From contig JAFFSR010000374.1 in NCBI GenBank assembly GCA_017163975.1, positions 1,722,501-1,786,500 on the forward strand: 64,000 nt of DNA, written 5' to 3'. A program made the position numbers and the translations under genes. The notes beneath the pieces are model-generated. The model was not told the DNA's origin. It ran no database searches and worked only from the letters and a program-made list of their open reading frames with translations. The DNA comes from Anastatus disparis. Its lineage: Eukaryota > Arthropoda > Insecta > Hymenoptera > Eupelmidae. Of this stretch, positions 1 through 64,000 are shown in pieces (the stretch's first letter is position 1; each line of letters opens with the position of its first letter).

Positions 1-235
1 CAGGGTGGAATTCCAGGTAGATTTTCAGGGTGAAAATCAGGTTGGAATTTTAAGGGGATTTTCAGTCTGAATTACTTGGATTTTCATAGTGAAATACCAC
101 TCTGATTTTGAGTCTAAAAATACACTCTGATTTTCATAGTGAAAATCCACTCTGATTTTCAGTCTGAAAATCCACTCTGATTTTCATAGTGAAAATCCAC
201 TCTGATTTTCAGTCTGAAAATCCACCCTGATTGTG
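1..235. repeat. 25/50-bp satellite array
   Basis: The stretch is a tandem array of a ~25-bp unit built around GAAAATCCACTCTGATTTTC, alternating with TTTTCATAGTG and TTTTCAGTCTG variants so that the higher-order period is about 50 bp. The first 60 bases are more degenerate and the array runs off the left edge. No coding potential is visible. Confidence 0.85.
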
Positions 236-398
236 GATATTTTTAAGCAATCAAAAAAATATTTTTATAAAATTAAATTTATTTATGTTTTTCATTGCAA
301 CCACAAAAATATCTCTGTTCACTTAATAGAATAGAACGTGAGAAAGTAGGGCGAATGATCGTCGTTTTAGACAAAATTAAACTGTTAGTTTATAAGCT
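236..398. other. AT-rich spacer at the truncated end of the left Copia element
   Basis: Short non-coding stretch between the satellite and the last pol codons of the left Copia copy. No LTR, reverse transcriptase or RNase H is recognisable here, so the 3' half of that element is missing at or near this point. Confidence 0.5.
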
Positions 399-2543
399 CT
401 AAAGTCTTTTATTCTTTTCGTGCGCGTTCGCTTGCCATAAGAAAGTATAATAATATACTTCATCATTAACCTTTTGATCGTCGTATTTTTCATAGTTCAT
501 TTTTCGAAGGTTTAGTAAAACTTGTGCCATGTTTGAGGCGGCGGGTATGTCTGAAAAACTGTTGTCAATGATTGGCTGAACTTTCTTTTCTAAGGTGTTT
601 TGATTCTTAGCTGTTTCCATATCCTGGTTGTTGATTTTCTTTGGTCTGCCTCTTTTTCTTTTTTCTTTCTTCTCTCCCTCCGTTTTTGATGTTTCTTCAG
701 ATTCTTCTTTATCGTTCTTAAATTCGATAAACCATTTTGCTTTATCTATGGCTTCATTATCATTAGGCCAATCTATTACACTATCTTTATTATATTTATC
801 ACCGAAAACGAGTTTTTCGTTAAACCTCACATCTCTACTCTCATAAAATTTACCTTCCTCTGGTTTTAAGAAAAGATATCCAGTTTGTGTGTATCCAATA
901 AAAATCACTCTTCTACCTTCATAACGAAATTTCGGTCCAGTTTTCCTTTGAACTTTTATGTAAGCTACGCAACCAAAACGTTTGATTTGACTGATGTCAT
1001 AATTATGTTTTGGAGCAAACTTTTGCATAGGTGCAATCATATTGTTCGATTTATGAGGCGTTCTGTTATAAGCATATACGGCTGCGCCTAATGCCAAGTC
1101 CCACATGTTTTCAGGCAGTTTTGAATCATAAATATAGGCTCTTACTTTCTTTTGTATAGTTTGATTAAATCTTTCTGCAACTCCATTGTGTTGAGGAGTA
1201 TCCGGGCAACTTAACTGGAGTTCAGCTCCTAATCGATTCAAAACTTCAATGGTAAATCCTCCGGTAAATTCTGTACCTTGATCGGTGCGTAAATAACACA
1301 CTTTTGCATCTTCACCAAGTAAATTTCTAGTGCTTTTTATAAATGTTTCTAAACAATAACCTGTTTCACTCTTTGCCTTCATAGGATATGCCATAGCTAA
1401 TCTTGAATAATCGTCTATAAACACCGATATGTAACGATATCCCTTAGGATAAGTTGTTGGAGTGATAGGCCCCATAGTATCAGAATGTATAATCTGTAAT
1501 GGCTTCTCAGCACGAGTTCTTGAGGTATTAAAAGGTAATCTATTTATTTTTGCAACCATACAAACTTCACATTCTTGAATAGATTCATCAAAAACGGCAT
1601 CTTTCAAGTTCTTCAGATGAGGCAATTTTCTTTGTAATTCTTTTAAATAAGGTACTGATGCATGACCTAACCTTACGTGCCACAGCATAGCCTTGTTTGA
1701 TATTGAAGCTTCTGGTGTATTTGAATTTAACATTACTTCCTTTTCTGATAATTCAATTTCGGGTAATTCATCAATATCATTTAGTTTTCGATCTTTGACT
1801 GTCGTCATTAAGTCTGGTCTGTATTGGTTATTACTAAAAAGTTTTTCATGTTCGATCTCATTTTGATTTTTGTTTTGTTCAATCGTTGTACAACTTTCTT
1901 TTATATTTTGTGTTTTTTCTTCTTTTGTTGATTCATTCTCTTTACCTAAATTATTTTCTGCATCAAATGAATTTTTTAAATCATAAAGGGACCTTGTATC
2001 AGTTTCCTTCAATGCTGTACTCCTTGTAAAATGTTTATTTTTAATTTCTTTTGAATCAATGGCATCAGCTATATTTACATAGATCCTTTTAGAAGATTCT
2101 TTAAGTTCTCCTGCGTTATTTTCATTCTTTAATATTTCCAATTCTATTTCCCAGAAAGGCTCTCTATAGACTCCTGTGATAAATGATTCATTTGACACAG
2201 GATCAAAAATGTCAATCATTTTATTATCTAAATAAATAATGAGTCCTTGCTCAACAAACTTTCTAAGAGAGAGAAGATTTTCTGTCAAATCTTCAGCACA
2301 TAACACATCTTTAATTTCGTACGTACTGCCATCTCTTATTTTAATGTCTATTTTACCTGAACCTTGAGTATTTAAAACAGTCGATGGGTCTTTATTCGCA
2401 CATTTGATAAATTCTCTCTTAGAGTTGTCAAAACTTTTAAAAATTATTTTGGATTTAGTTAAGTGTTCAGTGGCTCCCGAATCTGCTAAAAATTTTTCTA
2501 AAACCTTACTTTTATCTACATACTGATCGTTGTGACCATGGTT
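399..2543 (-). pseudogene. pol: Copia pol, protease and integrase part (3' truncated)
   Basis: Ty1/copia polyprotein segment. The open frame from 2306 down to 399 (635 codons) is in frame with an aspartic protease motif (ADSGAT) at about 2471-2486, so pol extends upstream to gag; the first ATG at 2306 is not the true start. In order it has a pre-integrase zinc finger (H210, H215, C246, C249 counted from the ATG at 2306), the integrase catalytic triad D276, D342, E378 with 35 residues between the last two, and an AT-hook-like KRKRGRPKK stretch. Frame is +1 relative to gag. The element stops just before reverse transcriptase, which with RNase H and the 3' LTR is absent from this copy. Coding is therefore intact for cleavage and strand transfer but the element cannot copy itself. 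Family identity is secure. Confidence 0.88.
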
Positions 2544-3948
2544 ACTTAAATAAAAACTTCTTTTTTAAATCATGATTTATTAAACTTTGATATTCAGAAT
2601 TGCTCTCACCTGATTTCATGTCGTCAGTATACTCTTCTTTGTTTTTGGCGTATTTTTGGCCTCCCTTCATTTTAAGATTTTCCTTGTATGAATTAAGTTT
2701 CATCCTTTTTGTATTGTTATGCTTATTTTTGACATCATATGGTCTCTTTCGTGACGTGTTTGCTTTGTTTACGAAAGTTCTCTTCTTTGATTGATTGAAA
2801 TTATTGAGTTTTGAGTCGTTGTTGTCATATTGTCTTTTTCTTGGGCAGTTTGAGGCAATATGATCACCAAAGCGATTGCAGTTATAGCATTTCTTTTTAC
2901 CTTTCATCTGACAATTTCTTTCATAATGTCCTCTACCTCCACATTCATAACATCTTACGTTGGAATCTAGTCTTACTGAAAGAGCTGCCTTTGGAGGGTC
3001 ATTGTCTTTACAACGTTTTGAGGCTTCGGCTTGCATAATGAAGTTTTTCAGTTGTTCGTAGCTTAAGCCTTTCCCTGTTGTGTTTTTAGTCATGAATTGT
3101 ACAGCCTGAACTTCAGGCACCGTACTCATGACTGCATTATAAAAGGCGTCGCGTTTTTCTTCTTCTGAAAGTTGACCAGCATCCGGCAAATTTTCATATC
3201 GTCGAACGGTCTCCTCAAATCTATCCCAAAACTCAACGGCTCTTTCTTTATGAGGATGGTATTGCATGCTATATAGTTGTTTTCTTATAGAACCTGTTGT
3301 TACGTTCGTTTCGCAGCGTTTTAATTCTTTTAATTTGTTGATCATTAAATTTGGATCGTTGATGCTCATGACCTTGGCGTGATAATTTTGATCAATGTGA
3401 TTTATAATAATATCACGAACTTTAAATCCATCCTTTTCTGTGGTTTTTTCATCTTTGACAGTCTTTGATCTTTCTTTCTCATCTATAATGTAGAGTAAAT
3501 CACATGCTCTTAATTCTGATTTTAAATAATCGTAGAAATGTTCAAATTTTAATTGTTTAGTTAATTTGTAATCTCTTTTAACATTATTGTTTCTGCCAAT
3601 CAGTTCCAGTTGAATTGCATTTTTCAGTTGATTAGAAGCGTTGCCGGATTGTTCATCAAATTTATTATATCCTAATTTTTCAATTTCTTTTCTTATGATT
3701 GTCGTTAGGTCTAAATTGATCAACTCCGGTTGAACAGACTGTTTATTTATTGAATGTGATGAGGTGTTTGTTTGATTATTTTTCTCGACACTTATGTCGC
3801 TATTGTCAATATCGAGACCAATGTCTCCAGTTTCCTGAGCAGATTCTCCTTCTTGTTGGATTATGACTTCTTTTATATCAATCCTCTTTTTCTCTCCTGG
3901 GCATTTTTGAAGCCTTTCGTTTACGATCTGCCACTCGTTTTCTTCCAT
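2542..3948 (-). CDS. gag: Copia Gag polyprotein with two zinc knuckles
   Basis: 468-residue Gag of a Ty1/copia retrotransposon, expected to form the cytoplasmic virus-like particle and bind element RNA. The N-terminal third is acidic and linker-like. Residues ~130-310 match the retrotrans_gag/UBN2 layout, including the conserved W241-D-R-F segment. Two CCHC knuckles follow: C333/C336/H341/C346 and C354/C357/H363/C368. The C-terminal 100 residues are Lys/Arg/Asn rich. The frame is open from ATG to stop, unlike the plus-strand copy downstream. Pol continues in the +1 frame after a run of A residues near 2560-2566; that could be programmed frameshifting or a single-base indel, and I cannot tell which. 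Confidence 0.9.
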
Positions 3949-5546
3949 TGCAGTTCGATCTGTAATGCAGCATTTATAAGGATTGAATATGAAGCCTTGC
4001 TACTGAACTCATTTACTAAACAACAAGTACAATGAATTCGTAACAGATAATTATGTTTGAGATTTTGAAAACGAATCATAAACCTAATTACCCTAGTCCT
4101 TTACACACAGGTATACGCACGGCGTGCACCTATACGCAATTGACCCAACAAGGAATCGGTGTCTTAATATATATATATATATATATGCATGTACATATGT
4201 ATGTACAAATCAGCTGACTTACATGTGCTTTATTGAAGGGGAATAAAGTCACATTTACTAGCTAGATTTATTATTTATTATTCATTAAGTATAAAGAAAA
4301 TTATTTTGTTCGAACACTCTCTTTACCAACCTGCTGAATATACAGCGCCACTAGCCGTAATAAACCGAATAGCGTTTTCGGCGGCTTCAATAAATAAATC
4401 TTCGCCTTCATGGTTGGTATCCAGCTGGAATACATCTTTGAATTTTGTTACGAAATTTTGGAATATGTTGTTTTTTCCTAAATAATAAGTGAAAAATTCA
4501 TTATTCACAACGATTTTATGCGCATAAAATTTTCAAAAAAAATGTTATTTGACACTCTTTAACAATACACTCTTACATTCAGTCGTACACTCTTTAAAAT
4601 AAATAATAATAATTTGAATTATTATTATTCATAACTGCAGTTATGTGATTTATCATATTTATATATATGTGCATACATGTTTACATATATACACACATGC
4701 CATTTACATTTGTATTTTATTTCTTTTTATTTAACACTCTTTTATGGCATAAACACATCTTATGTATTTCAAACTCTCGTTAATTGGTGCATTAGGTGTA
4801 CAAATTCTAATTTATACAACTAAACTTGCAGAAAATAAAATATTTTTTTTTTTTTTTTTAATGTACAACGTACAATATGTATTCACATCGTATATTTTCT
4901 TTCAGGCCCCTTTTTTTTATGATAGTATAGCCATTAAAGCTTATACTTGGCCTGCCGTTTAAGCGCAGACCTGCAAGCCGGGAAAACCCAGACCTTTTCG
5001 TTCGTCTTACAGTTCGTTCTTAGGCACCACATGTTTATATCCAAGCAATATTTTGCTTAGATATAAGCTTATGACTCACGTTTTTGCTTTTTCTTTTTAC
5101 AAATACAATGCACTCTTTGACCGTCTTTATAAAAAATTTTCTTTTTCGTTCTTTCGTTTTCTCTCCTTTTATTGCATGTTCAAAGCGTCCTGACGCTTTT
5201 CTCTTTTTTTTTTTTTTTTATTTATCATATCTTTTGTAATTTATTTATAATCATTTTTTAAACTTTCTTATTATAATTATTCTTAGGATTCATTTTATAG
5301 TTAATCATATGGATTTCAACACTCATAATATTTTCAGCGTTCATGCATTATATATATAAGGAGAGAAAAGACAAGAATGAATAAAATTATTGAAACACAT
5401 CATATAAACATTCGTACACGTCTTTATAAAATTATATGTATGAATATAATTTTACTTACTTTCAATTTCAGCTTGTTCTGCCATTGTTATAATGTAAATT
5501 ATCCTTTTTATTATTATAAAACACTCTTTAATACACTCGTTATGCT

Positions 5547-5583
<37 letters not shown>

Positions 5584-5690
5584 CACTCACTAGGATGCGT
5601 GAATATAAAACAATTTCTAATTTGTTATAAATATTTGCAAAGATATCACTTGTTATTCGCGCAGCGGAAGCGTGTCCTGGGCGCATAACC
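3949..5690 (-). other. Long 5' leader of the left Copia element
   Basis: About 1.7 kb of non-coding DNA between the LTR/primer site and gag on the minus strand. It is unusually long for a Copia leader. It contains several copies of ACACTCTTT (AAAGAGTGT on the element's sense strand), an AT microsatellite at 4148-4167 and poly-T tracts near 4845, 5205 and 5551-5580. Small open frames in it are not conserved with the partner copy beyond the general DNA similarity and I do not call them genes. Almost the whole segment is repeated in inverted orientation at 6315-8150. Confidence 0.7.
5675..5690 (-). promoter_or_regulatory. Primer binding site, half initiator-tRNA type
   Basis: On the minus strand, directly after the LTR terminal CAACA, the sequence GGTTATGCGCCCAGG appears. 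The partner copy has GGTTATGGGCCCAGC, which is complementary to the anticodon region of initiator tRNA-Met (anticodon CAT inside). Copia elements are known to prime from this internal half-tRNA. One base differs here (C for G), so this site is slightly decayed. Confidence 0.8.
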
Positions 5691-5974
5691 TGTTGGTGAT
5701 ATGGTTTAATAAAATAAAACAACAAGATTAGAATTGTAACATTCTTTAATATGTGTGAAATTATATGAACACTCTTTATATGTGAGAACAGTCGTTAACA
5801 CTCTTTAGGAAAAGGGAAAACTTTCTAATAAAGCGCACAGCAAAGACTAAATACCAAAGCTAAGACAAAACGGCAGTTATGGTCAAGTTTGGAGACGAGG
5901 AGAGGAGGGGAAACCAAGATGCTTTACATTATATATATAGTACATAGGTGCATGGGCGCACTTATATTCTAACA
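5691..5974 (-). repeat. Copia LTR (complete, minus orientation)
   Basis: 284-bp direct terminal repeat reading TGTTAGAATATAAG...ATCACCAACA on the minus strand, with the TG...CA ends of an LTR. It matches 13246-13529 in the opposite orientation closely. It is followed by a primer site at 5675-5690 and preceded on its own strand by a polypurine tract (5975-5984, GGGAGGGAG on the minus strand). Both flanks are therefore internal element sequence, which means this LTR once joined two tandem elements. Confidence 0.88.
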
Positions 5975-6171
5975 CTCCCTCCCGACCATGCTCCTTTGGT
6001 TTTATTAACGTGAGACTTTAAAATATATTTTGACATATAAATTGCGTATAAAATTACAAAATACTGTTGACATTTAAATAACAAAAATTTATTTTAATTT
6101 TAATTTTAAGACAAGATTAATAGGAATTTTATTTTTCTATTTGAATTTTTGAGTTGTAGTGTTTCCTTTAC
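5975..6171 (-). mobile_element. 3' internal tail of a Copia element with polypurine tract
   Basis: Reverse complement of 13049-13245, the segment just upstream of the right element's 3' LTR, including the polypurine tract. It shows that a third Copia copy, now lost, lay upstream of the LTR at 5691-5974 on the minus strand. The copy ends abruptly at about 6171 where the plus-strand element begins. Confidence 0.75.
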
Positions 6172-6314
6172 ATATATTAGAAAGTTTTCCCTTTTCCTAA
6201 AGAGTGTTAACGACTGTTCTCACATATAAAGAGTGTTCATATAATTTCACACATATTAAAGAATGTTACAATTCTAATCTTGTTATTTTATTTTATTAAA
6301 CCATATCACCAACA
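6172..6314 (+). repeat. 5' LTR of right Copia element, truncated
   Basis: Matches only the last ~143 bases of the 284-bp LTR and ends in ATCACCAACA. The first half is missing: the sequence jumps straight from the inverted tail at 6171. This junction is the centre of the large inverted duplication. Confidence 0.82.
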
Positions 6315-6330
6315 GGTTATGGGCCCAGCA
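6315..6330 (+). promoter_or_regulatory. Primer binding site, half initiator-tRNA type
   Basis: GGTTATGGGCCCAGC follows the LTR end without a gap. It is complementary to the internal, anticodon-loop part of initiator tRNA-Met, the known Copia priming mode. It fixes the element's orientation as plus. Confidence 0.85.
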
Positions 6331-8149
6331 CGCTTCCGCTGCGCGAATAACAAGTGATATCTTTGCAAATATTTATAACAAATTAGAAATTGTTTTATAT
6401 TCACGCATCCTAGTGAGTGCATAAATAAATAAGGAAAAATTGCCATTTAAAATAACAAAAAAAAAAGAAAACAACATAGCGAGTGAATTAAAGAGTGTTT
6501 TATAATAATAAAAAGGATAATTTATATTATAACAATGGCAGAACAAGCTGAAATTGAAAGTAAGTAAAATTATATTTATGCATATAATTTTATAAAGACG
6601 TGTACGAGTGTTTATATGATATGTTTCAATAGTTTTATTCATTCTTGTCTTTTCTCTCCTTATCCATATAATGCAAGAACGTTGAAAATATTATGAGTGT
6701 TAAAATCTATCTAATTAACTTATAACCTTTTAAGGACGGGACTGGTCGATATATCGACCACCAATTTTATCAGGCACTCCACGTGATATATTTTTTCATT
6801 TTATGCACAAATATTGTTTAAAAAAAAAGTCGAATTTCAACGTCAAAATCCCCGTCCTTAAAAGGATAATATGAATCCAAAGAATAATTATAATAAGAAA
6901 ATAAAGAAAAAGAAGAAAAAGAGGAAAGCGTCAGGACGCTTTGAACATGCAATAAAAGGAGAGAAAACGAAAGAACGAAAAAGAAATTTTTTTATAAAGA
7001 CGGTCAAAGAGTGTATTGTATTTGTAAAAAGAAAAAGCAAAAACGTGAGTCATAAGTTTACATCTAGGCAAAATATTGCTTGGATGTAAACATGTGGTGC
7101 CTAAGAACGAACTGTAAAGCGAACGAAAAGGTCTGGGTTTTTCCCGGCTTGCAGGCCCGTGCTTAAACGGCAGGTCAAGTATGAGCTTCAATGGCTATAC
7201 TGTCATAAAAAAGGGCCCTAAAAGAAAATAATATACGATGTGAATACATATTGTACGTTGTACACTAAAATGAAAAAAAAACATTATTTTCTAAAAATTT
7301 AGTTATACAAATTATAATTTGTACAACTAATGCCCCAAGATAACGAGAGTTTTAAAATACATAAGATGTGCTTATGCCATAAAGAGTGTTAATTAAAAAT
7401 ACATAAAATAAATATGTAAATGGCATGTGTGTATATATGTAAACATGTATGTACATATATATAAATATGATAAATCATAAAACTGCAGTTATGAATAATA
7501 ATAATTCAAATTATTATTATTTATTTTTAAAGAGTGTACGACTGTATTTAAGAATGTACGAGTGTATTTTTTAAAGAGTGTCAAATAATCTTAAAAATTT
7601 ATGCGCATAAAATAACTTTAAATAATGAATTTTTTACATATTATTTCAGAAAAAATGAGATTTTAAGGCGAAGATTTATTTATCGAAGCCACCGAAAATA
7701 CTATTCAGTTTATTACGATCAGTAGGTTGGTAAATGAGAGTACTCGAGTAAAATAAATTTATTTCAATTAAAAATATATATACATATTAAAAATCTAGCT
7801 AGTAATTACGTCTTTACTCCCTTTATTGATAAATTCATTATAATAGGAGTAAAGAATAAATGAGTCGGCTGACAGGTATATACATTGTGTGTGTATATAC
7901 CTACGTGTATGCACATGTATATATATGTGTGTATATATATATTAAGACACCGATACCTTGTTGGGTCAATTGCATACAGGTGAACGCTGTGCGTATTACC
8001 TGTATGTAAGAGACTAGGGTGATTGGGCTTGTGATTTTGTGTTCAAACACAAATCTAATTACCTGTTACGAATTTATTGTACTTGATGTTCGGTCAATAA
8101 GTTCAGTAGCAAGGCTTTATACTTAATCTCTATTGCTGCTTTACAGATC
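6331..8149 (+). other. Long 5' leader of the right Copia element
   Basis: Non-coding, inverted copy of 3949-5690 plus the MITE above. AAAGAGTGT recurs at about 6202, 6228, 6485, 7004, 7381, 7529 and 7574. No real ORF. Confidence 0.7.
6734..6857. mobile_element. piggyBac-like MITE with TTAA target duplication
   Basis: 124-bp insertion with ends GGACGGG...CCCGTCC, flanked on both sides by TTAA (6730-6733 and 6858-6861). It contains a perfect palindrome GGTCGATATATCGACC. The inverted partner arm (around 5290-5310) lacks the insertion, which supplies the empty site. TTAA duplication is the signature of piggyBac-type transposition. Confidence 0.8.
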
Positions 8150-9905
8150 GACCTGCAACGAAAGAAAGTGGGTGGAAGCTCGTAAATGACAGACTTCAAA
8201 GACGCGCAGAGGAGAAAAAGAGGATTGAGATTAAGGAAGCCACAATCCAACGAGAAGGAAAATCTGTTCAGGAAGCTGGAAACATGATATCAAGGATTGT
8301 CCTAATGATATCCACGGTGACAATAACAACACAAATATTAATTTTAATATTACAATGACAGGTAAAAGAGATATACTGATATTATAATTAAGTCACATTG
8401 AAATTAAAGAACAGTATAGGATCAGTAAGACGGTATGAAATTCTGCATTAAGAGTGTTGAAGAGTGGCACGTGCATGTGTGAGTGAAGTAAGAACAGTAT
8501 GAGTGTAAAAGCAGCAAAGTAAAAGAGAGTTTATTTAAAAGAGATAAACCGAAACTTATGGTGTCTAAAGTTTCAGGTAACGAGTATGATGCAGAAATTA
8601 TACGATATAACAAAATTCTTAAGGATATAATGAATTTGTGTGAAACTACAATAAAGTTCACAAAACAATTCGCAGCTTCCATAACAGATTTCAAGAATAC
8701 GCTTGCAAAAGCATTAAATCAACAAAAGGTATACTAAAGGCAATAAAGCATGAATCATGGGAGTAACATGATCAAACAACGAGTGCTCTTAAAGAGATTA
8801 AGATCAGTTTTGACACGACTTGGTTTAGATACGTGTAATATACACGAAGTTATTGGAGAGAATTACGAAGATTTGACAGAATCACAGACTCAAGATGGAG
8901 TTCAGGACGTAAAAGAATTAAACAACAGTGGCACAAGATTCGATTGAAAATAATCAAGTATCTCACAGTATTCAAAATGCAATGAGTCTATTCAATCGCA
9001 GTTATCACAGATATTGACAATTATTAGAAGAAAAATTTGAAAGATTGAAATATAACAAACTCAACGAACAATTGGATGTCTTCAATCAACTGAAAAATAA
9101 CTGCAAAAAGCACTAATATGAGAAAGAATTAAAATGATGTGAGAAAGAGTTAAAACAAAGGTTAAAACGATATGAGAAAAAAAAGCAACAGGTTCAATTA
9201 GATAGTAGCCATGCATAGGACAGACTTCTTACGAAAAAAAAAAACATTTAAATGTTAGGATGGATTCAAGAAGATTGTTCAATGAAACGAAATTTTCTGA
9301 CACGCTGATCAAATGTCAAAAGAAGAAAAATATAATGCTTCCTATAACATCGCTATCACTACACTGCCTGAAGTTCAGGCCGTACAGTTTGTGATTAACA
9401 ATATAATAAAAAAAGACTTCAGTTAGGATCAGTTATATTATACAACCTGAAATTTGAACATGTGATAAAGGTAATGGCTCTCTATAGATAGTTCTCTCAA
9501 GCTAGGATTGACCTCAACGATGCAAGATGTTATGATTATAAAGATCGAGAACATTATAGAAGGAGTTGTCTAATGAAGAGTGAAATCAAAATGCTATAAC
9601 GACAATAGCTTTGCTATTATGTAACGTTACCAAGTTGCTTCGAATTGCTTAAAGGAAACACAAACTGGTAGGTTTGTCACGAAAAAGAGCAATTTAAATC
9701 GGACAGAAAGAAAAATTTTCATATACAAGGAAAATAGATAAAGTAAAAACATACAATGATCAATCCAAATACAACAATGCAAAGAAGGCCAACTCCAATA
9801 TATATGAAAAATCTTAAAGCTGAAGTTGAAGAAAATAACAGATCAATAAAAATAAAGAATATCGAACCGATGACATAAAATCAAGTTTAGAGGCAGTAGA
9901 AATTT
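8150..9905 (+). pseudogene. Copia gag pseudogene
   Basis: Decayed counterpart of the gag at 2542-3948. Translation around 8175-8270 aligns with the start of that Gag (W-K-L-V-N-D-R-L-Q...E-K-K-R-I-E-I-K-E), 9020-9110 with its residues ~88-112, and 9320-9410 with its residues ~260-290 (LPEVQAVQF). Multiple stops and frameshifts break it. A ~500-bp segment at ~8400-8940 has no counterpart in the left copy. That segment carries two short open frames (8523-8737 and 8750-8947) that I do not recognise; it may be an insertion in this copy or a loss from the other. Confidence 0.8.
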
Positions 9906-11628
9906 AAGTAAATGACAGCAGTATTTACAAAATTAATAATGTTCTTTCTGCTGAAGATTTGATAGAAAACTTTATCTTTCTTAGAAAGTTTATTAAACAA
10001 GAACTTAACATGTACTTGAATTATAAAATAATGGACATTTTGATCCTGCGTTGAATGAACATTGATAATACAAGCCTACGAAGAATCTTTTCAGGAAACA
10101 AGATTAAAGGAATTCAAGAGTGAAAAGAATATAAAAATAAAATTTAAAGAAAATTTTAAAGCACCTAAAAGGATCAACGTAAATACAGCTAGCGTTGTTA
10201 GCTCAAAAGGATTAAAAATGAATACATATTTCGCCAGAAATACTATCTTAAAGAAAATCGACATTCATAATTTCTAAATTTCTATTGATTCATTTGATAT
10301 CTCTATAGAAAGTTATTAAGGTAAAGAGAGTGGACCAGGAAAGGAAAAGACAACGCAAATGATAAATGAGGAAAGTTTTAAAAGAATTGAACGATCAAAG
10401 GTCGAACACTAATTTAATGAATTGGCCAAAATTGAATTATTACAGAAAGAAGCAATGTTTAATTCAAATACATCAAGAGAATCAATATTAAACAAAGCTA
10501 TGCTATGTTACGTAAAATCAAATCGTGTGTTATCACTCTATTTAAAGAATTTGGAAAGAAAGTAGCTTCATTCGAAGGACATGGAAAGTCCTATTTTTCA
10601 TGAAGCTATACAAGAATGCGAAATTCACACAATTACAAAATAAATTTAAGAACTTGTACTACGAAAGAATTGCAGATTATACATGCTGATATTGCGAAAT
10701 CAATCACTTCAACAACTCATCTCAAAGGTTATCGTTACACGACGATATTCATACTCTGTGAAGATAAAAGATGTGTTTTTAAGTACCTATCAAAATATGA
10801 AATTTGCCGAAGAAATTACTATTAAAGTTTTGAATTAATAGAAGCTCAGCTTTAGATTGTCCAGACACGCCTCAATATAATGAAACTGCAGAAAGATTTG
10901 ATTAAATAATAAAAACAAAAGAAGAGTAAAAGCCTACACATATATAATCAAAAATCACCTAAAAATATGTGGAATTTAAGTTAAAAGCAGCCATATATAA
11001 AGAACGCCTCATGAAACAAACGACTTGATTATATTCATGTAAAAGTTCTGAAAGAATTATGACATTAGTCAAATCAGATGTTTTAATTACAGTGGGACCT
11101 CGATAACTTGCCGCGCACGGGGCTGTAGGGAAACAAAATTCTCAGAAAAGGTCAGTTACTGTGAAACCCCTCTATTGACAAGCGCGCTATATCTTTCTCT
11201 TTCTCTCTTATACTTTAGGCGAAGAGGCGTGGTCAAGATATATACGTATAAGAGGTAGTGGGAGCCGATGTTTGTTTGCGTACGGAGGAGAAAAGACTCT
11301 TGCGGCAAGTTATACAGCGGCCAGTTATCCCAGTCCCAGTGTATCTAGTGTACATAAAAGTTCAAAGAAAAGTAGAATCAAAATTTCGAAAGCGGGGTAG
11401 AAGAATGATTTTTATTGAATATGCAAAAATTGGATAAAGAGGCAAGATGTCATCGAAAAACAATGATGTGTCAATAACAGGAAAAACAACGAAAAATTGT
11501 GAATAGATCAAGAAGATAAAAGACGGTATAAAACTCAATATTATAGATTCTACATGGATCTTTAAGAGTGGAGAAGATGGTCAAAGAAAGCATAAAGCTC
11601 AATTAATTATAAAAGCATTTAAAGATAA

Positions 11629-11669
<41 letters not shown>

Positions 11670-12873
11670 AACCTAAGAAAAACATATACGTCTGTATCAA
11701 GACCTCCAATAGTGAAAACATTGTTAACTGTGGCAAATAAATATAACTTAGACATTTATCAATCAGTACTCTTAAATGGAATCACAAGCAAAGAAACCTA
11801 CACGGATATTCCGAATGTACTGCGAATAAGCAATAAAGAATATAGAAATATAAAATGAAGAAATCTTAAGTATGCAAACTGAAAAGGGCACTTTACAGTC
11901 TGAAATTGTCTATTTATCTGGAGAAATGGAAAATATGGTCATATTATTACTTTATGTAGACGACATCCTTCTCACAAGCAACGACCATAAGAAAATGAAT
12001 GATATAAAATCCAAACTCAAAGAGGAATTTTCAATGAAAGACTTAAGTAAACCTAAAGAATTCTTATCAACAAAATATATAGACCAATTGCTGAAGACAT
12101 TTAAATTCGAAGAGATGTATTTGCAAAGAATAACTCTCGTAACCATACAGGTTATTAACAAAGAGAGAAGAGACAGAGAAGATGAACATTTGAAAACAGT
12201 AACGATTGTTTCCGCACCTTACAGAAAAGCTATTGGTTCGTTGTTATACTCAGCTGTTGCAATACGACCTGATATTTCTCATGCAACAAATCTACTAAGC
12301 ATACATCAACCAAACTTTACTATATGAATGAATGAAAAATGATGAGAATAATTTTCAGATATTTGAAGGGATGAAACAATTGACTCTTTGTTATCGTGCA
12401 AATAGAAATGATTTATAAGCATTTGCTAATGCAAGTTTTGCCGATTGTAGTTTTGACTTTAATCACGTATGGACATGTTATTCAGTTATTTGGTAATGCA
12501 ATCACTTGACGTACGCACAAGCAATCTTATGTGGCTCTATCTGCTTGTCAAGCTGAGTCTGTCGCTACGAGTGAAACTTGTCAAGAACTAACTGCATCAA
12601 ACAAATCAATAACCATAATGCTAGACAAGTCTTTTCATCCTATGAAATTATGGTGTGATAACAAGGCAGCAGGTGTAAGTGCAAAGATAACTGGTTGGAA
12701 TAAACTTCGACACATGACGGAAGTAAGAGAGCATTATGTAAAATAATGCTTTAAAGAGATTTAGTCATGGTGTGCTGGATTCTCTCAAAAGAACAAAAGC
12801 TGATATTTTTACTAAGCCCTTCAGTGTACATAAGAATTTAACTGATAAAATTCTAAACAGAATTAAAAATGTG
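9906..12873 (+). pseudogene. Copia pol pseudogene with RT and RNase H remnants
   Basis: Degenerate integrase, reverse transcriptase and RNase H of Copia. Integrase shreds lie at 10440-11480. The RT catalytic motif YVDD is intact at 11953-11964 within a 151-codon open stretch (11872-12327) that also has the thumb-like IGSLLYSAVAIRPDISHA segment. RNase H fragments lie at 12525-12746 (LSACQAESVATSE...DNKAAG) and the C terminus at 12790-12873. The integrase part is split by a MITE at 11090-11341 and the RT part by a TA tract at 11632-11663. It supplies the domains missing from the left copy but is not functional. Confidence 0.85.
11090..11341. mobile_element. Tigger/pogo-like MITE, TA target duplication
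   Basis: 252-bp insertion with imperfect inverted ends CAGTGGGACCTCGATAACT and (reverse complement of the right end) CACTGGGACTGGGATAACT, flanked by TA on both sides. CAGT...GACCTCGATAA ends are typical of Tigger-type Tc1/mariner elements. It splits the integrase reading frame, which resumes directly after the right TA. Confidence 0.82.
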
Positions 12874-12979
12874 TGAAGAGTGGTTGACTTGATTACAATA
12901 ACCAAAGACGTGTAAAGAGTGATTGACTTGTAAAGATTGGTTTACAACGATTAAAGATGTGTAAAGAGTGATTTAATTT

Positions 12980-13245
12980 ATTTATTTGTTTCAGAGAATA
13001 AAAACAAGCAATATTGAAGACGTGAATCAAAAAGATGGGTAAATTCAAGAAAAGGAAACACTACAACTCAAAAATTCAAATAGAAAAATAAAATTCCTAT
13101 TAATCTTGTCTTAAAATTAAAATTAAAATAAATTTTTGTTATTTAAATGTCAACAGTATTTTGTAATTTTATACGCAATTTATATGTCAAAATATATTTT
13201 AAAGTCTCACGTTAATAAAACCAAAGGAGCATGGTCGGGAGGGAG
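12980..13245 (+). other. 3' untranslated tail and polypurine tract of right Copia
   Basis: Non-coding tail ending in GGTCGGGAGGGAG, a polypurine tract that abuts the 3' LTR. Homologous to 5975-6171 in inverse orientation. Confidence 0.75.
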
Positions 13246-13529
13246 TGTTAGAATATAAGTGCGCCCATGCACCTATGTACTATATATATAATATAAAGCA
13301 TCTTGGTTTCCCCTCCTCTCCTCGTCTCCAAACTTGACCATAGCTGCCGTTTTGTCTTAGCTTTGGTTTTTAGTCTTTACTGTGCGCTTTATTAGAAAGT
13401 TTTCCCTTTTCCTAAAGAGTGTTAACGACTGTTCTCACATATAAAGAGTGTTCATATAATTTCACACATATTAAAGAATGTTACAATTCTAATCTTGTTA
13501 TTTTATTTTATTAAACCATATCACCAACA
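13246..13529 (+). repeat. Copia 3' LTR (complete)
   Basis: 284 bp, starts TGTTAGAATATAAG and ends ATCACCAACA, preceded by a polypurine tract. Near-identical to the inverted LTR at 5691-5974. It carries CCTAAAGAGTGTT and TAAAGAGTGTT near 13412 and 13441. Confidence 0.88.
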
Positions 13530-14229
13530 GTATTTAATATACTATTTTTCTTGCATTTTCATGCTTTTTTTTTATTTTTTATTGTTTTTTATTATTTTTT
13601 CTGTGCTAATTTTTTACTATTTTATGTTATTTTTTTTTCTTATTTTCCTATTTTTCTTTTTATTTTGAAATTTTAATTTTACGTTTTTATAATTTTAAAT
13701 TTTTTATTTTAAATGTTATCAATGTTTGTCTCTACCTTTATTAGATGTCTTTTTATTTCAATGTTTTCTCTATGCATATTTTTGTAGCGTATTGAATTGG
13801 TTTCCGTTTGTTTTACTCTATCATTTAAACTTTTTATTAAATCTACAATAATTTCATTTTTTTTATTATTTGCTTCTATTAAATCATTTACCCGTTTCTC
13901 TAAGTACACAATTCTATTATAATCGGTACCTTTAACAAGCTGTCTGGATAATTGGGAATCATTTATTGAATATTATTAGAAAAAACAATTTATTAGGTAT
14001 TATTTATAGAAAAAAGAAATATTATTGATTAAAAAAATTTTTATTGATTTTTAATAATATTTCAATTAATATTCAATCAAAGTTATTTGATTAAATTTTG
14101 TTTAAACCATATAACTAACTGGTTCATTAACGTGAACGCTAATGTAACGTTCCTAATCTTCTAACCGATTAAACAACTATTTTCATTTATTATTTACCAT
14201 CCTAGAGCATAAATATGTTATTTCATGAG
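13530..14229. other. AT-rich spacer
   Basis: T-rich then A-rich DNA. A 66-codon minus-strand frame at 13709-13909 would encode a coiled-coil-like peptide rich in Asn, Lys and Glu; with this base composition and no neighbours it may be chance or a fragment of an unknown element. Nothing else recognised. Confidence 0.45.
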
Positions 14230-14764
14230 CTATTAAATTTATAGAATCGTTATTAGCTAAGTCACCTTGCATTGCTAATGCGAATTCTTTATATTTTTCT
14301 GTTAGTTTTTGTGTTTGAAAAGTCGTTAATAGCTAGGTCGCCTTGCTTAGCTATTGAGGACTCTTTACATGTTTTATGTTAGTAATTATTTAATGTTAAA
14401 GTGAAAAGCCCGTTGTTGTTAAGGACCAAATGCCTTAATCTTCATGGTTTGCTAGAAGCACGTGGTAGGCAAATCGCCAGCTGTGCTTTGAGCAACTAGA
14501 CCTTCTCGCGGTAAGAGAGCAAATCCGAGAGTGGGACAGAGACCCGTACACTTACACATGCAAGAGCATGTGCACGTACACGCGCATTTGTATGTTCAAC
14601 CACTTTGGTTTTTTTTGGTGTTTGCGTGCGCATCTTTGAGTATAATTGGGTTTTAGGGCCGTACTTACTTGGGCGCGCACAGAATACATGATACTTCATG
14701 TATTATACTGAAAATTTTATGTGCAAGCGAATTAGATTTGACGTGATTTTGTTCAGAAAAAATT

Positions 14765-14965
14765 TAATATACTTACAAGGAGAGGTTCCCACCTCCGAGA
14801 AACGGATTCGGCTGAAACTGCAGAATATAATTTTTTTATGAAAAAAAATGAACCTGTGTTTTTCTTCTCGTCAAACAGGCCTCCAAGATAAAAATATAGA
14901 CATTTTTTCGAAAATATAGAAAGAAGGAGCCTTTATAAGAACTTGCAAATACAAATTTTTTTATA
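14765..14965 (+). mobile_element. One arm of a CAAGGAGAG-ended MITE
   Basis: TTACAAGGAGAGGTTCCCAC followed by CGGATTCGGCTGAAACTGCA resembles the arms of the complete foldback element at 50489-51127 (same TTA-CAAGGA end and same GGCTGAAACT block). No partner arm is seen nearby, so this is a fragment. Confidence 0.6.
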
Positions 14966-15229
14966 TATATTTCACGGTTTAAATTGTATTAATGTTCATA
15001 GCAATGATCAATTTTAATGTAGTTTACATTATAACCTAACTTTGAAATTTATGTAAATACAAATCAATTTTACTACAGTTATGCTTTAAAAATCAAATAT
15101 ATATACATTAGTGTACAAGTAATGCGTGTATTAAGAATTTAATGCAAACGTAATTAAATTATAAAGTACGCATATATAAATATTATTTTCTTCAGACAAT
15201 AGTGAATTGTTTGTATAAAAATTTTGGAG

Positions 15230-15690
15230 AAAATTTATAGTATGGTTTACGCAAAAAAGAAGATAAATGAAAAATTAAAAGTTTTTTGAAGATTTTCAAA
15301 ATGCTCTAAAATTAAAACTGGACTCAGAAAATTAGTTTCCCAAAGCTTGTTTTCTTTAGACAGTAGCGAATAACTTGCATACAAATTCTAGAGCAAATCT
15401 ATCAAATGATTATCGTAAAATAGAAAAAAAATAAAAAATAAAAATTTTGAAAAACATTTTTAAAATGCTCTAAAATTAAAAGTGTGCTATTCAAATCAGT
15501 TTTCAAAAGTTTTTTTACTTTTGGCAGTCGAAAATAAGTTCCATACAAATTTTTAAGCAAATTCTTCGAACAGTTTACGTAAAATAAAAGTATAAAATAA
15601 AAAATCGAAAATTTTTTAAAAATTATTACAATGGCTCTATAAAAAAACTACACTATGAAAACCAATTTTTGATAGCTTTCCGCCTATTTA
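15230..15690 (-). repeat. ~120-bp tandem monomers of the Helitron-linked repeat family
   Basis: Three to four degenerate units each containing ATGCTCTAAAATTAAAA and AGCAAATCNATCGA-type blocks. The same unit recurs at 17030-18010, 43690-44470 and, in opposite orientation, 47230-48905. Confidence 0.65.
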
Positions 15691-15869
15691 TACAAAATAA
15701 TATGTGAGCGCCCGAGTATGTACGGCCCTGAAACCGTACGATACTGGAAGATGCGCGCGCAAACACCAAAAAAGACCAAAGTGGTTGAACATGTAAGCGC
15801 GCGTATGTACGTTTATGTCCTCGTAGGCCGTATTCGTGTCAGTATGTAAAGAGCATGCTAAATTTGTAT

Positions 15870-16215
15870 TGGCATCCCATATGTCTCAGACGCGCTCCAC
15901 GACTTATTGCAAGAAGTATATGTCTTCCTGAGACATATTGAGACTCAATATGTCTCAGGAGAAATCAATATGGCATCACCGATCCTACTATGTTTCGTTC
16001 AATATGTCAAAGAGCACTCATATTAAACGTAGGTTAGTGAAAAAAAAATGACTCGCGCTTCGACAGCAGCTATACTCATTACAAAATGTCAATCTAAGAA
16101 ACAAAAGAAAAAATCAATAGAACTAAAATTTAATTTTAAAAGTATTGAAAAAAAGATTAATATTTTGAACTAATGAGTTATATTTTCTCATACGGCCTAC
16201 TTCGGACATAAAATC
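15870..16215. other. Unassigned stretch with ATATGTCTCA repeats
   Basis: Contains several direct and inverted copies of an ATATGTCTCAG/GAGACATATTGAG motif around 15878-15975, forming small hairpins. Nothing coding recognised in the rest. Confidence 0.4.
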
Positions 16216-16218
16216 ATC

Positions 16219-16384
16219 TATGTCCTTTGGCCGTTTATTCAGGTGGAATCTGAATCTCGAACAATGTTTGCCGCTTGAGCAGAAATCTACCTCGGGCGCG
16301 CTTCACGCGCCCTCGGCAATTTCAGCTCAAGCGACAAACATTGTCCTCGATTCATATTCCACCTGAATACGGCCAAAGGACATA
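16219..16384. mobile_element. 166-bp near-perfect palindrome (foldback MITE)
   Basis: Begins TATGTCCTTTGGCCGT and ends with the reverse complement ACGGCCAAAGGACATA. Arms run through CAGGTGGAAT and ACAATGTTTG to a GC-rich apex GGGCGCGCTTCACGCGCCC. Only a few mismatches interrupt the arms, so it would extrude as one long hairpin. Flanking copies of a similar GGCCGTATTC block near 15824 and 16192 suggest older relatives of the same family. Confidence 0.8.
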
Positions 16385-17029
16385 TATAACTAATACGCGC
16401 TTGCATGTGTAAGTACCGCTGAGAGTACACGGCGGCTCTCCCTCTCTTCTACTAAGTTAGAAGAGTGGGAGAAAGACCGAAGAGAACTGAAGCAAGCAGT
16501 GCGAGGAGCTTGTGACTCTCGTCACTCTTGGATCAGCTCTCTCACAGGATAGTCATACTTTGCTTAAGGCAGCAACGGGCGATAGGCCAACGCATTGTCT
16601 TAAGCGAGGCAGACTTGACACGTGTTAGCGTGCCTTATTGTAATCGCTTACTGATAGTTTTGTATGTTTTAAATAAAGAGCTTATCCAAGCAAAGAGATT
16701 CCTTATCCTATTAACCCAGTGTTAAGCCCTGAATGTTAAGGCATTTGGTCCTTAACAACAACGGGCTTTTCACTTAATACTCTAAAAAATTACTAATAAT
16801 TTTTCAATAAAAATGTCTGCTATAGCTAGGCAAGGTGTCCTAGCTATAAACGACGTTAACAAAACAACAAAGACACACAAAGAGTCTACACAAGCTAGGC
16901 ATGGCGTGCTAGCTTGTAACGACTCTATAATTATTAGACGACGTTAACTAAATTATAAAATAATTATTGAATAAATAATTAAAGTTAAAATAGAGTAATA
17001 TAGGTAGGAATGTCACAAGTAGATATCAT

Positions 17030-17087
17030 GCAAAATTTGAAGCAAATCCATCGAGTAGTTTTCAAGATCCAATTGACGTACTGAATT

Positions 17088-17124
<37 letters not shown>

Positions 17125-18021
17125 GCACGCACGCACATACAGACATTTTCTGGAAATCACATTTTTTACTCCCTGAGTCCAAATATATACAAATTCATGA
17201 AAAAATAGAAAGAAATTTTCTTATTGATACAATGCTTTCTCTATGAGAAAGCAAAAAGTTTGAAAATACTAAGATGACGAAATTAAAATGCAAGAACAAA
17301 ATGAGTACTGATAAATTTTAAAGAATACATGCGATTGATGCTTTACGTAGAAATAGAAAAAAAATTAAAAATAAAAATTTTTAAAAAAATTTTAAAAATG
17401 CTCTAAAATTAAAAGTGCGATAAGAAAATCAGTTTTCAAAAGTTTTTCTACTTTTGAAAGTCGAAATTAAGTTCCATACAAATTTTCAAACAAATTCTTC
17501 GAGTAGTTAACGTATAATACAAAAAAAAATGAAAAATCGAAAGTTTTTTAAAATTTTTAAAATGACTCTAAAAAAAACTACGACAAGAAAACCAATTCTC
17601 AATAGCTTCCGCACCAGATGATCGAAAAATTGAATTGTATGGAAAATTTGAAGTAAATTCATCGAGAAGTTTTTAAGATTTTATTGGCCTAATAAATAGA
17701 AACATTTTTTTCAAAAATTTCAAAATGCTCTAAAATTAAAACTAAGCTAAGAAAATCAGTTTTTTTAAAATTAATTTTATTTGGGCAATCACAAATAATT
17801 TCCGTGCAAATTTTGAAGCAAATTCATCGAGTAGTAAATAAAAAAAAAACAAAAAAATGAAAAATCGAAATTTTTTTTTTTAAACAACTCTAAAATGAAA
17901 ACTACGCTAGAAGAACCAATTATCAATAGCTTCCCAGCAAGTTAGTCAAAAAACTAAATTCCATGCAAAATTAGAAGCAAATCCATCGAGTAGTTCTTGA
18001 GGTACAATTTACTAACTGAAA

Positions 18022-18073
<52 letters not shown>

Positions 18074-18076
18074 GCA

Positions 18077-18127
<51 letters not shown>

Positions 18128-18239
18128 TTTCTGGAAACCACTTTTTTTGACTCACCGAGTTCAAATATGTACAAATTAATGAAAAAATAAAAAAAAAATT
18201 TTTTTATCGATATAATGCTTTCTCTATGAGAAAGCAAAA
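17030..18239 (-). repeat. Helitron-linked non-autonomous repeats with CA tracts and terminal hairpin
   Basis: Two units in a row. Each runs ~120-bp monomers, then an ATCGAGTAGTT block, then a CA/CG microsatellite (17089-17140 and 18023-18126), then ACATTTTCTGGAAA, CTCC/CACCGAGT, and ends in the hairpin GCTTTCTCTATGAGAAAGC (17229-17247, 18218-18236). Tandem monomers, an internal microsatellite and a short 3' stem-loop are the known layout of Helentron/DINE-type elements; assigning them to that group is my inference, helped by the Helitron relic immediately downstream. The open frames across the CA tract are artefacts. Confidence 0.65.
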
Positions 18240-18639
18240 AAGGAAAGAATTGAAAAAATTGTAAATTAAAAATAGCAAAATGCAGATATCATTAACAAAA
18301 CACAAATTAATAATGATTTTTACGAATTGAAAGAATAACGCATAAGGCAAAAACAATTAACAATTCATGAGCATGGACATTTAAATGATGATACTACACT
18401 AAATAAACCAATAGATGAAAAAAACGGAAATGCAAATATGATCCTTATTAATTAAAGACATTACTTATAAAGCAATTGAAAACCGAAGACAATAAATATT
18501 ATGATGAAAATAACAATAACAAAAATTATAATAACAACAATAATATTTTTTTGACAAGTTTAATGATAAAATAATAAAGGACAGAATTGAAAAAAATTAA
18601 AGAAATTAAATGAAAAAGTTCTAGTTGAAAAAAGTAATT
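18240..18639. other. A-rich stretch, probably decayed Helitron DNA
   Basis: Very A-rich with no frame longer than a few dozen codons. It lies directly upstream of the Rep-domain relic and may be its ruined N-terminal part; I see no motif that proves this. Confidence 0.35.
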
Positions 18640-19436
18640 ATAAACTCATTGGTTGTATAGCAAATATATCTTTCAATGAAAATATCATATCTGAAAATCT
18701 CATTGGCTCTATGACACATACATGTGTTTACTGTGATGCGAAACATTTTGCTTTCGAGTACACGGAAAGTAAAGATTTCTCCACTTATTGTCATAAAGGT
18801 AAAGTAGGATTGCTAGAAAATTCTCCTTACCCAGAACACTTAAAGCTTTTAGCAACTGAATTTACAGAAGAGAGTATTGATTTTTGTTGAAAGGTCAGGT
18901 TCTACAATAATGCTTTAGCATTTGCAAGTTTTGGTGCAAAATTTGATAAATTAGCAGGTCAAGGACCACAAGTTATGAGAATATGTGTATGCGTATCATA
19001 ATGTATATGCTTTACAACCTAATAAAGATGAAGTACGTAAATATGGACAATTATATGTTTGAGATAATGAAATGGCAACGATTGAGCGTAATAAATTCAA
19101 TACAAACTTAGCATTATCAAAATAATTAGTTAACTTGATAAGAGACATTACCCCTATGCTGAAGCCTATAAAATGATGCATAAATTAGAAGAAGAAGAAC
19201 TACAACGATATGCGAAAATCAATTGTCCTTCAAGAGCTGTTACTATGTCTATTGTCCGCAATAATAATTTGGATAAAGATAGATATAATCTACCTAACTG
19301 TAACAAAGTTGCGATAGTATATGTTGAAGATGATGATTTTTCTCCTATCAAATGTGATATTTTCATTTACTCTAACAAAGAAATCGACCAAGGTGTCTGC
19401 CTCCAATTTTTCTTAATTTTTCATATGTTGTAGAGG
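18640..19436 (+). pseudogene. Helitron helicase-like N-terminal domain relic
   Basis: Fragments in more than one frame match the Helitron_like_N region of Rep/helicase proteins: a zinc-binding start (CVYCDAKHFAFEYTE, ~18727-18771), then CHKGKV, an N-N-A-L-A-F-A-S-F-G-A segment (18908-18945), GPQV near 18970, YGQLYV near 19045 and NKFNTNLAL near 19090. The end at 19173-19433 is an open 86-codon piece. At least two stops and a frameshift break it. In intact elements this domain nicks DNA for rolling-circle transposition. No helicase domain follows here; a helicase relic on the minus strand lies at 40840-46702. Confidence 0.75.
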
Positions 19437-20229
19437 ACCCAAAAATAGGAGACACGTAATTTTTCTTATCGGCCCAATCCCATATCAAAGGGATAAAAAC
19501 CGTCCTTAAAGTTTACCCCCGAAAACGTTTTTTTTTAATATATTAAGTTCTAATCGATATTTTAGAATGAACAAAATAGAAAATTTTTCTTATTCAATCA
19601 TGTAACCAGCAAGTATAGTTAGGTTCTCAAGGGTGGTAACCCTTACTTTTTATTTTAGAAAAATCTTAATTTTAAAATTATTTCTGCATATAATATTTGC
19701 AATAAAATTAATTAATTATTATAAAAATCATTTTTTGGCCTAAAATAATAAAATAATGTTTACGTGACTCAGGGTTTTCGCAATTAAACACGTCATCAGG
19801 GGTAAACAACCCTTTAGGCGCAAAATACTTTCGAACCATTAAAATTAATATTTTAAGTTATATATGATGCATAATTTATTTTTTTGGGCTCGATTTCCTA
19901 TTATTAGAGGGGTAAAACGCACCCCTAAAAATCACCCCTAGAATAAGTTTTTACTGAATATCCCAAGTTCAGATTCAAATTTAAAATGAAACAAAATGAA
20001 AAATATTTCTCTTTGAAATGACAAATAAGCTACTCTTATATTTTATTTTAGAAAAAAATTTTTTTCAATTATTTTTCTATACAATATTTGTAATAAAATC
20101 TTATAAAATATTTAAGTGAAACCACTTTTCTTCCGTTTCTCCGCGTTTTTCTAATGTGTCTAATCTTTTGGTAATAAAAGTAGCTACTTTTTATTGGGTC
20201 CTATATAATTAGTACTCATTAGTCAAAAT
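19437..20229. other. AT-rich spacer
   Basis: Non-coding. Two loosely similar halves (around 19440-19720 and 19880-20110) share GTAAAAAC..CCCCTAAA and AGTTCNNATNNNATTTTAGAATGAA-like blocks, suggesting an old tandem duplication. The last ~170 bases, including TTTTTATTGGGTCCTATATA, recur at 46735-46930. Confidence 0.45.
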
Positions 20230-21275
20230 ATTTTTTTGGGCCTTATTTTTTGGGCCTTCTATTATTATTATTATTATTATTTTGGATCCTGTATTTTTAT
20301 TCAATGCCCTATTTTGGGCCCTTTTTTTTATTCTAATATTTTCTTGGGCTCTATATTTCTCTGAGCCTTATTTTTTGGAGCCTTATATTTTTTTGAGCCC
20401 AATAGATTTTTGGCCTCTATATTTTTTTGGACTTTATATTTTTTCGGGCCCTACATTTTTCTGGGTCCTTTTTTTGGGCTTTTTATTCATTTGAGCCCAA
20501 TATATTTTCGATACTTCTATTTTCTTGGGCTCTATATTTTTCTGGGCCTAAAATTTTTTTCGGTCCCATATGTTTTTGGGCTTTATATTTTTCTGGACCT
20601 TATTTTTTTGAGCATCTTAATTTTTTGGGCCTAATATTTTATTTGATTTTTATATTTTCTTGGGGTCTACATTTTTCTGGGCATTATTTTTATGGACCTT
20701 ATATTTTTTTGAGCCTAAAATTTTATTGGGTTCCATATTTCTTTGGGTTCCATATTTTTTGGGTTCTATATTTTTCTAGGCCTTATATTTTTTTGAGCCC
20801 TACATTTTTCTGGGTCTTATTTTCTTTGGACCTCAAATTTTTTTGGGCCTCATTTTTTAGGGCCCAATATTTTTTTGATCCTTATATTTTCTTGGGCTTT
20901 ATATTTTTCTGGGCCTTATATTTTTTCGGGCCCTACTTTTTTTAGTCCTATTTTCTTTGGGCCTCATATTTTTTTTATTTTTATATTTTTTTAAGCTCTA
21001 TGTTTTTCTGGGCTCTATTTTTTGTACCCTACATTTTTCTGGGCCGAAAATATTTTTAGGTCCCATATTTTTTTGGGTTCTATATTTTCCTAGGCCTTAT
21101 ATTTTTGTGAGCTCGAAATTTTTTTAGTCCTTATATTTTTTTGGGCTTTATATTTTTTTAAGCTCTATATTTTTCTGGGCCTTATTAATTTGGGCCTAAT
21201 ATTTTTCTAATCCCTATATTTTCTTAGGTTTTATATTTTTTCGGGCCGTACATTTTTCTGAGTCCTATATTTTGA
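20230..21275 (+). repeat. Minisatellite of GGGCC/TATATTTTT units
   Basis: About 1 kb of irregular 18-20-bp units of the type TTTTTTGGGCCTTATATT. The long open frames here (for example 172 codons from 20427) are rich in Phe, Leu, Tyr and Trp only because the unit lacks stops in that frame, so they are not genes. Confidence 0.85.
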
Positions 21276-21372
21276 AGTGTAGCGTTTCATCCAAGCCTGT
21301 ATACTTTTACATAGGATTCTTCAGTGGAGCGTATATCTTATAATATTTTATACAGGCTCCGCTCCGAACGCT
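21276..21372. repeat. Imperfect ~97-bp inverted repeat
   Basis: AGTGTAGCG...AAGCCTGTATA is mirrored by TATACAGGCTCCGCTCCGAA...CGCTTCGA. It lies between the minisatellite and the satellite and looks like a small decayed foldback element. Confidence 0.45.
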
Positions 21373-21438
21373 TCGATATTTTATTTTATTCTAAATGCAA
21401 CATGTGCGTCTTATCTTAAAATTAAATATTTCAAATTT

Positions 21439-21781
21439 AACAGCGCATCACCATATGCAGCCAATTCAGCAGCGCATCTCTATATGCAGCCGATTTTACA
21501 GTGCATTACCATATGCACATGATTCAAGAGCGCATCCCCATATGCAGTCGATTTTACAGTGCATTACCATATGCACATGATTCAACAGCGCATCCCCATA
21601 TGCAGTCGATTTAACAGCGCATTCCCATATGCAGTCGATTCAGCAGCGCTTTCCTATATGCAGCCAATTCAACAGCGCATCTCCATATGCATTCGATTAA
21701 ACTGTGCATTTTCATGAGCAGCCGATTTTACAGCACGATCCCGTATGCAGCTGATTCAACTGCGCATTCCCACATGCAGCC
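21439..21781 (+). repeat. 29-bp satellite, left part, target of Polinton insertion
   Basis: About a dozen monomers of the type CATATGCAGTCGATTCAACAGCGCATCCCC (given here by its core CATATGCAGTCGATT and AACAGCGCATC). The array stops at GCAGCC (21776-21781) and resumes in the same orientation at 40141. Its continuity across the gap shows that the Polinton inserted into an existing array. Confidence 0.88.
21776..21781. other. Polinton target-site duplication, left (GCAGCC)
   Basis: GCAGCC lies directly before the AG that starts the element and is repeated directly after the terminal CT at 40141-40146. Six-base duplication is the known Polinton pattern. The uninserted satellite monomer near 21460 also contains GCAGCC at the same phase. 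Confidence 0.9.
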
Positions 21782-21892
21782 AGTAGTTATAGGGACACCA
21801 TGGACCGTCACAACAAACCCCCACTCCACCACTTCAAAGGTTACTGACCACTAGGTCAATAATCTCTGAGAAGGCGAAGTAGGGGCTTGTTA
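21782..21892 (+). repeat. Polinton left terminal inverted repeat
   Basis: 111 bp beginning AGTAGTTATAGGG. By eye it differs from the reverse complement of 40030-40140 at about 12 positions (~89% identity), so the two ends have diverged appreciably since insertion or the last replication. Confidence 0.92.
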
Positions 21893-21976
21893 TGACGGTT
21901 CATGATACCCCTGAATTTAAATAAATAAATATATTAATAAGTAAATACACAATATTTAGAATTTAATTTATTTTTA

Positions 21977-22047
<71 letters not shown>

Positions 22048-22438
22048 AAAAATTTTCAAATAAGGAATATTTTATTACTTCACACACATACACACACTAA
22101 CACGCATATACAATTTATATAAAATTAATATTATAATTACATATATATTATATATTAACATATATATATATATAAACACTAGTTCACTTACAGTCTATAA
22201 AAGTTTATTTATTGTTTATTATTTTTATAAATTCAAAATTTTTTGTTTTTCTCACTAACACTAAGATTAATAGTATATCTCTATTTATTTATTTACGTCG
22301 ACATACGCACACACATACACACACACTCTCACACGCACATTAAGACTCATAAATTTTACACACAAAATTAAAAATAATATTTTTATATTTTATGTATAAA
22401 CACTAAAATTCATAAATTTATAAAACTGAAACTCACAC
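21893..22438. other. Polinton left subterminal non-coding region
   Basis: AT-rich DNA with a (CA)n tract at 21980-22045 and looser CA-rich stretches at 22080-22100 and 22305-22345. No gene recognised. It is the 3' side of the minus-strand gene that follows. Confidence 0.6.
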
Positions 22439-23287
22439 TTAAATTATAATATCATTTTGGCAGTGCACCGGATCCAACGCACAATCCGGGCAAAGCCACA
22501 ACCCGCACGAATCACACCTTTGCCACAGACGGACACTCTGTCTATAAAAGGGCTTCGCACAGCCCCAGCACACGTCATGACCTCTACGTGGGCGTTCTAA
22601 TGTGGGATCCGCGCGACGATGAGGTCGAGGTATTATCCTCTCCAATTCTTGTCGTTGCTCTCTTACTCTCCTTAAATCCCGTTGTAGACGTCGTAAACTA
22701 CGCTTTCTCTCTAAACGTAATTTTGCAATACGTGCACGCCAATAGAGGCGTACTACACCAAGCACATTGTGTTGACGAGCCTCATCTGCTCGACACCTAT
22801 GGTAGCGTTGTACCAGTTCGGCCTCATCTACTTCTTCATCCTCCTCATCTTCTTCATCCTCCTCATCTTCTTCTTCTACCTCCATCGCCTGTGGAGCATA
22901 ATCAGGATCAACTTCATCTTCATTGGACTCGTATCCTGAGTCGCTGTTGTCTTCTTCTTCTAGATTATTATTTTCCATTTCTTCTCTGCCTTCTTCAATT
23001 TCATTTTGCAGCATCACTTCTCTGGCTTCTTCTACCTCATTTTGCTGCATCACTGCTCCACCTTCTTCTACCTCATTTTGCACCATCACATCGTTCACCA
23101 CTTCGTTCACTGGGTTGTCCAATATCACCCAGTAATTGGGCACAAAAACATTAGCTACACCGTAATTAATGAAATTTACGAGTGGTGCTATATTCACCGA
23201 GTTCTCAAGTACCTGGACATCGTCGTCCAGTACTTGAACTTCGTCGTCGTCGTCGATGACGATCGGTGATGGTGGTTGATTGAACAT
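22439..23287 (-). CDS. Acidic protein with SIM-like motifs and C-terminal zinc finger (accessory, unknown)
   Basis: 282 residues, open from ATG at 23287. Residues 8-28 hold three hydrophobic-acidic motifs (IVIDDDD, VQVLDDD, VQVLE) of the SUMO-interaction type. Residues ~66-111 are four ~14-residue repeats (VMxQNEVEEG-like). 111-157 is almost all Glu/Asp and contains DSGYES (116-121), a fit to the DSGxxS beta-TrCP phosphodegron. 161-237 is Arg-rich and probably helical. The end has C240/C243, C258/C261, C266/C269 and C276 around W255 and W264, resembling a PHD- or RING-like finger though without a clear ligand histidine. SIMs plus a C-terminal finger recall SUMO-targeted ubiquitin ligases; that is inference. 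It is the leftmost gene, opposite in strand to the core genes, and unbroken. Confidence 0.72.
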   Translation of the reverse strand: MFNQPPSPIVIDDDDEVQVLDDDVQVLENSVNIAPLVNFINYGVANVFVPNYWVILDNPVNEVVNDVMVQNEVEEGGAVMQQNEVEEAREVMLQNEIEEGREEMENNNLEEEDNSDSGYESNEDEVDPDYAPQAMEVEEEDEEDEEDEEDEEVDEAELVQRYHRCRADEARQHNVLGVVRLYWRARIAKLRLERKRSLRRLQRDLRRVREQRQELERIIPRPHRRADPTLERPRRGHDVCWGCAKPFYRQSVRLWQRCDSCGLWLCPDCALDPVHCQNDIII

Positions 23288-23324
23288 TTTTCTTTTTGAT
23301 TATTACAGATTGTCGACTTATCGA

Positions 23325-23370
23325 GGACTGATCGCGGCTCCAAGTCCACGATCATAAAAAGTATAATTTC
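23325..23370 (-). promoter_or_regulatory. Candidate promoter of the left accessory gene
   Basis: On the minus strand a TATA-like ATTATACTTTTTATG lies about 30 bases before ATCAGTCC, a fit to the arthropod initiator TCAKTY. The start codon follows ~45 bases later. Weak TATA but good initiator and spacing. Confidence 0.45.
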
Positions 23371-23749
23371 CACCCCGAATGCTTAAAAATATTTTCAAGT
23401 TCGCACGGTAAAATTAATAATTTGAAATTTTTTTCCTCGTAGAAAAGATTCAAACTGCAGTTTTAAGAATTATATTCTACAGTAAAGTTAAAATTAAGAA
23501 TTATGTTACAAATTTAAGACGCAAAATTGATATTAGAGAAAACACATGATACCCCAATCTATAGAAAAAGTTTTTATTCTATCACTAACTCGGGTGTACA
23601 GTGATGATTTGTCTAAAATAACCCTAACGTAGTGTGAGAAAAGAATTTAATAAAGAAGACCCAAGGTCGCTGATTTTGTAAAATTACAAAATCTTTATCT
23701 GTGGTTTACAAGAATAAACTCACAAAACTTTGGAATGAATTTAATTCGT

Positions 23750-24055
23750 ATATTCACTTGAAAATAATGATAAAATTTAAAACATTACACGTAATAAAGC
23801 TATTACGTTTAATTGAATTTAATTTTTGAAAATCTATCAACTATCGGTTATTAACGATATTAAAATGATAAAAAGTATAGCATTAGATAGACAGTAAAGT
23901 TTTGTATTCAAAATAAATTTAAATTTATAGAAACCAATAATTATCGGGAATTAACGATATTAAAATGATAAAAAAGTATCAGGAGAATAGAAGGCAGAAG
24001 AAAGTATAATATTAACTTAACATTAGATAGACAGTCAAGTTCCTCTATATATATG

Positions 24056-24097
<42 letters not shown>

Positions 24098-24309
24098 TAA
24101 TTTGCATACTCATATGCAAATAAGAATGATCAAGATTTAAAACATTACATGTAATAAACTTGTTGCATTTAAAATAAATTTAAATTTATAAAAATCAATA
24201 ATTATCGGGAATTAATAATATTAAAATGATAAAAAAGTATCAGGAGAGCAGAAGGCAAAAGAAAGTATAACATTAACTTAACATTAAGTTAGATAGACAG
24301 TAGAGTTCC

Positions 24310-24350
<41 letters not shown>

Positions 24351-24404
24351 AGAGAGAGAGAGACATATATATATATATATATAGAAGTCATAAATAAATG
24401 TGCG

Positions 24405-24489
<85 letters not shown>

Positions 24490-24495
24490 AAACAC

Positions 24496-24536
<41 letters not shown>

Positions 24537-24800
24537 ATAACAATAGAAATTTAATAAGACCTCAGGATATTTAACTGAATATGGTCTACAATGTCATAAA
24601 AGTATACATGGTAATGAGTAAGTGTATTACTTACACAATGTTTATGCACAAATAACATACAATGCGTTACCCATATGCAAATGATAGATGTATTGAAATT
24701 CAATTTTTATGTAAAAAACAAGAGATTATTACGAAAAAATAATAAAAAGTATCAGGATAGTAGAAAGTAGAAGAGCATAACATTCATATCTTTTACAATA
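23750..24800. repeat. Direct repeats and microsatellites inside the Polinton
   Basis: A unit containing AACGATATTAAAATGATAAA, AGTATCAGGAGA and GATAGACAGT occurs near 23855, 23945 and 24205, with a shorter trace near 24745. (TA)n tracts lie at 24054-24092, 24309-24346 and 24497-24533, and a (CA)n tract at 24408-24487. 23371-25258 as a whole holds no gene that I recognise. Confidence 0.65.
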
Positions 24801-25258
24801 ACTATATATATATTTATTATTATAATTTAAATAAAATGTTATGTAGTTATTCTACTTATACTAAATATATGTAAATATATACATATATGCAAATAAGTAT
24901 TAATTATATGCAGAATATATGTAAATATATACAAATTGTTTCAGTACGAATGATGTAGGTTGAGCAATTAACGCCTCTTTACTTAAGACACACACTAGCT
25001 AGGTGGACGATATAGAACACGCCCAAGTGTGATCGCGTTACATGAAAAAATTCCCGCCTACTCGTAAGCGAAATGATGGTGAATTATATGCATTCTGATT
25101 TATATTTACATGTACGCCGGTCCACGATTCGCGCCAAACTGACATTATTTTACATGTGTTGGCGGATTTAAATATCAAATTGAGATGATTCTTGAAATAT
25201 TAAATGTTGCGCACATACTGCCCCTTCGTCACCCCTCATTCCTACTTCTAAATCGTAC

Positions 25259-25295
25259 TATAAATACGCGAAGATTGACAGGTCTGATTAACAGT
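25259..25295 (+). promoter_or_regulatory. TATA-box promoter of the spliced accessory gene
   Basis: TATAAATA at 25259-25266, with TCTGATTAACAGTTAAAG about 30 bases downstream as the likely start-site region, and the first ATG at 25338. Confidence 0.6.
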
Positions 25296-25337
25296 TAAAG
25301 TTCAACGTTCCAGAGAAGAAGATCAACACGAAGTAAG

Positions 25338-26377
25338 ATGGTTAGAAAAAATTTACTTAAAGTCTTGATAAATATTGTTCATATAGCATTAGTTCGAGAG
25401 CCGCAAATAAAATTATTTTGCAATAATTCATGGCGCAAAAGTCTAAATATTTGCGCCAATAATGAATTATTAAAAAAAATTAAATTTATCTTAGGACTTT
25501 GCGGACTACGTACCTTAGCTTATATGTTTAAGCGAGGTATTTTTAACGATAATGAAATACTTGACATTGCTGGTCGTTGTATTAAAAGCAGAGGGATGCA
25601 AGATGCGTCACAAGTCAGGCTTCTCATGTTACATCACCGTGTTATTAAAGGTAAGTTATTCATAATTTCTTTTACCGTTTAAAAGCTTGTATCTTTTTTC
25701 TTTACGACCGTAGAATTTCGCTATAAAATACTTTTTTGTTGTGAATAAAATAATAAATCTGAAAACATGATTTGCAAGAAAATATCAGCTTCGGATCAAT
25801 AATCAATAACCAATAAACTTTTTGTTTATGATCACAGAATTTCGCGGGATAAGACTTTTTTGTTAAAAATAGTGCAACTAAACAGATTTTACATAAATTT
25901 TACAGACCTGCAAAATATGATGGAGGACAGTAGTGGGGATGAACTGTTGATAAGGCTTCTGACCGAAGAAGAAGATGTATCTGATTCGAGAGATCTTGTG
26001 CTACTACACCTCCCGAAGAGGTAAGAGAAGTCATAAATGTCTCTGAAACTATCCCAAACTTTGCGGTGGAGGGGATAAATAATAATACAGCAGCGCCACC
26101 ACCTTTTGAACCGATGCCTGGTTGCTCTTGGTTGGGTGATGATGAGAGACAGTCATCAATGGCGATCAATAATAACGGGCAGAATACACTTAATACGATG
26201 ATTTCATCTGAATCACCAGGTACAGAGAGAATACAGGTTGATTTAAGGAGATGTAAAATGGACACTACACCTATACTCATAAATATTTACTATCTTTTTA
26301 TTTCATTGCATATTTTTAAGAAAATAAATGCTTTAGTTTGTAATATGTACCATAAAGATTATTCAATTAAATTTTAA
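25338..26377 (+). pseudogene. Spliced accessory gene of unknown function, probably frameshifted
   Basis: Exon 1 (25338-25651) encodes ~105 mostly helical residues rich in Leu, Ile, Lys and Arg, ending at a strong donor (AAAG|GTAAGT). A good acceptor (TTTTACAG|ACC) at about 25904 begins exon 2, which stays in frame to encode an acidic segment (MMEDSSGDELL...LTEEED) but meets TAA at ~26023. The next frame carries a Pro-rich segment (APPPFEPMPGCSWL) and runs to 26377. One base lost or gained near 25990 would explain this. It sits directly upstream of polB and may be its N-terminal part or a separate gene. The final codons lie in the left arm of the palindrome that follows. I do not recognise the protein. 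Confidence 0.5.
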
Positions 26378-26754
26378 AATAAATTCATTTATTAATTTCT
26401 TAAAATTTTAAATTTCTTGTACAAAATCTAAAAATTTTAATATGGTCAATGTCCCAATCGCTACTCACGAACCTATTACTAACCGCTCAATGTTATTTAG
26501 ATACCAAAAATTTTTTAACAATGAGTAGCTAGTGATAGGTTCGTGAGTAGCGATTGGGACATTGACCATATATAAATATTGGAACATTAAAATTTTTAAA
26601 ACTAATGAATGAATTTATTTGAAAATTTAACTGAATGATCTTTATGGTAAATACTACAAGCTAAAGCATTTCTTTTCCTCAAGTTTTGCAATATAATGAA
26701 AAAACTAGTCAAATTCATGAAAGCAGGGATGGTGTCCGTTTTACATCTCCTTAA
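26243..26754. repeat. ~510-bp palindrome between accessory gene and polB
   Basis: Arms of about 250 bp with almost no loop. Outer ends TTAAGGAGATGTAAAA and its inverse TTTACATCTCCTTAA; inner part GGTCAATGTCCCAATCGCTA at 26443-26462 mirrored by TAGCGATTGGGACATTGACC at 26550-26569. The inner ~36 bp are perfect and the outer arms diverge. The left arm includes the last codons of the preceding gene, and the right arm carries an inverted, decayed version of the same codons (LRRCK). Confidence 0.85.
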
Positions 26755-26789
26755 GCGTAAATTTATAAATCATACATTTTCACGTAATT

Positions 26790-29700
26790 TTGGTATATCA
26801 TATTGAAGACAAATATCTTCAACAGGGAGATGGTACTACTACTCAGAACCACATTACGATTCATGAAGAATCATCGCGATATTACCGACAATTTAAGTTA
26901 CAAGGTAGACAATTAAGAGTGTCAATATTGCCCCCACCACCTAATGCGAATGTGTATACGTGGTTTGAGGCAGAAAAAAATGATTTATATCGTCATGTGT
27001 GTGAAAATGCGCGACCTTCAGATTATATCGGTATAACTATAAACTCTGACCGATTTGTTCACGGTTCTTTATGGATCTCTTTTAGATTGGTTCGTGATTT
27101 TTCACCGACAGATCTACTCGAGTTATTAGCTTCTGTAGCACAGAGTAATGACAATTTTGAAATCGATGATGTTTTAAACGTGAAAGTCAGCATTGTTTCT
27201 AAACCAAAGGGACGCGGTCGGGTATCACTCACTAGCGAATCAGTTTTCAAGAAATCCATTCTAAATATTCAAAATACCGACAATCTTTGCCTTCCACGCT
27301 CGCTAGTCGCTGCTCATGTATATGCTATACGTGGTCAGATGCGCAGTGGTATTCACCATGACAGGTGGAATAGAATAAGACACCACACAGCACAATATCA
27401 GAAAGTGCAAGCGTTGAAACTTGTCAAAGCTGCGAGAGTTACGATACCCGAAACAGGTTGTGGTATCGAAGAAATAAAATTATTTCAAGAATATTATGCG
27501 CTTTTCGGCGTTGCGATAGTTGTTTATTCTTTTCAAAACTTTGCTCGAGGCTATAAACCACTTTACGATGGTGCACGTTTTGTACACGATGTTGGTAATG
27601 TAGTTAGACATACCTTAAATATAATGTATTACGAAAATTCTAATCATTACCAGCCAATTTTAAATTTACTCGCAGCAGCTGGCAGCTGTGGCTACTGCAT
27701 ACCTTGTAATAAAAAGTTTAGTCATCAAAAAAATCATAAATGTCCACAAAAATGCTGTAAATGTTTTCAGAGTGCCCCTTGCGATATAAATCAGGAAAAA
27801 ATAAAATGTATTCAATGCACTAGAGATTTTTACGGTAATGTTTATCTGGAAAATCATAAAATCTCAAAATTTTTTGATAGTTTTCGGTCGGTATGCGAGA
27901 GCATAAAAATTTGTCGTTTGTGCAGTAAAACAGTTCGAATGTGCGATAAAGATCCACATAATTGTAATACGATATTTTGCAAAATATGTAATCGTAAAAT
28001 ACCGATAGAACACCTTTGTTACATGCAACCCTTTATCAGCAAAAAAGGATTTGCAACCAATAAAAAGAATATACTTTATTTATTTTATGATTTTGAGACT
28101 CAACAATCGGAAATTATCTCGGGTGCTGATGGTGAAAAAATAAGTTTGCATGTACCAAACTTGTGTGTTGTACAACAAGTATGTAATTATTGTTTGGATG
28201 ATGAAAATATAACAAATTCTTGCGAAATATGTGGTATACGCGAATACGTGTTTGAAATCGGCCCTGTAAAACAGCTAGTTGATTTGGCCTTAGCAACAAG
28301 AAAAAGTTTTAAGCAAATTATTTGTATAGCCCACAATGCACAGGGTTTTGATGCGCAATTTATTCTCAAGCATTTGACAGAACGTACAGATATTAGAGAT
28401 AAGCCAGATGTAATTTTAAACGGGTCAAAAATAATCATAATGGAAATTTCAACCGTTAAATTCATAGACAGCTTAAATTACTTACACATGAGTTTAGCTG
28501 CACTACCAAAAGCTTACGGTCTTGCTAATATCGAGAAAGGTACGTTTCCTCATTTGTTTAACACACCAGAGAATTAAAATTACGTTGGAGAAATGCCACC
28601 TGTGTGGTCTTTTTCACCAGATTCGATGAAGGTCGATGAGCGACGAGAATTTATACAGTGGTATAATGAAAAAAAAAATGAAAATTATATATTTAATTTT
28701 AAAAATGAGATTATAAAATACTGTAGACAAGATGTAAAAATTTTACGATTAGCATGTTTGGCCTTTCGCAAAACCTTCATAGAATGTGGTAATACAGATC
28801 CATTCGCAGAGTGCGCCACCATCGTATCATCTTGTATGCGTGTATATAGAAAAAATTTTTTACAAAAAGACACTATAGGAATCATACCTCAGGGTGGTTA
28901 TAGACAAGCAAACAAGCAGTCTATAAAGGCGATGCGGTGGCTGTGTTGGATGGAAAATGTGCTGAATCATCAAATTCGGTATACTGTCCGAGCTCGAGAA
29001 AAGAGACTTCCCGAGGGCCCTCTAGTGGATGGATACTGCGAACTTGAAAACGGTACGAAAATTGTTTTACAATTCCACGGGTGTTATTGGCATGGCTGTG
29101 TATGGTGTTATACAGTGAACCGTGACTCACGCCTCGTAAACGGTGAAAATATGGACAAACGTTTCGAGAGAACCACGCGAATATCCGAAAAGATAAGAAG
29201 CCACGGCTATCAACTAATAGAAAAGTGGGAATGTGATTTTGATCATGAGTACTCACAGAACGAAAGTATGAAGACGTATATCGATAATAAAACACGAAAT
29301 TGGCATGAACCGTTAAATCCTCGAGAAGCATTTTTCGGTGGTCATACGGGTAATACAGTCAAAATTTACGATGCAAAAGAGGGTGAGAAAATAAAATACG
29401 TAGACGTGTTCATTATATCCATATATCTGTAAATACGGTCGATATCCCGTTGGTCATCCTACTCTTTACGTGGGTGAAGATGAGTGTCGCTCTCTGGTGG
29501 GTCAAACAAATAATATAAGTCACGTTGAAGGTCTTATTAAATGCGAAGTATTGCCGCCGTGAAATATATATCATGCTGTACTACCCGTTAAAATGCATAA
29601 TAAGCTTTTGTTTCCGCTGTGTCGAACGTGTGCCGAATCAATGTATACAGCAGATTGTGACCATTAAATCCTGATGATCGAGTTTTTATCGGCACGTGGG

Positions 29701-30716
29701 TTGCTGACGAGTTGAAAAAAGCTGTTCAGATGGGTTATATCATCAGAAAAATATTTGAAATATGGTCTTATAAAATTACTCAGTACAACAAAGCCACGGG
29801 TCAGGGTGGTCTATTTCCAACTTATATCGATAAATTTTTCGCTGAGAAAACTTACGCGTCGGGTTACCCTTCGGAATGTGCTAACGGTGATGAAAACGCG
29901 ATTGCTGGATATATTGAGGTATTTGTGCAACAAGAGGGCATTAAATTAGACAAAACTCGAATAAAATATAACGCTGGTCTGAGATCTGTAGCAAAACTCT
30001 GTTTAAATTCATTGTGGGGTAAATTTGGTCAACGAGAGAATATGCCAAAGACTGAAGTGATAGATGATTCACAGAGATTTTTTGAATTACTCTGCAGTGT
30101 CGAGACCGAGGTCGACTCAATTTTACCGATCAATGAGACGACAATTTATGTAAGTTGGCACAACAAAGAATCGGCTGTTGAGCCATCAACATTGTGTAAC
30201 GTTGTCGTAGCCGCTTATACCACAGCCTTGGCACGTTTTAAACTCTACGAAGAATTGCAACCGCTGGGTGAACGTGTATTGTATTACGATACAGACTCTA
30301 TTGTGTATGTAAGTCGCGTGGGTGAGTACGATGCGAAAAGAGGGCCGTTCTTGGGTGACTTGACCGACGAATTGGCCTGTTATGGTCTTGGCACAAGCAT
30401 CACATCATTCGTCTCTGGAGGACCCAAATTTTACGGATATAAATATTTGACACCAGATGGCGTTGAAGGATGTGTTTGCAAAATCAAGGGTATAAGACTT
30501 AATTCGTCGGTGAGTCAGAAAATAAACTTTGATTCTATACGAGATTTTATTACTGGTAAAATACCGCCACTTTTTGCAAACTATGACGCTATTAGACGCA
30601 CACGATTTCACGATGTTATAACACGGCCCGAATGTAAAATATGCAAGCCTGTGTACTCAAAGAGACGATTTGTGAATAACGAGATTAGCTATCCATACGG
30701 TTATAAGTCTAATTAA
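26790..30716 (+). pseudogene. polB: Protein-primed family B DNA polymerase with OTU-like N-terminal domain (broken)
   Basis: Replicates the element's linear genome. The N-terminal part has an OTU-protease-like pair, D164-N-L-C167 and H286-Y. Residues 300-410 are Cys/His-rich. Exonuclease motifs: YDFE (434), HNxxxxFD (515-521) and YxxxD at ~28724. Polymerase motif A (SLYP) is at ~29410, motif B (KLCLNSLWGKFG) at ~29994, motif C (YYDTDS) at ~30283 and GPKFYGYK at ~30421. Four lesions: in-frame TAA at 28575-28577, frameshift at ~29409 inside motif A, TGA at 29560-29562, frameshift at ~29664-29667. There is no ATG near the N terminus; the acceptor-like CTTCAACAG|GG near 26823 suggests an upstream exon. 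All catalytic motifs remain readable, so decay is recent. Confidence 0.92.
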
Positions 30717-30846
30717 TAATAAATTATTGTAAATATATTATCACTAAAGCGAATATATGATACAGGATAAAGAGAGAGAATTAAAACACAAACTATTTTG
30801 AAATAAATTTTTATATTTTATAAAAATGTAAAACGGAAAAATAAAT

Positions 30847-31062
30847 TTATTTTCTATTAATTGAGTGGTCATCAATTTTTTTCAAAAGCACAGGTTCCAG
30901 AATAATCCGCATCCTTTCCACCCTCATTCTGAATCTTTCTTTATCACGAGCCGCTTGCTCCCACTCTCCACGTCGCGCTGTACGACTCGCATAGTCCCAC
31001 ACGCGTATCACATGAATTTCCGGCTTACCCTCTTTGAAATGCACTTGTTTTGTTTGATTCAT
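30847..31062 (-). CDS. PPP1R15/GADD34-like PP1-recruiting protein (putative)
   Basis: 71 residues, ATG at 31062. It has a PP1-docking RVxF-type motif (K5-Q-V-H-F9), then W22 and ARRGEWEQAARD (29-40) with RF at 43-44. This is the order and spacing of the conserved C-terminal core of PPP1R15 proteins (RVxF, W...A..ARxGxWExxARDRxRF), which bind PP1 and present phosphorylated eIF2-alpha for dephosphorylation. Some large DNA viruses carry similar short proteins that undo stress-induced translation arrest. The protein is almost nothing but that core. It lies between polB and the ATPase, on the opposite strand to both, has a TATA/initiator pair (31213-31245), and is unbroken although its neighbours are not. 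Family call is from motif pattern only; function in the insect cell is inferred. Confidence 0.75.
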   Translation of the reverse strand: MNQTKQVHFKEGKPEIHVIRVWDYASRTARRGEWEQAARDKERFRMRVERMRIILEPVLLKKIDDHSINRK

Positions 31063-31212
31063 CGTTCACTGTACTTTTTGTAGACTCTCTTTTCTATAAA
31101 ATTGTTGAGAATCAAAAATTTAAATCTGATAAATTCTTTGATACAAATTTATTACCTTTTTCAATTTCTTGGTTATTGCTCACGATAGCAGCACTTTTTC
31201 AAGACTAACCAG

Positions 31213-31245
31213 CACTGACCGTTTACCAACGCTTTTAATTTTATA
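31213..31245 (-). promoter_or_regulatory. Arthropod core promoter for the PPP1R15-like gene
   Basis: On the minus strand TATAAAAT (31245-31238) is followed 27 bases later by TCAGTG (31218-31213), matching the arthropod initiator at the canonical spacing. Transcription would start near 31216 and give a ~155-base leader. Confidence 0.65.
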
Positions 31246-31253
31246 CTATAAAT

Positions 31254-31285
31254 GGTGGTGGTGGTGGTGGTGGTGGGGTGGGGGT
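31254..31285 (+). repeat. GGT microsatellite
   Basis: (GGT)n grading into GGGGTGGGGG, in the divergent region between the PPP1R15-like gene and the ATPase. The rest of 31286-31536 is non-coding and includes a GC-rich CGCGCGCCGCCGCC stretch near 31427. Confidence 0.7.
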
Positions 31286-31536
31286 ATCAATTATAAGTAG
31301 GTGATTAATACTTATTTGGCTCTTTCAGCCATATAGCTAAAGAGCGGAATAATGCTGGCGTCAGACAGCTATATGGCTAATCAGCTAAACGATCGGCTAG
31401 CGCCAGCACGATAATGCTCGCACACGCGCGCGCCGCCGCCGCCCCCACTCTTGCTCATCACTCTTAATGATCGTATATGTAGAATGGTTCGAGGATTTGA
31501 TGAGGTTAGTAATAGAAGTTTAGCAGCAGCGGTAAC

Positions 31537-32214
31537 ATGGATGTTTGCAGGTGGGTGCATCCGTGGACTTTGATGATTTGTGGACCCAGCTCGTGTGGTA
31601 AAACAGTATTCGTGAAGAATTTTTTGCATCACATTGATCGCATGAGTGATACAAAATTCGAGCGTATACTCTTGTACTATACCGAGTGGCAGCCAATTTA
31701 CAAGGAGTTGGCCGAGGGTATCGAATTTCACGAGGGTTAACCAAAGAGCGAAGACTATGCCAATGATCCACGAGCAAAACTCTTGATTCTCGACGATCTG
31801 ATGAGAGAATCGTCCAACAGATCTGTAGTAAATCTCTTTACCAAAGGCAGTCATAACAATAACTTGAGCGTCATCTTTATCTCGCAAAATCTCTTTCATC
31901 AAGGTCAGCGAGAAATTTCTTTAAACTCTAATTACATCGTGGTATTTAAAAATCCACGCGATCGAGCGCAAATAAATCATCTGGCGCGCCAAGTCTGCCC
32001 CGAGGAGCCTCGTTTTTTGCAAGAGGCATATCTCGATGCCACAGCACAACCACACGGCTATTTGTTCATAGATCTGAAACAGGGTACGCCTGAAAATGTG
32101 AGATTTCGTACTTGTATATTTCCGTTTGACAAACATCAGTACGTTTATGTGCCTCGTTGCAAACCCATAAAAGCTGGTGCTCGCTCGAATAATGTACCAG
32201 TTGTACGATTGTAA
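31537..32214 (+). pseudogene. Genome packaging ATPase, FtsK/HerA (A32-like) type, one in-frame stop
   Basis: Pumps the genome into the capsid in polinto-like viruses. Walker A GPSSCGKT at ~31582-31605 and Walker B LLILDDLM at ~31771-31788; the downstream QNLFHQGQR segment and the Gln/Asn-rich sensor region are typical of the family. A single TAA at 31738-31740 splits a 225-codon frame; frame is kept on both sides. The stop codon of the gene overlaps the ATG of the next by ATG-context TAATGG (32212-32216). Confidence 0.9.
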
Positions 32215-32564
32215 TGGAGCCGGTAAGACATAGTCGTAGCAGCAGCAGACCAATTCCAGAAAAGTACTGGACTCAGCTACATGTTTTGTGTAAAATCGAA
32301 CTTTCTCAACTCAAGGCCATATTACGCGAAGCAAATTCCAAACTTATAACGTTCATTTGCGAGTGTGCTTTGAACATTTTACGTGGAAATATTCCATTCA
32401 GCAAATATCATAAGAAACAATTGCGAAAAGTCGCACCACTGTTGCGAAAACTCGCTAAACCGGGTATTTTGGAGGTAAAAAGGAAATCGGTGGTAAAATC
32501 AGCATATTTACTACGGCTAATTGTGAAACCTGTTTTATCGGCATGGAGTACGCAAGAAAAATGA
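32214..32564 (+). CDS. Small conserved Polinton protein
   Basis: 116 residues, basic. The core KLITFICECALNILRGNIPF followed by a Lys/Arg-rich helix is of a kind repeatedly found next to the ATPase in animal Polintons; its role is not established (a minor virion or core protein is possible). It overlaps the preceding stop and the following start (32543). The C terminus may be altered, since it lacks the usual Gly-rich hydrophobic tail. Unbroken. Confidence 0.65.
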   Translation: MEPVRHSRSSSRPIPEKYWTQLHVLCKIELSQLKAILREANSKLITFICECALNILRGNIPFSKYHKKQLRKVAPLLRKLAKPGILEVKRKSVVKSAYLLRLIVKPVLSAWSTQEK

Positions 32565-33391
32565 TTTTAGTACCGCAAGAGTGCTTGGAGCAACAGCGGC
32601 TGCCGCAGCAGCACAACGTACCAACTACCAATCATACAACACCACCATCCAGTGTCCAGACACCTGGTACAGCCACGACACGACTTGACGAAGAAATGAG
32701 TAAAATTTTACATTCTACGGGTGATAAGCGTCAAAAATCTCTATAATATCAACAAATCTTGCAGCGTTACTTGCATCTAAGAGGGGAGGAGAAGGATGAA
32801 AATAGGAGTATAATACGTCCAAACGAGACAACATTATTAGAAACGGAAACGACGATGGGTACAGACAATAATGACGAAATCGACGACGAACAGCTTGTCC
32901 AGTCGGTACCGCAGAAATTTCAAAGTAATGCTAGGCATCTCATAAGATATTTGCGGCAAGCTGGTAATATTGAATGGGATAGTCGTGGTATGATCAAGCT
33001 AGATGGCACTGTTGTCGAGGGTGCTAATATTGTCGATTTAATGAACGAAGCTATGAGAAGTAGAAAAAGGCCGCCACCGCGCGGATACAAACAGTTTGCA
33101 CGCGTCTTGCGACAAGTTAGCATACCTCGAGAATTCATTGGTAACGATCAACTGTGGCGTACGATTGCATCACATAGCCCTGATTCACCGCTGTCATCGT
33201 CGTCAGAAAACGAAGGTTATTATTCTTCAACAGCTACTGGTCTAACGAGCGTAAAGGAGAAAGAAGTCGAAAGTGCGAAAAAGCGTAAAAAAGTTGGTAG
33301 CAAGTTGGCGGCTATGCCATCAACCTCTGTAAAAAAGAGTCGTCTCAAACAGCTAAAATGGGTCCGTATGTGGAAGCATGGAAGGAAGTGA
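32543..33391 (+). pseudogene. Conserved Polinton protein of unknown function, one in-frame stop
   Basis: Begins MEYARKMILVP. The first part has a Pro/Thr/Gln linker and a helical LDEEMSKIL segment. TAA at 32744-32746 interrupts it, and the same frame continues with YQQILQRYL. A second conserved domain around 32945-33140 contains WDSRGMIKLDG and IVDLMNEAMRSRK. The tail is Ser- and Lys-rich. The two-part layout recurs in animal Polintons but the function is unknown. It overlaps the PLA2-like gene by 34 bases in another frame. Confidence 0.75.
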
Positions 33392-33747
33392 TGGAGGGGG
33401 AGGAGGAGGAGATGGGGGAGAAAACTGGTACTTTTATAGACCGATTAATTTCGGTTGTACCCTTTGAAATGCATCTACCAGGCTACCAGTTTCTCGGCCC
33501 TGGCACGCATCTCGAAGAGCGTCTCAGACGTGGTCAGAGAGGAAAAAATCCTCTTGACAATGCCTGTCTAGAGCACGATATTTCATATTCAAATAAAAAA
33601 ATAACGAATCATATAAAAGCCGACAGACTGCTGGCTGAACGAGCATTTTCACGCATGCTCTCGGAGACTGCAGATGTTAATGAAAAGACTGCAGCTGGTA
33701 TTACTGTTTTGTGCATGGTCAGTAAAATTGCGTTTGATAAATTTTAG
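33358..33747 (+). CDS. Phospholipase A2-like protein
   Basis: 129 residues. A calcium-loop-like YQFLGPGT (43-50) and the catalytic C70-LEHD-ISY segment with H73-D74 match the PLA2-like domain best known from the unique part of parvovirus VP1, where it breaches the endosomal membrane. In Polintons a similar membrane-penetration role during entry is inferred. The N terminus is acidic (EGEEEEMGE). Open frame, no lesions. Located between the conserved 32543 gene and the integrase, so likely within the late/virion cluster. Confidence 0.82.
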   Translation: MGPYVEAWKEVMEGEEEEMGEKTGTFIDRLISVVPFEMHLPGYQFLGPGTHLEERLRRGQRGKNPLDNACLEHDISYSNKKITNHIKADRLLAERAFSRMLSETADVNEKTAAGITVLCMVSKIAFDKF

Positions 33748-33823
33748 AAACACATTAAAAATACATTTAAAAGACAGCAAAAGAGAGAGAAAAAGCTAGT
33801 TTGTAAGAGGAGGAGGAGGAGCA

Positions 33824-34945
33824 ATGAAAAAGAAGGAGAAAAAGAAGAAGGAGGCGAAAAAGCCGGACGATCTTGAGCATTATTACTATAATCTTTCTGC
33901 ACCATCAGCGTACGCTGGTGCTCATCTACTGAAACACGCGAAACCCAAAAAATTTGATAACAATACCATTGCCAAATGGTTGGAGAGTCAGGATGCACAT
34001 ACCTTACACAAACTCGTGCGACATCGTTTTCCTTGTCGACATTACAACGTTTTTAGCCCCTTTGAAGTGTGGGAAGCTGACTTGGCAGATTTTAGATCAC
34101 TTAAAACCTACAATGATGGGTACAGCTATATTCTCATTGTCATTGATGCACTTTCAAAGTTTGCCTGGGCAGAGCCTCTTCTCGACAAAACCAGTCGAAG
34201 CGTCGCTGTAGCATTAGACAAAATTTTATCACGATGTAATGATAGACATCCTATTTATCTACAGACTGATAAAGGTAAAGAGTTTATCGGTCGAGAGGTG
34301 CAAGAGATGCTAAAAAAGAAACATATTACCTATCGAGTCGTCAGAGACCCTGATATAAAGGTAGCCATTGCCGAACGCTTTATTCAAACTCTCAAAGGTC
34401 GTATCTGGCGATACTTTACTCACTCGCGCACAAGACGTTATATAGATGTTTTGCAAAAAATTGTGACGTGTTACAACGAGTCGTGGCACAGTGCCATAAA
34501 AATTCCCCCTTCCAAGGTCAACTTATATAATGCTCACGTGGTACGTCAAAATTTGACGTTGCGTTACAGCGGAAAACAGCCGTTTCGAGTAGCTAAATAC
34601 AGCGTTGGCGATCTGGTTCGTGTCAGTCGTGCCAAGACAGCTTTCAGGAAACCATACGAGGGTGGCTGGACTCTGGAGCTGTTTAAAATTATAAGAGTCG
34701 ACACAAGACAACAACCACCCGTCTATATTTTGACAGATCTTGATGGAGAAAAAATTGACGGATATTTTTACGAAGAACAGTTGAGCAGAGTGCGCAAAGA
34801 TTTAGATAGCGAAGCGTTTGAGGTTGATGAGGTTTTGAAGAGCAAAGGTAGGGGGTCGAAAAAACAATATTTGGTCAGTTGGAGGGGGTACCGAGAAGAA
34901 TTCAATTCTTGGATAGAAGCTAAAGATTTAAAAAATTTACAATGA
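33824..34945 (+). CDS. int: Retroviral-type integrase with C-terminal chromodomain
   Basis: 373 residues, intact. Lys-rich start, rve core with D86 (WEADLADF), D149 (QTDKGKEF) and E184 (AERFIQTLKGR), then an SH3-like stretch near 250-325 and a chromodomain at 331-371 (FEVDEVL...YLVSWRGY...NSWIEA). It cuts and joins the element ends into target DNA, giving the 6-bp duplication seen here; the chromodomain could steer insertion to marked chromatin such as this satellite, which is inference. Its TGA overlaps the next ATG (ATGA at 34942-34945), a compact viral arrangement. Confidence 0.95.
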   Translation: MKKKEKKKKEAKKPDDLEHYYYNLSAPSAYAGAHLLKHAKPKKFDNNTIAKWLESQDAHTLHKLVRHRFPCRHYNVFSPFEVWEADLADFRSLKTYNDGYSYILIVIDALSKFAWAEPLLDKTSRSVAVALDKILSRCNDRHPIYLQTDKGKEFIGREVQEMLKKKHITYRVVRDPDIKVAIAERFIQTLKGRIWRYFTHSRTRRYIDVLQKIVTCYNESWHSAIKIPPSKVNLYNAHVVRQNLTLRYSGKQPFRVAKYSVGDLVRVSRAKTAFRKPYEGGWTLELFKIIRVDTRQQPPVYILTDLDGEKIDGYFYEEQLSRVRKDLDSEAFEVDEVLKSKGRGSKKQYLVSWRGYREEFNSWIEAKDLKNLQ

Positions 34946-35772
34946 ACGATGAATTTTACATGGTTTTACCGAGCAACAGCAGCAAGTTTGTCTTTTCACA
35001 CTATGTGGCGACGCATTTTACAACACAATTATCACAAAATTTTTATCTTCATGGCGACTGGTGTGTAGGACTCACGGAAATTCAAATACCTCTCACATTT
35101 CAGCATATATCAGTGGTAGAGCGTGAGGGGGTGATTTCTGTTAAAACATCCAAACGTGACGTGGCGAATATTTTGCGAGAAACAGAGGAGGAGACTTAAC
35201 AGAAGGCCGAGATGTTTGCGCGCGTTAAACCTGGTGTTTACCGTGACATTGAAAGTCTCTTAGAAGAAATAAATAATCTCGAGAATGTGAAAAATCATTT
35301 ATATTTTGAAATCCGCGCTGGTGGCTATGTACAGATTATATGGCGATGTGGTGAAGATTGTACAACTTGTATGCACACGTTTACCCTATCGGAAAAATTA
35401 CTTAGAATTTTAGGTTTGGAAAATGTACCAATTTTCTCTTGCAAAGGTAATAAAGAGCACTACATTGCCGGTAATCGTCCAGCAAATCTTGTGAACGGGT
35501 TACCAACCGTGCTCATGGTTTACAGCAACATTTGCCAGCCTTATGTAACAGGTGACATGCGCACGAGCTTACTACGTATAGTCTCGCTTCATTTGCGTGA
35601 CTACGTTTACGGAGGTGTTAAAATTAAAAACTTTTCACCACCCATGTACCTACCACTGCTGTCTTCAGCGTTTCAGTCGATAGAAATAGATATAAGAGAC
35701 GAACACGGATTTCCCATTCCATTCGACTACGGTACGCTGACTGTAACGCTTCACTTTAAGCGCATCCGATAA
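34942..35772 (+). pseudogene. Minor capsid (penton-like) protein, one in-frame stop
   Basis: Starts MNDEFYMVLPSNSS and ends SIEIDIRDEHGFPIPFDYGTLTVTLHFK, signature ends of the Polinton minor capsid protein, a single jelly-roll protein expected at capsid vertices. TAA at 35197-35199 interrupts an otherwise continuous ~277-codon frame. The conserved GNRPANLVNGLP segment is at ~35470. It starts inside the integrase stop and ends 4 bases before the next gene. Confidence 0.88.
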
Positions 35773-35773
35773 A

Positions 35774-36292
35774 ATGCCTGTGTTTGAAGATTTTTTCAAT
35801 AACCAAATGATTGGTGGTGGGGGTAAGTGTGTTACAGTTGGTAAACCTTGTTTTGGTTATCACCAGTCGGGTGCAGGAGTAGGTAGTTTTTTGGAAGGCC
35901 TCTTCCGAGCAGCTATACCGAAGATCAAGCTAGGTGCAAAAGTGGTCGGTAAAGAGGCTCTCCGAGCGGGTAAAAATATCCTAGATGATGTCACTCTAGG
36001 TGGCGGACCGGTCAAAGAGGCAACCAAACAGCGCATTCGCGAGAGTGGTAAAAATCTCAAAAGAAAAGCTGACGTTGTTCTGGACAAATTGCTCTTGGGT
36101 GAGTCAAACGCGAAAGAAGGGGAGGAATCAGAATATAAAAAGAAGAACGAGACATCATCAACTCAGTCGTCGAGTGCGCTTGGCACTACAAACACCTCAG
36201 TGGCTAAACGCTCGAAAAGTGATAAAGTTGCGAAAAAGAAGAAGAAGCAGAATAAGAAAGCACGTGTAGCTAGAGATATTTTTGAAAATTAA
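35774..36292 (+). CDS. Basic Polinton virion-type protein (pVI/pX-like candidate)
   Basis: 172 residues, open. N-terminal Gly-rich stretch with KPCFGYHQSGAGVGSFLEGLF, then an amphipathic segment (LGAKVVGKEALRAGKNILDDV) and a Ser/Lys-rich tail with KKKKKQNKK. Position between the two capsid genes and the amphipathic plus basic make-up suggest a minor virion protein comparable to adenovirus cement or core proteins; that equation is inference. Confidence 0.7.
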   Translation: MPVFEDFFNNQMIGGGGKCVTVGKPCFGYHQSGAGVGSFLEGLFRAAIPKIKLGAKVVGKEALRAGKNILDDVTLGGGPVKEATKQRIRESGKNLKRKADVVLDKLLLGESNAKEGEESEYKKKNETSSTQSSSALGTTNTSVAKRSKSDKVAKKKKKQNKKARVARDIFEN

Positions 36293-36301
36293 AATTTCAA
36301 G

Positions 36302-37600
36302 ATGGCGCTGTTGCATACAGAATCTTGTCAGTCGATCAAGTCGGAATTATCACTTTTTGAATTACCTTCGACACAGACTGCAATTGAAGGCTCTTACTGG
36401 GTTCAGTACAAACCGATATCTTCACTTAACGACCAATTACCAATTGAATTTACCATCCCTGGCAACACAGTATCTAGACTTGGCTCACATAATGTTAAGT
36501 GTGAGTGTCAGTGTAACATGAACTAGTTCTGAACCACCTAAAGATCCGAAAGTTGGACCAATAAATAATCTTTTGCATTCGTTGTTCAATTAAGTCGACG
36601 TGCTATTCAATCAGAAGCCTGTTTCACCACCAAACAATGCTTATGCATGCAGAGCTTACATTGAAACATTACTAAATTATGGCCCAACAGCTAAAAAGTC
36701 TCATTTAACGAGTTGATTGTGGTACGATGATACAGCAGGAAAAATGGACGATACCACAGGTGGTAATACAGGTCTCAGCCAGCGTAAAGCGCTTATGGTT
36801 AACAGAAAGATTGATTTACTCGGCCATTTACATTGTGATGTTTTTAATCAAGACAAATTATTACTGGGTGGTGTTGAAGTTAGAGTAAGGCTCGTGCGTT
36901 TTCGTGATGGTTTCTGTCTCATGGATCCCGCTGGTGCTTTCAGAGTAAATATTACAGAGGCTACGCTTTTTGTGCGTCGAGTAAGATTAAATCCTTCACT
37001 CGTGCTAGCACACGAAAAACTATTGTCGCAGACTACTGCAAAATACCCACTGACACGTGTAGAAGTTAAGGCTGTTACGTTACATAATGGTGTGCATGGG
37101 GAAACAATCGACAATGTCTTATTAGGTCAACTACCAAAAAGAATTATACTCGGTTTTGTTGAGAATAAAGCTTACAACGGAGATAAAAGTCTTAACCCGT
37201 TTAATTTAAGAATTTTAATATAAATTTTTAATGTCTGTACGTTGATGAAATGCAAGTGCCATCGAAACCCTTACAGCCAGATTTCAAAAAAAGCAAAATG
37301 TACGTTGATGCTTATCATACACTTTTTTCCGGCACTGGTATTCACTTTATGAATTCAGGCAACTCGATTACACCTAAAGACTATCCAAACGGTTACTGCC
37401 TATTCGCTTTTGATTTGACACCTGATTTATCGGCGAGTGATGGTAGTCATTGGAATTTGATAAAAAATGGTAATGTACGAATTGATGTTAGATTCGACGA
37501 CCCGCTAGAGGGCGCTATAAATTGTATAATTTATACTGAATACGACAATTTGCTCGAAATTGACTCGTCGAGACAGGTTGTCGTGGATTATAGCGGTTAA
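36302..37600 (+). pseudogene. Major capsid (hexon-like, double jelly-roll) protein, heavily broken
   Basis: Fragments are collinear with the Polinton major capsid protein (F54H12.2-like family). 36302-36470: start MALLHTESCQSIKSEL, WVQYKPIS. After a frameshift near 36470, the next frame carries DPKVGPINNLLHSLFN and NNAYACRAYIETLLNYGP, broken by TGA at 36519-36521, TAA at ~36588-36590 and TGA at 36714-36716. 36717-37223 is open (WYDDTAGKMDD...). Another shift and stop at ~37215-37230 precede the last open part 37250-37600 ending LLEIDSSRQVVVDYSG. At least five lesions make this the most damaged gene in the element. Confidence 0.88.
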
Positions 37601-37628
37601 GTAGTAGTGATGGGGATATAGTTCTCGC

Positions 37629-37666
37629 TATTTAAGTAGAGCAAAGCTATCTTTATCATCTCAGTC
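37629..37666 (+). promoter_or_regulatory. TATA plus TCAGTC core promoter
   Basis: TATTTAAG at 37629-37636 and TCAGTC at 37661-37666 lie at arthropod core-promoter spacing; the downstream ATG is at 37693. Confidence 0.6.
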
Positions 37667-37692
37667 GGCGAGCAACTTTAATTGCAAACAGT

Positions 37693-38157
37693 ATGGACGT
37701 GGTGATTGACGTGCAGTTTTTAAAGGACAACAAAAACCGTTTGATTCCAAAGGAGGTGGCTGTACTTGCTATTCATAAAAACTTCATCGCTCATTGGATT
37801 GTGGCGCCTCCTTGTAATTTAAGACGCTTACCTAAAAATGCTTTGAGACAGAACAATTGGGTGACACTGAATCATCATGGTCTGGAGTGGTACGAAGGTG
37901 ATATATCGATAAAAAGATTAGACAAAAATTTGGAAGATGTTTGCAAGCATTGTCGTGTAATTTTCGTGCGAGGTCAAGAAAAGCTTGAACTACTTTCCAA
38001 GCTCACCACCTGTAAGATTGAAAATTTAGAAAAACAAGATTGTCCAGCTCTTAGAAATTTGAATTTCAGCAGTGTACAGTGTATGCATCATTACATAAAA
38101 TCATCGTATTCAAATTACGTGTGTGCTCTAAATAACGCTGCTAATCTGAAACAGTGA
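37693..38157 (+). CDS. Conserved Polinton protein, unknown function
   Basis: 154 residues beginning MDVVIDVQFLKDNKNRLIPK, with HWIVAPPCNLRRLP (about 34-47), a HHGLEWYEGD block and a Cys/His-rich C terminus (CPALR...CMHHYIKSSYSNYVCALNN). The N-terminal DVQ motif and the overall pattern recall an RNase H-like fold, but I cannot confirm catalytic residues. Related proteins sit beside the protease in animal Polintons. Open, with its own promoter-like element upstream. Confidence 0.6.
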   Translation: MDVVIDVQFLKDNKNRLIPKEVAVLAIHKNFIAHWIVAPPCNLRRLPKNALRQNNWVTLNHHGLEWYEGDISIKRLDKNLEDVCKHCRVIFVRGQEKLELLSKLTTCKIENLEKQDCPALRNLNFSSVQCMHHYIKSSYSNYVCALNNAANLKQ

Positions 38158-38221
38158 CTACTAAAACTTAACCCCAGCGTAAAATCGCTGATTGTGGAAG
38201 AATTTTTCGAAATTCTCCGCA

Positions 38222-38665
38222 ATGAATTCAAAAGAGATTGTTCGATATCTGATGAGGATCAAGTTTCACGCAGTAGGCGTTTATCCAGCGGATCGAATTC
38301 CTCTGATGTGGGTGAAACCTTGTGCGCTTGTGCTTAATACGCAAAATTATAACCAGCGTGGTGCGCACTGGGTTGCCATATACGTTGATAAGTATGGCAC
38401 AGGTGTGTACTTTGATAGTCTTGGTAAGCCGCCACAAATTCAACAACATTTACGACGTATTCAGCAAAATTGTTAAAAATTTAGATGGAATAATAAACGC
38501 TTACAAAGCGAATATTCCAATGTTTGTGGTCATTATTGTATCATGTTTCTGTATTATATGTCTACCGGATTGGGTTTCAAGAAATTCTTGGAAAATTTCT
38601 CGCAGAATTTGCAAAAAAATGATGCTATAGTCAAGAATTTTATAGAAAAAACTTGCTATGCGTAA
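38222..38665 (+). pseudogene. Adenain-like cysteine protease, one in-frame stop
   Basis: Processes virion proteins in adenovirus and polinto-like viruses. YPADRIP start region, then H49 (GAHWVAIYVD), D65 (VYFDSLG) and C102 (CGHYC, TGT at 38525-38527), in the H-D/E-C order of the C5 peptidase family. A single TAA at 38474-38476 lies between the acidic residue and the cysteine; the frame is otherwise continuous to TAA at 38663-38665. The ATG at 38222 fits the family start better than the earlier TTG at 38192. Confidence 0.88.
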
Positions 38666-38734
38666 TTTGATACTTGACTGTCTCTGATTGATTGCACGCC
38701 ACCTTTTTTACGACATCCCCACCAATTTTTACAG

Positions 38735-38772
38735 TATAAAAGAAGTGGTATCCACTTGGTCTAGCCACAGTT
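38735..38772 (+). promoter_or_regulatory. TATA-box promoter of the last Polinton gene
   Basis: TATAAAAG at 38735-38742 with CCACAGTTG about 30 bases downstream as a likely start region and ATG at 38822. Confidence 0.6.
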
Positions 38773-38821
38773 GTGTGTGATCGACGGTGACAGCAGTAAC
38801 AAGCAAGAAAACCTAACCAAG

Positions 38822-39641
38822 ATGGCTGGTCAAAAGAGAAGCCTGGAGCAGACATTTGGTAATGACTTGGCATATTTAATAAAACAAAATAGCAAAAAAA
38901 AATTATTGGCAGCAGGTTCTGCCAATGGTCTACGGGCTGAACAGCTCTTTTGGAAAAATTATCCAGGTAGGCCTGGAGAATATAGGCGGCGAAGGCAAAA
39001 AGGAGTTTGCACCCGTGGTACGCTTCTGTGGAGCCAATTTTCAAGGTCTACCTCTGTCACTAGACTGTTGGGAGGCGTTGAAGCAGGAATTTGATAAAAT
39101 TGAAGATTTTTTCACTTGCTATAATGAGGAATCTATGCTGGATCAGCGGCTATCTATTCCAGGATACACTATCCGTTTTATGATTAGTTTTCACGAGAGA
39201 GCTTTTGAATTGGTACCCAATGACGCACAACCAGAAGGAGAGGAGTGTGGTGGACCGCCGAAAAAATATGGTCGATTTAATCGGTCACTAGTATTCAAAC
39301 GTGTCACGTTTGAACGTTTAAAAGATTTATCAAAATGTATAGATTATAGAATTAGATATTTAAATACTGTTGCAAAATCTGTAAATCATATATTACGAGA
39401 AACGGTTGCAAATATGAAAAATGTATTAGAAAAAAGTCAGGGATCTCAATATGTATACTTTACTTCTAGCGATATAAAAACAACAATATCTAGTTTTAAT
39501 GATAATTTTGTAAATGATCTCATCGAATTATTAAAAAAGAATAATCTAGTTTTAGGAAAAGAAGATTTGTTTATAATCATACACGAATTTATTATTTATC
39601 ATATGTACACACTAGTTAATTGTATGAATTCTACGTTGTAA
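38822..39641 (+). pseudogene. Polinton 3' gene of unknown function, frameshifted
   Basis: The start MAGQKRSLEQTF lies in one frame (38822-~38960) and the remaining ~220 residues in another (FAPVVRFCGANF...), so one base was gained or lost around 38950-38980. The protein has a helical middle and a Lys-rich central segment (GPPKKYGRFNRSLVFKRV). I do not recognise the family. It is the last gene before the right inverted repeat and has a clear TATA box. Confidence 0.6.
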
Positions 39642-40029
39642 TGTTTTATTATTAATAATAAATGTTGTTAAACTTTAAAACGTGAGTATTTCATTTACCT
39701 CGTTCATTACCAATTCCTCAACCTTCATACACACAGTAATATTACAAATTATATATTTCACGATTCAATATAAAATTTTTATCATTTTAGTATTTAAAAG
39801 TATTTAGTTGCAAATTGAAATCTTTTAAATTAATATTTTATGATTCAATATAAATTTTAATAATCAAAAAGTATCATGTTGCATATTAAAATATTTAAAA
39901 TTTTTAAATATCGATTAAAATATTTTTCATCCCCACTCTAAATTTAGGGGTCAGTGACCCTTCAGTTTATCCTCACTCTAAATTTCTGGGTGGGGATAAG
40001 TGACCCTCCAGTTGTTCAGGTACCATGCC
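39642..40029. other. Polinton right subterminal non-coding region
   Basis: AT-rich, with two loose copies of a TGATTCAATATAAA block (39760, 39841) and two of a CCACTCTAAATTTAGGGG/TCACTCTAAATTTCTGGG block next to the inverted repeat. AATAAATG near 39659 could serve for 3'-end formation of the last gene. Confidence 0.6.
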
Positions 40030-40140
40030 TAACAAGCCCCCACTTCACCTTCTCAGAGGTCATTGACTCACCGGTCAGTAACCTTTGGGGTGGTGGAGTG
40101 GGGGTTTGTTTTGACGGTCCATGGTGCCCCTATAACTACT
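40030..40140 (-). repeat. Polinton right terminal inverted repeat
   Basis: 111 bp, reverse complement of 21782-21892 at about 89% identity, ending CCCTATAACTACT. Confidence 0.92.
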
Positions 40141-40146
40141 GCAGCC
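40141..40146. other. Polinton target-site duplication, right (GCAGCC)
   Basis: Direct repeat of 21776-21781, immediately after the terminal CT of the element. Confidence 0.9.
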
Positions 40147-40308
40147 AAATCAATAGCGTATCCCCATATGCAGTTGACTCAACAGCTCATCCCCATATGC
40201 AGTCGATTCAACAGCGCATCTTCATGTGAAGACAATTCAACTGCACATCCCCACATGCAGTTGATGAAACTGCACATCCCCATATGCAGTTGATTCAACA
40301 GTGTATCA
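40141..40308 (+). repeat. 29-bp satellite, right part
   Basis: Five to six monomers of the same satellite and in the same orientation as 21439-21781, resuming in phase after the Polinton. Confidence 0.85.
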
Positions 40309-40425
40309 AACTATTAATTTCGATAGCGTCAGATAATATATATTTTAGTAAATATCATATTTTTTATTATATATTCAGATTCAACTATTACACAAGCTAG
40401 AACTCATAAATATATACAATATTTC
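40309..40425. other. AT-rich flank
   Basis: Short non-coding link between satellite and the next MITE. Confidence 0.4.
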
Positions 40426-40429
40426 TTAA

Positions 40430-40830
40430 GAGTCAGCTGTATACCGACACAGTTACCTGTTTTACCGAATCTATTTAAAATTTATTTTTTATAAAAACTA
40501 ATAGCTTCAGGCAGAAATAAAGAGATGGTTTCGATTCGTGTAATAGAAAGCAATATTTTCTCTGATAAGAATAATTTAATTCCACCGCTTTATTTTCAAG
40601 AAAAGTTGGAATAACTTGAAAATCCCATTATTTGACACTAATTTCTAATTTTTTAAGTTATTCCAACTTTTCTTAAAAACGAAGCAATAAAATTAATTCA
40701 TACTAATCAAAGAAAATATTACATTTTATTAAACACATCGAAACCATCTCTTTATTTTTGCCTCTTGTTGCTAATTTTGGGAAAAAAGTCAATTTTTTAA
40801 TTAGAAAAGGACAGAGATACAGCTGACTCT
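40430..40830. mobile_element. Foldback MITE with TTAA target duplication
   Basis: 401 bp between TTAA at 40426-40429 and 40831-40834, ends GAGTCAGCTGTAT and its inverse ATACAGCTGACTC. The arms share AAAGAGATGGTTTCGAT and its inverse ATCGAAACCATCTCTTT; a GTTGGAATAACTT block and its inverse lie near the centre. It belongs to the same family as 52948-53328 (shared TAGAAAAGGACAGAGATAC) and is more diverged. Confidence 0.8.
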
Positions 40831-40839
40831 TTAACATAT

Positions 40840-41567
40840 CTTTTACAATACCCCTTTATAAACAATGTTTTTTGTATGAATCATGTTCTGATTATTTTTA
40901 TTTTCTCTGTTGACAATAACGTCGCCTGATAATAATTTCAAATCATTTTTGTACTGTGTCCTTGAAAGATCAACATAAGCAAGCACCAACTCTTTCATAA
41001 GATTGTCTTTGAAGTTTATTAGTAGTCATTTTAAAACCTCATCTAATAGGAAACTGTTTTCGTTGTATATTGAAAGGAATTTCTTCTGTAGATGGAGATG
41101 AACTAATCCTTGGAATAAAAACTAATTTACGTTCGTTTTGACCATTTGCTAATTCCGCTTGAATGGAATATTTAATTAATTTTTTTACTATCAACCTTGT
41201 TTCATTACAAAGACCCTCATTAACATTTAAATTTCTTAAAAGTATTATGATAGTCCCTACTTTTAAATTTAATTTATGTGGTGGAAGTCCATTGGAAGTT
41301 AACTTATTTCAGAATTCTGTAGGTAACATAATATCTAAATGTTTTGTTATCATCTTCAGCTGTATCTATACTTAAATATTCAACATGGTCCCCTTCTATT
41401 TTATTCAAAACATTGTTATTGATTATAGTAACATTATTATTTTTAGGTGCCAAAATAACTTTCTTTGTTAGATTCGTATTGTTCATTTCTGTTGCTTTTC
41501 CCAATATTTCTTCGACAAGATTTTCTTTAATGACAAAATTATCTGGTATACCACTTTCTATTGTCAC
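40840..41567 (-). pseudogene. Helitron PIF1-type helicase, C-terminal relic
   Basis: Minus-strand fragments in two frames. 41567-41304 is open for 87 codons (ATEMNNTNLTKKVILAPKN, NNNVLNKIEGD). After a frameshift, [29 protein letters not shown] and [10 protein letters not shown] at ~41030-41290 follow, in the order known for Helitron/PIF1 C termini. Stops lie around 41020 and 40960. The N-terminal helicase half is at 46076-46702, separated by nested foldback insertions. Confidence 0.8.
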
Positions 41568-42209
41568 ATCTACGGATCACGGATTTTGTTCAAACTTCGG
41601 GATAAGTTTTTAGATGAAAAAATATGGGAATAGCTAAAGTTATAGTCACAAACGCTCAATATTTCTCTAGATACAGACAATTAAAGAAAATCGCTAAAAT
41701 ATTTACTAGATTTTCAAACACTTATAGCTCTTAAGCATCGATAGCTAGAAGCCTGAAACTCTTTTTAAATTAAAGCTGAGATCAAATCCTTTCAAAAAAT
41801 TAGTTGTAGCATATCAAAATATTATTTTTTTCCCTAAGTTATTGCGTAATAAAGATTGTGCTTGAATTTTCTTTTTAAAACATTAATTAATAATAAAAGC
41901 TGAAATTAAGTGCAATCTTTGTTACGCTATAACTTTAGGAAAAAATAATATTTTGATATGCTATAACTACTTTTTCGAAAGGATCTGAGCTCAGCTTTAA
42001 TCTGAAAAGAGTTATATGCTCGTAGCTATCGATGTTTAAGAGCTATAAGTGGTTAAAAATCTAGTAAATATTTTAGTGATTTTCTTTTAATGTCTGTATC
42101 TAAGGAAATATTGAGCGTTTGTGACTATAAGTTTAGCTCTTTTTCATACTTGGTCATCTAAAAACTTATTTCGAAGTTTGAGCAAAATCCGTGATCCAAA
42201 GATGTGACA
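41562..42209. mobile_element. 648-bp foldback element
   Basis: TGTCACATC at 41562 is mirrored by GATGTGACA ending at 42209. Arms are ~300 bp each (shared blocks GGATCACGGATTTTG, ATATTTACTAGATTTT, TCAAAATATTATTTTTT). It splits the Helitron helicase relic at 41567. Target duplication not clear. Confidence 0.75.
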
Positions 42210-42645
42210 CTCTCCTAGTTAGTTCATTATCATCTTCAAAAACAATGCGACGTTTTCCTTCTCTGATGTCTCACAGTGGTCCTCGAGTAAATTTGACCAC
42301 GAAGATTTTGTACCTCAGATTCTCCTTCTGAATATGATTCTAGGCACATTTAGGATCAAATTCCAACAAAAACCAAAATCCAAGAATCAGCACTGTTTCA
42401 TTTATTCAAATTTTATTTTTTTTTTATATTTGAAAAAAATTTTTTTTTTTATAATTTATGAGCATAATTTCTAGAATACTACTTTCAAAGATAATTATTA
42501 ATTATTTACAGATTTCATGAAAATATTATTGTGAATATATTTAAAAAAATCTAAAGTTATGTAAGACTGTAAGGATGATGTTAAAATTAAGATTTTTTTG
42601 TAAAACATTATAGTGATAAAGACTATGACAAATCATACGTTTTTA
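42210..42645. other. AT-rich stretch, unassigned
   Basis: The first ~90 bases are less AT-rich and could be Helitron-derived coding debris on the minus strand, but I cannot place them. Nothing recognised in the rest. Confidence 0.35.
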
Positions 42646-43400
42646 ATTATTTGACGACGGTATTTAAAGTAATTGTAATTAGTAAATACTGTGTATTAAT
42701 ATTCTATAAGAACACTGCACGTATTTTTGGTATTTCAGTAACACCAAAAGTATAATTTCCATGTAAAAGATTGTATTGAAGAAAATTAAGGCCTAGATTT
42801 TACAATAAACAGGCTATGGAAGCGGTCCATTATGATTCTCCTGCAACATGGGATAGTACAAAGTATCATAAAATGATTCTAACTATGCAGATATAAATAT
42901 ACATAGTTTTTACTAATGTAGCATACAGTGAATTATATTCACAGACTGCTTTTAATAATTTATCTGCATAATGATAATTATTTTACGATACTTTTTATTA
43001 CCCCATGCTCCAGAAAATCAAAACGGGCCGCTTGCATAGAATGTTGGCTGTAAAAACCTAAGCCTTGATTCTCTTTAATACAATTTTTTATATGAAAAAT
43101 TTAGACATTCTTAGAGGGTTTTTTTAGATTTCAACCGCGTAAGTTGTAATTCAGGATATCGACGTTTTGTGAACATTATAACGGTTGGTATCGCTAACCA
43201 CATTTTACGGGATCAAAATCCGAAAAAACCCTCTAATAATGTCTAACATTCACCGTCAAAGCTTTAAATCCAAACATGGAAAACGTACTTTTGGTGTTAC
43301 TGAAATACCAAAAGTACATGCAGTGTCCCCATAGAATATTAATACACAGTATTTTCTAATTACAATTACTTTGAATAACGTCTTTTATTAATAATTTAAA
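42646..43400. mobile_element. ~750-bp foldback element with a nested MITE
   Basis: Arms ~42646-42930 and ~42955-43400 are inverted copies: GTGTATTAATATTCTAT and TTTGGTATTTCAGTAACACC on the left have inverse partners on the right. The right arm is interrupted at 43102-43245 by a second small element. Confidence 0.75.
43102..43245. mobile_element. 144-bp MITE nested in the foldback element
   Basis: Ends TAGACATTCTTAGAGGG and, inverted, TAGACATTATTAGAGGG, with GTTTTTT next to each. It is absent from the left arm of the host element, which gives the empty site. Confidence 0.7.
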
Positions 43401-43689
43401 AAACGCTGCCAAGTGCTTTAGCGCAACACTTTCTTATAGAGCTTATAGAGTAAAAGTAATTTGATTTTATTTTTTTGAATTTGATTTAAATGTAAAAAAA
43501 CAATTTCTATTCAAGAAAAATTAGTGAGTGTAAGAGAGTGATTAGGAAATAGAAAGAGAGAGTCAAAGAGGGATAAAAATAGAGTAAAAATGAGGATCAA
43601 TCTGAGATAGAAAGACACAGAGGAAGTGAGTAAAAGCGTTGAATTAGAAATTGAAAGAAGTGATCAAAGAGCTATTCTAAGAAAAATAT
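43401..43689. other. AT- and GA-rich spacer
   Basis: Contains GAGAG and AAAGAG-type simple sequence between 43520 and 43640, the purine-strand analogue of the CTCT tract at 49090-49672. No gene. Confidence 0.4.
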
Positions 43690-44740
<1,051 letters not shown>

Positions 44741-44741
44741 G

Positions 44742-45775
44742 CACTGCCGCCGAGATACTTTTGCCCCCCTTCGTCTAAAATCGACTTATTTAAAAAGTTT
44801 TATAACCCTGAAAAAAATGGTCGTAGCTTAAAAATTTTTTCAAAAACTATTGGTTTGATATAAAAAAACCATTTTTTTCGTATCTCTTATCCTTGTTTAA
44901 AAAAAAATTTTGTTTAACTTTGTTTTGACTTCGTAAAATAGTGTTCCATTTTAGTAGAAATCGTTACATTAATACAAAACCAAATAGATTTTAAAGCTTA
45001 TTTTTCAACGATGAAAATGCAATGTCGAACGTCTAGATTCGACCTTTTAAACCAGAGTTATAAGATTTTATATTTAAAAATAAGGTTTTTTCGATGTATG
45101 AATATCTCCGAATTTAAGAGGAATGAAAAAATTTGTCAAAGAGAAAAAATGTTCCTTTTTGGTCAAATAATAATAATATATAATAAAAAATTGATTTTGA
45201 AAAAAATTTTTTTTTTTTGTAGAAATGTAATGAAATTTTGATATCTTTAAAATATTGAACAACATATGTAAAAAAGGCAAAAAAAAAATTTTTTCCGAAA
45301 TGAATTTTGTATTATATATTATTATTATTTGACCAAAAAGGAACATTTTTTCTCTCTGACAAATTTTTCCATTCCTCTTAAATTCGGAGATATTCATACA
45401 TCGAAAAAAACCTTATTTTTAAATATAAAATCTTATAACTCTGGTTTAAAAGGTCAAATCTAGACGTTCGACATTGCATTTTTATCGTCGAAATATAAGC
45501 TTTAAAATCTATTTGGTTTTGTATTAATGTAACGATTTCTACTAAAATGGAACACTATTTTACAAAGTTAAACAAAATTTTTTTTTAAACAAGGATAAGA
45601 GATACAAGAAAAATGTTTTTTTTTATATCAAACCAATAGTTTTTGAAAGAATTTTCAACAATCTTTCGAATCCCATTGGAATTTTTAGGCTACGACCATT
45701 TTTTCCAGAGTTATAAAACTTTTTAGATAAGTCAATTTTAGACGAAGGGGGGCAAAAAGTATCTCGGCGGCAGTG
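44742..45775. mobile_element. 1,034-bp foldback element, CACTGCCGCC ends
   Basis: Ends CACTGCCGCCGAGATACTTT and the inverse AAAGTATCTCGGCGGCAGTG. Arms ~500 bp and closely similar (shared blocks GACGAAGGGGGGC, AATAAGGTTTTTTCGATGTA). The host repeat resumes directly after the right end at a TATGTACAAAT, compatible with a TA target. Mirrored open frames at 45011-45241 and 45074-45397 are by-products of the palindrome. Confidence 0.82.
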
Positions 45776-46075
45776 TATGTACAAATAATTTTCATAATCT
45801 TTATAATTATAATGTTTCACAAAAAAATCTTAATTTGAACGTTACGCTTACATTGTTACATAACTCTAAATTTTTCTGTATATATTTGGAATAATAATTG
45901 TTTAAAACGTGTAAACAATTTATAATTCTATTTGTAAACGGCATTCTAGAAATTATAAATGAAAAATTTTTTTCAGAAAAAACATACATATAAAAAATAA
46001 AATTTGAATAAATAAAAATGTGCTCATTCTTCGATTTTGGTTTTTGTTGTAATTGAATCCCAAATGTGTCTAGGA
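45776..46075. other. AT-rich spacer, remainder of interrupted repeat
   Basis: Begins with the continuation of the interrupted Helitron-linked repeat, then AT-rich DNA with no recognisable gene. Confidence 0.4.
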
Positions 46076-46702
46076 TCATATCCAAAAGGAAAATCTATGA
46101 TGCAAAAACTTCATGGTCAGAATTATTAGAGGACCACCGCGGTCTAATAACCATCGTTTAAAAGTAGTATCATTATCTGGAACGAGCAGGTTTTCATATA
46201 ACATCGTACGCATTAAATTTTCCCATGATAAAATAAATTTAACCAAATTTTCAATAATGTTCATACGTCTTCCATGTCGAATCATTGGTAATGTTTGTCT
46301 AAAATCTGATACAATCATAGTTTTACGGCCAAAGGGTTCGTCTACATCGCATAAATCTTGAAAAAGACGATCAACTGGCTCAAAAGCAAATTTTGATGTC
46401 TTGGATATTTTATCCAAAATTATTACTTGTGTTTCCTTTAATTTTTTGCCTCCTGCGGAGTTAGGCTTAACATTACAAGTTGTACAATCTGTTATATTTA
46501 ACGGTAGTTTAAATGTGGTGTGCACAGTTTCACCATTGACTAATGAATTCGCTGCTGTACCTGTCCAAGCCACACATAAATGATGTATAGTGTGATATTT
46601 GAAATAAGCTATTAAAACGGTAAGCAAATAACTTTTTCCACTTCCATCTAGTCCATCTACAAAAATATATTTTTCTTTATTATGGTTGTTTGAACTTCTC
46701 AT
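46076..46702 (-). pseudogene. Helitron PIF1-type helicase, ATPase part
   Basis: 208 open codons from ATG at 46702. P-loop VDGLDGSGKSYLL, then WTGTAANSLVNGETVHTTFKLP, a Walker B-like VIILDKISKTSK (canonical DE is changed to DK), and DFRQTLPMIRHG, all in PIF1 order. In a working Helitron this 5'-3' helicase unwinds donor DNA. It ends in frame-breaking sequence at 46076, and the rest of the protein is found at 40840-41567. The altered Walker B residue and truncation mark it as dead. Confidence 0.85.
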
Positions 46703-46930
46703 AGAAGAGTAGAATATTTGTTTTTTACTTCATATTATATTAAAGTAAAACCATTTTTTTTCGTTTCTCCGGTTCTCTGGATTAGCCAATTTTCAAAACT
46801 GCCTGATGTTTTTCTAATATCAGCAATTTTTTATTGGGTCCTATATAATTAATACTTATTATTTATAAGCTTTTTTTGGGTCTTATTTTTTAAGTCCCAT
46901 TATTTTAGGTCTCATTTGGACCTCAGTATC
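46703..46930 (+). repeat. Spacer repeat shared with 20110-20280
   Basis: AAGTAAAACCA...TTTTTATTGGGTCCTATATAATTA matches the stretch before the minisatellite at 20230, followed here by only a few GGGTCTTATTTTTT units. Confidence 0.6.
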
Positions 46931-47063
46931 TGTGGCTTTCGTTTTTGCTTTCTCATAGAGAAAGCATTGTATGGGTAAAAAAAATTTATTTCTATTTTTT
47001 CATTAATTTGTACATATTTAGACTCAGGGAGTCGAAAAAAGTGGTTTCCAGAAAATGTCTGTA

Positions 47064-47100
<37 letters not shown>

Positions 47101-47230
47101 TTGTGTATGATTTTAGTACGCCAATAAGATCTCGAGAACTACTCGATGGATTAACTTCAAATTTTGCATGCAATTTATTTTTTTGTCTAACTGAGGGGGG
47201 AGGGGGAAAGCTATTGAAAATTGATCTTCT
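46930..47230 (+). repeat. Terminal part of Helitron-linked repeat (inverse orientation)
   Basis: Hairpin GCTTTCTCATAGAGAAAGC at 46949-46967, GACTCAGGGAGTCGAAAA, CCAGAAAATGTCTG, a short (TG)n at 47069-47096, then GAACTACTCGATGGATTAA. It is the reverse complement of the layout at 17030-18239. Confidence 0.7.
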
Positions 47231-48905
47231 TAGCTCAGTTTTTTTTTAGAGCCATTTTAAGAGTTTTCAAAAAATTTTGATTTTTCATTTTTTTGATATT
47301 TTACGTGAACTACTCAAAGAATTTTCTTGAAAATTTGTATGAACATTATTTGCGACTGCCAAAAGAAGAAAAACTTTCACCAATTGATTTTCTTAGCGCA
47401 CTTTTAATTTTAGAGCATTTTGAAAATTTTGAAAAAAATTTTTTTTTTTCATTAATTTTTTATTTTACGACAACCATTCGATAGATTTGCTTCTAAATTT
47501 GTGTGCGAGTTATTCGCTATTGTCTAAAGAAAACAAGCTTTGGAACACTTACTTTCTTAGTGTAGTTTTAATTTTAGAACATTTTGAAAATTTTGGAAAA
47601 AATCTCTATTTTTCATTTTTTTTCTATTACACACAAACCATTCGATAGATTTGCTCGGAAATTTTTATGGAAATCATTTGCAATGGCCTAAATAAAACAA
47701 GCTTTGAAAAACTTATTTTCTCAGTGCAGTTTTAATTTTAGAGCATTTTGAAAATTTTGAATAAAATTTTTCCATTTTTTTTTATATTGTACGTAAACTA
47801 CTCGATGAAGGAGCTTCAAATTATGTATGGGAATTATTTATGATTCTCAAAAAAAATAAACTTTTGAAAATTAATTTTCTTCAATTTTCTTAGCGCACAT
47901 TTAAGTTTAGAGCATTTTGAAAATTTTGGAAAAAATATCTATTTTTCATTTTTTTTCTATTACACAAAAACCATTCGATAGATTTGCTCGAAAATTTTTA
48001 TGGGAATCATTTGCAATGGCCTAAATTAAAAAAGCTTTGAAAAACTTATTTTCTTAGCGCAGTTTTAATTTTAGAGCATTTTGAAAATTTTGAATAAAAT
48101 TTTTCTAATTTTTTTTATATTTTACGTAAACTACTCGATGAAGGAGCTTCAAATTATGTATGGGAATTATTTATGATTGCCAAAATAAAATGAATTTTTG
48201 AAAACTAATTTTCTTCAATTTTCTTAGCGCATATTTAATTTTAGAGCATTTTGAAAATTTTGAAAAAATTTTTTATTTTTTATTTCTTTTCTATTGCACA
48301 AAAATCACTTGATAAACTTGCTCAAAAATTTTTTTGCAAATTATTCACTATTATCTGAATAAATCAAGCTTTGGAAAACTTATTTTCATAGCGCAGTTTT
48401 AATTTTAGAGCATTTTGAAAATTTTGGAAAAAATGTTCATATTTCATTTTTTTTCTATTACACAAAAGCCATTCGATAGATTTGCTCAAAAATTTCCATA
48501 CAAATTATTTGTTATTGCCTAATTAAAGCAAGCTTGGAAAAACTTATTTTCTTAGTGCAGTTTTAATTTTAGAGCATTTTGTAAATCTTGAATAGAATTT
48601 CACTTATTTTTTGGTATTTTACGTAAACTACTCGATGAAGTAGCTTAAAATTATGTATAGAAATTATTTACGATTGCCTAAATAAAATGAACTTTTGAAA
48701 ACTGGTTTTCTTAGCGTAGTTGTAACGTTAAAGCGTTTTGAAAATTTTAAAACAATGTTTATTTTTCAATTATTTGGTATTTTTTGTAAACTATTCAATG
48801 AAAATGTTCCAAAATTTGTATGCAAGTTATTGGTTATGGTGTTAAGAAGACAAGCTTGGGAAAATTAATTTTATAAACGCATTTTTAATTTTAGAGCATC
48901 ATAAA
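47231..48905 (+). repeat. Array of ~120-bp Helitron-linked monomers
   Basis: About 14 degenerate tandem copies of a unit with TTACGTAAACTACTCGATGA, CTTATTTTCTTAGCGCAG and TTTTAATTTTAGAGCATTTT. It is AT-rich with no coding content. The two ~300-bp stretches 47700-47960 and 48030-48260 are especially similar, hinting at a higher-order repeat. Confidence 0.8.
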
Positions 48906-48913
48906 ATCACATT

Positions 48914-49025
48914 ATGCAAATGGCAAAAGTAAGAAAGAGTAAAATTCATATAGTTTTCGTAGATATTAAGACAGCCTTCAATACAGAGGATAGGGACATT
49001 TATATTAAAATCGTATTAAAAAAAA
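48914..49025 (+). pseudogene. LINE reverse transcriptase fragment
   Basis: About 37 codons reading KSKIHIVFVDIKTAFNTEDR, which is motif A of non-LTR reverse transcriptases (F-V-D-x-K-x-A-F-x-x-x-D-R). It is cut off on the left by the monomer array and on the right by a pyrimidine-rich tract. It differs from the RT of the LINE downstream, so it is a separate element. Confidence 0.6.
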
Positions 49026-49089
49026 TAAAATCAAATTACTCTAACTCAATGCGCTCTATGAGAAAGCATTGCGCCAAAGCACTTGGCAG

Positions 49090-49672
49090 CGTTTTTCTAA
49101 TTATCTTTCTCATTATTATTATTCACACTATCTTTTTTTTGTTCACCCCAACTTCCCTCCCTTCCCCTCACTTCCCCTTCATCTTCTTTCTCCCTCTCCA
49201 TTTTATTCTCCCCTTCTTTTGTTCTTTGCTCTCTCACTCTCTCTCTCGCTCTCTTTCACTGTCGCTCGTTGTCTCTTGCTCGTTCTTCCTCGCTCTTTTT
49301 CGCTCTCTCTCGTTTTCTCTTACTCATTCTCGTTCTCTCTCGCCCCCTCTTGCTCTCGCCCTTCCTCTTTCACCCTTTCTCGCTTTTCTTCTCTCTTCCT
49401 ATATCGCCTTCTCTCGCTCTTTTTCGCTCTCTCTTTTCCTCTCTTGCCTTTCTCTCTCTTCCTTGCTTTCTCCATTGCCCTCTCTTACTTTCTCTCACTT
49501 TCACTATACCTTTCTCGACCTCCTTCACTCTTCCTTGCCTTCTCTTTCTCTCTATCATTCTCTCTTTTCTTCTCTCGCTCTCTCTTTTCTTCTCTTGCCT
49601 TCTCTTTTCCTATCCCACCCTCTCCCGTTCTTTCTCGCTTTCTTCTTCCTTGCATTAAATTTCTCTGATTCT
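49090..49672 (+). repeat. Pyrimidine-rich (CTCT/TTCT/CGCT) low-complexity tract
   Basis: Nearly pure C/T on the plus strand with CTCTCTCGCT-type units. The overlapping open frames of up to 273 codons are artefacts of composition. Confidence 0.85.
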
Positions 49673-49841
49673 GTGACATCTTCTCGGAGGTTATGTTTGA
49701 TTAGCATGCCTACTGACAATTTTTTCAGTGGTTAGTAACCACCTGTTAACTATTTTTTGCACTTCCATCTCCTCTATCATTTACTAGCTGCTAAGGAAGA
49801 TATCTACTTTATCAACGCTAGGAAAAGATAGTTGCTTTCAA

Positions 49842-50488
49842 TTGCCACGTTCCTTGTGCTGCTTTTGGTGCAGTGTGATAGTAGTGTGTGCGGTGTGTAA
49901 ATGCGAGATGATTCGCTTCGAACCTCCTCTCCAGTGTGTAAATTGTAGTAATTTATTCGAACTAGCTCAGATGTTGCCCAAGCACCGGGGACTGCTCCTT
50001 CTACCCCGATCAGTCCACATTGCCGGGCGGGGTGTCTACGCCCACTCTGCTTTTTTCGCATTACGCGGATAACGTATCTTCGCCTTCTGTCGGAGTAGTG
50101 TTGGAGGATAGGCCTCTTTTTTTAAAGTTTGCTGAGCTGACAGCTAGCGCCTTAATGAGTAGACAAGGTGATACGCCTGATAAATCTGGCAAAACTCCTC
50201 CACTATGGTTTTTAGAGTTTAAGGATAGTATTATGGGTACTCTGGCTGAAATCTCGGCTAATGTGAAGGGCACAGCATTGAGAATGGACAACTTAGAGAC
50301 TGCTTTGAATGAAGCCAAAGAGAAATTTTCTGCAAACACTCGTAGTCTTGAGAATCGTTTAAAGTGCACTGAATCTTTGTTATCTCGTCCTTTCGAGGAT
50401 TCTTGTGAGATTCTGGTTACAAGCTTGTCTTTAGAAATTGATCCTCCAAACCTCAATTTTTTTAAGATTCTTAAACTTATAGGACTTA
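49842..50488 (+). pseudogene. LINE ORF1 (Jockey/CR1-like), 5' part
   Basis: A Cys-rich segment CAVCKCEMIRFEPPLQCVNC at ~49890 opens a first frame, followed after a shift by 50100-50488 with a coiled-coil-like region (RMDNLETALNEAKEKF, NTRSLENRLKCTESLL) and SCEILVTSLSLEIDP, the layout of an ORF1 RNA-binding protein. A MITE interrupts it at 50489. The family call (Jockey or CR1 clade) is tentative. Confidence 0.65.
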
Positions 50489-51127
50489 CAAGGATAGTAT
50501 TTGACCTCCAGGAAACAGATTTGGCTGAAACTACAGGACATGATTTTTTGATAAAAAAAATAAGCTGGTGTTTTTTCTTTTGTGCTAATAGGTCCTATAG
50601 GCGGAGATATACACATTTCTTCGGAAATATAAAGAAAAGAAGCATTTATAAGAACTTAAACAGCCAAACAACTAAAAATTTTACAGAAAAATGTATGGAA
50701 AAAAAAAACAATTTAAGAGCTTTAATTTGAGCCTTATTGCATCAAAAAAGCTTCTGGAGTTCAAAAGTTGTGCAAATTTTTAGCACGTAACATACGATCA
50801 CATTTTTACCCTATTTTATTAGCATTTTTGAATCGCCTGTAACTTTGGAATCATATGAGATTTTTTAATGCAACAAAGCTTAAATTTAAGTTTTTAACCT
50901 GTACTCTCTTTTATTTTCCATACAATTTTATGTAAGAGTTTTAGGTGTTTAATTATTTAAGTTCTTATAAAGACTTCTTTTCATTACATTTTCGAAAAAA
51001 TGTTTATATCTCCGTCTATAGGGCCTATTAGCACAAAAGAAAAAACACGGATTCATTTTTTTTAACAAAAAATCATATTCTGCAGTTTTAGCCAAATCCG
51101 TTTCCCGGAGGTCAAATACTCTCCTTG
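50489..51127. mobile_element. 639-bp foldback MITE, CAAGGA ends, TTA target duplication
   Basis: Begins CAAGGATAGTATTTGACCTC and ends with the inverse GGTCAAATACTCTCCTTG, flanked by TTA on both sides (50486-50488 region and 51128-51130). Arms share GGAAACNGATTTGGCTGAAA. A three-base TTA duplication suits PIF/Harbinger-type movers. Fragments of the family lie at 14765-14965 and near 58086. Confidence 0.75.
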
Positions 51128-51530
51128 TTAGTATTAAGAAATCTCATTTTCTCAGTACACGTAAATGGTTACCCCAATCCCTTAGAATGATATGACTGTG
51201 GGGATGGACAATAAGAATTTCGTACCAGCGTCTTTTCGGCTGTGGCGGAAATTCCAAGATCTTCATTTGCGTTCTGTGTCTATTCTCTGCTAAGTGAGGC
51301 TAAGGCAGCCAAGAAGGAACTTGATTATGAGTGGCCCTTCGTATCTGACCTTAAGGTTTATATAAGGCGCATAAATGACTCTTTTCCTATTCTTATTGCT
51401 TCTGGCATGATTGCCTTCAAACAAAGTATGTGTTTCACGTGACTTTAAGATTGTTTCGTCCACTGTGCCGTTCTTTAGTCAGTCAAGTAATTATTTAAGT
51501 TCTAACTCATCAAAAGATTTTGTGCGTATG
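51128..51530 (+). pseudogene. LINE ORF1, 3' part
   Basis: After the MITE the ORF1 sequence resumes with decayed codons, including a FGCGGNSKI-like block at ~51235 and CVSRDFKI near 51428. Several stops. Confidence 0.5.
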
Positions 51531-52947
51531 CCTCACGCGATTGTAAATTGTGTTAGAACTCATTTCAATAAAATTGAATTTTGATGTAAGTCTAAAGATT
51601 TTGATATTTTTGCCATTACAGAGACCTTTTTTACGAAATCTGATTCTAGTTCTGTCATGAATATAGATGGATACGAATTCTTTCGACTTGATAGACAGGG
51701 TCAGACTGATGGTAGTGTTAATGCTTATGTCCGTGGTAGTTTAAGAAATAAGGATCTTGCATCAACCTGATCCGTTTCTTGACAATACTCCGGAAAAACT
51801 CCTATTAGATATAAGTGATGGCGTCAACTCTTTGCTATGTTGTAAAGTCTATGTAAGGCCTAAGGCTTATTCTTTAGACAATCTCTTTAATGCTTCATCG
51901 GCGTATGTATATGATTACAAGAACATCATCATTACTGGGGACTCCAATATAGATTTGCTCAAATCTTCCTACTCCTCAGATGCTTTGAGGTCTTATTTTG
52001 ACTCTTTTTCACTATACTTAGTGCCCTCTGGGGCCACTCATCATGTATTCACTGCAGATCATGACTCTCGTACTTGGTTAGATTTGTTCGTCATTGATGA
52101 TAGCTTAGCTCTACTATCCTACGAGAAATAAATCCCCCCATTTATTGCTGGTCATGATTTAATCAAAATCAAGTTAAAGTTTGCTTAGTCTGAAAAAATT
52201 ATCAAATCTTTGATTACCGGGAACTTTAGAGATGGTAACATGGATGCTCTAAAATCTGTTGTCACTCATAGTTTTTCTTTATGTTTTCCTGCAAATCCGT
52301 TGTATATTACCTCTGTAAATGTGGTGTCTGATTTTCCTTATTCTTTTAGTACTAGGCCAAATATGATTCATCAATCTTTTTTTGAGTTAAGTGGCCAATT
52401 TGTTAGTGGCAAGGTTGGTACCTTTAATTCCAATATTGTCGATGTTTTTGATATATTTGCTCCAACAAGAGTAATCATAGGTTTCTCATGATTTGCGTTT
52501 GCTTATGAAACGACGCGACAACTGCTATCGTTTGGCTCGAAGATCTGGCTCGGTTAATGATTGTGCTCGTTCCAAATCACTTCGTAATAAAGTTCCAAAC
52601 TCACTGTGTAAGTCGGAGAATAACTTCATTCTAAACAAACTTTTATCAGCACCCACGGTCAAAAATAAGTGGTCTGAACTTAATAATTTGGGCCTTTCTA
52701 ACAACACTTTGCCATCTCCACTCAAATATTTTTTTTCATCAGTGCTCTTGAAGCATTACACTTCGATTTCATCGCTTAGTCCTGCATTGACTGATGCTGA
52801 CATCGAACATGTTCTGTCAACCCCGCTCAGATCTGATATTTCAATCTTCGATTTAGTGTCAACCAATTCTATAAGTTTAATTAACATTTTACGATTAGCT
52901 AGATTCGAAGCAGTGGGTCTAGACCAAATTCCTGCTAATGTGCTTAA

Positions 52948-53328
52948 GAGGAGGTCACGTATCTCTGTCCTTTTCTAATCAAAGAAATGATTTTTTTACA
53001 AAAACTAATAACTTTATCAAAAAATGAAGAGAAAGCCGCATCTTGTATCAAAAAAAGCAATATTTTCTTTGATAAGAAAAAATTAATTTTATTGCTTCGT
53101 TCTCAAGAAAACCTTGAAAAACCAAATTGTTCACCCTAACCTCTATGATTTAAGTTTTTCAAGGTTTTCTTGAAAACGAAGCCATAAAATTAATTCTTTC
53201 TTATCAAAGAAAATATTGTTTTTTTTATTACGAGATGCGGCTTTCTCTTCATTTTTTGCTAAAGTTATTAGTTTCAGTAAAAAACTCAATTCTTTGATTA
53301 GAAAAGGACAGAGATACGTGACCTCCTC
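52948..53328. mobile_element. Foldback MITE in LINE ORF2, TTAA target duplication
   Basis: 381 bp between TTAA at 52944-52947 and 53329-53332. Ends GAGGAGGTCACGTATCTCTG and its inverse. The arms are highly similar; a central AAACCTTGAAAAACC block folds on GGTTTTC...AAGTTTTTCAAGG. The RT reading frame joins cleanly across it (VLK|IVDG). It is a relative of 40430-40830. Confidence 0.85.
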
Positions 53329-53984
53329 TTAAGATAGTGGATGGTTGCATAGCTGATAGTCTTACTGCTATTATTAATGACTCTTTTATCCATGGCTATT
53401 TTCCAGTAGCCTAGAAGAGAGCATTTTCAATACCGCTTGCTAAGCAAGCAAAGATGGGCAGCCCATCTGAGACTCGTCCTATCGCCAAACTTTATGAGGT
53501 TTCGAAAGTTTTAAAGAGGGTTGTTCATACTTAGTTCTCATCTCATTTCGAGGCAGATTTCTCACCTGATTTATACCAAGCTGGGTTTAGAAAGGGTCAT
53601 AATATCCAAACATCCTTGTTACACTTACTGAATGTCTGTAGGACTGTTATCGATCGCCGTATGATCACATTGCTACTTTATTTCGATTATTCTAAGGCCT
53701 TTGATAGAGTTCCTCATTGTTAATTATTTATTAAACTATGTACCATGAACTGCTCAGACATGGTAATTAAATAATTCGCTTCGTATTAATCAAACCGTGC
53801 ATACTCCATGATATACGATTCAAACAATATAACGGAATGGTCACAGGTGTCAGCTGGTGTCCCTCAGGGCAGTGTCCTGGGACCGTTGTTGTTTATGTTT
53901 TATATAAACGATATCTCATCTGCCTTGTCTTCAACTAACCATATTTTTTTTGCTGATGACCTACAAGTTCACGGTAAACATTCT

Positions 53985-54250
53985 GCATGTACAGCGACGG
54001 TGACTAGGTTGTGCGGCACGATGCCGGCACTAGGTTTCAGGTGTCGAGATGGCGTGGCAGTCAAAGATATAGCAACACACGCTTAACATATGTGACTCTG
54101 CCTTGTTTTACACAGTAGCGCCTCTCGTGCACCTTGAGGCAAGCATTGACATTCTACAGAGATAGCCACTGTAACGAAGTAACATCGGCACCGTATTTTT
54201 CGGTGCCGATGCAGCAGACGCACGCTGTCTCACAAACAGACTTCCTTAAC
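53985..54250. other. Foreign GC-richer segment inside LINE ORF2 with strong hairpin
   Basis: Interrupts the RT between FADDLQVHG and its C-terminal part and has no coding match. It contains a perfect 11-bp stem CATCGGCACCG/CGGTGCCGATG with a 7-base loop at 54183-54211 and CTGTCTCACAAACAGAC nearby. Source unknown; its exact ends are not clear. Confidence 0.5.
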
Positions 54251-54540
54251 GTGCCAAATGTTTTCCGTAGTTATAAATCTTTCTTGCCGGTGAATCTGAA
54301 GAAGGAGGCAAGTCTCATGAATCATGAGGTTGCCTCTCTGGTTAAATAGGTAGATGATAATGACTTACTTCTAAATGCAGGGATAACTCAGACTATATTT
54401 ATAGGTAGCCAGCAATATATCTCTTGTTTAAGATATAGCTTTGTTCCTAACATCTTCGTTGGTGATACAGTTGTTCCATATTCCCCAGTGGTAATAAATC
54501 TTGGTTTACGGATATTCTCTACACTTGATTGGATCAAATG

Positions 54541-56130
54541 TAAATATGTATCTATACGTAAATATCCATAGAACTATTTTCTGACATTAATTTTAATATT
54601 AAAGCTTAATAGCTCCATACCATAAGGCAAATATTCTTTAATTTTATTATATGTTTACTATTATACTTACGTTCCGAACACTTTTGAGCATTTTTTTATA
54701 AATAAAATAAAATTGTTCGGTTTTGGATTAATTTTTTTTCATTCTAACCTATTTCTCTCCAAATCAGCCATGTAAAACGATTTTAAAAATGATGCTTTAA
54801 TGTTTGTAATGGGCTTAGAAATCATTCTCAGAAGAAATTTTGAAATGACATAAAATTTTTAAACTTCCTCCGGAACATCGTGCGATATCTGAATTGAATG
54901 GTATTTTATTTAAACATGGTTCATGATTAGAACTTCCTCTTATCATGTCCGGTGGATTATAGTCATTAATATTTGTATTATTATAGTTATGTAAAACTGG
55001 AAATATTCTTATTTGTTGCGTTTCAAAAATTCTTAATAGATTTTATTGCATTTGAGAAATATCATATCTTAAACAACATGAACTTTAATTATAAATTATT
55101 GCAACAACAAAAGCAATCGCAAAAAAGTCGCAATTACAATTATTTGTTTGTGATTGTACTGTTTCGAAAACTATGCTCAATTCTGATTTGTTTGAAAATA
55201 ATATGTCTATATAAATCTTATGCTCATTTTGTAGATATTTAAGATTTAAACTGTCATATATATGAATTATTTTATTATTATAATAAAACAAATCCAGTTA
55301 CCTTTTTCGAAATTTCCGGAAAACAATAATTCTTCATCAATCAGTACTGAATTAATAAATTGCGGTTTTTAAATTATTAAAGTTAATTACATTTTAAATG
55401 AGATGCACCAATTCAAAATATTATGAAATCCTAATACATGAATATCAGTTAACATGGAAGCAATTCCACTATACAATTCTTGTCCTTTAACAATCAATTC
55501 ATATTTCTCAGTCAAACCCATTATTGAAAATTTAAAAAATTTTATTTATTTTAAATTAACTTTTTCTAAAAATATTCACAATAGAATTGCTTTTATATTA
55601 ACTAATTTAATTCAGTGTACTTTCAAAATACTATAAATTGATTGTAATAAGTTGAAAAATTATAATAAAATTTTAAAAAATGATATAACAGTTTGAAAAT
55701 GATTAGTTTAGGCAATTATATATATACTAGGAGAGGTTTCCCCCTGTTCCCGCTGCTCGGTAACCCCCCATTCATAAATTCTAGCATTTTAAAATTATAT
55801 AATTACATCTTATTAACTATATCATTTTAATTTTATTTTAATTGTTCATAACTATAGTTACAGATTTTTATTAAAGTTTTATAAGTTTATAAGATTTTTA
55901 TTAGTTTTATAAGAATGACAGATTTCCACACCACCTAAAGAGGTATCGTCATTTATACCTTACATTGAATAATTTTGAACATAAGTTAAATAATAAACAA
56001 TGTTTGGTATTTAAAGACGTATTGTTTTTTGTTTTATTTGAAATAATTATATAAAAATAAACATAATCATTACTACTTCACTACTATTATATTAAAGTGA
56101 AGAATTAGGATTTTTTTTCTTACTTGAATA
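54541..56130. other. AT-rich region, nothing assigned
   Basis: No convincing gene. On the minus strand around 54840-55000 a short frame (DYNPPDMIRGSS...) has a codon-like look but I do not recognise it. TACTAGGAGAGGTT near 55727 resembles the end of the CAAGGAGAG MITE family. Confidence 0.45.
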
Positions 56131-56149
56131 TCTTTTGCATTATTGTCAC

Positions 56150-56290
56150 ATACGTACATACGCATACACAAGTGTAGCATTGACATATACATACACATTT
56201 ACACATACATACATACACATACACACATACACACATATACACTTATTCACACACATACACATACTTATATACACACACAAATACACAATA
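56150..56290 (+). repeat. CA/TACA-rich microsatellite
   Basis: Imperfect CATACA and CACACA units. Confidence 0.8.
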
Positions 56291-56294
56291 TCTC

Positions 56295-57100
56295 TCATTT
56301 TATCTCTACGTCTATCCACCTCTGTCTCTCTGTCTCCATTTCTCCGTCTCCGTCTCTCCGTCGCCGTCTCCATTACTCCGTCCTCGTTACTCCGTCTCCT
56401 TTTCTCCGTCTTCGTTTCTCCGTCTCCGTTCCTCCGTCTCCGTTTCTCCGTCTTCGTTTCCGTTTCTCCGTCTTCGTTTCCGTTTCTCCGTCTCCGTGTG
56501 TCTCCATTTCTCTATCTCCGTCTCCGTTTCTCCGTTTCCGTTTTTCCGTCTCCGTTCCCGTTTCTCCGTCTCCGTGTGTCTCCATTTCTCTATCTCCGTC
56601 TCTCTGTCCCCGTCTTTCTGTCTCCTTCTTTCTGTCACCGTCTTTCTGCCTCCGTCTTTCTGTCTCTGTCTCATCGTCTCCACTCTTTCGTCTTTGTCTC
56701 TTTGTCTCTTCGTTTCCGTTCTTCCATCTTTCCTCTCCGTCTCTCCGTCTCCGTCTCCGTCTCTCTCTCCATCTTCGTCTCCGTCTCTCCATCTCCCTCT
56801 CCATCTTCGTCTCTCCATCTCCATCTCTCTGTCTCTGCTTCTCCATCTCCATGTGTTTCCATTTTCCTGTTCCCGTCTCTTTGTCTCCATTCTTCCATCT
56901 TTGTCTCTTCGTCTCCGTTTTTTCGTGTTTGTTTATTTGTCTCTATTTGTATGTCTTTCTCTCTTTGTTTCCGTCTCTGTCTTTTTGTCTATGCCTCCAT
57001 TCCTCCCTCTACGCCTTTCCATCTCTATTCTTTCGTTTTCGTCTCTCCGTCTCCTTTTTTCCATCTCTCTGTTTTCGTTTGTTCGTCTTCGTTCCTCTGT
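56295..57100 (+). repeat. CTCCGT/TCTCCGTTTC minisatellite
   Basis: About 800 bp of units of 6 to 12 bases based on TCTCCGTCTC and TTTCCGTCTT. Several frames stay open for up to 325 codons on both strands only because the unit lacks stops; they are not genes. Confidence 0.88.
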
Positions 57101-57313
57101 TCTGTGTAAAGTCCAGCTGAAAATTTTAATTTTTTTTTTATATGTATAAACTTTCTATTTTCATTTCTTTGAAAGTTATAAGGAAAAATTTTATTTCAAT
57201 CTCTTTTTTCATCTCTTTTCTAAGAACTCTATATATTTTAAAATTCTCAGCTAGATTTTTGTGCGAGACTGCAAGTCATAAAAAGATTAGACATAGCAAG
57301 GCATACATAAAAA

Positions 57314-58788
<1,475 letters not shown>

Positions 58789-58966
58789 GTAAAAGATAAA
58801 GAAAGAAGAAATAGGGCCAATAGCAGTGTATATGCTCCTCCCACGTTAATCTTCTTTCTCTGTCTTACTTATTTCTCTTAAGGGAACAGTTTGAGGAAAA
58901 TCAAGGGAAAACCATTGCTTGCACGTATACAAATATAAAACCCTGTGCATGTATGCTCTCTCAGAG

Positions 58967-59003
58967 TATATAAGCCAAGTGCAGCAATGCAAAGCAACTC
59001 ACT
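58967..59003 (+). promoter_or_regulatory. LTR core promoter
   Basis: TATATAAG with AACTCACTTT about 30 bases downstream. It drives the genomic RNA of the element on the plus strand. Confidence 0.6.
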
Positions 59004-59225
59004 TTTCTATTTTCCATTTTTGTAGCACGACTTCATCGACTACAAAATTCTTTCCAAACCTTTTGAAGGTCTTCTTTCTAATTTCTAAATTTTAATAAGA
59101 CTTTTAGTCTTTTTATTCTATTTTCAACAAAAAATTTTTATTCAATTTCAATTTCTTTGCTCAAATTCTAAGACATTTTCCTCGAATTGTTGGAGAATTG
59201 TATCTCTAAAGGAAAATCAATAAAA

Positions 59226-59231
59226 GTAAGT
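59226..59231 (+). promoter_or_regulatory. Candidate 5' splice site in the LTR
   Basis: TAAAA|GTAAGT is a strong donor match. It could pair with acceptors at 59953 and 62011 to make subgenomic mRNAs for leader ORFs. Confidence 0.4.
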
Positions 59232-59274
59232 TAATTAAAAGTATTATCTCTCTTTTTATTTTCGAATGATACTG

Positions 59275-59605
59275 GCAGGTCGATCTTACCGCTAGTCCTT
59301 GCACGAGTCGTAATCACCCTGTGCAATTTACTACTAATCTAAGGGGTCAAATTCACCTTTTAGTTTCAGCACGAGGTCGTAATTACCTAGTGCAACGACG
59401 AATAAGTTGAGGGTCCAAGTAACCCACAACTTACTTGTATTGGGTCGATTCTACCCGATACAATTTTCTCAATTTTTCAAGAGTGAATAAACTCCTCTTG
59501 ATTAAATTAACCAACATAAGTTGGTTAATAGTAAAGACAAAAGGGTTGAAGCAACCTTTGCGTCTGTATTGGGTCGAACCAACCCGGTACGAAATTATTA
59601 TTATT
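59275..59605 (+). repeat. Tandem array of about ten small hairpins in the LTR
   Basis: Consecutive stem-loops spaced ~33 bases apart, for example TTGCAC...GTGCAA (59304), AAGTTG...CAACTT (59404), TTGTATTGGGT...ACCCGATACAA (59434), TTAACCAAC...GTTGGTTAA (59506) and AAGGGTTG...CAACCTTT (59539). Most share a GGGTCGA...ACCC-like core. Stems differ in sequence while pairing is kept, which suggests selection for structure. Confidence 0.7.
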
Positions 59606-59786
59606 ATCACAAATAAAAAGAACAAGTAATCTGATATAAGAATTATTAATCATAAATTTCATTTATAAAACATTTCATTATTTCTTTTACGCGGAATTTT
59701 TATCTTGAACCTGAGTCCTTAAGCGAAAGCTTAGACTCGAATGCGCTGAATAAAGATTGTGTTTGTCAACAATCGGACATTACACA

Positions 59787-59807
59787 TGGAGGCCCCGGAG
59801 GGATTTG
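59787..59807 (+). promoter_or_regulatory. tRNA primer binding site
   Basis: TGGAGGCCCCGGAGGGATTT begins two bases after the LTR end. TGG followed by a stretch complementary to a tRNA acceptor and T arm is the usual site for minus-strand priming in Gypsy elements. Which tRNA is not determined. Confidence 0.7.
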
Positions 59808-59953
59808 ATTAAAAAAACGCGTAGAATAAAATACATAAATTTAAAAAAAAATCCTTTTTACCATATATATTTTTAAAAAAAACTTCTAAAAAAAATAATA
59901 ATAAAATAATAATAGTAATAACAAAAGGAATTTCTTTTTATCTTTGCTTACAG

Positions 59954-60595
59954 TGGCATTCGAAGATCATAGCTCGCGTACTCAAGCGCGAATTAGGCCA
60001 CGTCGTGAAAATAGGCGCGAGGGCAGGAAAGCCAAGAGGGCAGAAAAAAGAGAGAAAAAAGGAAAACGTATTTCCAGAGAGTATCACAAATTCATCGCAG
60101 AGGAAAGGGCGCGTACTTTTAAAGGAAAGTCGGCCCATTTAAAAGTCCCTCGCTGGCCTTCAGCTCCTCCCCGCCATACACGCCCCGGCCGAAAGGAAGG
60201 GCGGGACTACCGCAGGGGTTATACCGACCGACTCCGTTAGCTGAACTAGCCCAGGCAGAAAATACAACGAGGCCTGAAAAGCCGGCACCACTGAGGCAGG
60301 AAAATATGCCTGCGCTACCCCTTGCAAAAGGGTTCATTTTTAAGAATCCACCTCAAGGGCGGGAAAACCAGCCATCCACAAGTAAAGGTGTAGAGGAACC
60401 CTCAAGCAGCACGGCTAGAGCGTTGCCTAAAATAAAGAAAATTGTGGTATTGGAGAAACCACTAATAATAAAAAAAAAGGGAAAGATCTATCAGTCCTTT
60501 TAGAGAGGACCTTTTAAACGAGCAAGGCCTGCCTCCTACGCCAAGAGATCCTGATGACAATAGAAAGAGGCGTAAATTAAAAAAAAAAGGATAAA
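59954..60595 (+). pseudogene. Leader ORF A: basic, Arg/Lys/Pro-rich protein (unknown)
   Basis: A good splice acceptor (CTTTGCTTACAG) ends at 59953 and the open frame that follows to 60240 has no ATG, so it is probably an exon. It is extremely basic (RENRREGRKAKRAEKREKKG). The following open frame with NMPALPLAKGFIFK (60306-60503) and a third with PFREDLLNEQGLPPTPRDP (~60495-60593) continue in other frames, consistent with one gene broken by two shifts. The composition fits an RNA-binding protein; no family recognised. Confidence 0.5.
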
Positions 60596-61213
60596 GCTAT
60601 AAGGCGATTATTTTACAGCGAAGAATAAAAAAAAACTCTTCCGACAAATTAAAAACATTTTTTTTGATTTTGTAAACTTTTTCCTTTAAACAATTTTCTT
60701 TAAATAAATAAATAACAACTTAAAATAATATAAATATGTTATAATTTAATAACTTTAAACAAATTTCCTTCCTACAAATATATGTATATATTTTACACTC
60801 TTTTACGTTTGATTCTTTTTATATCTAAATTTACAAATTAAATTAGTTTTATAATTTTAAGTTTTGTGTTTTACATTTTCTTGCATAAATAGCTTAGAAA
60901 TAAGTTTTTTTTTACATACTTTCTTTTTATTTACTTGTTTTTTTATAATAATATACAAACACCTTTTTCTTTCATTAATTTTTAAAGAAACATTTCTTTT
61001 TCTTATTCCTTTTTTATATAAATAAAATTTCTTTTAAGTAAAATTTTCACACAAATTAATAAAAACCTTTCTATATTACTTAATATGCAAGAATCGTAAT
61101 AATAATTCAAATCATTAAGAAAAAATTATATAAAAATAAAAATAATTCATAAACAATCGAAAAAAAATTAAAATAGAATAGAGATACAAAAATAGCGCAA
61201 AACTTTCCCTCAA
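60596..61213. other. AT-rich spacer in retrotransposon leader
   Basis: Very AT-rich, no ORF or motif; may act as an intron. Confidence 0.45.
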
Positions 61214-61672
61214 ATGATACCAACGCATGACGCCAATCATTTCAGTTCACATTCATATAAGTGGTTGTGCAATTCAACTGAAAGAATCGAGCGTTTGGAA
61301 TCATTCGACCAAGAGCGCTGGACAACAGTTGCATATACTCTTGACGAACTCGACTATTTGAAACAACAACATAGTCTTTTGCGTCAAACAGTTAAACAAC
61401 AGAACGCTCGCCTAGAAGAATTAATTGCATCCCATAACGTAATAATAAAACCTGTCAATAATTTAGTACAAAAGAAAGAGAAAATAGTTGTCCATTTGGG
61501 GCTTATCACCAGCAACACTATTAAACAGTTTGCTGAAATAAAAGAGCAGAACGACAGCTTAAAAGCGCAAATTGCAGAGTTGACAAACGAAGTCAATAAT
61601 TTAAAAACTAAAAACTCTGCGCTATCCTACAAAAATATTCTTTCCATTCTATTCCGAAAATTTTTTCCTTGA
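61214..61672 (+). CDS. Leader ORF B: coiled-coil protein (unknown)
   Basis: 152 residues from ATG at 61214. Residues ~40-75 and ~100-140 have heptad-like Leu/Ile/Val spacing (LKQQHSLLRQTVKQQNARLEE and LKAQIAELTNEVNNLKTK), predicting a parallel coiled coil with a hydrophobic C-terminal end (NILSILFRKFF). Codon composition is less AT-rich than the flanks, which supports a real gene. No family recognised; it is not an obvious Env or Gag. Confidence 0.55.
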   Translation: MIPTHDANHFSSHSYKWLCNSTERIERLESFDQERWTTVAYTLDELDYLKQQHSLLRQTVKQQNARLEELIASHNVIIKPVNNLVQKKEKIVVHLGLITSNTIKQFAEIKEQNDSLKAQIAELTNEVNNLKTKNSALSYKNILSILFRKFFP

Positions 61673-61689
61673 ATAAATTTGAAATTTTT

Positions 61690-61885
61690 GGGCTAAATTC
61701 ATAAACTACACATAGCTGAAAGGCTAAGTTTATGAAATACTTAGAGTGCCGAAAGGTGCGAAGAGTTTATTAGTTTCCAAAATTTTAAAATTTTCTTCCT
61801 TTTAAGTCAACATTTATAGGATTTCTGGCTGCAAAGCTGAACTTATAAATGCGCTAATTGCCGAAAGGTGAGAAAGGGGTAGTGA
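61690..61885 (+). repeat. Two tandem structured units in leader
   Basis: Two ~110-base units each form a two-level stem: CATAAACT...AGTTTATG enclosing TAGCTGAAAGGCTA, and TTATA...TATAA enclosing GGCTGCAAAGCT. Each is followed by GCCGAAAGGTG, a short stem with a GNRA-like GAAA loop. Likely RNA structure; role unknown. Confidence 0.5.
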
Positions 61886-62011
61886 CGAAAAAGGAAGTTT
61901 TATATATATTTCTCTTCTATCCTTCCTTCTTGAAAAAGTAATATTTATTTTGTAAAAAAAATTATATATATACACAATAATAAAAATTTCATATTTTTCT
62001 GTTTTAAATAG

Positions 62012-62287
62012 ATGCCAAAATTGGGTCGCAATTTAAAAATTCGCCAGTTAGCAGACCGACTAGGGTTAATTGGTGAGAAGCGAGAGCGCTTCATAGCTCG
62101 TTTTAAGGAGGAAAAAGCAAGCTTGGAGAGGCGTATCCTTATACCAAGAGCGCCAGTACCACCGCATAAGGTTAGCATAGTACGGCCCGTACAAAAAGTT
62201 CCGTCGCTACCACCATCACCACCTCAGCCTCAACAACAAATAGTAAACACAATACCGGACCATATTAGAAAGAGCAAGGCGAAATAA
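62012..62287 (+). CDS. Leader ORF C: short basic/Pro-rich protein (unknown)
   Basis: 91 residues. A splice acceptor (TTTTTCTGTTTTAAATAG) ends exactly at the ATG. The N-terminal half is helical and basic (LGLIGEKRERFIARFKEEKA), the C-terminal half Pro-rich (PSLPPSPPQPQQQ). Nucleotide composition stands out from the AT-rich flanks. No family recognised. Confidence 0.5.
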   Translation: MPKLGRNLKIRQLADRLGLIGEKRERFIARFKEEKASLERRILIPRAPVPPHKVSIVRPVQKVPSLPPSPPQPQQQIVNTIPDHIRKSKAK

Positions 62288-63131
62288 TATTGAGATAATT
62301 ACGCTAGATTAAAAAACATATAACTATCTACCTTTTTTTTAATAAAAAAAAAATGTTTTAAAATATATTTTGTAAATTATTTTTAATATTCCTAAACCTC
62401 AAACAACTATTACCGATCTTTTGCGATAAAATTCAAAATTTATGAATAATTATTATTGATAAATAATTATTAAGTTAAGAATAAAATAAAATAATTAGTT
62501 AATAAGCATAATACTAGCATAATAAAATAATATAAGCCTCATTTTTCAAAAAAAATTTAAAATTAATAAATAATTAATTATAAAATTGAAATTATTTTAT
62601 AAGGATAATACAAATGCGCTGCATTAATAAGTTAAGTAATTATAAGGCTTAAGGCTATCTTTTAACTATTCTTTAATATAAATAAATATATAAATTTAAT
62701 TATTTTATATAATAAAAACAAAAAATTTAGGTTTAAATTAAAAGCATATAAAAATAATCAATAGTATTAAAAATTAGCGAAATATTTAATACCTAAATTC
62801 AGACAATAATTATTCAATTTACCTTACATAAGGGAGTCCAAAAAGCCGTTATAAAAGCATTAAGCTATAAGTATACAAGTACGCTGAGTTCGTATCAAGT
62901 ACCTTTTAGAACAACGCCACCTAACGGATGAGCAATTAACTATTACCTGCCTCATTTCAATTCAAAAGAGCGCTAAATTCAAATAATTATTTGACTGGAA
63001 TTTAAATATTTTGAACGAGATTAATTTTTCTTAACCACTTTATTTAAATTGTTAAAACTTGCATACAAGGACAACGTTAAATAACAACTTTACTAATTAA
63101 GGAAGAAAATTTTGTCGAAGAATATTCGTAA
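62288..63131. other. AT-rich spacer in retrotransposon leader
   Basis: Poly-A/T-rich DNA without ORFs or motifs that I can assign. Confidence 0.45.
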
Positions 63132-63578
63132 ATGCATCCCGCTATAAAAGAGTTTTTCAGATATAGAGCACTTATCAGGGCACAAAGACTGGTCGATAGG
63201 ATTAGTAACGACTGTTTTTGTACAGCTAAAAACAAAAATACAGGTGACGTCTATAACTTTCATTATTTATTCAATAACGATCGTGGAATCAAGCCAACAG
63301 AGAGAATACCTCCATTTTGTACGTGGAAAGATCGTAAATATCCAATTAACAGAAATTTAAAATTTTATTTTCTATATAAGAAAGAAGTAGCTTGGAGCCG
63401 CAAATTACATAGAAGGGAGTTAGAAGGACTAATCGATTGCGATTGGGACCTAGAAAACTTCTTTTCTATAAACAAAATAAGTTTACGGATCGGCAACCCT
63501 AAGAAGCTTATTACTGTCGAATACTGTAGAGCCTCAATGACCATAAAAATAGGCAACATTAGAATTTTCAAGGAATAA
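63132..63578 (+). CDS. Leader ORF D: conserved-looking protein upstream of gag (unknown)
   Basis: 148 residues from ATG at 63132; mixed alpha/beta composition with aromatic and basic residues (FFRYRALIRAQRLVDRI, FCTWKDRKYPINRNLKFYF, CDWDLENFF). Its stop TAA abuts the ATG of gag (TAAATG at 63576-63581), a compact arrangement that suggests coupled expression. No family recognised. Confidence 0.55.
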   Translation: MHPAIKEFFRYRALIRAQRLVDRISNDCFCTAKNKNTGDVYNFHYLFNNDRGIKPTERIPPFCTWKDRKYPINRNLKFYFLYKKEVAWSRKLHRRELEGLIDCDWDLENFFSINKISLRIGNPKKLITVEYCRASMTIKIGNIRIFKE

Positions 63579-64000
63579 ATGAGTTCTGATAAACCGCTGG
63601 GCCCCATCACAAGAAATCAATCGAAAAATAACGAAGAATTGCAGCAAATTGTAGAAAATTTTAACCCTTTTGCATCGAGAGATAAAATACCTCAAGAGAG
63701 AAGCGAAGATAATTTATTAACTGAGAACGAAGGTTCAACAAATAGTACATAATCTGACAACACACTTGAAGATAATAGTGTGTTAACAGTACTATTGTAG
63801 AAAGCTCAAGCTCGAAAACTGTTTCGATGATAGAAAATACGAATCAAGGAAACACTATTCCGACGAATAATAATAATAATAATCTACAATCCATACAACC
63901 TTCTAATCAAGCCGTTATCATGGCTGCACAAACTATATCCTTGAAAGATGCCTTAAAGCTTGTCCCTGAATACGATGGGAAGAATATACCTTTAAGCGTG
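63579..64000 (+). pseudogene. gag: Gypsy-like gag, N-terminal part (runs off window)
   Basis: Starts MSSDKPLGPITRNQSKNNEE. TAA at 63750-63752 and a frameshift near 63780 interrupt it; the new frame is open to the window end and reads QAVIMAAQTISLKDALKLVP and EYDGKNIPLSV, a motif typical of Gypsy-type Gag capsid domains in insects. ATG codons at 63827 and 63920 could be the functional start instead, in which case the first 57 codons are a separate ORF. Confidence 0.65.

What the first reader, a model, noticed from the sequence alone, without database searches (positions are those of the whole stretch)
30847..31062. A PPP1R15/GADD34-like PP1 recruiter encoded by a Polinton
The 71-residue minus-strand ORF combines a KxVxF PP1-docking motif with the W...ARRGEWEQAARD...RF core of PPP1R15 proteins and almost nothing else. 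Known DNA viruses of animals use comparable short proteins to dephosphorylate eIF2-alpha and keep translation running. I do not know of a described polinton/adintovirus example. It is intact in an element where most core genes are broken, and has its own TATA/initiator pair. If real, it points to a virus-like life phase facing the host integrated stress response.
Basis: partly seen in the sequence, partly recalled or inferred. Interest (0 to 1): 0.9.

Follow-up and report, generated by a model that had tools for sequence, protein, structure and literature searches.

The report
Polinton-encoded mini PPP1R15 (GADD34-like) protein
A virus-like mobile element in a probably hymenopteran insect genome carries a short, selectively maintained protein that looks like the core of the cell's own switch for restarting protein synthesis after stress, which suggests that such elements still face, and counter, the host's stress defence.

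Summary
Window 30847-31062(-) is a 71-residue ORF homologous to the PPP1R15 (GADD34/CReP) core: E 1.4e-6 to PPP1R15A and 6.1e-5 to DP71L for the ORF alone, 1.8e-15 for a profile of its relatives. The PP1-docking V/F, the Arg-site R, the invariant W and the G-actin contacts F and R are present. It lies in a decayed Polinton but is not unique to it. The same genome holds hundreds of copies in six divergent families, at different gene positions. Between families A and A2 it is under purifying selection as strong as polB (omega 0.11 against 0.10-0.16). The host's own PPP1R15 exon, found on another contig, falls in another clade than all families but C, so this is not a recent copy of it. A named adintovirus has an unannotated homologue. 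Best reading: a viral-type mini-PPP1R15 that recruits PP1 and G-actin to dephosphorylate eIF2-alpha. Binding and activity are inferred, and the distal actin segment of cellular PPP1R15 is missing. Viral PPP1R15 mimics are known. I found no Polinton carrier in print in my searches.

The parts
30847..31062 (-). PPP1R15-like mini protein, 71 aa (V7/F9 docking pair, R30 Arg-site, W34, F44, R47, V48)
31214..31245 (-). TATAAAA (31245-31239) and arthropod-type initiator TCAGT (31218-31214, A at 31216), spacing 29
   Evidence: read; kept in 7 of 9 family-A loci with 420 nt upstream, not found in A2, E and C
27339..28577 (+). polB, first frame piece (DNA_pol_B_2)
   Evidence: E 2.8e-9
28593..29432 (+). 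polB, middle frame piece
   Evidence: collinear in L029-L033; no Pfam scan of this piece
29730..30716 (+). polB, last frame piece; its 3' end faces the mini-PPP1R15 gene
   Evidence: E 3.8e-7
31537..31740 (+). packaging-ATPase-like piece 1
   Evidence: tblastn (36.5%, E 2.3e-6) to the frame L036:20-757(-), which matches Pox_A32
31801..32214 (+). packaging-ATPase-like piece 2
   Evidence: collinear with piece 1 in L029-L033; no Pfam match of its own
33358..33747 (+). phospholipase A2-like domain protein
   Evidence: PF08398 E 1.9e-9
33824..34945 (+). integrase (rve) with C-terminal chromodomain
   Evidence: PF00665 E 1.1e-11, PF00385 E 5.3e-8
36744..37600 (+). capsid-like protein in two pieces (36744-37223, 37250-37600)
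   Evidence: 57-59% identical to the L046 frame, whose named relatives are mostly F54H12.2-like proteins; the first piece has no Pfam match; that F54H12.2-like proteins are Polinton capsid proteins is recalled
38222..38476 (+). piece like the adenain-type protease frame of L046:2495-3031
   Evidence: likeness seen by eye; the L046 frame is Peptidase_C5 E 1.1e-5, the window piece has no Pfam match

Best explanation
The ORF is a viral-type mini-PPP1R15: the minimal core of a PP1 regulatory subunit, carried by Polinton/adintovirus-like elements. Its KxVxF motif docks on PP1 and R30 enters the PP1 Arg pocket. W34, F44 and R47 then bring G-actin onto the complex, so that PP1 removes the phosphate from serine 51 of eIF2-alpha and protein synthesis goes on while the element replicates. 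Shown here: homology, retention of the key residues, presence in several Polinton families, purifying selection, and separation of families A, A2, A3, B, E, F and G from the host gene. Inferred: PP1 and actin binding, eIF2-alpha as the substrate, expression, and a productive virus-like phase.
For: Homology to PPP1R15A and DP71L. Residues whose mutation cripples PPP1R15 are kept in 52 element copies: R30 51/52, F44 52/52, R47 51/52, I or V at 48 52/52; V7, F9, W34 and D40 were partly fixed by the motif used to cut the cores, so their counts are biased. The functional roles come from PMC4394352 (passages and the first part of section 9) and PMC8500838 (section 6, the first part of section 7 and passages). 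Isolated C-terminal cores suffice to attenuate the stress response (PMC4394352 passage). Purifying selection: A vs A2 omega 0.145 on 40 pairs and 0.111 in the control set of three A and three A2 copies, against polB 0.103-0.164 and integrase 0.121. Simple neutral simulations: 0 of 5000 reached the observed conservation in 7 of 8 pairs, 36 of 5000 in the eighth. Carriage by Polintons: gene context; 22 of 73 listed polB loci have a copy downstream on the same strand within 15 kb. A protein of a named adintovirus is homologous (P0006).
Against: The window ORF is below the Pfam cut-off (14.6 against 26.1 bits). It ends 37 residues after W34 and lacks the HRxxIWxERF-type end of the host gene. That region of cellular PPP1R15 includes a segment whose deletion abolished actin stimulation in vitro (PMC4394352); [quoted passage not shown] No expression, binding or activity data exist. 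The element in the window is itself decayed. In the tree neither the element copies nor the tail-bearing rows form a single group: each label needs 4 changes, 2 of them forced by well-supported branches.
Confidence: 0.75

Rival explanations
1. It recruits PP1 but to another substrate (a viral or host protein), not eIF2-alpha; the missing distal actin segment reflects a changed specificity.
For: The host-type distal end is absent from the 10 element representatives and present in the host exon; the PP1-docking half is kept.
Against: F44 and R47, counterparts of the two actin contacts with the strongest mutant effect in PMC8500838, are kept in 52 of 52 and 51 of 52 copies. They would have little reason to stay if actin-dependent eIF2-alpha targeting were lost.
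Confidence: 0.15
2. It is a dominant-negative or sponge that titrates PP1 or G-actin and so keeps eIF2-alpha phosphorylated or remodels actin.
For: The core is short and lacks the long frame that precedes the core exon in the host gene.
Against: Isolated C-terminal cores of mammalian PPP1R15 are active, not inhibitory (PMC4394352 passage).
Confidence: 0.06
3. A captured host exon without function, carried along by amplification of the element.
For: The host core exon starts exactly at the docking motif, behind a TTTTCAG acceptor, so one exon would give the whole ORF; within-family omega is 0.38-0.88 in A, A2, B, F, C and G, as expected of decaying copies; family C does not group with the other element families, so a second capture is possible.
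Against: Between-family omega 0.11-0.16 for A, A2 and A3, equal to polB; 0 of 5000 simulations in 7 of 8 pairs; host exon in another clade than A, A2, A3, B, E, F and G.
Confidence: 0.02
4. Chance resemblance or a NIPSNAP-like fragment.
For: Weak Pfam NIPSNAP match of the ORF, E 0.061; 7 of 11 members match NIPSNAP weakly, best E 0.0026.
Against: Profile against PDB E 1.8e-15 to PPP1R15A, and no NIPSNAP chain among the 8 matches at E<=1; 11 of 11 members match PF10488, best E 8.8e-6.
Confidence: 0.01

Closest known systems
Cellular PPP1R15 (GADD34, CReP; insect PPP1R15), conserved C-terminal core
   Same: RVxF motif, Arg-site R, invariant W, actin-contact F and R; near-collinear with PPP1R15A
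   Different: No N-terminal region, no HRxxIWxERF-type end as in the host gene; one short ORF in a mobile element; families A, A2, A3, B, E, F and G in another clade than the host exon
African swine fever virus DP71L
   Same: Stand-alone protein (71 residues in the PDB chain), profile match E 4.3e-9
   Different: Carried by a large animal virus; its docking region is outside the aligned part (profile positions 16-59)
Herpes simplex virus PPP1R15 and the insect-virus PPP1R15 coGV-gp036, both named in the PMC4394352 Figure 1 legend; that coGV is a granulovirus is recalled
   Same: Viral co-option of the same 70-residue core; one case is already an insect virus
   Different: Not compared here by sequence; not Polintons
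P0006, hypothetical protein of Megastigmus wasp adintovirus, and P0029, Nasonia 'protein phosphatase 1 regulatory subunit 15A-like'
   Same: Short PPP1R15-like proteins, 57% and 51% identical to the window ORF over 86% of it; same broad clade
   Different: P0006 is annotated as hypothetical; the genome context of both was not seen. My paper searches found no text tying either to Polinton function

Membership tests
PPP1R15 core (as shared by cellular and viral forms) | Significant sequence homology to PPP1R15 proteins | tested here: met
   ORF alone E 1.4e-6, profile E 1.8e-15; below the Pfam gathering score on its own, 14.6 of 26.1 bits
PPP1R15 core (as shared by cellular and viral forms) | RVxF-type PP1-docking motif | tested here: met
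   K5-Q-V7-H-F9; V 51/52 and F 52/52 in element copies (counts biased by the motif used)
PPP1R15 core (as shared by cellular and viral forms) | Arg-site arginine four residues before the invariant Trp | tested here: met
   R30; 51/52 element copies, 82/82 database relatives
PPP1R15 core (as shared by cellular and viral forms) | Invariant Trp and G-actin contacts Phe (W+10) and Arg (W+13) | tested here: met
   W34, F44 (52/52), R47 (51/52) (W count biased by the motif); roles from PMC8500838
Cellular PPP1R15 | Distal amphipathic actin-binding segment (mouse A W609-R613, human B F696-Q700) | tested here: not met
   Window ORF ends at W+37 with I68 at W+34; the host exon has W there (counted; segment from PMC4394352). 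So it is not filed as a cellular-type PPP1R15
Cellular PPP1R15 | Long N-terminal region and a core in its own exon | tested here: not met
   71-aa single ORF; the host locus does show a core exon behind a 342-residue frame
Viral mini-PPP1R15 | Stand-alone core encoded by a virus or virus-like element | tested here: met
   Embedded among polB, ATPase-like and integrase genes
Viral mini-PPP1R15 | PP1 binding and eIF2-alpha dephosphorylation | not testable with these tools
   no wet experiment; structure prediction switched off
Polinton / adintovirus | Family B polymerase (DNA_pol_B_2) and rve integrase | tested here: met
   PF03175 and PF00665 in the window
Polinton / adintovirus | A32-type ATPase, double-jelly-roll capsid, adenain-type protease | tested here: met
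   In carrier families: Pox_A32 E 1.4e-10 and DJR-like E 7.4e-116 (L036), Peptidase_C5 E 1.1e-5 (L046); in the window only by likeness to frames of these loci
Polinton / adintovirus | Long terminal inverted repeats with target duplication | tested here: inconclusive
   No terminal inverted repeat found around the window element (one search listed the 25 longest of 31 pairs); ends unresolved

The most novel reading that the evidence does not exclude
Polintons of Hymenoptera own an ancient clade of mini-PPP1R15 genes that is separate from the genes of their hosts. It is moved as a cassette between elements and placed at different points of the genome map, and kept by selection because these elements still pass through an infectious phase in which the host stress response (PERK/GCN2 to eIF2-alpha) acts as an antiviral barrier.
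Probability: 0.5. Interest if true: 0.88.

Novelty: new variant of a known kind. Interest (0 to 1): 0.77.

Why it matters
Whether animal Polintons are only transposons or also viruses is a long-standing question (recalled). A host-stress antagonist is of use mainly to an element that must make much protein in a cell that resists it. Finding one under polB-level selection, in several families, turns that question into a direct test: express the protein and measure phospho-eIF2-alpha. Insects lack PKR (recalled), so the case would also point to GCN2 or PERK as antiviral kinases in insects. Hundreds of copies in the same genome as the host's own gene give a natural laboratory for host-virus mimicry.

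Tried and rejected
Rejected: a NIPSNAP reading (weak); recent capture of the window's gene from this host; the promoter pair as general support; intactness of the single ORF as evidence (short ORF, 123 of 150 scored matches have no inner stop by my count of the listing, but those 150 are the best-scoring of 1145 candidates).

Led nowhere: single-sequence protein search found nothing; viral contigs gave no relative of the ORF, of its alignment, of two capsid-type proteins or of a polB piece; PHROGs gave nothing for four proteins; terminal repeats not found. My script label 'PRO' for window 37693-38157 was wrong: that frame is a conserved ORF of unknown role, and the protease-like frame is 38222-38476.

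Limits: genome match lists are capped at 150 scored places, so copy numbers are lower bounds. The database search admits only proteins of 0.55 to 1.75 times the query length and scored only the 7986 candidates sharing most words, so that its 82 hits are all short follows partly from the method. L045 and L019 gave no core by the motif used and L059 was left out for a length difference, so all three are missing from the selection counts. Pairs are not independent. Other genes of the control set range from omega 0.14 to 0.63. The simulation is simple: random single changes, transition weight 2, from one sequence. The tree used 82 rows, leaving out 12 of the 82 database proteins (P0071-P0082); it rests on 73 columns, its bootstrap had not settled, and its root is arbitrary. 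The tail pattern used there is loose: 4 of 23 tail-labelled rows (P0032, P0034, P0036, P0049) fall on the element side, and both family-C rows fall on the host side. The co-location count was made from typed coordinates: the 73 polB loci that I took from a printed list which was itself cut, and listed copies on some of the same contigs, not all copies; two placeholder entries in that script matched nothing. The named-relative count is of the best 120 listed of 2088 hits.

Full report
What is there. Window 30847-31062 on the minus strand is an ATG-started ORF of 71 residues. Searched alone against the chains of solved structures it finds PPP1R15A (7nzm_C E 1.4e-6; 4xpn_B 2.9e-5) and African swine fever virus DP71L (9nb9_B 6.1e-5), with PPP1R15B at 0.062. 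On Pfam PF10488 it scores 14.6 bits, below the curated 26.1. An 11-row profile (10 element copies plus the host exon) raises the matches to E 1.8e-15, 4.3e-9 and 4.4e-7 (PPP1R15A, DP71L, PPP1R15B), and all 11 rows match PF10488 at E<=1, best 8.8e-6.

Key residues. PMC4394352 (passages and the first part of section 9 read) and PMC8500838 (section 6, the first part of section 7 and passages read) name the residues that matter: V and F of RVxF, the Arg-site R (R658 of PPP1R15B), the invariant W (W582/W662), and the actin contacts F592 and R595. By alignment they correspond to V7, F9, R30, W34, F44 and R47 of the window ORF. In 52 element copies R30 is kept in 51, F44 in 52 and R47 in 51; in 82 database relatives R30 is kept in 82, F44 in 82 and R47 in 74, with K in 7 more. 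V7, F9, W34 and D40 were partly fixed by the motif with which cores were cut.

Where it lies. In the window the gene stands tail to tail with a polB broken into three frames and head to head with an ATPase-like gene. Integrase with chromodomain, a phospholipase A2-like gene and capsid-like pieces are further to the right. The element is a decayed Polinton. Its ends and terminal repeats were not found.

Not unique. In the 939-Mb genome the ORF has 150 scored matches of 1145 candidates, all at 85% identity or more over at least 67 of 71 residues. A PF10488 search of the genome gave 75 matches at E<=10, two over the cut-off. Six element families were told apart by sequence: A (with A2 and A3), B, C, E, F and G, besides the host exon. 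Gene contexts differ. A and A2 carry it antisense between polB and ATPase (five loci and the window). B carries it just behind a conserved ORF of unknown role, in an element with a Pox_A32-type ATPase and a double-jelly-roll capsid gene. C lies beside a relative of the same conserved ORF in L040, L041 and L043. In L046, family E lies beyond capsid-like and protease-type genes. One G copy lies downstream of a polB piece (PF03175 E 4.5e-6, just over the cut-off). One F copy lies 1.2 kb from a polB match on the same strand. L045, a broken copy, showed no other Polinton gene. Of 73 polB loci taken from the printed list, 22 have a copy within 15 kb downstream on the same strand (from part of the listed copies). 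Further searches list 19 G-like and 9 C copies, and by my reading of the lists well over 100 each of E and F. Eight E copies are identical in protein to the query, the query's own locus included, and nine listed polB loci have open frames over 1400 residues without stops in the matched stretches (my count), so activity was recent.

Host gene. C254 holds one exon, VRFDLTPTIHPMIQWNYAYRAARRGPWEEMARDRERF...IWHERFED, directly behind a TTTTCAG acceptor. It follows a 342-residue acidic frame; the donor site was not determined. A core in its own exon is what PMC4394352 describes for PPP1R15. None of the 17 other window frames searched matched its 10 kb. In the tree the host exon groups with database rows most of which bear the same tail (99/80 with P0044; 96/92 for a clade of 15 rows, 13 of them tail-labelled). 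Families A, A2, A3, B, E, F and G fall in another clade (95/87, 54 rows) with the adintovirus protein P0006. Both C rows fall elsewhere, on the host side, on a long branch. Over the whole tree each label needs 4 changes, 2 forced by well-supported branches. The tree rests on 73 columns, so only the host/element split is used here, and for C a separate origin is open.

Selection. Between A and A2 dS is 0.58 and dN 0.085 (omega 0.145, 40 pairs); A-A3 0.133 (20 pairs) and A2-A3 0.157 (8 pairs). Most other between-family comparisons are saturated at synonymous sites. In a matched control on three A and three A2 copies the gene has omega 0.111, polB 0.103-0.164, integrase 0.121 and ATPase piece two 0.153; the other genes range from 0.14 to 0.63. 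Within families omega is 0.38-0.88 in A, A2, B, F, C and G, 0.24 in E and 0.18 on the single A3 pair, as expected of copies decaying after insertion. In simple neutral simulations 0 of 5000 reached the observed conservation for 7 of 8 pairs, and 36 of 5000 for the E pair.

Mosaic. dS between A and A2 is 0.60 in this gene but 0.13-0.19 in its neighbours (last polB piece, both ATPase pieces, integrase), while the first two polB pieces show 0.69-0.73. Identity is 0.68-0.86 over 30750-31350 between flanks mostly at 0.90-0.99. Exchange of the gene as a cassette would explain this; a local rate difference is not excluded.

Wider spread. The profile found 82 proteins at E<=0.01 in the protein database; they are short partly because the search admits only lengths near the query's. 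One is a hypothetical protein of Megastigmus wasp adintovirus; one is a Nasonia protein named PPP1R15A-like. Among the 120 listed relatives of a family-E capsid-like protein, 16 rows name an organism, and by my knowledge of the names all 16 are Hymenoptera. The window's host is therefore probably hymenopteran. This is inference.

How it works. Best reading: a minimal PPP1R15 core that joins PP1 and G-actin to dephosphorylate eIF2-alpha. PMC4394352 reports that isolated mammalian cores suffice to damp the stress response. One feature speaks against full equivalence: the host-type distal end is absent from the 10 element representatives, and deletion of the corresponding segment of mammalian cores abolished actin stimulation in vitro. 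PMC8500838 found the contact there less important than F592 and R595, and both of those are kept. Family C has aromatic residues of its own near that end. Binding, substrate and expression are not shown.

What is known. Viral PPP1R15 mimics are known, including one of an insect virus (PMC4394352 figure legend). For Polintons or adintoviruses I found none in print: 0 papers for polinton with PPP1R15, with GADD34 or with integrated stress response, and 0 for adintovirus with eIF2; broader listings showed none by title or the start of the abstract. Of 29 papers holding 'adintovirus' I searched two by term and saw no GADD34 or phosphatase passage; the one paper holding both Megastigmus and adintovirus I did not open. 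The library lacks most subscription papers, so this is not proof of absence.

Noticed in passing
window 27339-33750 against L031: Families A and A2 are mosaics: first polB pieces and the mini-PPP1R15 gene are far apart (dS 0.6-0.7) while the last polB piece, ATPase pieces and integrase are close (dS 0.13-0.19), as after recombination between elements.
   Followed up: partly
window 33358-33747 and L036:799-2004: Phospholipase A2-like domain (PF08398) in Polintons of two different families.
   Followed up: no
L049, L050, L060: Family G frames show no ATG before the docking motif back to the preceding stop; the protein may be spliced from an upstream exon.
   Followed up: no
window 22439-23287 (-): Acidic 282-residue ORF with a cysteine-rich C-terminus (RING-like by eye) left of the element; only weak Pfam matches below their cut-offs.
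   Followed up: no
P0029 (Nasonia) and L053, L059, L066: The Nasonia protein and family-A3 frames share a run of asparagines shortly before the core, a hint that the Nasonia protein also lies in a Polinton.
   Followed up: no
G000, polB matches: For 51 of 73 polB loci I found no mini-PPP1R15 copy within 15 kb among the copies typed in, so some Polinton families may lack the gene; lists are capped and the typed set is partial.
   Followed up: partly
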